NCBI GenBank assembly: GCA_012729815.1
Contig: JAAYCJ010000052.1
Location: forward strand, 1 to 47,123
DNA length: 47,123 bases
Reading direction: 5' to 3'
Source: Phycisphaerae bacterium
Lineage (GTDB): Bacteria > Planctomycetota > Phycisphaerae > JAAYCJ01
Below, in pieces: positions 1-47,123 of this stretch (position 1 is its first letter; each line of letters begins with the position of its first letter). The notes under the pieces were generated by a model that searched no databases, was not told the origin of the DNA, and saw only the letters and a list, made by a program, of their open reading frames with translations. The translations under genes were made by a program, and so were the position numbers.

Positions 1-2
1 AC

Positions 3-437
3 GGGGTGGAGGAGGAGCGGCGGTTGTTTTTCGTCGCCATGACGCGGGCGAAGCAGCGGCTGCACATCTGCTGCGCCCATCGGCGGGCGACGAGGGGCAG
101 CTATCGGCGGTCGGTGCCGTCGCGGTTCATCCGCGAGATCGATCCGAAGGTGGTCAAGGGGCTGGATCTCTCGTCGTTCTCGCGGCCGGCGAGGAACTTC
201 CAGTTCGTGATCAATCCCAAACGGACGGAAAACGGCGCGAGCACGGCCGCGGCGGCGCTGCCGAAATGCTCGTACCGCAGCGGCCAGCGGATCTACCACG
301 AGAAGTTCGGCTACGGCGTGATCGAGGAGATCTACCTCAGCGGGAGCCGGTACACGGCGGGCATCCGGTTCCATTCGGCGGGGGTCAAGAAGATCGTGCT
401 GGACCTGGCCCCGATCCACCCGGTCGCCGAGGCCTGA
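3..437 (+). CDS. UvrD/PcrA-type DNA helicase, C-terminal fragment
   Basis: This is the 3' end of a superfamily 1A DNA helicase; the start lies before the window and the frame is open from the first bases. The visible part opens with helicase motif VI (EEERRLFFVAMTRAKQRL), which carries the arginine finger that contacts ATP. The tail, near positions 280-400, has the pattern GQRIYHEKFGYGVIEEI. That matches the small C-terminal Tudor-like domain of PcrA/UvrD, which in other bacteria contacts RNA polymerase during transcription-coupled repair. Rep and PcrA cannot be separated from this fragment, so no symbol is given. The gene ends six bases before a perfect palindrome that could act as its terminator. 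The family call is secure; the exact paralogue is not. Confidence 0.88.
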   Translation, partial: GVEEERRLFFVAMTRAKQRLHICCAHRRATRGSYRRSVPSRFIREIDPKVVKGLDLSSFSRPARNFQFVINPKRTENGASTAAAALPKCSYRSGQRIYHEKFGYGVIEEIYLSGSRYTAGIRFHSAGVKKIVLDLAPIHPVAEA

Positions 438-442
438 AGAGA

Positions 443-500
443 GATAAAGGGGACATTCTACTTTTCTGTTTTGTAGAAAAAGTAGAATGTCCCCTTTATC
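443..500. repeat. REP-like perfect palindrome (possible terminator)
   Basis: Two perfectly complementary 23-base arms (443-465 and 478-500) flank a 12-base spacer. Each arm contains GGGGACATTCTACTTTT. Palindromes with this core are known to me as REP-type elements mobilised by RAYT (TnpA-REP) transposases in various genomes; that link is recalled knowledge, and no transposase is visible here. Transcribed, it folds into a very stable hairpin just after the helicase stop codon, so it may also end that transcript. A degenerate relative lies near 29599-29655. Confidence 0.75.
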
Positions 501-528
501 CGGTGTCCTGGAAATTTATGACTGGCCC

Positions 529-557
529 TTGCATCCGGAGCTTGCGGGCAATATACT
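529..557 (+). promoter_or_regulatory. Predicted sigma-70 promoter of rpmE
   Basis: TTGCAT (529-534) and TATACT (552-557) are separated by 17 bases. Transcription would start near 564, giving a leader of about 37 bases before rpmE, with an AAGG Shine-Dalgarno at 588-591. Confidence 0.6.
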
Positions 558-600
558 TATTTGTTTTCGGGTCAAAAACACGTTCGGAAGGTAGCGAATC

Positions 601-843
601 ATGAAGAAGGACATCCATCCCAAATACGAAGAGACGACGGTGACCTGCGGGTGCGGCAACTCGTTTAAGACCCGCTCGACGGCCAAGAGCATCCACTGCG
701 AGATCTGCTCGGCGTGCCACCCGTTCTACACGGGTAAGCAGAAGTACGTCGATACCGCCGGTCGGGTCGAGAAGTTCCAGCGGAAGTACAATTGGGCCCA
801 ACGGAAGGGCAAGACCGAAGAAGCGGCCCAGGAAAAGGCTTAG
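601..843 (+). CDS. rpmE: 50S ribosomal protein L31, zinc-binding type
   Basis: Encodes an 80-residue bL31, a component of the large ribosomal subunit that bridges to the small subunit. The family signature is clear: a CGCGNSF segment near residues 16-22 and [13 protein letters not shown] near residues 34-46 supply the cysteines of the zinc site, so this is the zinc-containing (C+) form rather than the zinc-free form made under zinc starvation. The C-terminal extension after residue 65 is charged and specific to this lineage. The ATG at 601 follows AAGGTAG. The gene is a single transcription unit with its own promoter upstream and a strong intrinsic terminator, although it sits next to prfA as in many genomes. 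Confidence 0.97.
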
Positions 844-855
844 CTCCAAACCATC

Positions 856-914
856 ACTTCAGCCGTCCCAGCCTGCGTACGTCAACGCGGCCTCGGACGG
901 CTGAAGTTTTTTTA
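856..914 (+). terminator. Intrinsic terminator after rpmE
   Basis: A 13-base perfect stem (ACTTCAGCCGTCC at 856-868 with its complement at 895-907) closes a 26-base loop and is followed by a run of seven T residues. It separates rpmE from prfA. Confidence 0.85.
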
Positions 915-1014
915 TGGCGACACATAGAAATCCTGTCGATATTCAATAAGTGGCGGTTCTGCCGCGACGTCCTATAACCTGTGAGCGGCGTGGAGCCAGG
1001 TGGAGTGCAAGACG

Positions 1015-2115
1015 ATGACGACACTGACGGTTGAGGAAAGGCTGCTCAACAAGCTCGGGGAGATCGCCCAGCGGTTCGACCAGATCGAGGGGCAGATGAA
1101 CGACCCCGAGACGGCCAAGTCGGCCATGCGCCTGGTCGAGCTGGCCAAGGAGCGGGGACGGCTGGAGCACCTGGTGACTCCCTTCCGCCAATACCAGAAG
1201 GTGGACCGGCAGATCAACGAGGCCAGGGTCATCGCCGCCGACGGCGGCCAGGACGCTGAGCTGCGTGAGATGGCCCGCGAGGAGATCGACCAGCTCTCGC
1301 CGCAGCGCGATCAGATCATGGACCAGATCAAATCGGCCCTGGTGACCTCGGAAGACATGGCGTACGACAGCGTGATCATGGAGATCCGGGCGGGCACCGG
1401 CGGGGCCGAGGCGGCGCTGTTCGCGGGCAACCTGCTGGAAATGTATCTCCGCTACGCTGAGAAGCTGAACTTCAAGACCGAGGTCCTCGACGCCTCGGAG
1501 TCCGAGATGGGCGGTTTTCGCGAGGTAATCCTCAACATCAAGGGAGCCGCCGTATACTCCGTGTTCGGCTACGAGGGCGGCGGGCATCGCGTTCAGCGGG
1601 TGCCCGAGACCGAGGCCCAGGGGCGGATCCACACCTCCGCCGCCACCGTCGCCGTCCTGCCCGAACCGGAAGAGGTCGATATCGACATCAAGCCGGACGA
1701 GGTGGTCGAGAGCGTTTCGCGAGCCGGCGGGCCCGGCGGTCAGAACGTCAACAAGGTCGCCTCAGCCATCCGCCTCGAACATATTGCGACCGGCATCGTG
1801 GTTTCGATGCGGGACGAGCGCTCGCAGCACAAGAACCGCGCCAAGGCCTGGCGAATTCTGAAGCTTCGCGTCTTCGAGAAATACCAGGCCGAGAAGAAGG
1901 CCGAGCGCGACAAGCAGCGGAGCCTCATGGTCGGCTCGGGCGACCGCTCGCAGCGGATCCGCACCTACAACTACCCGCAGAACCGCGTCACCGACCACCG
2001 CATCGGCCTGGACCTCTACAGTTTGGACCGGATCATGATGGGCGACCTCGGTGAACTGGTGGAAGCACTGCAGACCTACGACCGCGAGCAGCGGCTGAAG
2101 AATCTGGAGATTTGA
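1015..2115 (+). CDS. prfA: Peptide chain release factor 1
   Basis: RF1 recognises UAA and UAG in the ribosomal A site and triggers peptide release. The 366-residue product is of normal length. The catalytic GGQ sits at residues 241-243 within RAGGPGGQNVNK, and the stop-codon recognition P-x-T motif appears as PET in RVPETEAQGRIHTS, which marks RF1 rather than RF2. The C-terminal IRTYNYPQNRVTDHRI block is also typical. A GTG at 1000 is possible, but the ATG at 1015 is chosen because AGGTGGAG (998-1005) lies nine bases before it. The usual partner prmC (hemK), which methylates the GGQ glutamine, does not follow; an mrr gene occupies that place. Confidence 0.97.
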   Translation: MTTLTVEERLLNKLGEIAQRFDQIEGQMNDPETAKSAMRLVELAKERGRLEHLVTPFRQYQKVDRQINEARVIAADGGQDAELREMAREEIDQLSPQRDQIMDQIKSALVTSEDMAYDSVIMEIRAGTGGAEAALFAGNLLEMYLRYAEKLNFKTEVLDASESEMGGFREVILNIKGAAVYSVFGYEGGGHRVQRVPETEAQGRIHTSAATVAVLPEPEEVDIDIKPDEVVESVSRAGGPGGQNVNKVASAIRLEHIATGIVVSMRDERSQHKNRAKAWRILKLRVFEKYQAEKKAERDKQRSLMVGSGDRSQRIRTYNYPQNRVTDHRIGLDLYSLDRIMMGDLGELVEALQTYDREQRLKNLEI

Positions 2116-2177
2116 GCGAACACGCCAGGAGTATCTGGCATTCCAGAGGGGGCGGGTCCTTTCTCGCTTTGCATCGG

Positions 2178-2215
2178 AGAGACGAAGGCTGCGAAGCTTG
2201 CGTCTCTTCGTTCTT
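2178..2215 (+). terminator. Hairpin downstream of prfA, weak terminator
   Basis: AGAGACG (2178-2184) pairs with CGTCTCT (2201-2207). An inner GCT/AGC pair closes a GCGA tetraloop, and a short T-rich stretch (TCGTTCTT) follows. The U tract is weak, so termination may be partial. Confidence 0.4.
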
Positions 2216-2241
2216 GACATCAGCATGCAAGCCGGTAGCCT
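2214..2241 (+). promoter_or_regulatory. Possible promoter of mrr
   Basis: A consensus TTGACA (2214-2219) is followed after 16 bases by a poor -10 box, TAGCCT (2236-2241). It lies about 145 bases before the mrr start. The perfect -35 box is the main support. Confidence 0.35.
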
Positions 2242-2385
2242 ATGACCTTGGCGTGGCATTTGCGGCACGAGGATCATTTCGTGCACGCTGATTCCAAGGT
2301 GGGTCACGTCTTAGGAGATAAAGGTCCTGAACTCTGTGCCGATCGGTCCAAGAACAGCTAAGCTCTGACAGAAGGAGAAGCATAC

Positions 2386-3294
2386 GTGGCCATACCCGAT
2401 TACCAGTCGATCATGCTTCCCTTGCTCAGACTCGCCGACGATGGAAACGATCATTCCTTACGAGAGGCGATTGAGGGCCTATCCAATGAGTTGGAACTTA
2501 CGGAGGCGGAGAGAAGTGAACTCTTGCCAAGCGGGCAACAGCCGAAGTTTGACAATCGTGTTCATTGGGCGCGGTCCTACCTGACTAAGGCGGGGCTCCT
2601 GGAGGCCCCGCGTCGCGGGCATTTCCGGATAACTGATCGTGGCCGAGAAGTCCTGTCCCAGAAGCCAGTCAGAATAGATGTCAGGTTTCTCGATCAGTTC
2701 CCCGAGTTCGTGGAGTTCAGATCAAAGCACCGCGAACGTGAACAGGGCGGAGACACGTCCGAAGGAGAGACTCTACAGACCCCCGGCGAGATGCTCGAAT
2801 CCGCATATCAGAGGCTACGCGAAGATCTGTCGGCTGAGCTCCTGAAATCCGTGAAGGAATGTACTCCTTCCTTCTTTGAGCGGCTCGTCATCGACGTCTT
2901 GGTCAGGATGGGCTACGGCGGTTCCCGAAAAGAAGCCGGCAGGGCCATCGGTCGAAGCGGGGACGAGGGGATAGACGGTATCATCAATGAAGACCGCTTG
3001 GGTCTCGATGTAATCTACGTTCAAGCCAAGCGATGGCATGCGACGATAGGCCGTCCGGAGATTCAGAAATTTGCTGGCGCTCTTCAAGGCCATCGTGCGA
3101 GGAAAGGGGTCTTTATTACAACCTCTGACTTCACTCGTGAGGCCCAGGAGTACGTTTCGAGGATCGATTCGAAGATCGTCCTCATCGACGGCGAGCAGTT
3201 GGCTCAGTTCATGATCGACCACAACGTCGGGGTCACTCCCGTAACAGCGTATGAAACCAAGAAGATCGACAGCGATTACTTCATAGGGGACTAG
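2386..3294 (+). CDS. mrr: Mrr-type restriction endonuclease
   Basis: Encodes a type IV restriction enzyme that cuts methylated DNA. The 302-residue protein aligns over its full length with E. coli Mrr as I recall it. Residues 1-95 form the N-terminal winged-helix DNA-binding domain (DNRVHWARSYLTKAGLLE). Residues 155-280 form the PD-(D/E)xK nuclease: FERLVIDVLVRMGYGG, then GDEGIDG with catalytic D197, then VYVQAKRW with Q213-x-K215, and the IGRPEIQKFAGAL and KGVFITTSDF blocks. The active-site triad is intact. The start is GTG at 2386, eight bases after AGGAG (2373-2377). Base composition is visibly less GC-rich and codon use less biased than in neighbouring genes. No methylase or specificity gene is present, as expected for type IV. 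Horizontal acquisition is likely. Confidence 0.93.
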   Translation: MAIPDYQSIMLPLLRLADDGNDHSLREAIEGLSNELELTEAERSELLPSGQQPKFDNRVHWARSYLTKAGLLEAPRRGHFRITDRGREVLSQKPVRIDVRFLDQFPEFVEFRSKHREREQGGDTSEGETLQTPGEMLESAYQRLREDLSAELLKSVKECTPSFFERLVIDVLVRMGYGGSRKEAGRAIGRSGDEGIDGIINEDRLGLDVIYVQAKRWHATIGRPEIQKFAGALQGHRARKGVFITTSDFTREAQEYVSRIDSKIVLIDGEQLAQFMIDHNVGVTPVTAYETKKIDSDYFIGD

Positions 3295-3392
3295 GTTTAA
3301 CCGTCAGCCTGCGGGCATCCGCAACGACACCCTCGTGGCTAACAGCTCGTCGCCGGCTGGGGCTTCCTCACACTGGTCAGCTAAAAACGCAC

Positions 3393-3418
3393 GTCCTCAT
3401 GGAAGGGGGATTGAGGAC
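3393..3418. terminator. Hairpin between mrr and the STAS genes
   Basis: GTCCTCA (3393-3399) and TGAGGAC (3412-3418) form a 7-bp stem with a 12-base loop. It has no T-run and lies just before a second, stronger palindrome. Confidence 0.35.
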
Positions 3419-3425
3419 GGGAGAT

Positions 3426-3462
3426 GGCGGGTGAACCTCGCCTTCGGCGAGAACCTCCCGCC
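3426..3462. terminator. Strong palindrome between convergent mrr and STAS genes
   Basis: A long interrupted palindrome (GGCGGG...CTCGC-CTTCG-GCGAG...CCCGCC) lies between the stop codons of mrr and the minus-strand STAS gene. It could slow or stop transcription from both sides. There is no T-tract, so it is not a standard intrinsic terminator; it may instead mark the edge of the inserted segment. Confidence 0.45.
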
Positions 3463-3471
3463 CTACTCGGC

Positions 3472-3846
3472 CTACGCCTGGCCGGTGATCCGGTCGAGGG
3501 AGGTTTGGCGGTCGGGGTAGATTTGGAAGATTTCGGTGAGCCGCATGGTTTCGAAGACTTGTCGAACGGCGGCGTTGAGGTTGGTCAGGTACACGTCGCC
3601 GCCGTAGGTTCGGACGCGCTTCAGGACGACCAGGAGCATGTTGATGGCGGTGGTGGAGACGAAGGCGACGTGCCGCAGGTCGATGAGGAGTTTCTTGGGC
3701 CTGTGGCTTTGGATTTCCTGCTCGAAGGGGGCGAGCAGGTCAATGGCGTGGGGCATGGTGGTGATTTCGGCGGACCCCAGGGTCGCCACGGTCACGCCGC
3801 TTTCCGTATCAAACGCCACCCCATCCCTCGACGTGTCGGCCGCCAT
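3472..3846 (-). CDS. STAS-domain protein (anti-sigma factor antagonist family), distal
   Basis: A 124-residue single STAS domain of the SpoIIAA/RsbV family. These proteins bind and titrate kinase-type anti-sigma factors in a phosphorylation-dependent way. Recognisable blocks are KKLLIDLRHVAFVSTTAIN near residues 51-69 and the C-terminal helix VRQVFETMRLTEIFQIYPD. The usual D-S-S/T-G phosphorylation motif is altered to VSTT, so Ser or Thr remains but the aspartate before it is valine. The ATG follows GGAGG by seven bases. It is the second gene of a two-gene unit, 35 bases after another STAS gene. No HPK-like kinase or PP2C phosphatase is nearby, so the partner is unknown. Confidence 0.83.
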   Translation of the reverse strand: MAADTSRDGVAFDTESGVTVATLGSAEITTMPHAIDLLAPFEQEIQSHRPKKLLIDLRHVAFVSTTAINMLLVVLKRVRTYGGDVYLTNLNAAVRQVFETMRLTEIFQIYPDRQTSLDRITGQA

Positions 3847-3881
3847 GTCCGTGCCTCCGCTGATTCCCGAAGCCGTTTACC

Positions 3882-4244
3882 TCATTTGATTCGCACCGTT
3901 CGCAAAGCCTCCTGCTGCGTCTCATAGAAGTTGAAGATCCGGTCCAGGCGGGTCAGCTTGAAGATCTTGTGCAGGTCTTTTTTCAGGCCGCAGACTCCCA
4001 TCCAGCCCTTTCGACCGGCGAGTTTCTTGTGGAGGTTGAGCATGATGCCGAGGGTCTGGCTGGAGAGGAACTTGACGTTGGAGAAGTCCAGCAGGATGTA
4101 CCGGCGGTCCTGCTGGTCGACCAGTTCGTATAGTTCCTGGCCGATCTGCTGGATCTGCAGGACGTCCATGATGGCGGCGTCGATGAAATCGACGATCGTC
4201 ACCTCAGCGACTTTCTGGATCATGATCCGCGATGAAACGGCCAT
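3882..4244 (-). CDS. STAS-domain protein (anti-sigma factor antagonist family), proximal
   Basis: A 120-residue STAS domain, first of two in tandem. The key block is ILLDFSNVKFLSSQTLGIML near residues 50-69; the SSQ replaces the canonical DSSG, keeping a possible phosphoserine. The C-terminal KIFKLTRLDRIFNFYETQQEA helix resembles that of SpoIIAA-type antagonists. The two STAS proteins are clearly diverged from one another, so this is an old duplication or two recruitments. A GGGAG sequence lies eleven bases before the ATG, and a promoter is predicted at 4285-4313. Function by family is regulation of an alternative sigma factor or of another enzyme by partner switching; which one cannot be told here. 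Confidence 0.84.
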   Translation of the reverse strand: MAVSSRIMIQKVAEVTIVDFIDAAIMDVLQIQQIGQELYELVDQQDRRYILLDFSNVKFLSSQTLGIMLNLHKKLAGRKGWMGVCGLKKDLHKIFKLTRLDRIFNFYETQQEALRTVRIK

Positions 4245-4284
4245 GAGAATTTATCTCCCATTGGTCAACGAGTGTAAGGCGTTT

Positions 4285-4313
4285 ATCTTACCGTGGCGAG
4301 GTCCAATAATCAA
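4285..4313 (-). promoter_or_regulatory. Predicted promoter of the STAS gene pair
   Basis: Read on the minus strand, TTGATT (4313-4308) and TAAGAT (4290-4285) are 17 bases apart, about 40 bases before the first STAS start codon. Confidence 0.45.
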
Positions 4314-4358
4314 ATGCGGCACAAATCGCGGCTTCGCCCATAGAGGAATAATCGACGA

Positions 4359-4388
4359 TTGCCGCTGGAAAGTTTATCCCCTTATAAT
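4359..4388 (+). promoter_or_regulatory. Predicted promoter of the PfkB kinase gene, leaderless geometry
   Basis: TTGCCG (4359-4364) and a perfect TATAAT (4383-4388) are 18 bases apart. The -10 box ends six bases before the ATG at 4395, so the expected transcription start is the start codon itself. No Shine-Dalgarno precedes that ATG. Confidence 0.55.
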
Positions 4389-4394
4389 ACGGCG

Positions 4395-5369
4395 ATGGGA
4401 AAACAGCAGGCTCAAGTCATCGCGGTGTCGTTGAACCCGGCCATCGACCGGGGCATTGAGGTGCCGAATTTCGCGATCGGAGCCCACCAGGTGGGCCGGC
4501 AGATCTTCCGCCGGGCTGCGGGCAAAGCGGTGAACCTGGCGCGGGTGCTGAATCTGCTGAAGGTGCCGACGGCCGTGACGGGATTCATCGGCCGGGGGCA
4601 GCAGGACTACTTCGAAAAGACGCTCAGCCGGGAGAATCTCGCGTGCGAGCTGTTCGCCATCGAGGGCCAGACCCGCGAGAACATCACGATTGTGGACCCG
4701 GTCAGCAAGATCGAGACGCACATCCGCGACCGGGGGTTTCACGTGGACGCAGCCAGTTTGGGCAAGCTCCGCAAGAAACTGGGGCTGATCGCGCGGAAGG
4801 ACGTGGTGGTCTGTTTTTCGGGATCGTTGCCGGAAGGCATTGGCATTGAGGAGTTTATCGAGCTGCTGCAGATATGCCAGATGCAGGGGGCCCGGGTGTG
4901 CGTGGACAGCGGCGGGTCGGTGCTGCGCGGCTGCAGCCCGCTGAAGCTGTTTCTGGTCAAACCGAACCTCTTGGAGCTTTCCGAGATGCTGGGGGCTGAG
5001 ATTCGCACGTGCGAGCAGGTTCTGCGGGCGGCGGACATACTCAAAGAGATGGTGCAGTACTCGCTGGTGACGTGTGGGGCCGAGGGAGGCTACATTTTTG
5101 GCAATGGCGTTAATATTCGGGGGCACGTGCCGATGGACCCGGCCGAGGTTAAGAATACGGTCGGGTGCGGCGATGCGATGCTGGGCGGTTTTCTGGCGGG
5201 TCTGCTGACCGGGCGGGATGTGAAGGACAGCTACCGGTACGGTCTGGCAGTGGCCAGCGCGGCGGCGACGTCGCTGATTCCGGCTGAGGTGCATGCCGAA
5301 GACATTCAGCGGTTCTACGACCAGGCGCAGATCGAACAGGTCAAGCACACGCCAGCCAAGCGCGTATAG
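4395..5369 (+). CDS. PfkB-family hexose-phosphate kinase (1-phosphofructokinase type)
   Basis: A 324-residue ribokinase-fold kinase. The N-terminal VIAVSLNPAIDRGIEV matches the start of 1-phosphofructokinase and tagatose-6-phosphate kinase (TVTLNPALDR in FruK). The C-terminal PfkB signature reads NTVGCGDAMLGGFLAG, with the catalytic base at D260. FruK phosphorylates fructose-1-phosphate to fructose-1,6-bisphosphate; LacC-type members act on tagatose-6-phosphate. No PTS fructose gene is nearby, so the substrate is left open. The ATG at 4395 is preferred over an upstream TTG because protein similarity begins there and a consensus -10 box lies directly before it. The gene diverges from the STAS pair. 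Confidence 0.88.
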   Translation: MGKQQAQVIAVSLNPAIDRGIEVPNFAIGAHQVGRQIFRRAAGKAVNLARVLNLLKVPTAVTGFIGRGQQDYFEKTLSRENLACELFAIEGQTRENITIVDPVSKIETHIRDRGFHVDAASLGKLRKKLGLIARKDVVVCFSGSLPEGIGIEEFIELLQICQMQGARVCVDSGGSVLRGCSPLKLFLVKPNLLELSEMLGAEIRTCEQVLRAADILKEMVQYSLVTCGAEGGYIFGNGVNIRGHVPMDPAEVKNTVGCGDAMLGGFLAGLLTGRDVKDSYRYGLAVASAAATSLIPAEVHAEDIQRFYDQAQIEQVKHTPAKRV

Positions 5370-5371
5370 TT

Positions 5372-5387
5372 CCGCTGCTTCCAGCGG
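5372..5387 (+). terminator. Hairpin after the PfkB kinase gene
   Basis: CCGCTG-CTTC-CAGCGG is a perfect 6-bp stem with a four-base loop, three bases after the stop codon, followed by pyrimidine-rich ACTTCCCTTCG. It is a plausible weak terminator. Confidence 0.4.
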
Positions 5388-5632
5388 ACTTCCCTTCGTC
5401 TCCCGATCCGCACGACCGACTCCCGGCGTCCAATGCCTTCCAGGCCGCGGCTACCGGTTTTCGTACAGGTCGCGGACGGACCCGACGACCGGGGCCAGGG
5501 CTGCGCGGGTCATTGTCCGCCAGTACTCGTCGTGGGCGATCAGGTCGGCGATCGGCGGCGAGCAGCAATCGCGTCCATCGCTCCGGCCGGCCGGTCTGTG
5601 GGGGGAATTTTTCGCTCCCGATCGATCCGGAC

Positions 5633-5661
5633 TTGTCTTGGGGTCGCCGGCTCGATATAGT
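5633..5661 (+). promoter_or_regulatory. Predicted promoter of the EF-G paralogue
   Basis: TTGTCT (5633-5638) and TATAGT (5656-5661) are separated by 17 bases. The implied leader is about 80 bases. Confidence 0.6.
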
Positions 5662-5746
5662 AATAAGTTTACTTCAGGTGAGAAATCGTCAGCAGAAGTG
5701 GACTTTCACAAGGGAATGCACGGGTTTTTGCGACTTGGAGGTTATG

Positions 5747-7783
5747 ATGCCAGGAACCGTTGGGAATATTCGCAACGTTGTGCTAACCGGCCACGGCGGC
5801 GCGGGCAAGACGATGTTGGCCGAGGCGATGCTGCAGAAGGCCGGGGCCATCCAGCGGATGGGGTCCATCGACGGCAAGAACACGGTCAGCGACTTTGAGG
5901 ACCTGGAGAAGGAGCGCCAGCACTCGATCGATTCGAGCGTGGTGCATTTTGACCACAAGGGCGTACAGGTTAACGTGATCGACACGCCCGGCTATCCTGA
6001 TTTCATCGGCCAGGCGCTGATCGGGCTGATGGGGGCGGACGTGGCGGCGGTGGTGGTCTCAGCGGCGGCGGGAATCGAGGTCAACACGCGGCGGATGATG
6101 GCGGCTTCGGCTGAGGTGGGGCTGCCGCGGTTCGTGGTGATCAACAAGATCGACGCCGAGAACCTGGACCTGGCCGGACTGGTCAAGGGTCTTCAGGAGA
6201 CCTTCGGCAAGAATCTGCTGCCGTACAACCTGCCGGCGGATAGCGGCTCGAAGGTGATCCCGTGCCTGACCGGTCAGGGCGACACGGACTTCGACGACCT
6301 GGAATCGGCCAAACTGGCGTTGACCGAGGCGATCGTCGAGAGTGACGAGGCGATGATGGAGCGGTATCTCGGCGGCGAAGAGATCTCCGCTGAGGAGACG
6401 GCCAAAGCCCTCAAGAAGGCGGTTCTGGCCGGCACGCTGGTGCCGATCCTCTTCACCTCGGCCACCAACGAAATCGGCGTGGATCTGCTGATGGACTTCA
6501 TGGTCGAAGCGTGCCCCAGCCCGGCTGAGGCGCCCGCCCGCAAACTGGTAAGCGGCGAAGGCGAGCAGGCCAAGGAGAAGGAGCTGTCGGCCGACGCGAG
6601 CGGGCCGCTGGTGGGCCAGGTTTTCAAAATCTACTCGGACCCCCGCAGCAACATCAAGTACTCGATCATCCGCCTGTTCAGCGGGACGGTCAGGCCGGAC
6701 ACCAGCTTCCAGATCAACGAAGAGAAGCGCGGGACCCGCGCCGGGCATCTTTACCGCGTCAAGGGACAGGAGCTGGCCGACGTGAGCGAAATGACCGCCG
6801 GACAGATGTTCGCGGTAGCCAAGATCGAGGAGTTGCAGATCGGCGACGTGGTGCAGGTGGGCACGCCGGGCCGGCTGCCGATGCCGAATGTCCCGGTTCC
6901 CATGTACTCGCAGGCGATCGAGCCCAAGAGCCGCGGGGACGAGCAGAAGATCAGCGGCGCGTTGGCGCGGCTTTCCGAAGAGGATCTGACGTTCAAGGTG
7001 ACCCGGGACCGGCAGACCAACGAACTGGTCGTTTCGGGCATCGGGGACCTGCACCTGCGGGTCATCCTGGAGCGAATGGCCCGTCGGTTCAAGCTCGAGG
7101 TCAGCACCAAGATCCCGAAGATTCCGTACCGCGAGACCATCAGCGCGTACGCCGAGGGGCATTATCGCCACAAGAAGCAGACCGGCGGGGCCGGTCAGTT
7201 CGGCGAGGTGTACCTGAAGGTCGAGCCGATGGAGCGGAACACGGGCTTCGAATTCCTCGACGAGATCTTCGGCGGGGCGATTCCCGGTCAGTACCTGCCC
7301 GCGATCGAGAAGGGTGTTCGCGACCTGATGGAAAGCGGCGTGGTGGCCGGCTGTCCGATGCAGGACGTTCGGGTGCGGGTGTATGACGGCAAGCACCACC
7401 CGGTCGACAGCAAGGAAATCGCGTTCCGGATTGCGGGCAAGCTGGCGATGAAGGACGCGATCGCCAAGGCCAAGCCGGTTCTTCTGGAACCTGTTGTCAA
7501 TATTGAGGTTACTGTGCCTTCCCAGTACGTGGGCGATATCACGGGCGACCTGTCGGGCCGGCGCGGCCGGATCGGCGGGCAGGACGTGATGCCAGGCGGC
7601 ATGACGGTGATCCGGGCCCAGGTGCCGCTGTCGGAGGTTGCCCAGTACAACTCGCAGCTGCGGTCGGTGACCGGCGGGCAGGGCAGCTACACGATGGAGT
7701 TTTCGCACTACGAACCGGTTCCGCCGAACATCCAGCAGGAAATCATCAAGCAGTACAAGCCCAAAGAAGAAGAAGAGGAATAG
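5747..7783 (+). CDS. Elongation factor G-like GTPase (EF-G2 type)
   Basis: A 678-residue translational GTPase of the EF-G family but not the canonical factor. The P-loop is GHGGAGKT (residues 15-22) instead of GHIDAGKT. Switch II starts at DTPG (79-82) and the base-recognition NKID is at 133-136. The switch I region reads EKERQHSIDSSV where canonical EF-G has an EQERGITI-like block. Domains II-V follow, with SGIGDLHLRVILERM and a closing GQGSYTMEFSHYEPVP. Paralogues with this P-loop occur beside true EF-G in many bacteria; their role is not settled, with ribosome recycling or back-translocation proposed for some relatives. The ATG at 5747 has GGAGG five bases before it; ATG at 5744 would be too close. 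The C-terminus is a run of glutamates. Confidence 0.9.
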   Translation: MPGTVGNIRNVVLTGHGGAGKTMLAEAMLQKAGAIQRMGSIDGKNTVSDFEDLEKERQHSIDSSVVHFDHKGVQVNVIDTPGYPDFIGQALIGLMGADVAAVVVSAAAGIEVNTRRMMAASAEVGLPRFVVINKIDAENLDLAGLVKGLQETFGKNLLPYNLPADSGSKVIPCLTGQGDTDFDDLESAKLALTEAIVESDEAMMERYLGGEEISAEETAKALKKAVLAGTLVPILFTSATNEIGVDLLMDFMVEACPSPAEAPARKLVSGEGEQAKEKELSADASGPLVGQVFKIYSDPRSNIKYSIIRLFSGTVRPDTSFQINEEKRGTRAGHLYRVKGQELADVSEMTAGQMFAVAKIEELQIGDVVQVGTPGRLPMPNVPVPMYSQAIEPKSRGDEQKISGALARLSEEDLTFKVTRDRQTNELVVSGIGDLHLRVILERMARRFKLEVSTKIPKIPYRETISAYAEGHYRHKKQTGGAGQFGEVYLKVEPMERNTGFEFLDEIFGGAIPGQYLPAIEKGVRDLMESGVVAGCPMQDVRVRVYDGKHHPVDSKEIAFRIAGKLAMKDAIAKAKPVLLEPVVNIEVTVPSQYVGDITGDLSGRRGRIGGQDVMPGGMTVIRAQVPLSEVAQYNSQLRSVTGGQGSYTMEFSHYEPVPPNIQQEIIKQYKPKEEEEE

Positions 7784-7831
7784 CTTCTTATTCTGTGTAT
7801 TAATAAGCATAACTAATAGCCGGCTTGGGCT

Positions 7832-7854
7832 CAAGGGAGTTTCCCTTGACTTTT
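7832..7854 (+). terminator. Hairpin after the EF-G paralogue
   Basis: CAAGGGA-GTT-TCCCTTG forms a perfect 7-bp stem with a three-base loop, followed by ACTTTT. It is a short intrinsic-terminator candidate about 50 bases after the stop codon. Confidence 0.5.
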
Positions 7855-7911
7855 GTGGGCATTTTGCCAGAATAGACGCTATATGCCTCGAATGGAGGCA
7901 CGGGAAGAGTA

Positions 7912-7941
7912 TTGACACGCGCCGTATGCTCACCTTAAAGG
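7912..7941 (+). promoter_or_regulatory. Possible promoter of the DUF1571 gene
   Basis: A perfect TTGACA (7912-7917) is followed after 18 bases by the weak TAAAGG (7936-7941), leaving a leader of about 85 bases. Confidence 0.35.
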
Positions 7942-7986
7942 TAGCCAGCCGCTTTGGACGATAGGAATCGATAGACAGGCCTTCTG

Positions 7987-8004
7987 TGTACGGTTCGCCG
8001 TACA
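7987..8004 (+). promoter_or_regulatory. UUCG-capped hairpin in the DUF1571 leader
   Basis: TGTACGG-TTCG-CCGTACA is a perfect 7-bp stem with a UUCG tetraloop, located 30 bases before the start codon and 16 bases before the ribosome-binding site. It may protect the mRNA 5' end or help expose the GGAAGGGGAG site. Confidence 0.5.
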
Positions 8005-8034
8005 AATTGGGAAAGAGAGCCGGAAGGGGAGATT

Positions 8035-8841
8035 ATGCGATATCCGCCAGCGTTGATCGCCGTTGCCATCCTGTGCACGGTTTTGATGTCCCGTTCACCC
8101 GCCTTGGCCGAAGAAGCCCATGCCGCCATTCAGATTCCGGTTGAAGAGCGGCAGATCGTCCAGGAGCGGATGGCCCTGGCCCAGTCGTTGCCGCAGGAGT
8201 TTCTGGCGTTTGCTCTTAAGAATTATCAGCGTCAGATCCGCGACTACACCTGCCTGTTCGTCAAGCAGGAGTTGGTGCAGGGCAAACTGACCAAGGAGCA
8301 GCACATCGAGGTCAAGTTCCGCGAGGGTCCGTTCGCGGTATTCATGCAGTGGGTCAAGAACCCGAGTCTGGTGGACCATGTATTGTACGTCAAGGGCCGG
8401 CACGGCGATAAGGCCCTGGTCAAGCCGGCGGGGGTATTGGGCTGGTTTGTTCCGACGCACGTGAAGCGTGGCGTCAACAGCCCGGACTCGGCGAAGGTTT
8501 CCCGCAGGCGGCTGGACCAGTTCGGTTTCGGCAACGCTCTGGACCTGATTCACGAGACCAACACCAGGGCTGAGAAGGCGGGCGATCTGAAGCTGACGTA
8601 CAAGGGCGAGGGCCAGATCGACGACCGCAAGACATTTGTGCTGGAGCGGAAGCTGCCGGACAAGCCGGAGTATCCCGATCAGAAGCTGGTGGTTCACGTG
8701 GATCAGGAGTGGCTGGTTCCGGTGGCGACATACTGCTACGACGCTCACAACCGGTTGCTGGGCAAGTATGAATACCGGGACGTGAAGTTGAATGTGGGCC
8801 TGAGCTGGAAGGAATTCACAGCCGAGGCCAACGACCTGTAG
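8035..8841 (+). CDS. Exported DUF1571 family protein
   Basis: A 268-residue protein with a clear Sec signal peptide (hydrophobic residues 5-22, cleavage probably after the ALA at 23-25). The mature part matches DUF1571, a family I associate with Planctomycetota: RQIRDYTCLFVKQE near residues 64-77, then EVKFREGPFAVFMQWVKNP, and a C-terminal segment with LVVHVDQEWLVPVATYCYD. The function of the family is unknown; the beta-rich pattern resembles outer-membrane lipoprotein carrier folds (LolA/LolB-like), but that is only an impression. The start is supported by GGAAGGGGAG just upstream. It is a monocistronic gene, convergent with smpB and closed by a strong terminator. Confidence 0.87.
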   Translation: MRYPPALIAVAILCTVLMSRSPALAEEAHAAIQIPVEERQIVQERMALAQSLPQEFLAFALKNYQRQIRDYTCLFVKQELVQGKLTKEQHIEVKFREGPFAVFMQWVKNPSLVDHVLYVKGRHGDKALVKPAGVLGWFVPTHVKRGVNSPDSAKVSRRRLDQFGFGNALDLIHETNTRAEKAGDLKLTYKGEGQIDDRKTFVLERKLPDKPEYPDQKLVVHVDQEWLVPVATYCYDAHNRLLGKYEYRDVKLNVGLSWKEFTAEANDL

Positions 8842-8870
8842 GCCGGGTCGTTTACCGTCTGGAAGCCATT

Positions 8871-8900
8871 AATCCCACCCATTGCGGGTGGGATTTTTTA
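8871..8900 (+). terminator. Intrinsic terminator between DUF1571 gene and smpB
   Basis: AATCCCACCC (8871-8880) and GGGTGGGATT (8886-8895) form a perfect 10-bp stem with a five-base loop and a T-run. It serves the plus-strand gene and may also help end the convergent smpB transcript. Confidence 0.88.
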
Positions 8901-8914
8901 TGGGCTGGGCGCGG

Positions 8915-9394
8915 TTATCGGAACTTGCGCATCTGGCGGTCCATATCTCGCTGCATATCGCGGTCGCGAATGGACTTGCGCTTATCGTGGAGGGCTTTGC
9001 CGCGGGCGAGTCCGACGAGGAGTTTGGCATAGCCGCGGGCATTAAAGTAGAATTTGAGGGGGACCAGGGTGAGTCCCTTTTCCTTGACCCGGGTCAGCAG
9101 GCGGCGGGATTCCCGCTTGTGGAGCAGCAGCGGGCGTCGGCGGAGGGGCTCATGCGTGGTGTGGGAGGCCTTCTCGTATTCCGCGATGTTGGCTCCAACC
9201 AGGCATGGGGTCTCGCCGATGAATCGAATATAGGCCTCGTCGAGGGAGACCTTGCCCTCGCGGGCGGACTTGACCTCGGTGCCGAGCAGGATGATGCCGG
9301 CCTCGACGGTCTCCAGGACCTCGTAATTAAAGCGGGCCTTTTTGTTTATGATTGTTGGTGATTTAGCGTATTTGTTTTCTTGTGTGTGAGCCAT
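8915..9394 (-). CDS. smpB: SsrA-binding protein SmpB
   Basis: SmpB carries tmRNA into stalled ribosomes for trans-translation. The 159-residue product has the family hallmarks: NKKARFNYEVLETVEAGIIL, GTEVKSAREGKVSLDEAYI, the NIAEYE block, HEPLRRRPLLLHKRE, and LTLVPLKFYFNARGYAKLL, ending with the basic tail DKRKSIRDRDMQRDMDRQ that enters the mRNA channel. The start at 9394 (MAHTQENK) is preferred; an ATG at 9400 is in frame. Neither has a Shine-Dalgarno. A TAATAT box (9407-9402) ends about seven bases before the start codon, suggesting a leaderless mRNA. The gene diverges from the ECF sigma gene, and the tmRNA gene itself is not in the window. Confidence 0.96.
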   Translation of the reverse strand: MAHTQENKYAKSPTIINKKARFNYEVLETVEAGIILLGTEVKSAREGKVSLDEAYIRFIGETPCLVGANIAEYEKASHTTHEPLRRRPLLLHKRESRRLLTRVKEKGLTLVPLKFYFNARGYAKLLVGLARGKALHDKRKSIRDRDMQRDMDRQMRKFR

Positions 9395-9401
9395 AGTCAT
9401 G

Positions 9402-9429
9402 ATATTATCAGCCAAGGCCTCATTTGCAA
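9402..9429 (-). promoter_or_regulatory. Predicted promoter of smpB (palindromic -35 box)
   Basis: On the minus strand TTGCAA (9429-9424), a 16-base spacer and TAATAT (9407-9402) form a promoter whose start would fall at the smpB ATG. TTGCAA is its own reverse complement, so it could also act as a -35 box toward the sigma gene (TAAAAA at 9449-9454, 19-base spacing). Confidence 0.4.
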
Positions 9430-9440
9430 CCGAGCGCAGT

Positions 9441-10109
9441 ATGAAGGGTAAAAATTTAGCGATGCTGAAACTCATACAACGCGACAGAACGGCTGACAGC
9501 GCGGATGGCGACCGTATCGAGAAGCAGGAAGAGCTCGATCTGATCGACCGGGCCAAGCGTGGCGACCGCGGAGCGGGCCGTCGGCTGGTGGATCTTCACA
9601 AGCAGCGGCTGCATACGTTCATCTGGCGGATCGTGCGTGACACGGACATGGCGGAGGAGGTCTGCCAGGAGACGTTTTTGCGGGCGTTTCGTGCGTTGGC
9701 GAGTTTCAAGCGCGAGTATCGTTTCTCGACGTGGTTGTTTACGATCGGATACCGGTTGGCGCTGAACCAGATGCGTGCGCGGAGCCATCGGAAGGACGTG
9801 GTGGCGGACCTTTCGAACGCGCCGGCGGTGCGGGAGCAGCAGACTCCTCAGGAGAGGGTGCTCCAGAGCGAGCAGGCGACTCAGCTCCGGCAGATCATCT
9901 GGCAGGAAGTGGATCGGCTCAATCCGGTGCAGAAGGCATCGCTGCTGATGTTCTATCGCGAAGGGCTGTCGTGCAAGGACATTGCCGATTCGCTGGGGAT
10001 GCCGGTGGCGACGGTCAAGAGTCACATGCACCGTGCGCGTCAGCGTTTGCGGGTTCGATTGGAGCGGTTGGGAGTGGATGATCAGGATTTGATGTATTTG
10101 GGAGCCTAA
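9441..10109 (+). CDS. ECF-type RNA polymerase sigma factor
   Basis: A sigma-70 family factor of the extracytoplasmic-function group, 222 residues from the chosen start. Region 2 reads DMAEEVCQETFLRAFRALASF and FSTWLFTIGYRLALNQMRAR. Region 4 carries a helix-turn-helix in GLSCKDIADSLGMPVATVK followed by SHMHRARQRLRVRLE. No region 3 is present, as expected for ECF factors. In-frame ATG codons exist at 9399, 9441 and 9462; 9441 is a compromise, since none has a strong Shine-Dalgarno. The anti-sigma gene starts five bases after the stop codon, and a secreted PDZ protein gene is coupled to that, so the three genes form one regulatory operon. Confidence 0.92.
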   Translation: MKGKNLAMLKLIQRDRTADSADGDRIEKQEELDLIDRAKRGDRGAGRRLVDLHKQRLHTFIWRIVRDTDMAEEVCQETFLRAFRALASFKREYRFSTWLFTIGYRLALNQMRARSHRKDVVADLSNAPAVREQQTPQERVLQSEQATQLRQIIWQEVDRLNPVQKASLLMFYREGLSCKDIADSLGMPVATVKSHMHRARQRLRVRLERLGVDDQDLMYLGA

Positions 10110-10114
10110 GGGCT

Positions 10115-10936
10115 GTGAAGTGCGAACACTTCGAACATTTTCTGGACAGGTACCTTGACGGGGAGTTGAAGGGGAGCCTGAAGCTCGAATTCGAGTCGCA
10201 CCTGGTGGAGTGCGAGCAGTGCGGCCACCTGATGGCGATGATGTCGGCGGTGGGGGAGATCGTCTGCGAGCCGGCTCCGGATGAGCCGGAGCTGTCGTCG
10301 CATTTCACGGATCGGGTTTTGGGCGAGCTGGATCGGATGCAAGGGACGCGTCGCCGGTGGTACGGGATCGCGACGGCGGCGGCGGCGGCGGCGGCGCTGG
10401 TGGTGACGGTGGCGTCGTTGCTGGTGCTGGCCGGGCCGGATCGGTCGGCGGGCGTTTCGGCCGATCGGATGGCGATCGTGGAGCAGCCGACGATGGCGAG
10501 CGAGGGCCTTCCGCCGGTGGGGCTGAGGGACGGCGCGTCGCCGGAGGCGTTTGCGTCGCTTCCAGCCGGCGTGCTTCGTCCGGAGCCGCAGGTTCGAGGC
10601 GTGACGTTCAGCCGCCAGGATCTCGGCGAGAGCCTCAGGAAGGGCACAGCGGCGCCGATGGCCTCGCTGGACGCCCAGACCCAGAGCCGCATGGAGCAGG
10701 AGCTTCGCCAGTGGCTGACCTCGACGCTGCGGGATGCGGACGACGCGATCCGTCAGCTTCAGCACCTTCCGGGCTTCGCGTTCGACCGAATGCGGGAGAC
10801 CCTGTTGAATCAGATCACGGGCAAGGCGATGTTCCGGCCGAGCCTGGCGCTTCCGGTTCAGCCGACGCGGGAATTCGGGGGAGAACCGCTGCGGATGGAG
10901 CCGGCGCCGGTCGAGGGGAACTACGAGCTGATCTGA
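10115..10936 (+). CDS. Membrane-anchored zinc-finger anti-sigma factor
   Basis: A 273-residue protein placed directly after the ECF sigma gene. The N-terminus has the zinc anti-sigma (ZAS/zf-HC2) layout: C3 in VKCEHFEHF, then H29 and C32, C35 in SHLVECEQCGHL. One transmembrane segment spans about residues 83-107 (an alanine-rich stretch, then LVVTVASLLVLAG). The following 165 residues would be outside the membrane and match no domain I recognise. The start is GTG at 10115. Its expected role is to hold the upstream sigma factor at the membrane until a signal releases it. The stop codon overlaps the ATG of the next gene (TGATG), indicating translational coupling. Confidence 0.88.
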   Translation: MKCEHFEHFLDRYLDGELKGSLKLEFESHLVECEQCGHLMAMMSAVGEIVCEPAPDEPELSSHFTDRVLGELDRMQGTRRRWYGIATAAAAAAALVVTVASLLVLAGPDRSAGVSADRMAIVEQPTMASEGLPPVGLRDGASPEAFASLPAGVLRPEPQVRGVTFSRQDLGESLRKGTAAPMASLDAQTQSRMEQELRQWLTSTLRDADDAIRQLQHLPGFAFDRMRETLLNQITGKAMFRPSLALPVQPTREFGGEPLRMEPAPVEGNYELI

Positions 10937-13095
10937 TGGATCGTGGTGTACCGGCTTCGTCATTTCCGGCATTGCTGACGATCGCTGCATTGTCGGCGGC
11001 GGTCGCCGTGTTTGCTTCGCCCGCTTTTGCCCAATCGACCAGTTTGCCAGCGACCTCAACGGCGAGTGCTCCGACTACCACGGTTTCAACCAGCAGTGCT
11101 CCGGCCAACGATCCGGTCGCGGCGTCAGCGACGACCCAGCCGGCATCGGCGGCGAAGCTGGCGGGGTTGGCTCCGGCCTGGACGGGAGTGTACCTGGAGG
11201 TCCGTGACCTGGCGGGCCTGGTGGCGATGGTCTGCGAGGCTTCCGAGAACGTCGAGGGTGCGTCTGGCCAGGTGCGGAAGGCGGGAGCGGCGCTGCTGTC
11301 GGGGGCGGAACGGCTGAGCGGAATGTTCGAAGGCATTTTCGGCCTGAAGGGACGCGATCTTCTAACCGGGATCATGGGTCAACGGGCGGCGGTGGCGTGG
11401 GGCGGGCCGGACTTGCCGGACCAGTTCGGGTTGATCTGTGAGGCGCCGAGCGAAGGAGCGATTCAGGAACTGCTGGAGCGCGGCAAGGCGGAGCTGATCG
11501 AGGCGAAGGACGGCGACGCCATCCGGCGGTACAAGCTGTCGTCGGAGGGTCTGCGGGCGGCGGTGGCGGGCGATCGGTTGATCGTCGGCACGGTGGGCGA
11601 GACGGGCGACACGGGCATGTACTACGGCATGGTGGCGTTGGCGGAAGGGGCCAACGATCGAAGCCTGTGGAGCCGCTTGGCGTTTCGCGAGGCCAACCGC
11701 CACGTCGATTCGGACAGTCAGTTGATCTTTGTGGCGCTTGGGACCGAGCCGAAGGAGGAGGCTTCGGATGAGGGCGGCAGGTTCCGCCTGCTGCGCGGGC
11801 TGGAGCGGATCGAGTACCTGACGGTCGGCGGACAGGCCGCGGGCGACGATCTTCGGCTGCGGCTCACCGTTCATCCCAAGCAGGTGGATTTCTCGTTGTG
11901 GCCGCAACAGCCGCTGGAGTTTGAGCCGCCGGTTTTGCGGTTGTTCCGCCAGGAGCGGCTGGCCATGGTCTACGCGACGGCGATCGAACCGTCGCAGTGG
12001 TACCAGAGCATGTTTTCGATGACCAGCGATCAGGGCCGTTCGACGGTGCGGGAGTATCTGGCGATGCTGGAGATTTTGCTGCCGGACCCGCACGCGCGTC
12101 AGCGGTTTCTGGAGTCGGTGGGTTCGGAGCTGGTGTTCCTGGTCCGCTCGCAGACCCCGTCGGTGACGACGCAGCCGGCGGCGACGAGTCCGGCCGATGC
12201 GTCCGAGGCGTCGGTGGCGATGCTGGTGCGGCTGGCGGCCCCGGTGGTGGCGGAGCAGACGGTCCGGCAGATAACGGCGCTGCTTCGCAGCTTCACCTCG
12301 CCGCGGGCGTCGGATGACGCGGCGGTGAACAGCCTGAGCTATCGCGGGGTGGTGATCCGCCGGATTCCCGTCAGTTTCCTGTCCGGCCGGCGGATATGGC
12401 CGGAGTTTCTACCGATCGCCCACAGCCGGGAGATTTCGTGGTGCATCCTGGACGACTACCTGGTGCTGACGACCGATCGGACGTGGTTGGCGGAGATGAT
12501 CGACCTGTACTCCGGCACGAGCGAGGGGCAGACGGCCGATATCATGCCGGCCACGACGGTGGCGGACTGGTTCCTGGGCATGGACCTGCCGCGATTGACG
12601 GCGATCATGGGCGGACCGGCTGGGCAGGCGGAGGCGGTTGAACCGGCGGCCACCCAGCCGAAGGGCGGCGATCCGCAGATCGTGCTGGGCATTCTGAAGA
12701 CGACGGTCAAGGACCCGCAGAGCGGACGCGATGAGATATCGGTGGCGGCGGTGGCGCCGGGCTATCCGGCGTGGGGCGTGTTGATGCCGGGCGACGTGAT
12801 CGTGGCGGTTGATGAGACGAGCCTGAACGCCGGGGATCCGGATGAGCACCTGCGGGCGTTGATCGCCGAGCGCGCGGGCCAGGATCGCCTGACGGTCACG
12901 GTGCGGCGTCAGAACGTGCTTCGCCAGGTGGTGATCGACGTGAGTCCGCAGGCGACGGTCACGGGCAAGACGCTGAATCTGCTTCGCGGGGCGATCGAAC
13001 TGGCGGGCCGGCGGTTCGACCGGTTCAAGGTGAGCGCCAACTACACGCCGACGGGCCAGACGGTGTTGCGAGTGGACCTCGAGTCGGACGATTGA
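10936..13095 (+). CDS. Secreted or membrane-associated PDZ-domain protein
   Basis: A 719-residue exported protein with a signal peptide (residues 10-32, ending AFA-Q) and a Ser/Thr/Ala linker to about residue 70 containing TTQPA. Residues 72-580 form a large region resembling DUF3352-type repeats (VYLEVRDLAGLVAMV, then paired segments such as AVAGDRLIVGT and CILDDYLVLTTDR). A PDZ domain lies near residues 605-680 (APGYPAWGVLMPGDVIVAVD). No protease catalytic motif is seen. It is coupled to the anti-sigma gene, so it may sense or process an envelope signal, or be the main target of the regulon; both are inference. The gene converges on the debranching enzyme gene with only seven bases between stop codons. 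Confidence 0.78.
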   Translation: MDRGVPASSFPALLTIAALSAAVAVFASPAFAQSTSLPATSTASAPTTTVSTSSAPANDPVAASATTQPASAAKLAGLAPAWTGVYLEVRDLAGLVAMVCEASENVEGASGQVRKAGAALLSGAERLSGMFEGIFGLKGRDLLTGIMGQRAAVAWGGPDLPDQFGLICEAPSEGAIQELLERGKAELIEAKDGDAIRRYKLSSEGLRAAVAGDRLIVGTVGETGDTGMYYGMVALAEGANDRSLWSRLAFREANRHVDSDSQLIFVALGTEPKEEASDEGGRFRLLRGLERIEYLTVGGQAAGDDLRLRLTVHPKQVDFSLWPQQPLEFEPPVLRLFRQERLAMVYATAIEPSQWYQSMFSMTSDQGRSTVREYLAMLEILLPDPHARQRFLESVGSELVFLVRSQTPSVTTQPAATSPADASEASVAMLVRLAAPVVAEQTVRQITALLRSFTSPRASDDAAVNSLSYRGVVIRRIPVSFLSGRRIWPEFLPIAHSREISWCILDDYLVLTTDRTWLAEMIDLYSGTSEGQTADIMPATTVADWFLGMDLPRLTAIMGGPAGQAEAVEPAATQPKGGDPQIVLGILKTTVKDPQSGRDEISVAAVAPGYPAWGVLMPGDVIVAVDETSLNAGDPDEHLRALIAERAGQDRLTVTVRRQNVLRQVVIDVSPQATVTGKTLNLLRGAIELAGRRFDRFKVSANYTPTGQTVLRVDLESDD

Positions 13096-13102
13096 TGCGC
13101 GA

Positions 13103-15274
13103 TCAGGTGGTCGTCCTGCGGGCGTTGCGGCGGGCGCTGGGCGCCTGATTCTCCAGACACTGGTTGATCAGGAGTTGGGCCTGGATGAGCTGGGCGACCG
13201 ACCATGCCTGGGCGATGCAGCCGCGGGGGGTGTGCGGGGCGTCGCCGTCGAAGATTTCACTGACACTGCCGACGCCGGCCTGGTAGAGGTGGTCGAGCAG
13301 CGGTTTGATCATGTCCCTGACGGTGGAGGCGGCCCCGTAGGAATAGTCGTTGGTCTTGAGGTAGGCCTCGACGAACGGCCCGATCAGCCACGCCCAGACC
13401 GTGCCCTGATGATAGGCGCTGTCGCGCTGGAAGGGGTCGCCGGCGTAGAACCCGTGGTAGGACGGGTCGCCCGGGGCCAGCGAGCGCAGGCCGAAGGGGG
13501 TCAGCAGGTGTCGTCGGCAGCATTCGACGACGGCAAGCTGCTGGTCGGGTCTCAGCGGCGATTCGCGGAGGCTGACCGCGAAGATCTGGTTGGGCCGGAT
13601 GGCTGGGTCGCGGTAGTCGCCTCGCACGCAGTCGAAGAGGTACTGCCCGTCGCGGTTCCAGAAGGTTTCGCGGAAGCTCTCGCGGGCCCGGTCGGCGAGT
13701 TGGGCGTAGCGGGCGGCCTGCTCGGGGTTGCTCTGGTTGAGCCGTTCGGCCAGGATTCGCAGGGCGTTGTACCAGAGGGCGTTGATTTCGACGGGTTTGC
13801 CCCATCGTGGCGTAAAGACGATCGATCCGAAGCGGGCGTCCATCCAGGTGATCTGGGTGTTCTCGTTGCCCGCCCACAGCAGCATGTCATCCGGATCGGC
13901 TTTGGTGTCGAAGCTCGATCCGGCCAGGAACGACTCGACGACCTTGATACAGACCTTTTCGAGCAGTCCGTTCCACAGTTCCACGTCGTTGGTGGCCCGC
14001 AGATAGCAGTCGGCGGCGTAGACGTACCAGAGCGAGGCGTCGACGCTGTTGTAGTGGGGCTCGCCGCCGTAGTCGTCGAACCGGTTGGGGATCAGGCCGT
14101 CGGGCGATTGGGCGGAGCCGAAGACCCGCAGCACGCCGGCGGCCTGTTCGTAGCGTCCGGTTTCCAGCAGCAGGCCCGGCAGGGCGATGAACGTGTCGCG
14201 GCCCCAGTCGCCGAACCAGTGGAATCCGGCGAGGATGGACCAGCCGGGCTTGCCCGCCAGGTCGTCCCGGCGGACGACGAACTGGCGGGCCGCCTTGCGA
14301 AGAGTCACTTCGACCGGCTCGCCGAGCGGATTGTCGGCGGTGCTGGTGGCCGGCGGGACCAGAGGCGAAGTGACTTCGTCGACCAGCGTGAACTGGTTCT
14401 GCCCTGATTGCAAATGCGCGTTCACTTTGGTCAGGAGCTTGTCGAGCTGCTGGAAGTCCAAGCCGTGCGTATCGAGCCACAACCCGAAGCCCACGCGGCC
14501 GCGGCCGGCCAGTTCGTAGTGGCCGGGCATGAAGAGGTCTTCGCCGCAGTCCTGGCCGCGTTCGGCTTCGACGCGGTAGCGGAAGTTGTACCACCAGTCG
14601 GGCATGGCGTGGAAACTCGCCTCGACCGGGCCTCGCAGGCCGGTCGGGTGCAGGTAGAGGTGGTGGGCCTTGCGCGATTTTTCGCCGAGGACCGGCACGC
14701 GGATGTGCAGCGACTGGCTGGCTTGGCGGGTGTCGAAGACGTTGGCGGCTGATCGCCGGCGAAGCGAGTGGAAATCGCGGAGCGAGACCAGCGGGTGGAC
14801 GAAGAATCGCAGCGGCCGGGCGCCCTGGGAGTCGACGGCCAGCCAGTAGATCAGCGCGGTATTGTGATCGGCGAAGAGCCAGAGCGTTCGGATGATGGTC
14901 ACGCCGTCGACCTGGAAGACGGCGGTGACGCTTTGGAGGTCCTCTTCGACCTGGCGGTGGAACGACGTCTGGTATTGGAAGCCATCGGGATGGACGGCCC
15001 CGTTGAACTCGAAGCTGCTGATCTGGAACTCGCGGCCGTCGATGATCAGGCGTTCCAGGACGTTGTTGATGGCCATGATCCGTCCGACCGGCGGGATGGT
15101 CGCGGGCACAAGCAGGCCGTGGTAGCGGCGGGTGTTGCAGTTGATCACGGTCGAGGAGGCGTAGCCACCGAGATTGTTGGAGATCAACCACTCGCGTGTC
15201 AGCAGTTCGGCCAGATCGCCCGAGAGCAGGGCCGACTCAGCGTGAGGACAGGCAACGGCGTTGATTTGATTCAT
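13103..15274 (-). CDS. Glycogen debranching enzyme (amylo-alpha-1,6-glucosidase family)
   Basis: A 723-residue cytoplasmic enzyme of the bacterial debranching type. The N-terminal GDE_N domain begins with REWLISNNLGGYASSTV and NTRRYHGLLVPATIPPVGR. The C-terminal (alpha/alpha)6 barrel (GDE_C, GH133-like) contains FHWFGDWGRDTFIALPGLLL and later HQGTVWAWLIGPFVEAYL. These are the blocks that hold the catalytic aspartate and substrate-binding residues. Such enzymes remove alpha-1,6-linked glucose at glycogen branch points. AGGA lies eight bases before the ATG at 15274. No other glycogen gene is adjacent. The seven-base gap to the convergent PDZ gene leaves no room for a terminator. Confidence 0.92.
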   Translation of the reverse strand: MNQINAVACPHAESALLSGDLAELLTREWLISNNLGGYASSTVINCNTRRYHGLLVPATIPPVGRIMAINNVLERLIIDGREFQISSFEFNGAVHPDGFQYQTSFHRQVEEDLQSVTAVFQVDGVTIIRTLWLFADHNTALIYWLAVDSQGARPLRFFVHPLVSLRDFHSLRRRSAANVFDTRQASQSLHIRVPVLGEKSRKAHHLYLHPTGLRGPVEASFHAMPDWWYNFRYRVEAERGQDCGEDLFMPGHYELAGRGRVGFGLWLDTHGLDFQQLDKLLTKVNAHLQSGQNQFTLVDEVTSPLVPPATSTADNPLGEPVEVTLRKAARQFVVRRDDLAGKPGWSILAGFHWFGDWGRDTFIALPGLLLETGRYEQAAGVLRVFGSAQSPDGLIPNRFDDYGGEPHYNSVDASLWYVYAADCYLRATNDVELWNGLLEKVCIKVVESFLAGSSFDTKADPDDMLLWAGNENTQITWMDARFGSIVFTPRWGKPVEINALWYNALRILAERLNQSNPEQAARYAQLADRARESFRETFWNRDGQYLFDCVRGDYRDPAIRPNQIFAVSLRESPLRPDQQLAVVECCRRHLLTPFGLRSLAPGDPSYHGFYAGDPFQRDSAYHQGTVWAWLIGPFVEAYLKTNDYSYGAASTVRDMIKPLLDHLYQAGVGSVSEIFDGDAPHTPRGCIAQAWSVAQLIQAQLLINQCLENQAPSARRNARRTTT

Positions 15275-15434
15275 GGCAAGATCCTGTCACCAAAGATGCT
15301 GTATCTCCGGGCGACGGACGTCCGACCGGGCCCGGATGCATTCGCCTTCCCACCCCGTGGATAACCTGCGCTGATCCATAGCTATCCAATACCAGCGGCG
15401 GGGGCAAAGATCAAGAATTTTTTAGAGATGCTTA

Positions 15435-15463
15435 TTGCTCCACGATGCGGGCGGATGTATCAA
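15435..15463 (+). promoter_or_regulatory. Possible leaderless promoter of hemL
   Basis: TTGCTC (15435-15440), 17 bases, then TATCAA (15458-15463). The box ends seven bases before the hemL ATG, which has no Shine-Dalgarno. Confidence 0.38.
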
Positions 15464-15470
15464 TGACGGC

Positions 15471-16766
15471 ATGGAGACGGCTAAGAGCGATCAGGCGTAC
15501 GAGCAGGCGTGCCGGTACATGCCGGGCGGAGTCAACTCGCCGGTGCGGAGCTTCAAGTCGGTCGGCGGCGGACCGCGATTCATCCAGAAGGGGCAGGGGG
15601 CCAGGATAATCGACGTCGACGGCAACGAGTACGTCGATTACGTCGGGTCGTGGGGGCCGCTGGTGCTTGGGCACGCGGAGGAGACGGTGGTTGCGGCGGT
15701 CGTCAAGGCGGCGGCGCGTGGCACATCGTTCGGGGCTCCGACCGAGGCGGAGACGAAGCTGGCGGGTCTGATCTGCAAGAGCTTCGACGGCATTGAGCTG
15801 GTGCGGCTGGTCAACAGCGGGACGGAGGCGGTGGCGTCGGCGATCCGGTTGGCGCGCGGGTTTACCAAACGTTCGAAGATCGTCAAGGCGGCTGGGTGCT
15901 ATCACGGCCACGTCGATCAGCTTCTGGTGCAGGCGGGATCGGGCGTGGCGACGCTGGGATTGGCCGGTTCGGCGGGCATTCCGGAGGAGATGGCGCAACT
16001 GACGGTGGTGGTGCCGTACAACGATTCGGAGGCGGTGGCTGAGGCGTTCCGGCGGTTTCCGGATCAGATCGCCGCGGTTCTGGTCGAGCCGGTGGCGGGG
16101 AATATGGGGGTGGTGCCTCCGGCCCAGGGGTATCTTAAGGCGCTTCGGCGGCTTTGCAGCGACCGTGGCGCCCTTCTGGTTCTCGATGAGGTCATCACGG
16201 GTTTTCGTCTGGCTCCGGGCGGGGCTCAGCAGGTTTACAACGTCAGTGCGGATTTGACGTGTTTGGGCAAGATCATCGGCGGCGGGTTGCCGGTTGGGGC
16301 GTACGGCGGTCGGCGCGAGATCATGGAGCAGCTTGCCCCGCTTGGTCCGGTGTATCAGGCGGGTACGCTGTCGGGCAATCCGCTGGCGGTGGCGGCGGGA
16401 CTGGCCACGCTGGAAGCCCTGGCGACGCCGACGAACTATGAAAGGCTGGAGAGGTTGTCGGCGGCTCTCGAAGAGGGGCTGGCTGAGGCGGCGAGGGAAA
16501 CGGGCGTGCCAGTGACGATCAACCGCGTCGGAAGCATGATGACCGTGTTTTTCACGGACGGACCGGTCAGGAACTACGACGACGTGCAGCGGTGCGACGC
16601 GGGACGTTACGCGGTGTTTTTCCACTCGATGCTGGAACGAGGGGTGTATCTGGCCCCGTCGGCGTTTGAGGCCATGTTCGTCTCGCTGGCCCACCGTGAC
16701 GCGGACATTGAATTCACGGTGGACCAGGCCCGGAAATCGTTTGAAGTGGTGGCGGCGGGCGATTAA
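15471..16766 (+). CDS. hemL: Glutamate-1-semialdehyde 2,1-aminomutase
   Basis: A PLP enzyme of the C5 haem pathway that converts glutamate-1-semialdehyde to 5-aminolevulinate. The 431-residue protein shows the family start ACRYMPGGVNSPVRSFKSVG, the NSGTEAVASAIRLARG phosphate-binding block, LLVLDEVITGFRLAPGG with the cofactor-ring aspartate, and LTCLGKIIGGGLPVGAYGG with the PLP lysine. All are intact. The ATG at 15471 fits the family N-terminus; upstream TTG at 15435 would add residues that do not align and would overlap the promoter. A small membrane protein gene follows after 48 bases on the same strand. No other haem gene is adjacent. Confidence 0.96.
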   Translation: METAKSDQAYEQACRYMPGGVNSPVRSFKSVGGGPRFIQKGQGARIIDVDGNEYVDYVGSWGPLVLGHAEETVVAAVVKAAARGTSFGAPTEAETKLAGLICKSFDGIELVRLVNSGTEAVASAIRLARGFTKRSKIVKAAGCYHGHVDQLLVQAGSGVATLGLAGSAGIPEEMAQLTVVVPYNDSEAVAEAFRRFPDQIAAVLVEPVAGNMGVVPPAQGYLKALRRLCSDRGALLVLDEVITGFRLAPGGAQQVYNVSADLTCLGKIIGGGLPVGAYGGRREIMEQLAPLGPVYQAGTLSGNPLAVAAGLATLEALATPTNYERLERLSAALEEGLAEAARETGVPVTINRVGSMMTVFFTDGPVRNYDDVQRCDAGRYAVFFHSMLERGVYLAPSAFEAMFVSLAHRDADIEFTVDQARKSFEVVAAGD

Positions 16767-16773
16767 ACTTCAC

Positions 16774-16791
16774 TGCAATTCACGTTGCAGC
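16774..16791 (+). terminator. Hairpin after hemL
   Basis: CTGCAA-TTCACG-TTGCAG forms a 6-bp stem just after the hemL stop codon, followed by CCCTTGGGGTTTT. It is weak and may only reduce read-through into the next gene. Confidence 0.3.
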
Positions 16792-16814
16792 CCTTGGGGT
16801 TTTGGAGGCTTGTG

Positions 16815-17561
16815 ATGAACGGATCCAAAGCGGTCGTCGGTTTTGTCGATTCCTGGAAGATTCTCTATCGGGGTCGGACGTTTTTCAGCGTCTTTCTGAT
16901 CGGCGCGATGGTGGCCAATGTTGTCGTGTTCCTGTGGGTTCTGCTGGGCGGTCCGGTGGACGCGCTGAAGCATCCGGCGGCGTTGTATGGTTGTCCGCCG
17001 CTGACGCCGGGGATGGTTCCTTCGACGAGGCCGTTTACGGCTCCGACCACCGGGCCCGCGGCCGCTTTTGTCGAGGCGTTCAGCGACGAGGCGATGCCGA
17101 CGCAGGAGGAGATCAACTCGGCCCAGCAGTGGCGGCAGATTTTTACCGTCATCATGTTCGTTGCCGGAATTCTCGCCATTCTGGGCGCGGTGTTCATGAC
17201 GGCTTGCGCGTTGTTGGGCGTGATGGTGCTGGTGGCGGGCGGTTTGCCCGGGAGCGGGTTTGCCACGAGCGCATTTTTCTATGTGGTCGGAGCGGCGTTG
17301 TGGCTGCTGCTGCCGTGGGAGCAGGCGTTGTCGGGGACGGTGTATATGCCGGTGGGGGTGTTGAACTTCCAGGACCTGTTCTACGCGTACCGCGGGAGCA
17401 ACCCGGGCGACTGGCTGACCTTCGCGTCGCTGATCGTCAAGTACGTGGTTTACCCGGTGGTGCTGATCCTGCTGGCGGTGATGTACCTGGGGCGGACCAG
17501 CCAGGCCAACAGCGTGGTGGTCGCGGCGACCAGGCCTGAAACGCCCGAATTGGGCCGGTAG
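16815..17561 (+). CDS. Uncharacterised multi-pass membrane protein
   Basis: A 248-residue protein with hydrophobic stretches near residues 22-43 (SVFLIGAMVANVVVFLW), 109-131 (FTVIMFVAGILAILGAVF), 134-175 (ending AALWLLLPW) and 212-231 (YVVYPVVLILLAVMYLG), so four or five membrane spans. A Pro/Thr-rich loop (residues 60-85) sits between the first and second. I do not recognise the family. The ATG at 16815 follows GGAGG by six bases; an earlier TTG has no support. It follows hemL closely and could be cotranscribed, but nothing in the protein links it to haem synthesis. Confidence 0.75.
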   Translation: MNGSKAVVGFVDSWKILYRGRTFFSVFLIGAMVANVVVFLWVLLGGPVDALKHPAALYGCPPLTPGMVPSTRPFTAPTTGPAAAFVEAFSDEAMPTQEEINSAQQWRQIFTVIMFVAGILAILGAVFMTACALLGVMVLVAGGLPGSGFATSAFFYVVGAALWLLLPWEQALSGTVYMPVGVLNFQDLFYAYRGSNPGDWLTFASLIVKYVVYPVVLILLAVMYLGRTSQANSVVVAATRPETPELGR

Positions 17562-17638
17562 GATCAGGTCGCAGCCGGTGATGTGCCGAACGGGCGTGCT
17601 CGTTTCCCGCCGCGTTGCGCGGCGCTTTGCGCGGGTGC

Positions 17639-17668
17639 TTGATTTCGTGCCGGGAACGGCGGTACACT
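17639..17668 (+). promoter_or_regulatory. Predicted promoter of the HEAT-repeat gene
   Basis: TTGATT (17639-17644) and TACACT (17663-17668) are 18 bases apart, placing the start site close to the GAGGGA ribosome-binding sequence and giving a very short leader. Confidence 0.4.
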
Positions 17669-17683
17669 GTCGTCGAGGGAACG

Positions 17684-19282
17684 ATGCACAGGGTCGTCGC
17701 GAGAATTGTCCAGCGGCTCGACAATGTCGATCCGGAAGCCCGTTACCAGGCCATCCGCAAGCTGGGCGAAATTCGCGCGGCGGACGCGCTCGATGTCCTG
17801 ATCGGCCGGTTTGATGACGACGATCCGGTTTTTCGCCGCGAGGTGGCCCAGGCATTGGGTCAGATCGGTGATTCGCGTGCGGTTGGGGTGCTTCTGGAGC
17901 GGCTTTCCGATACCGATGAGTCTGTTCGGCAGGCCGCCGCGGTGGCGCTGGGTCAGATCAACGACCGGACGCTGATTCCCGTCCTGGTCAAGGGGCTCAA
18001 GGACGAAAGCTGGCAGCACCGCCGCGGCTGCGCGATGACGTTGGGCGAGTTGAAAGCGGCGGAGGCGGTCGAGCATCTGGTGCCGGCCCTTTCCGACCGG
18101 AACGACGAGGTGCGGTTTGCCGCGGCAACGGCGTTGGGGCGGATTCGCGATCCGCGGGTCGTGCGACATCTGGTGGCCCAGCTTGGCGACGTGGATACGC
18201 GGGTTCGCGAGTCGACGGTGGAGGCGTTGGCGCGGATCGGCGACCGGCGGATCATTCCGCAGTTGGTTCAGGCGCTGGAGACCGACAACTGGACGCACCG
18301 CCACGGCTGCGCGTTGGCGTTGGGTCGTCTCAAAGCAGTCGAGGCGATCGCGCCGCTGGTGGCCCGGCTGTCGGATGAGGACCGCGAGGTGCGGGAACTA
18401 GCGGCCGGGGTGCTGGAGCAGATCGATCCGCAGTGGCACCAGAGCCCCAGGGCCCGCCGCATGATCCCCAAGTTGATTAACCGCCTGGAGGCGGAGTCGC
18501 CTTACGTTCGCGCTCTGACCGCGGAGGTTCTGGGGCGGATAGGCGATCCGAAGGCCCTCGACGCCCTGATCGGGCGGCTTGAGGATGAACCGCAGGTGCG
18601 TTACGCCGCGGTTCGCGGATTAGGCGAGTTGGGGGAGCCGGCGGCGGTACCGCATATCCTCGAACACCTGGACGCCGACCGCCAGTATCTGCATTTGACC
18701 GTCGAGGCGCTGCTGGGCATCCGCGAGCGGAACGGGCGGTATATTGACGCGTGGCCGAATGTCTTCTGCCGCGAGTGTTTGACCCGGGCGGTGCGATGGC
18801 CGTCGCGGTTTTCGTTCGGCAAGCGCCTTACGTATGCGGTCCGGCGGGCGATGGACAAGTCGGCTTTGAGCGGGCCGGAGTTGAACCGTCTGCTGTTTAA
18901 GCCGTTTCGCCTGGTGACCTGCCGCAAGTGCGGCCTGGCTGAGAACCTGGAGCCGGGCGTCGCGCTGGTCATCGGTGTGATCGGCGGCAAGTGGGCCCGC
19001 GATCAGCGCACGTTCAGTGACGGCGATCGGCTGTACGTGCTGTTGTGGGACGAGGACGCCAGCCGCGCTACAGCGGCGGACATCGACGAACTGGAAGTCC
19101 GCAACGTCCCGAACACCGGCTATGACCGGGCGCTCAACGTGGTCTGGGCCAAGCTCCACGAGGCGGCAGGCGAAGAGGGCACGCCGACGAAGAAGATTCC
19201 CGTCCGCCTGGTGGACGATCCGCCGCTTTCCGAGAGTGCGTTGGAACTTCTGAAGGCCAAGTTCAAGAAGATCCTGCGCTGA
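17684..19282 (+). CDS. HEAT-repeat protein with C-terminal CxxC zinc-type motifs
   Basis: A 532-residue protein. About ten HEAT/PBS-lyase-type repeats fill residues 1-345, each following the pattern VRxxAAxALGxIxDxRAVxxLxxxL, with two longer ones marked by W-x-HR-x-GCA. The C-terminal part carries two CxxC pairs, VFCRECL near residue 362 and VTCRKCGLAE near residue 407, which could bind one zinc ion, then a compact domain containing DGDRLYVLLWDED. HEAT arrays are protein-binding scaffolds; many phycobilisome-lyase-like members in non-phototrophs have no assigned role. The start at 17684 follows GAGGGA. The second half of the protein is not one I recognise, and the combination looks unusual. 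Confidence 0.85.
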   Translation: MHRVVARIVQRLDNVDPEARYQAIRKLGEIRAADALDVLIGRFDDDDPVFRREVAQALGQIGDSRAVGVLLERLSDTDESVRQAAAVALGQINDRTLIPVLVKGLKDESWQHRRGCAMTLGELKAAEAVEHLVPALSDRNDEVRFAAATALGRIRDPRVVRHLVAQLGDVDTRVRESTVEALARIGDRRIIPQLVQALETDNWTHRHGCALALGRLKAVEAIAPLVARLSDEDREVRELAAGVLEQIDPQWHQSPRARRMIPKLINRLEAESPYVRALTAEVLGRIGDPKALDALIGRLEDEPQVRYAAVRGLGELGEPAAVPHILEHLDADRQYLHLTVEALLGIRERNGRYIDAWPNVFCRECLTRAVRWPSRFSFGKRLTYAVRRAMDKSALSGPELNRLLFKPFRLVTCRKCGLAENLEPGVALVIGVIGGKWARDQRTFSDGDRLYVLLWDEDASRATAADIDELEVRNVPNTGYDRALNVVWAKLHEAAGEEGTPTKKIPVRLVDDPPLSESALELLKAKFKKILR

Positions 19283-19315
19283 CCCGGCGTTTTTCTGCGA
19301 GCGGCTCTCTGCACA

Positions 19316-20506
19316 TCAATCCTGGGCTTGGTCAAGGCTCAAGCGACGGGTTACCACGGCGAGGACTTGTTTTTCGAGGCGCAGGAGGAAGACGCAGCGG
19401 GGGTCGCCTTGTTTGGCTGAGAGGTCGCGGGCGAGGCGGTCGACGTCCACCTTCGCGCCGCGGGGTTTGACGGTGACGGTTCCGACGCCTCGGGTCCGCA
19501 GGAGCTTTCGCAGCTTCGGCTGGTGGAAGGGGATAGTCTCCTCGACCTCGAAGCATTCGGCCAGTGGGCTCGAGACGCGGCTGTCGGACGTGAGGACGAC
19601 CTGGCCGGGCGCGAGGAAATCCAAATCCAGCAGGCCCGCCAGTTGCGGCAGTAGTCGCAGCCGTACGACGCCGCCGTCCGGATCGTAGAGATACCGGCCG
19701 ATCGGCGAGACCTCGTAGCGCGGCTCCTGGCGGTCGGTCAGCGAGACGTTCTGCGGCAGGACGGTGGCTCGCAGCGTGGTCTCGGCGAGTTCGCCCGTCC
19801 AGAGCACCAGTTGTTTGCACTCGCCGGCTTCGCTGATCATCTCGATTTCGCCGGGCCACGGCAGGTCGTGGTAGTTGAGGGCGGGCGAGAGCTTGATCGC
19901 TCCGGTCGGCACCGCGCGCAGGATGGCGGAGGTGAGCTCGATCCCCGGTTCGTACTCCTCCAGCCGGACCGTCCGTCGGCCCGCGGAGCGACGGTCGGGG
20001 TCCAGATGGAAGGCTGGTCCCGTCAGCGGGACCTCGCGGACGTCCCGGCCGATGAAGCGGCACCGGTCGCGCCGGCCGTAGACCTCCAGGTTGTGTTCGG
20101 CCATGCGCAGGCGGGCCGCCGAGCGCTCGATCGCTTGCACCTCGGCCACGGCGGTCAGGCCGATCGCATCGCCTCCGATCCCACAGCCGAGGTCGAGAAT
20201 CGGGGCCTGTGGTTCGATGCGTTCGAACCGTTTGGCCTTGTAGAGGGCGATTTGTTCGCTGGTGGATTGCTCGAAGCCCACCCGATCGAACAGCATCGAC
20301 TCGGCGCGGGAAAACTTGGCTTTGGCCCGCCGCCGCAAATCGACCAGTTCGAGTACGGCCCGGGCCTGTTCCAGGGTGCAGATGGTTCGCAGTTTCGCCA
20401 CGTCGGCTGGACGGGTCGGGTCAAGCCGTTGGCCCAGCTCGACGGCCTCTTTGCCAGTCGGCGAAATCAGAAAGTCGATGATTGTCTGGTCGAAAGGTTC
20501 GGGCAT
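19316..20506 (-). CDS. Class I SAM-dependent methyltransferase with THUMP-like domain
   Basis: A 396-residue protein. Residues 85-190 form a Rossmann methyltransferase core: the SAM-binding motif ILDLGCGIGGDAIGL, then VQAIERSAARLRMAEHN, and FHLDPDRR at the catalytic strand. The C-terminal third corresponds to the THUMP-like domain described for this family (IGRYLYDPDGGVVRLRL, GTVTVKPRGAKVD). This suggests an RNA substrate, not established. The N-terminal helical part (MPEPFDQTIIDFLISP) is also typical. The ATG at 20506 is chosen because similarity starts there; an ATG at 20536 is in frame. It converges on the HEAT gene with 33 bases between the stops. Confidence 0.8.
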   Translation of the reverse strand: MPEPFDQTIIDFLISPTGKEAVELGQRLDPTRPADVAKLRTICTLEQARAVLELVDLRRRAKAKFSRAESMLFDRVGFEQSTSEQIALYKAKRFERIEPQAPILDLGCGIGGDAIGLTAVAEVQAIERSAARLRMAEHNLEVYGRRDRCRFIGRDVREVPLTGPAFHLDPDRRSAGRRTVRLEEYEPGIELTSAILRAVPTGAIKLSPALNYHDLPWPGEIEMISEAGECKQLVLWTGELAETTLRATVLPQNVSLTDRQEPRYEVSPIGRYLYDPDGGVVRLRLLPQLAGLLDLDFLAPGQVVLTSDSRVSSPLAECFEVEETIPFHQPKLRKLLRTRGVGTVTVKPRGAKVDVDRLARDLSAKQGDPRCVFLLRLEKQVLAVVTRRLSLDQAQD

Positions 20507-20549
20507 CGTCGCGTGTGGCCTCAACAACCTGCACATTGTCCGACTCGTG

Positions 20550-20578
20550 ATGGTACGGCCTGTCGGACCGGTTTTCCA
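20550..20578 (-). promoter_or_regulatory. Possible promoter of the THUMP-like methyltransferase gene
   Basis: On the minus strand TGGAAA (20578-20573) and TACCAT (20555-20550) are 17 bases apart, just after the terminator of the sigma gene upstream. Confidence 0.35.
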
Positions 20579-20604
20579 GCGGGCAGATCGGACTCGCCGC
20601 GGGT

Positions 20605-20648
20605 AAAAAAATGGCTGCCGCAGTGAGGGGGGAACTCACTGCGACAGC
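20605..20648 (-). terminator. Intrinsic terminator of the second sigma factor gene
   Basis: Read on the minus strand, two 14-base arms (20648-20635 and 20627-20614, one mismatch) with a seven-base loop are followed by a run of seven T residues (20611-20605). It lies 163 bases after the sigma stop codon, an unusually long 3' untranslated region. Confidence 0.88.
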
Positions 20649-20737
20649 ACTGAGGCAGCGGGGCAACATGGGTTAGTGAAATTCAGTGACCCAAATCGGC
20701 TACTGCCTTTGGTCTTCTCACCCTATTTAAGTATACG

Positions 20738-20794
20738 TTAGCGGCGGCCCATTTGCTCCTGAAAATTTCTTTGATTACCGCTTTGTCTGGACAT
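20738..20794 (-). CDS. Possible 18-residue peptide downstream of the second sigma gene
   Basis: A short frame with AGAGG five bases before the ATG (20794) encodes MSRQSGNQRNFQEQMGRR. It lies between the sigma stop codon and its terminator, in an otherwise non-coding 3' region. It has no known relative and could be chance. Confidence 0.2.
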   Translation of the reverse strand: MSRQSGNQRNFQEQMGRR

Positions 20795-20810
20795 TCTATC
20801 CTCTTGAGTG

Positions 20811-21809
20811 TCATGAGGCAAGAACGGTTTCCTCCAATTCCACTCGAAGTTTGGCCAGAGCTTTGTTCTGGATCTGGCGGACGCGTTCCTTGGTCACGCC
20901 GATGATCCTGCCGACCTCTTCGAGCGTCATCGGTCCGCCGCTTTCGTCCTCATCCTCGCGGATGGCGAAGCGGGCCCTCAGGACTTGACGTTCGATGTCG
21001 CTGAGGGCTTCACTCTGTTCGCTGAGCACGTCGCGGATACGGTCGACGCAGTGGCCCTCGGTGTCCTCGCGGCGGGTTTCCATCACGTCGCCGCGTTCGA
21101 GGTCCGGGTCGAACTCGACCGGGAACCGCCCGCGATACCGGGACATCTTCAGGGAGGCCCGGGAGAAGCTCTTGAGGATTGCCCGGCACGCGTAGGTGCT
21201 GAACTTAAAGCCCCGGGCGCAGTCGAACTTGTCGATGCTCCTCAGGAGGGCCATATTGCCCTCGCTGATGAGTTCGGAGAAATCGACGCCGGTTGGCCGC
21301 GTTCGTTTGGCCATGGCCAGCACCAGCGGGATGTTGGCCTGGGTCAGCAGCGAGCGGATGTGGAGCTCGTGGCCCTTCCACTCCAGCAGTTCGCGCGACG
21401 CGGTCAGGGTCAACGCCTTGCCCTTCTGGTTCTTCAGGATTTTGAAGATTTTGAAGCGGCAATAGTTGATTTTCAGGAACAGGCGTGACTCTTCCTGCTG
21501 GGTCAGTGACTGGAAGCTGGTGACCGCCTTGTCCATCTCATCGAAGAGCTCGATGGGGATCAGCTTGGCCTGGGCGTGGGGCATCTCCGGCGTTCCGGCC
21601 AGGATGTCCTCTTCCAGTTCCTTGGCGGCGGACCGGTCGTGGAACATCGGGTTGTCCACGAACTGGACCGGCTCGCGCAGCATCTGATCGATGATCGCCA
21701 CCTGCTCCTCGCTGAGCCTATCGGTAGCCCGCTTGAGCACCCTGTCGGGGCTCTTCTCGGGCTCCAGGGTCTTCACCCCTTTATATTTGTCTTCTACGAC
21801 TGCTATCAT
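20811..21809 (-). CDS. Sigma-70 family RNA polymerase sigma factor, non-ECF
   Basis: A 332-residue sigma factor distinct from the RpoD at 35192. An N-terminal acidic region is followed by region 2 (PLVLAMAKRTRPTGVDFSEL, EGNMALLRSIDKFDCARGFK, FSTYACRAILKSF) and region 4 (MTLEEVGRIIGVTKERVRQ, QNKALAKLRVEL). Between them, where RpoD has region 3, there is instead an acidic linker of about 70 residues. Region 2.3 lacks the [10 protein letters not shown] of primary factors and has STYACRAILKSFSRA. It is probably an alternative factor for a subset of promoters. Its gene has a long leader (about 280 bases) and a long 3' untranslated region, so post-transcriptional control is plausible. Confidence 0.9.
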   Translation of the reverse strand: MIAVVEDKYKGVKTLEPEKSPDRVLKRATDRLSEEQVAIIDQMLREPVQFVDNPMFHDRSAAKELEEDILAGTPEMPHAQAKLIPIELFDEMDKAVTSFQSLTQQEESRLFLKINYCRFKIFKILKNQKGKALTLTASRELLEWKGHELHIRSLLTQANIPLVLAMAKRTRPTGVDFSELISEGNMALLRSIDKFDCARGFKFSTYACRAILKSFSRASLKMSRYRGRFPVEFDPDLERGDVMETRREDTEGHCVDRIRDVLSEQSEALSDIERQVLRARFAIREDEDESGGPMTLEEVGRIIGVTKERVRQIQNKALAKLRVELEETVLAS

Positions 21810-22093
21810 TGCCCACCTCGTTTCTGTATATGACGGCCTCCGGGGCCTGCCCTCTCTGCTTTCCCACCCAACGATTCCGATTTCACTATGTTTTTTACGA
21901 CCGGTATGGATTTTACGTTCTCACCCGGAAAAGGTTTCTCTTATCGGAAAAATTCGTCGGCCGGTTAGATAGGCCCAGCGCCACTACTGACAGACCGACG
22001 TATTGCCCGACCCTTCGCCTCGTCCGACTACCGCCTGACTTGGTTGCCCCGTGCAACTTGGCAGGTCCGGTAATCGTCTCCTTTTCCGACCTT

Positions 22094-22099
22094 ATTATA
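22094..22099 (-). promoter_or_regulatory. Consensus -10 box upstream of the second sigma gene
   Basis: A perfect TATAAT on the minus strand, 285 bases before the sigma start codon. A TTGACA lies 30 bases further upstream, too far to be its -35 box, so this promoter may depend on an activator or on another sigma factor. Confidence 0.4.
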
Positions 22100-22152
22100 C
22101 TCGATTTTTGGGTTCGTGTGCTTGATTTCTGTCAAGCAGGGGTTAAAGGCAT

Positions 22153-22169
22153 TGGTTCCCAGAGAACCA
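22153..22169 (-). terminator. Hairpin after the 22196-22825 gene
   Basis: TGGTTC and GAACCA form a 6-bp stem 27 bases after the stop codon of the upstream operon. There is no T-run, so termination is uncertain. Confidence 0.3.
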
Positions 22170-22195
22170 GGCGGGGGATACGAACGTCTATTATA

Positions 22196-22825
22196 TTACC
22201 GCGGAATCGGCTGGATCGTCAAGACAAGATTTCCCTCGTCCATCCGGATTTGCTCGACCCGCACATCGTAGTCGCTGTTGGGATAACGGAAGCGGTTGGG
22301 AACAACGAGGTTCTGAAGGGGTTTGGAGAGGACTTGCTCCACGTGCTCCTGGATCAGCGATTGGGGAACGGGCCAGGCGCCGACGCGTACTTGTAAACCA
22401 TGAATTTCTATGTTATTCGGGTCAAGATGGATGCGGGCGGAGAGGCTCGCCAGCATCGGGGCGCCGTGGAACTGCACGATGGCCCCAGCCTTGAAGCAGC
22501 CATCCTGCCAGGCGACGGCCGGCTGCGACAGCTCGTGGGGCAGCAGATCGGCAAATCGGGGATCGATCATGGCCCGGCCGCTGATCAGGCGGTTGACCTG
22601 GTCCTGGGAGAGGACAAACTCGAAAGGGGCCGGCTGTTGCATGCTGTTGTTGAAGACACGGGTAAGTTCGGTCAGTTCGTCGCGGATCTCCTGGCCGGCG
22701 TCGGGCGGCACGGCGACGGGATGATACCAGTCGGGTACGTGAAACAGCGACCAGCAGAAGGCCAGCGCCACGACGATCAGGGGGAACGGCAGGAGCAGCA
22801 GGATGAATCGCGTCCGTCGCTTCAT
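22196..22825 (-). CDS. Uncharacterised membrane-anchored protein
   Basis: A 209-residue protein with an uncleaved N-terminal anchor (RRTRFILLLLPFPLIVVALA, residues 4-23). The remainder would be outside the membrane. The segment FEFVLSQDQVNRLISG (near residue 68) resembles the substrate-cavity start of YpmS/DUF2140-like proteins, where a similar Leu-x-x-x-QxN pattern occurs; this similarity is weak. Later segments alternate strands (AIVQFHGAPMLASLSARIHL, YDVRVEQIRMDEGNLVLTI), in keeping with a TULIP-like or beta-rich fold. It is the third gene of the trpE operon, three bases after the fumarase-like gene. Function unknown. Confidence 0.72.
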   Translation of the reverse strand: MKRRTRFILLLLPFPLIVVALAFCWSLFHVPDWYHPVAVPPDAGQEIRDELTELTRVFNNSMQQPAPFEFVLSQDQVNRLISGRAMIDPRFADLLPHELSQPAVAWQDGCFKAGAIVQFHGAPMLASLSARIHLDPNNIEIHGLQVRVGAWPVPQSLIQEHVEQVLSKPLQNLVVPNRFRYPNSDYDVRVEQIRMDEGNLVLTIQPIPR

Positions 22826-22828
22826 GGG

Positions 22829-23383
22829 TCAGGCCTTCTGCGGTTCGAAGGGGTAGGCCCCGGCTCCGTGGGCGTCGTAGGCGACGATCAGGGGCAGATC
22901 CTCGACGATCAATTCCCGGATGGCCTCGGTTCCGAGGTCTTCGTAGGCCAGGAGCCGGGCGTTCTTGATGCAGCGGGCCAGCAGGGCTCCGAGACCGCCG
23001 GCGGCGGAAAAATGGACGGCTTGATGGCGGCGAAGGGCGTCGCGGACGGTTTGGCTGCGGTAGCCCTTGCCGATGGTGGCCCGAAGGCCGATTTCGAGGA
23101 GGCGAGGCGTGAAGCTGTCCATGCGTGAACTGGTGGTCGGGCCGGCGGAGCCGATGGGGCTACCCGGCCGGGCGGGTGTCGGGCCGACGAAGTAGATGAC
23201 CTGGTCGGTCAGGTCGACCGGCAGCGGCTGGTGCTGATCGAGCCGTTCGCAGAGGCGCTGATGGGCGGCGTCCCGGGCGGTCAGCACGCGGCCGGACAGC
23301 AGCACCCGCTGACCGGCGCGCAGCGTGACGGCCGTTTCAGCATCAAACGGTGCGGTCAACCTTATCGTTTCCCGTTCGTCCAC
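22829..23383 (-). CDS. Fumarate hydratase class I beta-type (C-terminal domain) protein
   Basis: A 184-residue protein matching the C-terminal/beta subunit of iron-sulfur hydro-lyases (FumA C-terminus, TtdB-like). The marks are VLLSGRVLTARDAAHQRL near residues 27-44, IYFVGPTPARPGSPIGSAGP with TTSSRMDSF following, IGKGYRSQTVRDAL, and AAGGLGALLA. In two-subunit fumarases and tartrate dehydratases this part binds substrate, while the alpha subunit holds the 4Fe-4S cluster. No alpha subunit gene lies nearby, so it must pair with one elsewhere or has another role. The GTG start at 23383 sits two bases after the trpE stop, with AGGGA inside the trpE end, implying coupling. Confidence 0.88.
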   Translation of the reverse strand: MDERETIRLTAPFDAETAVTLRAGQRVLLSGRVLTARDAAHQRLCERLDQHQPLPVDLTDQVIYFVGPTPARPGSPIGSAGPTTSSRMDSFTPRLLEIGLRATIGKGYRSQTVRDALRRHQAVHFSAAGGLGALLARCIKNARLLAYEDLGTEAIRELIVEDLPLIVAYDAHGAGAYPFEPQKA

Positions 23384-23385
23384 AG

Positions 23386-24885
23386 CTATCCCTTGAGGTA
23401 CTTTTCGGCGGTTTCGATGGCTTTGAGTTGGCCTTTGGCCTTGTTGATGGTTTCCTGGTATTCGTTTTCGGGCACGCTGTCGGCGACGAGTCCGGCTCCG
23501 ACCTGGACGTAGGCTTTGCGGCCCTGCAGGACCAGTGTTCGCAGGGCGATGCAGGTGTCCATGTTGCCGGAGAAATCGACGTATCCGACGGCTCCGGCGT
23601 AGGGTCCGCGTTTGGTCGGTTCGAACTCGTCGATGATCTCCATGGCGCGGACCTTCGGCGCGCCGCTGACCGTGCCGACCGGAAGGGTGGCCCGGAGGGC
23701 GTCGAACGCGGTGCGGTCCGGGGCGAGCGTGCCCTGGACGTTGGAGCTGATGTGCATCACATGGCTGTAGCGTTCGACGGCCATGACGTCGTCGAGCTTG
23801 ACCGAACCGAGTTCGCAGACCTTGCCGACGTCGTTGCGGCCCAGATCGACGAGCATGATGTGCTCAGCCCGCTCCTTTGGGTCGGCCAGGAGTTCGGTTT
23901 CGAGGGCCTTGTCCTCGTCTTCCGTCCTGCCGCGACGGCGTGTGCCGGCGAGCGGCCGGTTGGTCACGATGCGGTCCTCGACGCGGCACATGATCTCGGG
24001 GCTGGCCCCGACCAGCGTGCATTGCGGGCTCTTGAGGTGGAACATGAAGGGCGAGGGGTTGATCACCCGCAGGGCCCGGTAGATGCTGAACGGGTCGGCC
24101 TCGGTGTCGACGGTGAGGCGTTGCGAGAGGACGACCTGGAAGATGTCGCCGGCTTTGATGTATTCCTTGCAGCGGTCGACGGCGGCTTCGAAGTCGCCGC
24201 GTTTGAAATTGCTGGTGAACCGCGGGGACGGATCGGAGTCCAGGTTGACCGGCTGAAGCGGCAGCGGCAGCGGGGCGGCGAGGCGGTCGAGGATGCGCTC
24301 GATTCGGCCGCACGCCTGGATGTAGGCCCGTTTGGGGTCGTCGGCGATCATCGCGTTGCTGACCACCTTGATCGTCTTGGTCACGTGGTCGAAGACGACC
24401 ATGTCCGGATAGAGGCCAAAGAGCAGGTCGGGCAGCCCGCGATCGTCATGCGGCGTTTGCGGCAGGCGCTCGTAGTAGCGGATCATGTCGTAGCCGGCGT
24501 AGCCGACCACGCCGCCGAGGAACCGCGGCAGCTCGGGCAGGTGGACGGCCCGGTACGGCCGCAGGAGGTTTTCCAGCTCCGCCACCGGGTCGGCGGTTTC
24601 CAGCCGCCGGGCCCGGTCGCCCTCGCTGATCTGGACCTCCCGGCCGCGGGCGTCGAAGACCAGGATCGGGTCGACGGAGAGGAACGAATACCGTGCGATC
24701 TTCTCGCCTCCGACCACGCTCTCGAGCAGGAACGAATGCGAGCTCTGAGCCGCCAGCCGGGCGTAGGCGCTGACCGGCGTGAGGTTGTCCGAGAGGACCT
24801 GGGCGAAGACCGGAACCACGTTGACTCCGCCCTGTGCCAACCGGCTGAACTCGCCATATTCGGGATACACCGTCAATGCCGCCAT
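23386..24885 (-). CDS. trpE: Anthranilate synthase component I
   Basis: Converts chorismate with ammonia from component II to anthranilate, the first step of tryptophan synthesis. The 499-residue protein contains the feedback-site LLES motif (SFLLESVVGGEKIARYSF), the chorismate-binding RPLAGTRRRGRTEDEDKALE, DLGRNDVGKVCELGSVKL, and TVSGAPKVRAMEIIDEFEP with GAVGYVDFSGNMDTCIALRT. These favour TrpE over PabB, though the two families are close. There is no fused or adjacent trpG, and no other trp gene. A good promoter lies at 24926-24954 with a leader of about 35 bases, too short for a classical attenuator. It heads an operon with the fumarase-like gene and a membrane-anchored protein. Confidence 0.93.
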   Translation of the reverse strand: MAALTVYPEYGEFSRLAQGGVNVVPVFAQVLSDNLTPVSAYARLAAQSSHSFLLESVVGGEKIARYSFLSVDPILVFDARGREVQISEGDRARRLETADPVAELENLLRPYRAVHLPELPRFLGGVVGYAGYDMIRYYERLPQTPHDDRGLPDLLFGLYPDMVVFDHVTKTIKVVSNAMIADDPKRAYIQACGRIERILDRLAAPLPLPLQPVNLDSDPSPRFTSNFKRGDFEAAVDRCKEYIKAGDIFQVVLSQRLTVDTEADPFSIYRALRVINPSPFMFHLKSPQCTLVGASPEIMCRVEDRIVTNRPLAGTRRRGRTEDEDKALETELLADPKERAEHIMLVDLGRNDVGKVCELGSVKLDDVMAVERYSHVMHISSNVQGTLAPDRTAFDALRATLPVGTVSGAPKVRAMEIIDEFEPTKRGPYAGAVGYVDFSGNMDTCIALRTLVLQGRKAYVQVGAGLVADSVPENEYQETINKAKGQLKAIETAEKYLKG

Positions 24886-24925
24886 GTGCAGTTCTCATCC
24901 CAGATGGACCAAGGTTTGCGGTTGT

Positions 24926-24954
24926 ATTGTATCTGTCCGCGCGGGCGATTCCAA
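24926..24954 (-). promoter_or_regulatory. Predicted promoter of the trpE operon
   Basis: On the minus strand TTGGAA (24954-24949) and TACAAT (24931-24926) are separated by 17 bases, with the start site about 35 bases before the trpE ATG. Confidence 0.6.
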
Positions 24955-25139
24955 TTGCCGTTTCCGGCGGGAGGTGCGACCGAGCCCGCCGGGGTGCGGG
25001 TTCGGATCGAAGCGGTCGAGTCGGCAGAAGGGCAGACCCTTTCCCAGCGGCTGAAGGACATGGTTGGGGCTATGGAACCTGCCTTCTGATATGACGGAGA
25101 ACTGTGACCACTACCTGCACGGAACCCCCAGGAAGTGAG
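24955..25139 (+). pseudogene. Possible gene remnants between trpE and the DUF2283 gene
   Basis: Two short plus-strand frames look protein-like. One (TTG at 24955 to TGA at 25087-25089) contains VRVRIEAVESAEGQTLSQRL. The other (ATG 25092 to TGA 25139) reads MTENCDHYLHGTPRK. Neither has a clear ribosome-binding site, and the first begins inside the trpE promoter. They may be remains of a decayed gene. I do not recognise a family. Confidence 0.25.
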
Positions 25140-25177
25140 CGCCCTTCTCGCAGGGCACGTCGGTACTGCATTCGCCC

Positions 25178-25378
25178 TCAACTTGTTTCGAAGGTCAGTT
25201 TCCGAAGGTTCAGTTGTTCCGAGCGTTTAGAGAGATGCAGGATTTCGACGCCTACCACCTCGTTACGGTCGTTGAAATCCACGACGATCCCCGGCGAGAC
25301 TTCCTCTGCCTCCACGATCTGAGAGTCATCCAGAGAGAGGTAGAGGGCGTCAGCTTGCTGATCGACCTTGAGTTTCAC
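25178..25378 (-). CDS. DUF2283 family small protein
   Basis: A 66-residue protein matching DUF2283: KVDQQADALYLSLDD, then VSPGIVVDFNDRNEVVGVEI and LHLSKR. Members often sit beside DUF4258 genes and have been suggested to be antitoxin-like; no such partner is seen here. The start is GTG at 25378, with TGAGG overlapping the ackA stop codon eight bases upstream, so it is translated as the third gene of the pta-ackA unit. Its biochemical role is unknown. Confidence 0.8.
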   Translation of the reverse strand: MKLKVDQQADALYLSLDDSQIVEAEEVSPGIVVDFNDRNEVVGVEILHLSKRSEQLNLRKLTFETS

Positions 25379-25387
25379 CGTCCGGCC

Positions 25388-26608
25388 TCATGAAACTCCC
25401 GCGTCGCTGGGGCTGGCGTTGGCTACGAGGCGGTGGCTGTCGCGGGCGATGGCGAGTTCCTCGTTGGTCGGGATCACCAGGATTTCCACTTCGCCGCGCG
25501 GGTCGCTGATCGACTGGCCGGCGGGCACGTTCTTGAGCTGGCGGTTGCGGTTCTCGTCGAGGACGATGCCGAGGTGCTCCATGTCCCGCAGGATCATCTC
25601 GCGCATGTGCCAGGCGTTTTCGCCGACGCCGCCGGTGAAAACGAGTGCGTCGGCCTGGCCGACCTCGACCATGTAGGCGCCGAGGTACTTGCGGACCCGG
25701 CGGGCGAAGATTTCCAGGGCCAGTCCGGCCCGATCGCTACCCTTTTCGGCGGCGGCGGTCACGTCGCGCATGTCGCGCGAGACGCCGGAGATTCCGAGCA
25801 GCCCGCTCTGTTTTTCCAGGGCCTGGCGAATACTGTCAACGCTCATGCCGGCGACGCCGAGCATGTGGAAGACGATGGCGGTGTCGATGTCGCCGCATCG
25901 CGTGCCCATCACCAGCCCTTCGAGCGGGGTGAGGCCCATCGTGGTGTCGATGGCTTGGCCCTGGCGGACGGCGGCCATCGAGCAGCCGTTGCCCAGGTGC
26001 ATGGTGATCAGGTTGCACTCAGCCAGCGGTTTGCCCAGCAACTGGGCCGCCTGCTCCGAGACGTAGCGGTGGCTGGTGCCGTGGAAGCCGTACCGCCGGA
26101 CCCGGTGCTCCTCGTACCACGAGTAGGGCACGGCGTAGAGGTACGACGCGGGAGGCAGCGTGTGGAAGAAGGCGGTGTCGAAGACGGCCACCTGCGGAAT
26201 GTCCGGGAATATCTCCTGGCAGGCCTTGATGCCCGCGAGGTTGGCTGGGTTGTGCAGCGGGGCGAGTTGCGAGCAGCGGTCGATCTGGTCGATGACGGTC
26301 TGGTCGATGACCACGCTGTCGCGGAACTCCTCGCCGCCGTGGACCACGCGATGGCCCACCGCGGCCAGATCGTCCTGAAGGACGCCGGCGCCCTTGAGGA
26401 ACTCGGCGATCTTGGCGATGCCGGTCCGGTAGTCGCGGATGGGGGCGGTTTCCTTGGCTGAGACCTCGCCCGCCTTGTGCTCGGATTCGGCCTTGTCTGT
26501 GCCGATCCGCTCGATCAGGCCTTTGGCCAGTTCGCGCGAGTCGGTATTGACATCGAAGAGACGGTACTTGACGGAAGAGCTTCCGCAGTTGATTACGAGA
26601 ATCTTCAT
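25388..26608 (-). CDS. ackA: Acetate kinase
   Basis: Interconverts acetyl phosphate plus ADP with acetate plus ATP. The 406-residue protein has the family N-terminus MKILVINCGSSSVKYRLFDV, the GHRVVHGGEEF block, FHGTSHRYVSEQA, the nucleotide-binding HLGNGCSMAAV, and GGVGENAWHMREMI. These include the phosphate-binding asparagine, the active-site histidine and the catalytic arginine regions, all intact. It follows pta by 34 bases in the usual order, so the pair forms the acetyl-CoA to acetate route that yields ATP in fermentation or overflow and runs in reverse for acetate uptake. Confidence 0.97.
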   Translation of the reverse strand: MKILVINCGSSSVKYRLFDVNTDSRELAKGLIERIGTDKAESEHKAGEVSAKETAPIRDYRTGIAKIAEFLKGAGVLQDDLAAVGHRVVHGGEEFRDSVVIDQTVIDQIDRCSQLAPLHNPANLAGIKACQEIFPDIPQVAVFDTAFFHTLPPASYLYAVPYSWYEEHRVRRYGFHGTSHRYVSEQAAQLLGKPLAECNLITMHLGNGCSMAAVRQGQAIDTTMGLTPLEGLVMGTRCGDIDTAIVFHMLGVAGMSVDSIRQALEKQSGLLGISGVSRDMRDVTAAAEKGSDRAGLALEIFARRVRKYLGAYMVEVGQADALVFTGGVGENAWHMREMILRDMEHLGIVLDENRNRQLKNVPAGQSISDPRGEVEILVIPTNEELAIARDSHRLVANASPSDAGVS

Positions 26609-26642
26609 CGGCGCATGTTCTCCGGGGAAATGGGACGCCGGG

Positions 26643-27782
26643 CTAGGCCTCGGCGGCCGCCTGGGTCTGGATGTCGCGTTCGCGGAGCGATTCGTGGTCG
26701 GCCCATGAATGCCGGGCCTTCTTGTCCTGGGCCTGAAGGGCGGTGATCGCCACCGCGTCCACGATGTCCTGCCATCGGCATCCGCGCGACAGGTCGTTGA
26801 TCGGCATGTCGAGGCCCTGGAGGATCGGGCCGATGGCCCGTCCGCGGGCGAAACGTTCGGTCAGCTTGTATCCGATGTTGCCGGCGTTGAGGTCCGGGAA
26901 GATCAGCACGTTGGCCCGGCCCGCGATCGGCGAGTCCTTGGCCTTGCGCGAGGCGACGGAAGGAACGATCGCCGCGTCGAGTTGGAGTTCGCCGTCGGCT
27001 TTGTACCCGGTGTCGCGCTGGCGGAAGAGCTCGACCGCCTGGATGACCTTGTCCACCAGGGGGTGCTTGGCTGAGCCGTAGGTGGAGAAGCTCAGGAAGG
27101 CGATCAGCGGCTCGCTCTGGAGCAGCAGTTGGCAGTGCTGGGCCGAGGCGATCGCGATATCGACAAGTTGCTCAGCGGTCGGATCGGGCACGCAGCCGCT
27201 GTCCGCGTAGATCATCGATCCGTTGACGCCGAATTCGGTGCAAGGGGTCACCATCAGGAAGAAGCTGGAGACGGTCTTGAGTCCCTCGGCGACGCCGACG
27301 CACTGGAGTGATGACTGGATGACCTTGGGCGTGGGGCTGATGGAACCGGCGACCATGCCGTCGGCGATGCCCGCCCGCACCAGCGAAGCCCCGAAAAACA
27401 GCGAGTCGGTGATGACCTGGCGGGCCTGTTCCTCGGTCACGCCTTTGTGCCGCCGTCGCTCGAAGTAGTTCTGGGCGAACCAGTCCTGCAGACCGCTGCG
27501 GTGCGGATCGATGATCGTCGCCCGCTGCAGATTCAGGTTCATCTCGGCGGCCCGGCGCAGAAGCTGCTCGGGGTCGCCCAGGAGGATGATTTCGGCCATG
27601 CCGTCGCGAAGGACGTAGTCGGCGGCCTGGAGGACCCGTTCGTCTTCGGGTTCGGCCAGGGTGATGGTCTGGCGATTGGCCCTGGCGCGGTCGCGGATTT
27701 CGTCAAGAATGGCCAGTCCGACCGACTCCTCGGAACCCGCGTCGCCCGTTTCGGGTTTCCGGGCCGATTCGTTCGCTGACAT
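26643..27782 (-). CDS. pta: Phosphate acetyltransferase
   Basis: Converts acetyl-CoA and phosphate to acetyl phosphate. The 379-residue protein is the short form, consisting of the PTA/PTB catalytic domain with no N-terminal regulatory domain: TITLAEPEDERVLQAADYVL near residue 39, DGMVAGSISPTPKVIQSSLQ in the active-site region, and NVLIFPDLNAGNIGYKLTER toward the C-terminus with the phosphate-contacting GPILQGLDMPINDLSRGC. GAGGAGG lies seven bases before the ATG. A strong promoter is predicted at 27817-27845, driving pta, ackA and the DUF2283 gene. The end is an alanine/glutamine tail of no known role. Confidence 0.96.
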   Translation of the reverse strand: MSANESARKPETGDAGSEESVGLAILDEIRDRARANRQTITLAEPEDERVLQAADYVLRDGMAEIILLGDPEQLLRRAAEMNLNLQRATIIDPHRSGLQDWFAQNYFERRRHKGVTEEQARQVITDSLFFGASLVRAGIADGMVAGSISPTPKVIQSSLQCVGVAEGLKTVSSFFLMVTPCTEFGVNGSMIYADSGCVPDPTAEQLVDIAIASAQHCQLLLQSEPLIAFLSFSTYGSAKHPLVDKVIQAVELFRQRDTGYKADGELQLDAAIVPSVASRKAKDSPIAGRANVLIFPDLNAGNIGYKLTERFARGRAIGPILQGLDMPINDLSRGCRWQDIVDAVAITALQAQDKKARHSWADHESLRERDIQTQAAAEA

Positions 27783-27816
27783 GATCCAACCTCCTCAAGT
27801 TCAGGGATAAATCCTC

Positions 27817-27845
27817 ATTGTAAGGTGGTACTGGACAAATTTCAA
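27817..27845 (-). promoter_or_regulatory. Predicted promoter of pta-ackA-DUF2283
   Basis: On the minus strand TTGAAA (27845-27840) and TACAAT (27822-27817) are separated by 17 bases. Transcription would start about 28 bases before the pta ATG. Confidence 0.65.
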
Positions 27846-27980
27846 TGTGAAGATTCAGTTTACCGGTCCTTTGGGCGTGGCACGGAACGGCCGCCGCTGC
27901 GTTCGTAATCCCTTGTTGGGTATCGGCATAGTCGAGCGGCCGATCAAGTTGCATGGGCCGATGCGGCGGCCGCCGGACCG

Positions 27981-28026
27981 GTAAAAGCGGACAGCCCACC
28001 GCCCGAAACCGGTACGGTGGGCCGTC
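27981..28026 (-). terminator. Intrinsic terminator of glnA
   Basis: On the minus strand GCCCACCG (28022-28015 region read as complement) pairs with CGGTGGGC over eight perfect bases, extended by an outer GAC/GTC pair, and is followed by CGCTTTTAC. It lies about 26 bases after the glnA stop codon. Confidence 0.65.
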
Positions 28027-28051
28027 GCGAGCCGCACCTGCTCTAGAGTCG

Positions 28052-29407
28052 TCAGAGGATCGGGAGATAACGGTCCAGTTCGTAGTTGGTCACGTAGGTC
28101 CGGTAGTTATCCCACTCGATCTTCTTGTTGTCGATCAGCTTGGTGAAGATATGGTCGCCGAGGGCCTCCTTGAGCAGTTCGGAGCGCTCCGCGATGGCGA
28201 TGGCCTCGCCGAGGGAACCGGGCAGCGAGTCGATGCCCTTTTCGATCCGGCGTTCGGGGGTCATTTCGAAGATATCCTCTTCGGTCGGCGGCATCAGGTC
28301 GTACTTGCCCTCGATGCCCTTGAGGCCAGCGGCGAGCATGACCGCGAACGCCAGGTAGGGGTTGCAGGAGGGATCGGGGAACCGCAGTTCGATGCGGGTG
28401 GCCTTCTCCTTGCCCGGCTTGTACAGCGGGACGCGGACGAGGGCCGAGCGGTTGCGGCGGGCCCAACTGATGTAGACGGGGGCCTCGTAGCCGGGCACCA
28501 GGCGTTTGAACGAGTTGACCCACTGGTTGGTCACCAGGCAGATTTCCGGAGCGTGCCTCAGGACGCCGGCGATGTAGTGCCTGGCGTCGGCCGAGAGGTT
28601 GAGCTTGTCCTGCTTGTCGAAGAAGGCGTTCTGGCCGCCCTTGAACAGCGACTGGTGGACGTGCATGCCGCTGCCGTTTTGTCCGAAGAGGGGCTTGGGC
28701 ATGAAGGTGGCGTAGACTCCGTGCTTGAGGGCGATTTCCTTGACCACCAGGCGGTAGGTCATCGCGTTGTCGGCCATCGAAATGGCATCGCTGTACCGCA
28801 GGTCGATCTCATGCTGCGACGGGGCGACCTCGTGGTGCGAGTACTCCACCGGGATTCCCATCGCCTGGAGGGACAGCACGGTGTGCCGCCGCAGATCGCT
28901 GGCCACGTCCAGGGGGGTCAGGTCGAAATAGCCGCCGGCGTCGAGGGTGACCGTGCCGGCTGCGTCCTTGAAGTAGAAGTACTCGAGTTCCGGGCCCACG
29001 TAGAAGTGGGTGTAGCCCATCTCGCCGGCCTTCTTGAGCATGCGCTTGAGGCAGCCGCGCGGGTCGCCCACGTAGGGCTCGCCGCCGGGCATGCGCACGT
29101 CGCAGAACATGCGGCCGACCGCGATGTCTCCATTTTCCGACCGCCAGGGCAGGATCTGGAAGGTCGTCGGATCGGGCATGGCGATCATGTCGCTCTCATC
29201 GATCCGGGCGTAGCCCTGGATGCTGGACCCGTCGAACCCCATGCCGTCCTCGAGGGCCTCGGTCAGCTCGTCGGTGGTGATGGCGAAACTCTTGAGGAAC
29301 CCGAGGATGTCGGTAAACCAGAGGCGGACGAACTTGACGTTCCGGTCCTTGACCGCCTTGAGGACATCGTCGGCGTTCTTGCAGTTGAGCGGCTCACGAC
29401 TTGACAT
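28052..29407 (-). CDS. glnA: Type I glutamine synthetase (GSI-alpha-like)
   Basis: Joins ammonia to glutamate using ATP. The 451-residue protein has EDGMGFDGSSIQGYARI, the metal-site VGPELEYFYF and VEYSHHEVAPSQHEIDL, the NGSGMHVHQSLFK glutamate-site block, NPYLAFAVMLAAGLKGIEG, and the SLGEAI segment near the C-terminus. Where adenylylated enzymes have NLYDLPPEE, this one reads DIFEMTPER, with Phe at the tyrosine, so control by adenylylation is unlikely and it is closer to the GSI-alpha group. Two in-frame ATGs exist; AAGGAG (29419-29414) touches the first (29413) and is six bases before the second (29407), so 29407 is chosen. Confidence 0.96.
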   Translation of the reverse strand: MSSREPLNCKNADDVLKAVKDRNVKFVRLWFTDILGFLKSFAITTDELTEALEDGMGFDGSSIQGYARIDESDMIAMPDPTTFQILPWRSENGDIAVGRMFCDVRMPGGEPYVGDPRGCLKRMLKKAGEMGYTHFYVGPELEYFYFKDAAGTVTLDAGGYFDLTPLDVASDLRRHTVLSLQAMGIPVEYSHHEVAPSQHEIDLRYSDAISMADNAMTYRLVVKEIALKHGVYATFMPKPLFGQNGSGMHVHQSLFKGGQNAFFDKQDKLNLSADARHYIAGVLRHAPEICLVTNQWVNSFKRLVPGYEAPVYISWARRNRSALVRVPLYKPGKEKATRIELRFPDPSCNPYLAFAVMLAAGLKGIEGKYDLMPPTEEDIFEMTPERRIEKGIDSLPGSLGEAIAIAERSELLKEALGDHIFTKLIDNKKIEWDNYRTYVTNYELDRYLPIL

Positions 29408-29598
29408 ATTCATCTCCTTGTCGAAAAACGCGTTCGCACGTTGATTCCATCGCTACGCAGCCCAGGCACAACTTTGGCGTCCGCTGCGCTTGGGGTGTTT
29501 CTATGCAATCGCCATGCCAAAACTGCGGCAAATGCGCAAGTATTGGTTCGGCAGTCGGTTGCAGTGCATATGGGTGTTTGGCGCGCCCCGGGGGTCGG

Positions 29599-29641
29599 CT
29601 ACAAAATCGTAGATCGACCGCGGCAATGTACGATTTTGTAG
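29599..29641. repeat. 13-bp inverted repeat in the glnA upstream region
   Basis: CTACAAAATCGTA (29599-29611) and its exact complement (29629-29641) are separated by 17 bases. The right arm continues into TAGAATGTATGTCCCCC, which resembles the arm of the palindrome at 443-500 with a four-base insertion. It lies between the end of the GH42 gene and glnA, so it may be a degenerate REP-type element or the terminator of the recO-glycosidase operon. Confidence 0.6.
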
Positions 29642-29691
29642 AATGTATGTCCCCCATATGGCCCGGTTTTGCCCCCCGACGCGCACTGGCG

Positions 29692-31728
29692 TCACAGTTT
29701 CAGCAGGCACACGCCTTTGGCCGGCAGCTCAACGCGGATGGTTCCGTCGCTATCGGCCCGTCCGGTTGGTCCGACCAGCGACCGGGCGGATGAGAAACCG
29801 CCCTCGCGCGCAGCGCGGGCACAGACTGTTTCACGGCTGTGGTTGAACAGGAACAGCACCCGCTTATCCCCAGCCTCCAGAATGCGTCCGGTCACCTGGC
29901 CCGCCGGTTCGGTGATCAGTTCGGGCCGTATGCCGAACAGCTCCAGGCACCGCCTGCCCGGTTCCGGATCGATTGCCGGACCCGAGGCGCTGGCCAGGCT
30001 GGTTCCGATGAGAATGAAGTTCCCCCGGCCATACCGGCATCGCACCGCGGCGGCGTGTCCGGTCTCGAATCGAGCCAGGACCTCGTGCTCGCCCGGATCG
30101 AGCCACGATCGCTCCTGTCCACCGATCACGTCGCCGGCGGCGGTGCGAAGGGTTACCGGATCGGCAATCATGGCAAGGTCCGTTTCGCGGACGCCGAGTT
30201 CCTCAGCCAGCCCGGCTCCCGGCGTTTTGGGCGAGAGCCAGCCGGAGGCGGTGTAGCGGGCCAGTCCGCCATCGGCGATGAACGTGCCTCCGTCGCGGAC
30301 GAACCGGCGAATGGCCTCGATCATGGGCTCGTCGATCAGAGCGGGCATGGGAGCGTAGATCGTGCGGTAAGCGGCCAGGTGCCCCGGGAATCGCACGACG
30401 TCGAGGGCGACGTTGTGCGTCCAGAGGATCTGGAATCCGCCGAAGAACGCATCGGCGTAACGGAACGCGCCGAGGGCGTGCGAGAGGTTCTGGGAATCCG
30501 GGCAGTAGAGCAGGCCGACCTCGGCGGCAGGCGGCTGCATTGCCATCAGGAATCGCTCGTTTTCGGCGGCGGCTCGGGTAAAGGCCCGCACCTCCTGGGT
30601 CCGATAGGTCTCTTCGCCGTCCAGATCGGTGAGTCCCCATCCTCGCGGGGTCTCCTGCCAGAGCATTCGTTCCGGACGGAACTGCCAGAGATAGATTCCC
30701 TTGGCGCCATGGGCCAGGGCGGTCCAGAGGTTGAACGTCAGTTCGCCCTCGTTGAGCCGGCGCTGAATCTTGCCTCCCATGCAGCCGGTTCCCGCGGCGA
30801 GTTCCGAGACCCACCAGTAGCCCTTGCCGCGGTTGGCCGAGCGGGTTACCTCCAGATTTGTCACGTGTTGTGAGAATAGCCGCACCTGTTCGTGCGCCGG
30901 CTGGTAGAGCAGTTCGTGCGTGGACGTGCCGAGAAAATCGACCTTGGCCGCCACCAGCCAGTCGTCGTGGACGGCTGGGCCGTTGGAGTTCAGGGTTCCC
31001 GAGTGGGTGTGGACGATCACCGGGTGTGCCGCGTCCCGCGATTTGGCCAGCCCGTGCAGCCATCCCGCCCGGTCGGCCAGGCGATCGGCCAGAAAGCGGC
31101 AGTAGGCCAGGTAGGCCTGGCCCTCCAGTGGTTTGGTGTAGGGCGGCTCGACCTCGTCGAATCCGCCGTAGTTTTCTCCAAACGTCTCATTGAGTTCCTC
31201 GATCGACTGGAAACGATGGGCCAGCCAGTCGCGGTAGGCCGCAGCGGTGTGCTCGCAGGCGCAGGCGGCGATATCGACTTCCTGAAAAACGTCCCAGCAG
31301 ACCAGGGCTGGGTGCGACCGGTAGCGTTCGACGATCGCCGTCACGAACCGCTCGACCGCGTTTCGCAGCTCCGGATGGTCCCAGCAGCAGGCGTTTCGCC
31401 AGACCCCGCCGAACCACCGGGCCACAGGGCGTTCGCGGCGGTCCAGTTCCACGATCTTCGGGTTGTGCGCCCGGAACACGCAGTCCGGCACCGACTCGAA
31501 CGGCAGCGTCATCAGTAGTTTCAGGCCCGCCCGCTGCGCCTCGTCCAGAAGGCCATCCGTCGTTTCCCAGCGGTACTGGCCGCTACGGACCTCAATCTGG
31601 CTCCAGACCGCTTCGATCTTGACCGTATTGATCCCGATCTCGCGCATCCGCGCGAAGTCGCCCGGCCATTCCCGGCTGGGCGGGATCACCCGGAAATACT
31701 GCGCACCGAACATAAACCGTTCGAACAT
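29692..31728 (-). CDS. GH42-like beta-galactosidase
   Basis: A 678-residue TIM-barrel glycosidase of clan GH-A. The N-terminal strand FGAQYFRVIPPSREWPGDF starts the barrel. E150 in CWDVFQEVD fits the acid/base and E309 in GYWWVSELAAG the nucleophile, at spacing close to that recalled for Thermus A4 beta-galactosidase (141 and 312). C114, C115, C156 and C158 lie where GH42 enzymes carry a structural zinc site. Residues 390-600 form the flavodoxin-like trimerisation domain (EVGLLYCPDSQNLSHALGAF, FVRDGGTFIADGG). No signal peptide is visible, so it is cytoplasmic. The start follows the recO stop by six bases with GGAG formed by the end of recO. The substrate is not certain. Confidence 0.87.
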   Translation of the reverse strand: MFERFMFGAQYFRVIPPSREWPGDFARMREIGINTVKIEAVWSQIEVRSGQYRWETTDGLLDEAQRAGLKLLMTLPFESVPDCVFRAHNPKIVELDRRERPVARWFGGVWRNACCWDHPELRNAVERFVTAIVERYRSHPALVCWDVFQEVDIAACACEHTAAAYRDWLAHRFQSIEELNETFGENYGGFDEVEPPYTKPLEGQAYLAYCRFLADRLADRAGWLHGLAKSRDAAHPVIVHTHSGTLNSNGPAVHDDWLVAAKVDFLGTSTHELLYQPAHEQVRLFSQHVTNLEVTRSANRGKGYWWVSELAAGTGCMGGKIQRRLNEGELTFNLWTALAHGAKGIYLWQFRPERMLWQETPRGWGLTDLDGEETYRTQEVRAFTRAAAENERFLMAMQPPAAEVGLLYCPDSQNLSHALGAFRYADAFFGGFQILWTHNVALDVVRFPGHLAAYRTIYAPMPALIDEPMIEAIRRFVRDGGTFIADGGLARYTASGWLSPKTPGAGLAEELGVRETDLAMIADPVTLRTAAGDVIGGQERSWLDPGEHEVLARFETGHAAAVRCRYGRGNFILIGTSLASASGPAIDPEPGRRCLELFGIRPELITEPAGQVTGRILEAGDKRVLFLFNHSRETVCARAAREGGFSSARSLVGPTGRADSDGTIRVELPAKGVCLLKL

Positions 31729-31734
31729 CGGGAG

Positions 31735-32538
31735 TTACTCCTGGTTGTTTCGCGGCTGGGGAACGTCTCGTCCGCTCTGGCGAGCAGTATCCGGATCTGG
31801 TGAAAACAGCTTGCGGCAGTGCGGATACATCCGCGGCGAGCGGTAGAGGTGTTCGCGGAGCATGGCGTTGATGACATCGAACGCCTTGCCCGCCGAGATC
31901 GGGTCGTGGACCTTGCCGATCAGGTAGTACCAGGCGCGGTTCTCGATGCCGATCTTGTCCACCACCGCCGGCTCGCAGTCGCGGCAGAGCAGTCCGCCCC
32001 CGGACGGGGTGAAGAACAGCCGGTCGGTCGGGCCCATCACCCGCGAGCAGTTGACGCAGCGCTGGAGCTGCGGCTCGTACCCAGCCCAGGAGAGGACCTT
32101 GGTGGCGGATCGGACCAGCAGCGTGCCGAGTTCCCGCCGCGATTCGGTTCGGGCCACTTCCTCCAGCGAGCGGGTGAGCAGATCGAAGAGTTCCTCAGCG
32201 GGGGCCAGCTCCTTGGTGGCCAGATTGATGATCTCAGCGATGTAGAGGCTGACGTTCAGCTTGTCCAGGTCGGCGCGGAGTTGTGGAAGGGGACGATCGG
32301 CGGCGAACGTGGTGAGCAGGCCCATGCCTTCCGGGTGGATGATCAGCGTGGCCTGGCCGGAGTCCAGCAGGTCGATGGCCAGCGGACTCTTGGGCCGCCG
32401 GGCGCCCTTGGCCAGCACCGAGACCTTACCGTAAACCCGGCACAGGAGCACCAGCACCAGCGAGCTTTCGGAGAAATCCCGCCGGGCCAGACAAATCGCC
32501 CGGTCCTGAACCTGCTTTTTTCCCGATGCGCCCGGCAT
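31735..32538 (-). CDS. recO: DNA repair protein RecO
   Basis: RecO works with RecR (and RecF) to load RecA onto SSB-coated single-stranded DNA. The 267-residue protein has the N-terminal OB fold (QDRAICLARRDFSESSLVLV, RVYGKVSVLAKGARRPKSPL), a helical middle, and a four-cysteine zinc motif (CVNCSRV near residue 163 and LLCRDC near residue 187). The ATG at 32538 follows GAGGG by seven bases; a longer frame starting upstream adds 48 residues that do not resemble RecO. The glycosidase gene begins six bases after its stop, so the two are cotranscribed although unrelated in function. Confidence 0.93.
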   Translation of the reverse strand: MPGASGKKQVQDRAICLARRDFSESSLVLVLLCRVYGKVSVLAKGARRPKSPLAIDLLDSGQATLIIHPEGMGLLTTFAADRPLPQLRADLDKLNVSLYIAEIINLATKELAPAEELFDLLTRSLEEVARTESRRELGTLLVRSATKVLSWAGYEPQLQRCVNCSRVMGPTDRLFFTPSGGGLLCRDCEPAVVDKIGIENRAWYYLIGKVHDPISAGKAFDVINAMLREHLYRSPRMYPHCRKLFSPDPDTARQSGRDVPQPRNNQE

Positions 32539-32775
32539 CGAAACACCCTCATCTGGTCGCCGGATGCATAGAATATAGCGGTCCGGCGCGATTTGCCACC
32601 CCGCGTTTCGGATCGCCCGGCGGGCGGCCCAGCCGTCGCCGGCAGTGCGTACGACAAAACGGTAAGCCGCCCGAGCCATCACCGCCAGGAGCCGACCGGT
32701 TGAACGATCCCGAGAGCCTCATGAGACGGCGAGTAAAAAAACGCAACGAATCCGCGCGAACTTTTACCGCGGCGG

Positions 32776-32803
32776 TTGACCGGAAGGAATAGAATTATAT
32801 GGT
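32776..32803 (+). promoter_or_regulatory. Possible promoter of the RNA candidate upstream of dnaG
   Basis: TTGACC (32776-32781) and TATGGT (32798-32803) are separated by 16 bases. Confidence 0.45.
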
Positions 32804-32809
32804 ACCATT

Positions 32810-33023
32810 AAACAGGAGCCGGTAACACTTCGGGGCACGCATCGCCGCAGGAGCGTAAGTTGTTGATCGGCAAATAGATCTGCAGAACGACCAGGCCGTT
32901 GTTTTCGCTACGGTTCCAGCATTGAAAACCCACAATCAGCAACTAAAGAAGGTGCCAGTTCCGCGTCATTCGGAGCGGAATCTCCCGGAATCGGCGGCCG
33001 GGCATTTGCCCGCCCATTTTTTT
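32810..33023 (+). ncRNA. Candidate structured RNA or transcribed leader ahead of dnaG
   Basis: A segment of about 210 bases bounded by a promoter and an intrinsic terminator, with no open frame of note. It can fold into nested long-range stems: GGAG (32815-32818) with CTCC (32982-32985), GGCAC (32834-32838) with GTGCC (32952-32956), and AGTTGTTGATCG (32858-32869) with CAATCAGCAACT (32933-32944; one mismatch, one wobble). A side hairpin pairs TTCCGC with GCGGAA (about 32959-32980). The rod-like layout and length recall 6S RNA, but I cannot show homology. It may instead be an attenuated leader of dnaG. Confidence 0.4.
32996..33023 (+). terminator. Intrinsic terminator upstream of dnaG
   Basis: A stem of seven base pairs with one bulged C (GGcCGGGC with GCCCGCC) and an ATTT loop is followed by ATTTTTTT. 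It ends transcription arriving from the left, and its right arm overlaps the dnaG -35 box. Confidence 0.85.
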
Positions 33024-33034
33024 GGATGTATACT
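33006..33034 (+). promoter_or_regulatory. Predicted promoter of dnaG
   Basis: TTGCCC (33006-33011) and TATACT (33029-33034) are separated by 17 bases. The -35 box lies in the loop and right arm of the upstream terminator. The implied dnaG leader is about 83 bases. Confidence 0.6.
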
Positions 33035-33123
33035 TATAGGGCTTCACGGGCGCCACACCGAAGCGCGGTGCACTGAAATCCTTTACCAGCAAGAGCTTGC
33101 AACACTCTAGCTCAGTACGGCTG

Positions 33124-34950
33124 ATGGAGCCATCGTTGAGCGGACAGGGATTTTTTCATCTTGTACAAAGTGTCGTTCATGCCAACGACATCGTCGATGT
33201 GGTCGGCGAGCACGTGGCCCTGAAGCCCCGAGGTCGCAACTTTATCGGACTTTGTCCCTTTCATAAGGAAAAAACCCCCAGTTTCAATGTCAATCCGGAG
33301 CGGCAGATTTTCAAGTGCTTCGGCTGTGGGGCGGGGGGGGACGCGATCAAGTTCGTTCAGCAGATCTTTAACATCGAGTTCAAGGAAGCCCTGGAACTGC
33401 TGGCCCGTCGGGCGAATATCCAGTTGGAGTCGCTCAAGGGCACGGTCAAGACCGGACAGGGCCCTTCGAAAACCGAAATCTACAAGGCCAACGCGTGGGC
33501 GGCCGAGGTGTACAGCCGCATTCTGTGGAAGACTCCCACGGGGGAGCCGGCGCGTAACTACCTGGCTGGCCGCAAGTTGGGGCGGGAAATCTGCGAGCAG
33601 TTTGCTCTGGGTTTCGCTCCGCCGGACGGCCGGTCGCTGTTGGAAGCGGCGGGTCGGGCGGGTGTCGCCCCCGCGGTGCTTGGCGCGGCGGGCCTGGCGT
33701 TGACAAGAGGCAATAGTTTCTCCGATCTTTTCCGGAACCGCGTTCTGTTTCCCATCCACGACGCCACAGGCAACGTGATCGCCTTCGGCGGACGGACCAT
33801 GGGCGACGACGAGCCGAAGTACCTGAACACCCCGGAAACGCCGGTTTTTCACAAGAGCCGCAGCGCGTTCGGGATCCTTCAGGGCCGTTCGGTGATCCAG
33901 GAGTCCAAGCAGGTCGTGGTGGTCGAGGGCTACACCGACGTGATGGCCTGCCACCAGGGCGGTATCCGCAACGTGGTGGCCACGCTGGGCACGGCGCTGA
34001 CCGAAGAGCACGTGATGGTGCTCCGGCGCTACGCCGATCAGATCGTGCTGATTTTCGACGGCGATCGGGCGGGCGAGAAGGCGGCCGACCGGGCTCTGGC
34101 GTTGTTCCTGACCATGGGCATCGACGTGAAGGTGGCCCAGCTTCCCGAAGGCAAGGATCCCTGCGACCTGGTGCTCGGCGACGGGCCCGAGGCGTTTTCG
34201 CACGCGGTGGCCGCAGCGGCTGACGCCCTGGACTACAAGTGGCAGCAGTTGCGGCGGCGGTACGACGTATCGGCCACATCGCGCGAGCGCCGGACCGCCA
34301 TCGAGGAACTGCTGCGGACGATCGCGGTCTGCGATCCGGCGGGCAAGGTCGACGCGATCCAGCGGAGCATGGTGCTCAGCCGTCTGGCGGGCATGCTGTC
34401 GGTCCCGGTGGCCGAGTTGGCCAAGGGGCTTCAGGGCTTCCGCCGGCAGTCGGGCCACTCGCGGCAGGAACGGCAGGAGCCGGTGCAGGTCGGACTGCCG
34501 GTTCCGCAGAACTCGGCGGAGGCGGCCCTCAAGGAACTGGCTGAGGTGCTGGTCTGCGAGCCGGGATACGTCGGCGAGGTTCGCGAGCTGGTCGACCCGG
34601 ACGCGGTCGAGCCGCCGATGCTGCGGGAGGTCTACCGCCACCTGTGGCGGGCGTGGGAGGAGTGGGGCGAGTTCTCGCTGGCCGAGCTGATTGCGACGGT
34701 CGAGGACGTGGCCCTCTCGAACGTGATCACCGAGTTGCACCGGTTGGGCATGGATCGGGGAAACTTCGCGGCGACGGTGGAAGAGTCGCTGCGGTGCATC
34801 GAGGAGTGGCGGCGGGATCAGCAGGCCTCGCAGCTTGCGGCGGGGCTGGAGAACGAGCTGAGCGAGGAAGAGATGGACCGGCGTCTGGCGGTCCTGCAGA
34901 AGAACATGTCGGTTCCGTTCCGGCGCACGGCCGGGCCGATGGTGGACTAG
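33124..34950 (+). CDS. dnaG: DNA primase
   Basis: Makes RNA primers at the replication fork. The 608-residue protein has the N-terminal CHC2 zinc ribbon (C44, H47, C65, C68 in LCPFHKEKTPSF and FKCFGCGAGGD), the RNA polymerase core, and the TOPRIM domain with VVVVEGYTDVMACHQGG and IVLIFDGDRAGEKAADRAL, holding the catalytic glutamate and the DxD. The C-terminal helicase-binding part is divergent, as is usual. The ATG at 33124 has no clear Shine-Dalgarno; an in-frame TTG at 33097 is also weak, and similarity begins after 33124. It lies upstream of rpoD as in the macromolecular-synthesis operon, but each gene has its own promoter. Confidence 0.96.
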   Translation: MEPSLSGQGFFHLVQSVVHANDIVDVVGEHVALKPRGRNFIGLCPFHKEKTPSFNVNPERQIFKCFGCGAGGDAIKFVQQIFNIEFKEALELLARRANIQLESLKGTVKTGQGPSKTEIYKANAWAAEVYSRILWKTPTGEPARNYLAGRKLGREICEQFALGFAPPDGRSLLEAAGRAGVAPAVLGAAGLALTRGNSFSDLFRNRVLFPIHDATGNVIAFGGRTMGDDEPKYLNTPETPVFHKSRSAFGILQGRSVIQESKQVVVVEGYTDVMACHQGGIRNVVATLGTALTEEHVMVLRRYADQIVLIFDGDRAGEKAADRALALFLTMGIDVKVAQLPEGKDPCDLVLGDGPEAFSHAVAAAADALDYKWQQLRRRYDVSATSRERRTAIEELLRTIAVCDPAGKVDAIQRSMVLSRLAGMLSVPVAELAKGLQGFRRQSGHSRQERQEPVQVGLPVPQNSAEAALKELAEVLVCEPGYVGEVRELVDPDAVEPPMLREVYRHLWRAWEEWGEFSLAELIATVEDVALSNVITELHRLGMDRGNFAATVEESLRCIEEWRRDQQASQLAAGLENELSEEEMDRRLAVLQKNMSVPFRRTAGPMVD

Positions 34951-34975
34951 GGAATCCGGGAGTAACGGTCTGCTT

Positions 34976-35003
34976 TTGAAGCGGGCCGAGCAGGTGATAT
35001 AGA
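34976..35003 (+). promoter_or_regulatory. Predicted promoter of rpoD
   Basis: TTGAAG (34976-34981) and TATAGA (34998-35003) are 16 bases apart, with a TG two bases before the -10 box (extended -10). The leader before rpoD is about 180 bases and holds a short possible ORF (35032-35115). Confidence 0.55.
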
Positions 35004-35031
35004 GTGGTCAGAGGACTGCAAAGAGGTCCCA

Positions 35032-35115
35032 ATGACGGACAGGACGAGAACGTGTGCGAAGGGTTGTTCGGCGACGGAGGAGTGCCGGACCGCCCGGACA
35101 ATGCGGCCGACGTAG
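35032..35115 (+). CDS. Possible 27-codon upstream ORF in the rpoD leader
   Basis: ATG at 35032 lies five bases after AGAGG and opens a 27-codon frame ending at TAG 35113-35115, within the rpoD leader. It encodes an arginine- and threonine-rich peptide with three cysteines and has no known relative. It may be chance in GC-rich DNA or a translated leader. Confidence 0.2.
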
Positions 35116-35191
35116 GGTCGGACCGCGGCGGAGAGCGTGCGGATCGAGTCCGCCCGTCAGAGAGACAAAACCGGTTATGAGGAGAGACGCC

Positions 35192-36928
35192 ATGGCGAAA
35201 ACCGAGAACAGCCGTTTGGAGCAGCAGGATCCGGTCATTGAGTCGATGTTGACCAAGGGCCGGCAGGCCGGCTACCTGACGTACGAGGCGATCAGCGAGA
35301 CGCTCATCGACGCCAGCCCGGAGCAGTTGGATGCGATCCTGATGCAACTGGACGAGACGGGAATCGACCTCGTCGACGACGACGAGGCCCAGCGCCGTCT
35401 TCGCGGCGAACAGGCCGGCGCCGCGCCGGCCGAAGCGGAGATGGAAGAGGGTCTCGACGAAGACTTCAACCTCGACGAGGAATTGGCCGAGGCCTCGAAC
35501 CGTCGGATCGACGATCCGGTTCGCATGTATCTGACCCAGATGGGGGAGATCCCGCTGCTGAGCCGCGAGGAGGAAATCCGCCTCGCCAAGAAGATCGAGC
35601 TGACGCGGATGGCGTTCCGCCGCAAGGTGCTCGAGAGCGACTACTGTCTGGACCAGGCGACCCGCATCCTCCAGCAGGTGGAGAGCGGGGATCTGCCGTT
35701 CGACCGGACGATGAAGACCTCGAGCGCCGAGACGCTGGACAAGGAGTCGGTCAACAAGCGTCTGCCGGAGAATCTCAAGACGGTCCGGTCCATTCTCGGG
35801 CGGAACCTGGAGGACTGGGACAAGCTGAACGTTCCGCGGATTTCCGCGGTTCAGCGGGACCGGCTCCGCAAGCGGATCGCGGCGGGCCGCCGCAAGGCGG
35901 TCACGCTGATCGAGGAACTGGGCCTGCGGACCAGCAAGGTGGTTCCGCTGATGCGCCGGCTTGAGAATCTCGCCCTGAAGATGGTCGATCTGCAGAAGCG
36001 CATCGACGACGCGAAGGACGACAAGGACCTGTTGCCGGAAGACATCGAGGTGATGAAGGAGGAGCTCGAGGGGATGATGCGGCTGGTGCTGGAGACTCCG
36101 GAAGACCTGACCCGCAAGGTCAGCCAGCTCGACCGCGTCTACCACGAGTACGAAACGGCCAAGCAGTTGCTGTCGGGTGGAAACCTGCGGTTGGTCGTCT
36201 CGATTGCCAAGAAGTACCGCAATCGCGGCCTGTCCTTCCTGGACATCATCCAGGAGGGCAACACGGGCCTGATGCGGGCGGTGGACAAGTACGAGTATCG
36301 CCGCGGATACAAGTTCAGCACGTACGCGACGTGGTGGATCCGCCAGGCGATCACGCGGGCCATCGCCGATCACGCCCGGACGATCCGGATCCCGGTGCAC
36401 ATGATCGAGACCATGTCGAAGCTGCGGAACGTCTCGAAGCAGCTTCTGCAGGAGCTCGGCCGGGAGCCCACGATCGACGAAATCGCCAAGGAAGCGAAGA
36501 TGCCCGTGGTCGAAGCCCGTCGGGTGATGAAAATTTCACGTCACCCGATCAGTCTGGATCGGCCCGTCGGCGACAGCGAAGACAGCTATTTCGGCGATTT
36601 CATCGAGGACGAGACGGCCGAGAGCCCGGTCGAATCGGCGACCCAGGAGATGCTCAAGGACAAGATCGAAGCCGTGCTCAAGTCGCTGACCTATCGCGAG
36701 CGGGAAATCATCAAGCTGCGGTACGGAATCGGCGACGGGTACACCTACACCCTCGAAGAGGTCGGCAAGATCTTCAAGGTGACCCGCGAGCGGGTCCGGC
36801 AGGTGGAAGCCAAGGCGCTTAAGAAGCTTCAGCACCCGGTGCGCGCCAGGAAGCTGATGGGTTTCGTGGACGGCGCCAAGCTCAGCAACCCGGGCGAAGA
36901 GGAAGAGATGCTCGAAGAGCACGAATAG
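35192..36928 (+). CDS. rpoD: Primary RNA polymerase sigma factor RpoD
   Basis: The housekeeping sigma-70 factor. The 578-residue protein has region 1.1 (residues 10-65), region 1.2 ([20 protein letters not shown]), a non-conserved helical insert, region 2 ([40 protein letters not shown]), region 3 ([20 protein letters not shown]) and region 4 ([30 protein letters not shown]). The ATG at 35192 follows AGGAGAG by six bases; the upstream in-frame ATG at 35177 overlaps that site. The C-terminal tail after region 4 is extended by about 25 acidic residues. It follows dnaG and is closed by a strong terminator. Confidence 0.97.
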
Positions 36929-36976
36929 CCCTCGCCTCGTCCGGTCGGCTGCGAAAAATCAGGATCTCAACGACAA

Positions 36977-37012
36977 GGCCCCGAAGCGTCAACCGCTTCG
37001 GGGCCGGTTTTT
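36977..37012 (+). terminator. Intrinsic terminator of rpoD
   Basis: A perfect 12-bp stem (GGCCCCGAAGCG at 36977-36988 with its complement at 36994-37005) with a five-base loop is followed by GGTTTTT. Confidence 0.93.
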
Positions 37013-37061
37013 GTTGGAGACGCAACGATGCTTCGGCGCGGGCGCGTCCGCCGGACCGCGC

Positions 37062-37250
37062 CTACTGGCCCTGGGCGGGCGCGATCGCGCTGATCAGGAA
37101 CGAGACTACCGTCGAGCCCAGGACGGAGGTCAGAAACGTGATCATCTCGGACTGAAACTCGGAGGTCGCCCCGCCCAGGCCGGTGCAGCCGGCCAGACCC
37201 AGCATCGACGAGACGCCCAGCAGCAGATTTCCCAGCAGACGGTATTTCAT
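37062..37250 (-). CDS. Small predicted lipoprotein
   Basis: A 62-residue protein with a lipoprotein signal: MKYRLLGNLLLGVSSMLGLAGC, with the lipobox LAGC ending at C22. The rest (TSEFQSEMITFLTSVLGSTV and the tail) is hydrophobic and could form one more membrane or surface helix. The ATG at 37250 follows AAAGGAG by eight bases, and a good promoter lies at 37305-37333, so it is very probably expressed. I recognise no family beyond small planctomycete-type lipoproteins. It converges on rpoD. Confidence 0.78.
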   Translation of the reverse strand: MKYRLLGNLLLGVSSMLGLAGCTGLGGATSEFQSEMITFLTSVLGSTVVSFLISAIAPAQGQ

Positions 37251-37304
37251 CGAATCAACTCCTTTGTCAGTATGGATCGGCGACGAGGCGCTCGCCCGCG
37301 CCGC

Positions 37305-37333
37305 ATTGTACCCTCGCGTCCGCAACCGGCCAA
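37305..37333 (-). promoter_or_regulatory. Predicted promoter of the small lipoprotein gene
   Basis: On the minus strand TTGGCC (37333-37328) and TACAAT (37310-37305) are separated by 17 bases, just after the end of the EamA-like gene. Confidence 0.55.
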
Positions 37334-37346
37334 GAACTCCTCGCCG

Positions 37347-37730
37347 CTAGTCGAGCGTCCGGGCCACCACGATCACTCCGAGCACGATCAGCCCCACCCC
37401 CAGCCACTGCCAGGGCGATAACCTTTCGTTCAGCCGCGAAAAGGAGGCAACCGATACAATGATAGCGAAACCGCCGCCGATCATGATCGGATAGGCCAGC
37501 GACACCTTGAACCGTCCGAGGGCGTAGAAGTAGAGCGGCACGTTGAGGGCGAAGAGGATCAGACCCAGCAGCAGCGTTGGCGAGGACAGAGCCGTTTTGA
37601 TCGCCGCAAGCGCTCCGCGATCAAAGAAACGGCCTTCGCTCAGCAGGTCGCGGGCGGCGAACTTCAGCAGCAGGTTGGCTGAGGCGTTGAACACGACCGC
37701 GAAGGTCAGGGCCGCCAGGTACCTGTACAT
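37347..37730 (-). CDS. EamA/SMR-like small membrane transporter
   Basis: A 127-residue protein with four predicted transmembrane helices: residues 3-20, 49-69 (SPTLLLGLILFALNVPLYFY), 77-98 (SLAYPIMIGGGFAIIVSV) and 107-124 (WQWLGVGLIVLGVIVVAR). The pattern, including YALGRFKVSLAYPI, is that of half-size EamA/small multidrug resistance family proteins such as ArnE/ArnF and EmrE relatives. Such proteins act as dimers. The conserved membrane glutamate of EmrE is not obvious in helix 1, which carries Asn and Lys instead, so drug export is doubtful. The ATG at 37730 is preferred over the in-frame TTG at 37745. It diverges from thrS. Confidence 0.75.
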   Translation of the reverse strand: MYRYLAALTFAVVFNASANLLLKFAARDLLSEGRFFDRGALAAIKTALSSPTLLLGLILFALNVPLYFYALGRFKVSLAYPIMIGGGFAIIVSVASFSRLNERLSPWQWLGVGLIVLGVIVVARTLD

Positions 37731-37783
37731 TGACACTTTCCTCAATAACTGTATAGTAACCTTAGTTTTACGGCAATCCGCGC

Positions 37784-37813
37784 TTGAGTCTTCTCGCGCA
37801 ATGAGGTTATAAT
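37784..37813 (+). promoter_or_regulatory. Predicted promoter of thrS
   Basis: TTGAGT (37784-37789) and a perfect TATAAT (37808-37813) are separated by 18 bases, with a leader of about 40 bases before the GTG start. Confidence 0.6.
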
Positions 37814-37858
37814 ATCGTAAACAGGTTCAGACAACAGCATTTTTGATAGGTTCCAATA

Positions 37859-39802
37859 GTGGTAAAGCTGCGTTTCGACGACGGGCGGGTCCGCGAAGCC
37901 CAAGGGCCCGACCAGATTGTGGAAATCGTGAAGGAAGAGTGTCCTGATCTTGCGGATCGGGTGATCGGCCTGAAGACCGACGGCCGGGTGGTTGACCTGA
38001 ACGCTCCGACGCCCGGGGACGGCGAGGTCCGCCCGGTCTTCGGCACGGACAGCGATCCGGTGGCCCTGGAAATCCTGCGCCACAGCACGGCCCACCTTCT
38101 GGCCCAGGCAGTTCGCGATCTCTATGGCGAAAAGGTCCAATACACGATTGGTCCAGCCTTAATTGAGGATTTCAAGTACGGCTTTTACTACGACTTCGAT
38201 CTGCCCGAGCCGGTCGGGACGGAAGACTTGGCCAAGATCGAAAAGCGGATGCACAAGCTGGCCCAGAAGCGGGAGGCTTTCGTGCGGCACGAGGTGCCGG
38301 TCGATCAGGCCAAGGCTGAGTTCGAGAAGATCGGACAGGGCTATAAGGTCGAGTTGATCGATGACCTGGTCCGCAACGAGGGGGTTCGTGAGGTCAGCCT
38401 GTACCGGCACGGCCAGTTCCTCGACCTGTGTCGCGGTCCGCACGTACCGCATAGCGCGATGCTCAAGGTCTTCAAGCTGCTGAGCGTGGCGGGGGCCTAC
38501 TGGCGGGGTGATGCCGCAAATAAGATGCTGACAAGGATTTACGGTGTTGCCTATTTTGAGCAGGAGAACCTGGACAAGCATCTGGAGCGGATCGCGGAGG
38601 CTGAACGTCGTGACCATCGGGTGCTTGGCAAGCAGCTTGATTTGTATTCGATAAGCGATCTTGTTGGGCCGGGTCTGATCCTCTGGCACCCGAATGGAGC
38701 GATCATTCGCCAGACGATCGAGCGGTTCTGGATCGACGAGCACATCAAGCACGGCTATAAGATCCTTTACACCCCGCATATCGCCCACGAGCGGATTTAC
38801 CAGACCTCCGGGCACCTGGAGGCCTACGGCGAGATGATGTACTCACCGATGGACATCGAGGGGCAGAACTTCCGGGTCAAGCCGATGAATTGCCCGGGCC
38901 ACCTGGAGATATTCAAGAGTCAGACCCGAAGCTACCGCGATCTGCCGCTGCGGTACTGCGAGCTGGGGACGGTCTACCGCTACGAGCCCAGCGGGACGCT
39001 GCACGGGATGCTTCGGGTGCGCGGGTTTACCCAGGACGACGCCCACGTGTTCTGCTCGCTGGAGCAGCTCACCGACGAGATCGAGAAGATCTACGAATTT
39101 GTAGATTTTATGATGCGGACCTTCGGCTACCAGTACAAGGTCGAGCTGGCCACGCGGCCGGAGAAGAGCATCGGGACAGATGAGGAGTGGGAAAAATCGA
39201 CGGCGGCTTTGCGGGCGGTGCTCGATAAGCGTAGAATACCATATGGAGTCGAGGAAGGCGGGGGAGTATTTTACGGACCCAAGATACAGATGCTGCTGGT
39301 GGACAGCCTCGGTCGCGAATGGCAGGGTCCGACGGTGCAGGTGGATTTGAACCTGCCGCGTCGGTTCGGCTGCACGTACATCGGGGCCGACAACCGCGAG
39401 CACGTGCCGGTGATGATCCACCGGGCCCTGCTGGGCTCGATGGAACGGTTCGTGGGCGGGCTGGTCGAGCACTACGCCGGGGCGTTTCCGATCTGGCTGG
39501 CACCGGTGCAGGTGGTGGTGATGCCGGTCAGCGAGAAGTTCAACGCGTACGGCCGGCAGGTGTACCAGCGGCTGTTCGATGCGTCGGTGCGGGTCGAACT
39601 GGACGACTCCGACGACAAGATCGGGGCCAAGATCCGGCGGGCGACGATGCAGAAGGCGCCGTACATGCTGATCGTGGGCGCGCGGGAGCAGGAGGCGGGT
39701 CAGGTCTCGGTCCGGTCGCGCAAGGCGGGCGACGTGGGTCAGCAGGATCTGGAGGGCTTCGTTGCCGCGGTAACCGACGAGATCAAGACGAAAGCATTAT
39801 GA
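37859..39802 (+). CDS. thrS: Threonine-tRNA ligase
   Basis: Charges tRNA-Thr. The 647-residue protein has the N-terminal TGS domain (residues 1-62), the editing domain (HSTAHLLAQAVRDLYG, then later the zinc-like H-x-H region and VSLYRHGQFLDLCRGPHVPH), the class II core with MNCPGHLEIFKSQTRSYRDL containing the zinc cysteine, motif 2 near LGTVYRYEPSGTLHGMLRVR, motif 3 (MIHRALLGSMERFVGGLVEH) and the anticodon domain. The start is GTG at 37859 with an AGG eight bases upstream. It is followed by infC, the common thrS-infC order, 91 bases later. Confidence 0.97.
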   Translation: MVKLRFDDGRVREAQGPDQIVEIVKEECPDLADRVIGLKTDGRVVDLNAPTPGDGEVRPVFGTDSDPVALEILRHSTAHLLAQAVRDLYGEKVQYTIGPALIEDFKYGFYYDFDLPEPVGTEDLAKIEKRMHKLAQKREAFVRHEVPVDQAKAEFEKIGQGYKVELIDDLVRNEGVREVSLYRHGQFLDLCRGPHVPHSAMLKVFKLLSVAGAYWRGDAANKMLTRIYGVAYFEQENLDKHLERIAEAERRDHRVLGKQLDLYSISDLVGPGLILWHPNGAIIRQTIERFWIDEHIKHGYKILYTPHIAHERIYQTSGHLEAYGEMMYSPMDIEGQNFRVKPMNCPGHLEIFKSQTRSYRDLPLRYCELGTVYRYEPSGTLHGMLRVRGFTQDDAHVFCSLEQLTDEIEKIYEFVDFMMRTFGYQYKVELATRPEKSIGTDEEWEKSTAALRAVLDKRRIPYGVEEGGGVFYGPKIQMLLVDSLGREWQGPTVQVDLNLPRRFGCTYIGADNREHVPVMIHRALLGSMERFVGGLVEHYAGAFPIWLAPVQVVVMPVSEKFNAYGRQVYQRLFDASVRVELDDSDDKIGAKIRRATMQKAPYMLIVGAREQEAGQVSVRSRKAGDVGQQDLEGFVAAVTDEIKTKAL

Positions 39803-39893
39803 CCGCAGGTCATCGGGTTCAATTCGGTGTTGTGGGGAACGTTCAACCGGTCTGCCGCGTCGGCGGGCCATTGTGTAATCGGAGGATTTGACC

Positions 39894-40568
39894 ATTATCC
39901 AGAAGATGCGAGTGAATGAGGAAATCCGAATCCCGAACGTTCGGGTCATCGGTGCTGAAGGGCAGCAATTGGGGGTGCTTGCGACCCAGGAGGCGTTGCG
40001 GATCGCCCGGCAGGACGGGCTGGACCTGGTGGAGGTGGCGCCGAAGGAGAATCCCCCGGTCTGTCGAATCCTGGATTTCGACAAGTACCGTTATCAGCAG
40101 CAGAAGAAAGAGCACGAGGCGCGAAAGAAACAGCACGTGATCGAGTTGAAGGAGCTTCGGATTCGGCCGAAGACCGACCGGCACGATCAGGAGATCAAGA
40201 CCAATCGGGCCCGGCAGTTCCTGGATGAAGGGCACAAGGTGCAGTTCACCATGCTCTTCCGAGGCCGGGAGCGGCTTCACGAGAACATCGGGCACGAGAT
40301 CTTTCGCGAGATCGCCGAGAGCCTTCAGGACGTGGGCAAGGTGGAGCGGGAGAGCCGTCTGGAAGGGCGGCGGATGGTTTTGATTCTGGTGCCGGCCAAG
40401 GCCGCTCCGCCTCCGAAGAAGTCGGGCGAGGCCAAGAAGCAGCCGCCGAAGTCCGAGCCGAAGGCCTCAGCGTCGCCGTCGGCCGAGGCACCGGCGGAGC
40501 CGCCCGTTGCGGACATCCAGGAACAACCCCAGGAATCGGTGAGGGCCGCCGGAGATGCGCAGGTTTAG
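39894..40568 (+). CDS. infC: Translation initiation factor IF-3, probable ATT start
   Basis: IF-3 checks start-codon pairing on the 30S subunit. The 224-residue protein has the N-domain (RVNEEIRIPNVRVIGAEGQ, LGVLATQEALRIAR), the linker helix and the C-domain (ELRIRPKTDRHDQEIKTNRA, VQFTMLFRGRERLHENIG), followed by a Lys/Pro/Ala/Glu-rich tail of about 50 residues not usual in IF-3. Placing the start is notable: GGAGG (39881-39885) is eight bases before ATT (39894), only two before TTG (39888), and twenty before the first ATG (39906). An ATT start is the autoregulated start of E. coli infC. The 3' end overlaps proC by 14 bases. The usual rpmI-rplT genes do not follow. Confidence 0.93.
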   Translation: MIQKMRVNEEIRIPNVRVIGAEGQQLGVLATQEALRIARQDGLDLVEVAPKENPPVCRILDFDKYRYQQQKKEHEARKKQHVIELKELRIRPKTDRHDQEIKTNRARQFLDEGHKVQFTMLFRGRERLHENIGHEIFREIAESLQDVGKVERESRLEGRRMVLILVPAKAAPPPKKSGEAKKQPPKSEPKASASPSAEAPAEPPVADIQEQPQESVRAAGDAQV

Positions 40569-41364
40569 GCTCGGGTTTGTCGGTGCGGGCAACATGGCTG
40601 AGGCGATCTGCCGCGCGGTGGTCCAGGCGGGCGTTCACAAAGCCGACCAGATCGTGGCGTACGACGTGTCGGAGAAGCGCCGGCGCGTTTTCCGCGACGA
40701 GTTGAAGGTGTCGCTGGCCCAGGACAACGCCTCGGTGACCGCAGGGAGCGACATGGTGATCCTGGCGGTCAAGCCCCAGCAGTTCGCTGAGGTGCTCGAC
40801 GAGATTCGTTCGAGCGTCTCGTCCGATCAATTGATCGTTTCGATCGCGGCGGGATTTTCCACGTCGTTTATTCAGACGGGCGTGGGCAAGTCGGCGCCGA
40901 TTGTCCGCGTGATGCCGAACACGCCGCTGTTCGTCGGCTGCGGAATGACCGCCATCGTCAAGGGCGCGACCGCCACTGACGAGCACGTGGCCCAGGTCAG
41001 CCGCATCTTCGCCGCCTCCGGTCTGACCGTGATCGTGCCGGAGAGTCGGATCGACGCGATCACCGCCGTCAGCGGGTCGGGTCCGGCGTACTTCTTCTAC
41101 GTGATCGAGGCGATGGTCCAGGCGGGAGTGGACATGGGCCTGCCGCGCAGCGAAGCCGTGCGGTTGGCGGCGCAGACGTGCCTCGGCGCCGGGCGCATGG
41201 TACTCCAGACCCAGGCCGAACCGGAGGAACTGCGCCGGCGAGTCACGTCACCGGGCGGCACGACCGAGGCGGCGTTCGAGGTGCTCGAAGCCGACGGCGT
41301 CAAACGAGCTTTTGTCGAGGCGGTCAAGGCCGCCGCCCAAAAGAGCCGCCAACTCGGCCGTTGA
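40555..41364 (+). CDS. proC: Pyrroline-5-carboxylate reductase
   Basis: Reduces 1-pyrroline-5-carboxylate to proline with NAD(P)H. The 269-residue protein has the N-terminal Rossmann motif GFVGAGNMAEAICRAVV, VILAVKPQQFAEVLDEI, VRVMPNTPLFVGCGMTAI, and the C-terminal signature SGSGPAYFFYVIEAMVQAG with SPGGTTEAAFEVLE. All core blocks are present and length is normal. The ATG at 40555 lies inside the end of infC in another frame, so its translation is probably coupled to infC; the Shine-Dalgarno candidate is a GAGGG about ten bases upstream. Confidence 0.96.
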   Translation: MRRFRLGFVGAGNMAEAICRAVVQAGVHKADQIVAYDVSEKRRRVFRDELKVSLAQDNASVTAGSDMVILAVKPQQFAEVLDEIRSSVSSDQLIVSIAAGFSTSFIQTGVGKSAPIVRVMPNTPLFVGCGMTAIVKGATATDEHVAQVSRIFAASGLTVIVPESRIDAITAVSGSGPAYFFYVIEAMVQAGVDMGLPRSEAVRLAAQTCLGAGRMVLQTQAEPEELRRRVTSPGGTTEAAFEVLEADGVKRAFVEAVKAAAQKSRQLGR

Positions 41365-41386
41365 GGCCCGGCGGACCGATCGGCGT

Positions 41387-41551
41387 CTATTCGTCGCGAG
41401 TGTCGTCCTGTGCATCCTCGGAGTTGATGCGGACCTCGCCCTGCCGCTCGATGCGGACTCTCGCACAGCCGGTCTGAACCAGCGACGCCGCGAGTCCCAG
41501 CAGCAGTACCGCCAACACCATCAGTCCTCGCCTCGGCTTTGGTCGTGCCAT
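41387..41551 (-). CDS. Small predicted lipoprotein, 54 residues
   Basis: A short gene that standard length cut-offs would miss. The peptide starts MARPKPRRGLMVLAVLLLGL, has a hydrophobic core at residues 10-24 and a lipobox-like VQTGC at C29, then a charged tail (RVRIERQGEVRINSEDAQDD) ending at TAG. AAGGAG lies seven bases before the ATG at 41551, an ideal ribosome-binding site. The product would be a membrane-anchored peptide of about 26 residues after processing. No family is recognised. It faces proC convergently, with 22 bases between stop codons. Confidence 0.65.
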   Translation of the reverse strand: MARPKPRRGLMVLAVLLLGLAASLVQTGCARVRIERQGEVRINSEDAQDDTRDE

Positions 41552-41654
41552 TCATGTGCTCCTTCACAACGGCGTTGTCTTCTTGTCCTATTTTATCTCC
41601 CCATCCACACCGGGCGGAAGGCTTTTGTCGCCGCTCCTCGACGGCTGTGCCCGC

Positions 41655-41683
41655 TTGCCGGTTAATGGGCGGGCGGTTAGAAT
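41655..41683 (+). promoter_or_regulatory. Predicted promoter of the DUF167 gene
   Basis: TTGCCG (41655-41660) and TAGAAT (41678-41683) are separated by 17 bases. The start would fall within about eight bases of the ATG at 41698, which has no Shine-Dalgarno; a further ATG lies at 41686. Confidence 0.5.
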
Positions 41684-41697
41684 GGATGCGTTGTCAG

Positions 41698-42018
41698 ATG
41701 AGCCGCATTGGTGAGGCCGCCGCATTCCGCATGTTCAAAGAAGTTCCTGACGGCGTCGAGGTGAGGGTGAAGGTCGTTCCCGGATCGACCCGGACGAAGA
41801 TCGTCGGGCGGCTGGGCGACGATCTGAAGGTGGCGGTCAGCGCACCTCCCGAAAAAGGGAAAGCCAATCAGGCCCTGACCCGGTTCCTCGCCGACCGGCT
41901 GGGGCTGGGCAAGAATGAGGTCCAGGTCATCTCCGGGCAGAACAATCCTCGCAAGACGCTGCTGATCCGGGGTGTATCGATGGAGTATTGTAAGCAGAAG
42001 TTGTTAGCGGACGGTTAG
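41698..42018 (+). CDS. DUF167 (YggU) family protein
   Basis: A 106-residue protein matching the DUF167/YggU fold: VRVKVVPGSTRTKIVGRLGD, LKVAVSAPPEKGKANQALTR, LADRLGLGKNEVQVISGQ and the closing KTLLIRG. The family is widespread and its role unknown; the fold resembles a small nucleic-acid or protein-binding alpha/beta domain. In-frame starts exist at 41686, 41698 and 41731; 41698 is a compromise based on the promoter position and alignment. The gene is followed after 67 bases by a surface CAP protein gene with its own -10 box. Confidence 0.87.
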   Translation: MSRIGEAAAFRMFKEVPDGVEVRVKVVPGSTRTKIVGRLGDDLKVAVSAPPEKGKANQALTRFLADRLGLGKNEVQVISGQNNPRKTLLIRGVSMEYCKQKLLADG

Positions 42019-42056
42019 GCGGAGCGAAATCGCGATCCGGAGTCGCCCGGCGAACG

Positions 42057-42062
42057 TATAAT
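42057..42062 (+). promoter_or_regulatory. -10 box upstream of the CAP-domain gene
   Basis: A perfect TATAAT 24 bases before the ATG. No convincing -35 box is seen at normal spacing. Confidence 0.4.
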
Positions 42063-42085
42063 CAACCAAAGGATGTCATCGACGA

Positions 42086-43462
42086 ATGCACCGCAGTTTT
42101 CGCAGAGTTCCATCGCTGTTGATCGTCTTGCCCCTCCTGACCGCGGCCGCCCCGGCGGCGGTGACGATTTCCCGGGACCACCCGGCGCCTTCGATGCGTT
42201 TGGATGCCCCGCTGAAGGCGACGACGGTCTACGATCACGGCGATCCGTCGGACATGGAGCAGTATCTTCTGGAGTTGGTGAATCGCGGTCGGGCCAATCC
42301 TCAGGCCGATGCGCTGATCTTCCTGAACTCCAACGATGAATACATCCAGAACTCCCTGGAGAACTTCAACGTCGACAGGCAGGAGGTGATTGCTGATTTT
42401 TCCGGCTACGCGGCCCAGCCGCCGCTGGCCTTCAACGGGCAACTCGCCCAGGCCGCCCTGGCCCACTCGCGGGATATGGCGACCTACGACTACCAGGGCC
42501 ACGTGGACCACGACGGCACGACGCTGGGCGAGCGGCTTGACGCGGTCGACTACGACTATTCGCGGGCCGGTGAGAATGTCTTCGCCTACGCCCAAAACAT
42601 GATCCACACACAGGCGGCGTTCCTGATCGACTGGGGCGTGCCCGACCTGGGCCATCGCAAGAATTTGCTGAACCTCGGGGAGTACACGAACTTTCGCGAG
42701 GTGGGCCTGTCGGTGTTCTCGGAGAACGATCCGCGTACGAGCGTCGGGCCGTGGGTGGTGACGCAGGAGTTCGGCCTGGGCGATCCGACGATTGTCTTCG
42801 TGACGGGCGTGGCCTATCGCGACGAGGACGGCAACGGCATGTACAGCGAAGGGGAGGGCCTGGCGGGAGTCGAGATTCAGCCGGAGACCGGCGACTACTA
42901 CGCCGTCACCTCGTCGTCCGGCGGCTACGCGGTTCCGATCGACCAGGACCACGGCGTTTTGACGGTGCACGCGTACCGCAGCGATCTGCCGGACCGTCAG
43001 ACGGTGATCCTGGTGGAGGCGGCGAACCGCAAGCTGGATTTTGTCTACGGCAGCGTGAACCTCGGTCGGATCAGCGGCGTGGTGACCGACGGCGCGGGCC
43101 AGGGCGTCGAGGACGTGACGATCCGGCTTGAGCCGGGTTCGCTTCAGTTGCTCACCGACGGCCGCGGCGAGTTTCTCTTCACCGATCTGGGAGCGGGCGT
43201 CTACACGCTTCACGCCGAGCGCGAGAACTACACGGTTTACCCCAACGATTTCACCATTTCAGTCAAGTTCGGTGAGGAGTTTGCCACCACGTTGACGGCT
43301 ACCCTTCAAGGTCCCGAGCCGCCATCGTCGGGCGGCGAGGATCCGCCGACCGATCCGAACGCCTCTGAAGATCCGATCACTCCCGCCGCCCCGTGCACGA
43401 TGGTGATGGCGGTCCTGCTGGCTGGGCTTTGGCTGGGCATTGGCGCGCTGCGGGCGCGATAG
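42086..43462 (+). CDS. Secreted CAP-domain protein with CTERM-like anchor
   Basis: A 458-residue exported protein. After a signal peptide (residues 8-25), residues 55-215 form a CAP/SCP domain: DMEQYLLELVNRGRANPQAD, LAQAALAHSRDMATYDYQGH, GENVFAYAQNM, with the histidines and glutamate of the CAP cavity. Two beta-sandwich modules follow: SdrD-B-like (GVAYRDEDGNGMYSEGEGLA) and carboxypeptidase-regulatory-like (GRISGVVTDGAGQGVEDVTI). The C-terminus has a Pro/Gly/Glu/Asp-rich linker, then PAAPCTMVMAVLLAGLWLGI and a basic GALRAR end, a tripartite sorting signal with a cysteine. Role unknown; surface attachment is inferred. Confidence 0.85.
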   Translation: MHRSFRRVPSLLIVLPLLTAAAPAAVTISRDHPAPSMRLDAPLKATTVYDHGDPSDMEQYLLELVNRGRANPQADALIFLNSNDEYIQNSLENFNVDRQEVIADFSGYAAQPPLAFNGQLAQAALAHSRDMATYDYQGHVDHDGTTLGERLDAVDYDYSRAGENVFAYAQNMIHTQAAFLIDWGVPDLGHRKNLLNLGEYTNFREVGLSVFSENDPRTSVGPWVVTQEFGLGDPTIVFVTGVAYRDEDGNGMYSEGEGLAGVEIQPETGDYYAVTSSSGGYAVPIDQDHGVLTVHAYRSDLPDRQTVILVEAANRKLDFVYGSVNLGRISGVVTDGAGQGVEDVTIRLEPGSLQLLTDGRGEFLFTDLGAGVYTLHAERENYTVYPNDFTISVKFGEEFATTLTATLQGPEPPSSGGEDPPTDPNASEDPITPAAPCTMVMAVLLAGLWLGIGALRAR

Positions 43463-43810
43463 TCGCCGTCGAATCGGTGCAGGGAGGTTTCGTGAGCCTG
43501 TCTGTATCCTTCTCCGCCCCCTCCGAATCGAGTCGGTTCGACAGCCCGGACATTTATAACGTATACTTAGTCGGACGGCGGGTTTCAGGCCCGTCGGGAG
43601 GCTTTCGGTTGGTTGCGAAGGAGGGGACCACGGTCCTATAACCGGCAACGGGAGGCACCTGTGCTGCCGGCTGCGCGACGACCGGGAGGATTGCGATGAG
43701 GGCCGCGGGAGGCATTTTGGCGGCCGAGCCCGGAGCATCGGAGGATTTGGGTTTCATTTACCCAGACCGGGACTATAATCATCACATTCCAATGTCCAGG
43801 GGATCGAGCG
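43463..43810. other. Intergenic region before the lipoprotein hydrolase gene
   Basis: This 348-base gap contains a perfect TATAAT (43774-43779) 31 bases before the next start codon, but no convincing gene, terminator or known RNA. An ATG at 43696 with GGGAGG before it opens a frame that only runs on as the shadow of the next gene. Confidence 0.45.
43774..43779 (+). promoter_or_regulatory. -10 box of the lipoprotein hydrolase gene
   Basis: A perfect TATAAT; the expected start is about 25 bases before the ATG. The -35 region (TTTCAT) is poor. Confidence 0.4.
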
Positions 43811-44629
43811 ATGAAGAAGGCCTTGGCGGTAGCAGTGTTGGTCATGGTGGTTGGGGCAGGGTGCCAGTCGGCGAGCCGGACCAGGCAGTTCGAGCAGTTC
43901 GGCAAGGCGTACTACCTCGACGGTGCGGGCAATCTGGGGTTCGGACACGAGACGGTCGTGCAGGGACTTCGGCAGGCCGGGTTCGGCGGCGACGTCGAGA
44001 ACATCATCTGGACGACATTCACGGGTCCGCTGGGCGACCAGCTCATCCGGGTCAACGCCCGGCTTCGGGCCAAGGACCTGACCCGCAAGATTGTGGAGTA
44101 CAAGCAGCGGTATCCCGACGCGCCGGTCTACGTGATCGGGCTTTCGGCGGGAACCGGCGTGGCGACCTGGGCCGTCGAGAGCCTGCCCGACGCGATGCAG
44201 ATCGATACGATGGTGCTGCTGGGCAGCAGCCTCTCGAGCGGCTACGACATGAGCAAGGCCCTCACGCACGTGAGGGACAAGGTGCACGTGATCTACTCGC
44301 CTCGCGACGCGGTGCTGACCGGGTTTATTCCGGTGACCGGGACGATCGACGGTCAGTACCTCGTGGAGCCGGCGGGATTGGTGGGGATGCGGGCGCCGGG
44401 CGGGGCTTCGTCCGAGGCCCAGGCCCTCTACAGCGAGAAGATCAACAACATTCCGTGGTGCCCGGCGTTCGAGCGGTTGGACTATGCCGGCGGCCACACG
44501 GACGGGACGAGTTTCCGGTTCGTGCGGCACTACATCGGTCCGAAGCTGCTGAACGTCGGGCATACCGCCTCAGCCGCGACGACGCAACCGGCTGGTTCCG
44601 TGATCGCGATCGCGCGGGCTGAGGAGTGA
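43811..44629 (+). CDS. Predicted lipoprotein with alpha/beta-hydrolase fold
   Basis: A 272-residue protein with a lipoprotein signal MKKALAVAVLVMVVGAGC (lipid-modified C18). The mature part has the nucleophile elbow G-L-S-A-G in VYVIGLSAGTGVATWAVE near residue 115, LLGSSLSSGYDMSKALT, a possible acid residue in IYSPRDAVLTG, and a late histidine in YAGGHTDGTSF, which together would make a Ser-Asp-His triad. The substrate is unknown; the fold suggests an esterase or lipase. The tail contains ATTQPAGSV, a motif also in the PDZ protein. It is monocistronic with a strong terminator. Confidence 0.82.
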   Translation: MKKALAVAVLVMVVGAGCQSASRTRQFEQFGKAYYLDGAGNLGFGHETVVQGLRQAGFGGDVENIIWTTFTGPLGDQLIRVNARLRAKDLTRKIVEYKQRYPDAPVYVIGLSAGTGVATWAVESLPDAMQIDTMVLLGSSLSSGYDMSKALTHVRDKVHVIYSPRDAVLTGFIPVTGTIDGQYLVEPAGLVGMRAPGGASSEAQALYSEKINNIPWCPAFERLDYAGGHTDGTSFRFVRHYIGPKLLNVGHTASAATTQPAGSVIAIARAEE

Positions 44630-44666
44630 ACAGATTTGCATCAAGTGGATTGGGTCTCCACATGGG

Positions 44667-44698
44667 GCGCCGCCGGCACAACCGGCGGCGCTTTTTTT
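44667..44698 (+). terminator. Intrinsic terminator of the lipoprotein hydrolase gene
   Basis: A perfect 10-bp GC-rich stem (GCGCCGCCGG with CCGGCGGCGC) with a CACAA loop is followed by seven T residues. Confidence 0.95.
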
Positions 44699-44744
44699 GT
44701 ATGCGGGACGGGTGGATCTCGCGTGGCGGCGGTTCGAAGTCTTC

Positions 44745-45359
44745 TTACAGGCCGTTGCCGGGACCGCGTTTGGCCTGATTGATGGCCCGTCGGACCATTT
44801 CGTGGACCTCAAGAGGCGAGTTGATGTTGATCCACGCGGCTTCGATGGTGCCGGTGCCGGCGGTGGCGAACTGGATGGTGCCAAGGCCGAAAAACCGTTC
44901 GTGGATGGCCAGGGTCATGAAGGTGTTCTGAATGCGGGTCAGTCCGCATTCGAAGACGTCGACGTTGAAGACGCCCTTGATCCGCATGACGCGCCGGTTG
45001 GTCAGGACGTAGAGGCGGCTGAGCCATTGCAGGAAGGCGACGGTCACCTGGATGACGATCAGGGCCGCGGCGACCTGGCAGACCGGACGGCGGGCCAGCC
45101 TGATGCCCGTGTAGGGTTCGACGAGAGACAGCAACAGCAACCCGCCCAGCACGAGCAGCACCATCTTGACCGATGAGAACAGGATGAACCACAGCGACGG
45201 TTTGACGGCGAGGATCACGATCTCGCCCTCATCGAGCAGCCGTTCGGGCACCACGCCGACCAGGGTCGCGACGGGCGGAGCCTGGGCCGCTCCCTGAGCG
45301 CTGGCCGCCGGTTCCATCGCCGGCGTGTCGTTGCTGTGATTGACGTGGTCAGCCTTCAT
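44745..45359 (-). CDS. Membrane protein with bacterial PH domain
   Basis: A 204-residue protein of the bPH2/DUF304 (YdbT-like) type. A Pro/Ala-rich N-terminus (residues 1-35) is followed by two or three hydrophobic segments (LWFILFSSVKMVLLVLGGLL near 57-76; VAAALIVIQVTVAFLQWL near 96-113) and then the PH domain: LYVLTNRRVMRIKGVFNVDV, ECGLTRIQNTFMTLAIHERF, and GTIQFATAGTG. The TNRRV and L-x-x-I-x-N blocks are diagnostic. Function of these proteins is mostly unknown; some relatives aid membrane protection or secretion. Its start overlaps the end of hpt by 11 bases, so the two are translationally coupled. Confidence 0.85.
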   Translation of the reverse strand: MKADHVNHSNDTPAMEPAASAQGAAQAPPVATLVGVVPERLLDEGEIVILAVKPSLWFILFSSVKMVLLVLGGLLLLSLVEPYTGIRLARRPVCQVAAALIVIQVTVAFLQWLSRLYVLTNRRVMRIKGVFNVDVFECGLTRIQNTFMTLAIHERFFGLGTIQFATAGTGTIEAAWININSPLEVHEMVRRAINQAKRGPGNGL

Positions 45360-45954
45360 GCTCTGCGCTTTCCAGCACGGCGATGCCCGGATAGTTGCGG
45401 AAGAGCCCGTCGTAGTCCAAGCCGTAGCCGATCACGAACTCGTTGGGCACACGAAATCCGACGAAATCGGCCTCGATCGCCCGCGGGTCCGGAATATCCT
45501 TTTCCAGCAACACGCACGTTCGGACCGACCGCGGCGACCGCGAACGGATCCGCTCGGTCACCTTAGCCAGCGTCCCGCCGGTGTCGAGGATGTCGTCGAT
45601 CACCAGGACGTGCTTGTCCGTGATGTCGATCCGCAGGTCGTAATCGAGTTGCGGGCCGACCGCTTTGGTCGCTACGCCCGGATAGTTGGTGACGATCATG
45701 ATGCCCATGCGGATGGGCCGACGGATGGCCCGGACCAGGTCGGCCAGGAACACCATGGCGCCGGTCATGATGGCGACGATCACCAGTTCGTCCTGTCCCT
45801 GCCCGGTGTAGGTCTCGGCGATCTGGGCGGCGAGGTCATTGATGCGCCGGTCGATCCGGTCGGGGTCGATCAGCACGCAGCCGGGCCGCACGCGCCGCCC
45901 CTGGCTGTCGATGGCTTGGAACGCCTGCTCGATGGAGGATGGCGAATCGACCAT
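45349..45954 (-). CDS. hpt: Hypoxanthine phosphoribosyltransferase
   Basis: Salvages hypoxanthine (and often guanine) using PRPP. The 201-residue protein contains the PRPP-binding motif VLVIDDILDTGGTL near residues 116-129, the VIVAIMTGAMVFLADLVR loop, MGIMIVTNYPG, and the closing base-specificity segment DFVGFRVPNEFVIGYGLDYD with GLFRNYPGIAVL. All match HGPRT type I enzymes. The ATG at 45954 is chosen because GGAG lies five bases upstream; an in-frame ATG at 45984 has no such site and would add ten residues. A TATAAT lies at 46020-46015 on the same strand. Confidence 0.94.
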   Translation of the reverse strand: MVDSPSSIEQAFQAIDSQGRRVRPGCVLIDPDRIDRRINDLAAQIAETYTGQGQDELVIVAIMTGAMVFLADLVRAIRRPIRMGIMIVTNYPGVATKAVGPQLDYDLRIDITDKHVLVIDDILDTGGTLAKVTERIRSRSPRSVRTCVLLEKDIPDPRAIEADFVGFRVPNEFVIGYGLDYDGLFRNYPGIAVLESAEHEG

Positions 45955-46014
45955 CTGGTCTCCGGTTTCGATTGGTCCGTTCATCCGTGCGCTTGTCGTT
46001 TCCGCCTTACGCTT

Positions 46015-46020
46015 ATTATA
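46015..46020 (-). promoter_or_regulatory. -10 box upstream of hpt
   Basis: A perfect TATAAT on the minus strand, about 60 bases before the hpt start; no good -35 box is seen at 16-18 bases. Confidence 0.4.
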
Positions 46021-46116
46021 CTCGGCCGATCCGTTGCGTGCATGGATTTATATTTCCGGTCGCGAGCGGGCGGCAGTAGAATGACCCGCCAGACCCTCGA
46101 TGCAAGGAGACGGCTG

Positions 46117-47123
46117 ATGGCTGAGACGCTGACGGTTGAACGAGCCGCCAAGAGCGACTTCGACGAGTTGATGGACATGTTGCTGGTCTGTTTTCAGAGC
46201 AAGACGCCGGACCACGCCCGTTTCGAGGAGTTGTACCCGGACCTCTATCGCCCGACCGATCGGGACATGTCGCACAACTATGTGGTTCGGCTTGGCGGCC
46301 GGATCGCCGGATGCGTGGGCGTTTTTCCGATTTCCGTTTCGATCTGCGATCAGCCGGTGGTTGTCAGGGGTATCGGCGGCGTCAGCGCGTTACCGGACCT
46401 TCGCGGGCGTGGACTGATGGCCACACTGATGGACCGGGCGACGGCCGACATGGTCGCGGACGGGATGGCGTTGAGTTGGCTGGGCGGCGACCGTCGGCGG
46501 TACATGACGTGGGGCTATGAGGTGACCGCGTGCGGTTTCCACTTCGGCTTGGGCAGCCGCGCTCCGGGCTACCAAAATCTCCAGGGCAAGGCTTCCAACG
46601 TTCGCACCGCCGATCTCGAAAGCGATGAGGACTGGGATCTGCTCTGGCGGCAGGCGGCCAGGAATCCCAAGCTGGCCGTCGCCGGTCGCGAGACGCTGCG
46701 ACTCAAGTACCAGCGGCTGCACCAGACCGTCTACGTCGCCGGCGGGCCCGATGAGGGCGGGCATATCGTCATGAAAGAGACTCCCGGTTCGGCTCTTTTG
46801 ACTGCGTGGGCCGGCGAGCCCGAAGCGGTGGGCGGCCTTGTCGTTCACTGGATGGAGAACCATGACCTGCGGGACGTGGCGGTCGATCTGCCTTGGTATC
46901 CGGATTGTTACTGCCCTGTATTCAAGCAACTCATGTGCGGCTACAGCATGTCCTATTCCGGGAGCCTGGCGGTGGTGGACCTTGCCCGTCTGCTGGAGAC
47001 GTACAAACCGCATCTGGACCAGCGTGTGGCCGAGTTCGGGCTGAAGGGTTCGGTCCGCTTGGCGGCGGGTTCCATCGGCGCCATCCCGCGTCAGGAAGTT
47101 GCGCTTGAAGCCGACGGGCGTGA
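46117..47123 (+). CDS. GNAT-family N-acetyltransferase (Eis-like), truncated by window end
   Basis: At least 335 residues, open to the end of the window. The N-terminal GNAT domain has RLGGRIAGCVGVFPISV and the acetyl-CoA pyrophosphate loop in ALPDLRGRGLMATLMDRAT (the RGRGL motif near residues 95-99). Length and layout, with a second GNAT-like part in residues 155-290, resemble the Eis/Acetyltransf_9 group, which acetylates amines and may carry a C-terminal SCP2-type domain (starting near residue 310 here). AAGGAG lies seven bases before the ATG at 46117; the ATG at 46081 is in the same frame but lacks a site. The gene diverges from hpt. The acceptor substrate cannot be deduced. Confidence 0.86.
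   Translation, partial: MAETLTVERAAKSDFDELMDMLLVCFQSKTPDHARFEELYPDLYRPTDRDMSHNYVVRLGGRIAGCVGVFPISVSICDQPVVVRGIGGVSALPDLRGRGLMATLMDRATADMVADGMALSWLGGDRRRYMTWGYEVTACGFHFGLGSRAPGYQNLQGKASNVRTADLESDEDWDLLWRQAARNPKLAVAGRETLRLKYQRLHQTVYVAGGPDEGGHIVMKETPGSALLTAWAGEPEAVGGLVVHWMENHDLRDVAVDLPWYPDCYCPVFKQLMCGYSMSYSGSLAVVDLARLLETYKPHLDQRVAEFGLKGSVRLAAGSIGAIPRQEVALEADGR

Follow-up and report, generated by a model that had tools for sequence, protein, structure and literature searches.

The window analyzed here, a 47,123-nucleotide stretch of DNA, is contig C52 of the 5.47-Mb genome of a Phycisphaerae bacterium (G000, 367 contigs). Two divergently oriented genes enclose the segment of interest: recO, on the minus strand, whose product matches TIGR00613 and whose true start is probably an ATG near 32541 preceded by a Shine-Dalgarno sequence, and dnaG, on the plus strand, whose product matches TIGR01391 and which is followed by rpoD. 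The sequence-only reading had placed a structured RNA of about 210 bases, with its own promoter and terminator, between these genes, and the letters it described are present. Only two genomes in our sample of relatives, G001 and G002, belong to the same family, and their DnaG proteins are 50-52% identical to that of the window. We assigned the dnaG start to the TTG at 33136-33138, which lies behind the Shine-Dalgarno sequence GATGGAG (33123-33129), because the arrangement TTG-AGC-GGA-CAG behind GATGGAG is shared with G002; an earlier in-frame TTG at 33097 is therefore probably not the start. For several kilobases upstream of the terminator described below, all genes are on the minus strand. 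A literature search found nothing on the recO-dnaG intergenic locus.

The terminator is the only strong signal in the element. It consists of a hairpin at 32996-33014 (GGCCGGGC-ATTT-GCCCGCC) followed by CA and a run of seven T residues at 33017-33023, and thus bears out the earlier description of a textbook intrinsic terminator. Under a strict definition, only four terminators, including this one (32996-33023, plus strand), occur in the 47-kb window. The other three each lie 50-200 bases behind a gene on the same strand, and the one ahead of dnaG is the sole exception. Of all the arguments for a non-coding plus-strand transcript at this locus, the strongest is this strict terminator, which has no same-strand gene for several kilobases upstream.

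A promoter-like pair on the plus strand precedes the terminator at 32776-32803, with a -35 of TTGACC (32776-32781), a 16-base spacer, and a -10 of TATGGT (32798-32803), matching 9 of 12 consensus positions. Shuffling the intergenic stretch yielded a score as high in 1.8% of cases. The pair described previously is thus present, but its -10 is poor, TATGGT being weak beside the TATACT or TATATT typical of the class. Elsewhere, matches to the pattern TTGAC-TATANT occur only twice in the window, compared with 0.03 expected, at 37730-37757 on the plus strand, in a long gap ahead of a frame at 37859, and at 550-575 on the minus strand.

The upstream regions of dnaG from 90 genomes of the class were surveyed, and a recurrent promoter, TTGAC (or TTGCC)-N16-17-TATACTT/TATATTT, mostly located 70-250 nt before dnaG, could be recognized without alignment across many families. 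In the window, a promoter typical of the class in both type and distance is found at 33006-33034 on the plus strand (TTGCCC-17-TATACT; full form TTGCCC-17-TATACTTATAGG, with a -10 of TATACTT), and its -35 lies inside the terminator, overlapping the loop and the 3' arm of the hairpin. Since this class-typical dnaG promoter is downstream of the terminator, the element probably precedes the dnaG leader and forms no part of it. A 13-mer within this region, GTATACTTATAGG (33028-33040), occurs twice in the genome, the second copy being at C217:19557-19569 (L100), and once in G002 (C141:2350-2362, L099), just upstream of rpoD.

The predicted non-coding transcript would span 32810-33021 on the plus strand, about 210 nt, with its start placed from the position of the -10 and its end from the T run. 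The lists of open reading frames and a Pfam scan of stop-to-stop frames across the element, in which none of the frames tested had a match, support the earlier claim that it holds no protein frame and leave no coding alternative. Likewise, no tRNA or tmRNA was found in it. Folded to minimum energy, 32810-33021 forms a nested rod with the 12-base stem noted previously; in this stem, 32858-32869 pairs with 32933-32944 at 11 of 12 positions, counting G-U pairs, with one mismatch. A local hairpin, GTTCCGC..GCGGAAT (32958-32981), was common to the minimum-energy folds of both analyses. While the 12-base stem does exist, 142 of 200 sequences obtained by dinucleotide shuffling of the segment contained one as good, and the fold as a whole was at the level of chance, with z scores of -1.23 for 32800-33023, -0.64 for 32810-33021, and +0.15 for 32810-32956, and a range of -1.5 to +0.15 over all cuts. 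The fold of the element is therefore evidence of nothing, and the claim of a structured RNA is unproven; no homologue was found with which to align the element and look for compensatory changes.

Homologues of the element were sought in several ways. DNA searches of 101 genomes produced none that was convincing, the short matches at E values of 0.002-0.006 being partly inspected, and a loose cut-off likewise produced none in G001 or G002. One short match elsewhere in the genome (C34) was coding-like. A covariance model built from the single sequence found no convincing homologue in 40 genomes; the best match other than the element itself (E 0.022, in one genome of the 40) was gapped, spanned 87 nt, and was taken as chance. 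A scan of genome contigs with DnaG returned distant loci only, chiefly from Bacillus and Peribacillus. In G001 and G002, recO is beside neither dnaG nor such an element. The G001 contig starts 78 bases ahead of the dnaG match, and in G002 a different gene precedes dnaG. Separately, G001 contig C561 (L020) begins, at bases 1-19, with AGATGTGTATAAGAGACAG, which resembles unremoved sequencing adapter.

The size and rod-like layout of the element had been said to recall 6S RNA, a comparison that model searches do not uphold. RF00013 gave no match to the element with permissive filters and no match in the whole genome at E values up to 10. This model scored above its cut-off in 18 of 61 relatives from the class, and in 31 of 61 at E ≤ 1. 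Two class-specific models were also employed, one (R1) built from 19 relatives, which picked up further members of the class, and the other (R3) built from 27 members and containing 33 pairs. With filters off, the highest score anywhere in 32700-33160 was 2.7 bits for R1 and 0.7 bits for R3, compared to R1 scores of 38-156 bits for the 27 6S RNAs of the class. The motifs shared by these RNAs (CUCUGC, GAACCGAU, GCCCACCU, and CGGCA..GCGG) were, as judged by eye, not present in the element. These results indicate that the element is not a recognizable 6S RNA. Although 6S RNA is detectable in most sampled genomes of the class, neither RF00013 nor the class-specific models found one in G000, G001, G002, G005, or G014, and in these genomes, the family of G000-G002 included, it may have been lost or may have diverged beyond detection. 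Weak full-length matches to the 6S models in G002 (C139) and G001 (C247) were coding-like on inspection and unlike each other. The idea that the element is itself the 6S RNA of this family, much diverged, would be consistent with its roughly appropriate size, its rod-like minimum-energy fold, and the lack of another 6S RNA in the three genomes, but in view of the model scores and missing motifs we consider this very improbable, particularly as several further genomes of the class lack a confident 6S match, so that the absence is not peculiar to this family.

Because the terminator has no plus-strand gene to serve and the dnaG promoter lies downstream of it, it is plausible that the element is a non-coding unit of its own, ended by this terminator. 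Our favored reading, held tentatively and with a little less than even confidence, is that the element is a candidate short orphan non-coding transcription unit occupying approximately 32810-33021. The rarity of strict terminators, the infrequency of the promoter score among shuffles, the lack of a Pfam match, and the downstream dnaG promoter all argue for this unit, whereas the chance-level fold, the failure to find a homologue in the same-family genomes G001 and G002 or in the class relatives searched, and the weak -10 argue against it, as do crude duplex energies between the RNA and the recO, dnaG, and rpoD leaders, which were not significant (12-105 of 200 shuffles were as good). Several of these same points would fit an arrangement with no RNA gene at all, in which the terminator insulates against stray plus-strand transcription and the -35/-10 pair arose by chance. 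The weak -10, the unremarkable fold, and the lack of conservation in the family or class speak for this explanation; a promoter score matched in so few shuffles, and the sensible distance between the pair and a strong terminator, speak against it, and we regard it as unlikely.

It is also conceivable that dnaG is transcribed from the promoter at 32776, with the terminator at 32996-33023 acting as a regulated stop within an attenuated dnaG-rpoD leader of about 330 nt with conditional read-through. Within the 250 nt preceding dnaG, hairpins resembling terminators were detected in 9 of 90 genomes of the class, compared to 0-5 in shuffles, and the dnaG of G002 is also preceded by a promoter-like site and a hairpin. 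The dnaG leaders of two other relatives, G003 (L037) and G036 (L122), carry a strong TTGACT-17-TATACTT promoter, a terminator approximately 120-160 nt later, and dnaG approximately 90 nt further on, so that attenuation of dnaG-rpoD is possible in their family. There, the terminator sits between the strong promoter and dnaG, 86-95 nt from the gene, compared to 119 nt here. The terminator considered here lies between promoter and gene start only with respect to the 32776 promoter, while the best class-like dnaG promoter lies past it. Unlike in G003 and G036, then, a class-typical dnaG promoter (score 17.7 versus 15.5) follows the terminator, and dnaG consequently needs no read-through; in addition, no candidate antiterminator stem in the element exceeded chance. 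We keep attenuation at this locus as a rival reading, slightly less likely than the insulating terminator.

Under the favored reading of an orphan unit, RNA polymerase would start near 32810 and produce an untranslated RNA of about 210 nt, stopping at the terminator with an end near 33021. Polymerase would thus terminate within the dnaG-rpoD promoter, past its -35 but short of its -10, and for this reason polymerases transcribing the unit and those initiating at dnaG would be expected to compete by interference, with the terminator keeping upstream transcripts from entering dnaG. We infer transcription of the unit and, as its most evident consequence, a local effect on the overlapping dnaG-rpoD promoter; a role for the RNA in trans is speculative. 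A more elaborate version, in which a lineage-specific regulatory RNA unit lies within the dnaG-rpoD promoter and RNA synthesis occludes it as a local substitute for the unfound 6S RNA, strikes us as highly doubtful. If transcribed, the element would be a small RNA particular to this lineage, with a terminator built into the promoter that drives primase and the housekeeping sigma factor, and would offer a simple means of tying dnaG-rpoD expression to another signal. The suggestion that the locus harbors an undescribed element is thus plausible as regards a separate non-coding unit and unsupported as regards a structured or 6S-like one. The negative results are themselves useful, in that a recognizable 6S RNA can be set aside and the fold given no evidential weight; what is left is an ordinary uncharacterized intergenic small RNA candidate, plausible yet unproven.

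Among known systems, 6S RNA (RF00013) resembles the element in approximate length and in the long nested fold that can be drawn, but the element has no match to RF00013 or the class models and the shared class motifs are not seen. Similarity to SorX and SorY (RF02784 and RF02651) was below threshold (19.4 and 15.4 bits, against gathering scores of 46.6 and 111), lay in the final two hairpins, one of them the terminator, and was taken as chance. The element also resembles the stand-alone intergenic small RNAs of bacteria, with which it has in common a promoter-like site, the lack of a reading frame, a length of about 210 nt, an intrinsic terminator, and divergent flanking genes; it differs from them in being predicted from sequence, with no homologues and a fold at chance level. 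In the rpsU-dnaG-rpoD operon of Escherichia coli, dnaG is likewise closely preceded by an intrinsic terminator and followed by rpoD. The window, in contrast, has a divergent recO and no rpsU, and its terminator, which overlaps the promoter of dnaG itself, comes after non-coding sequence.
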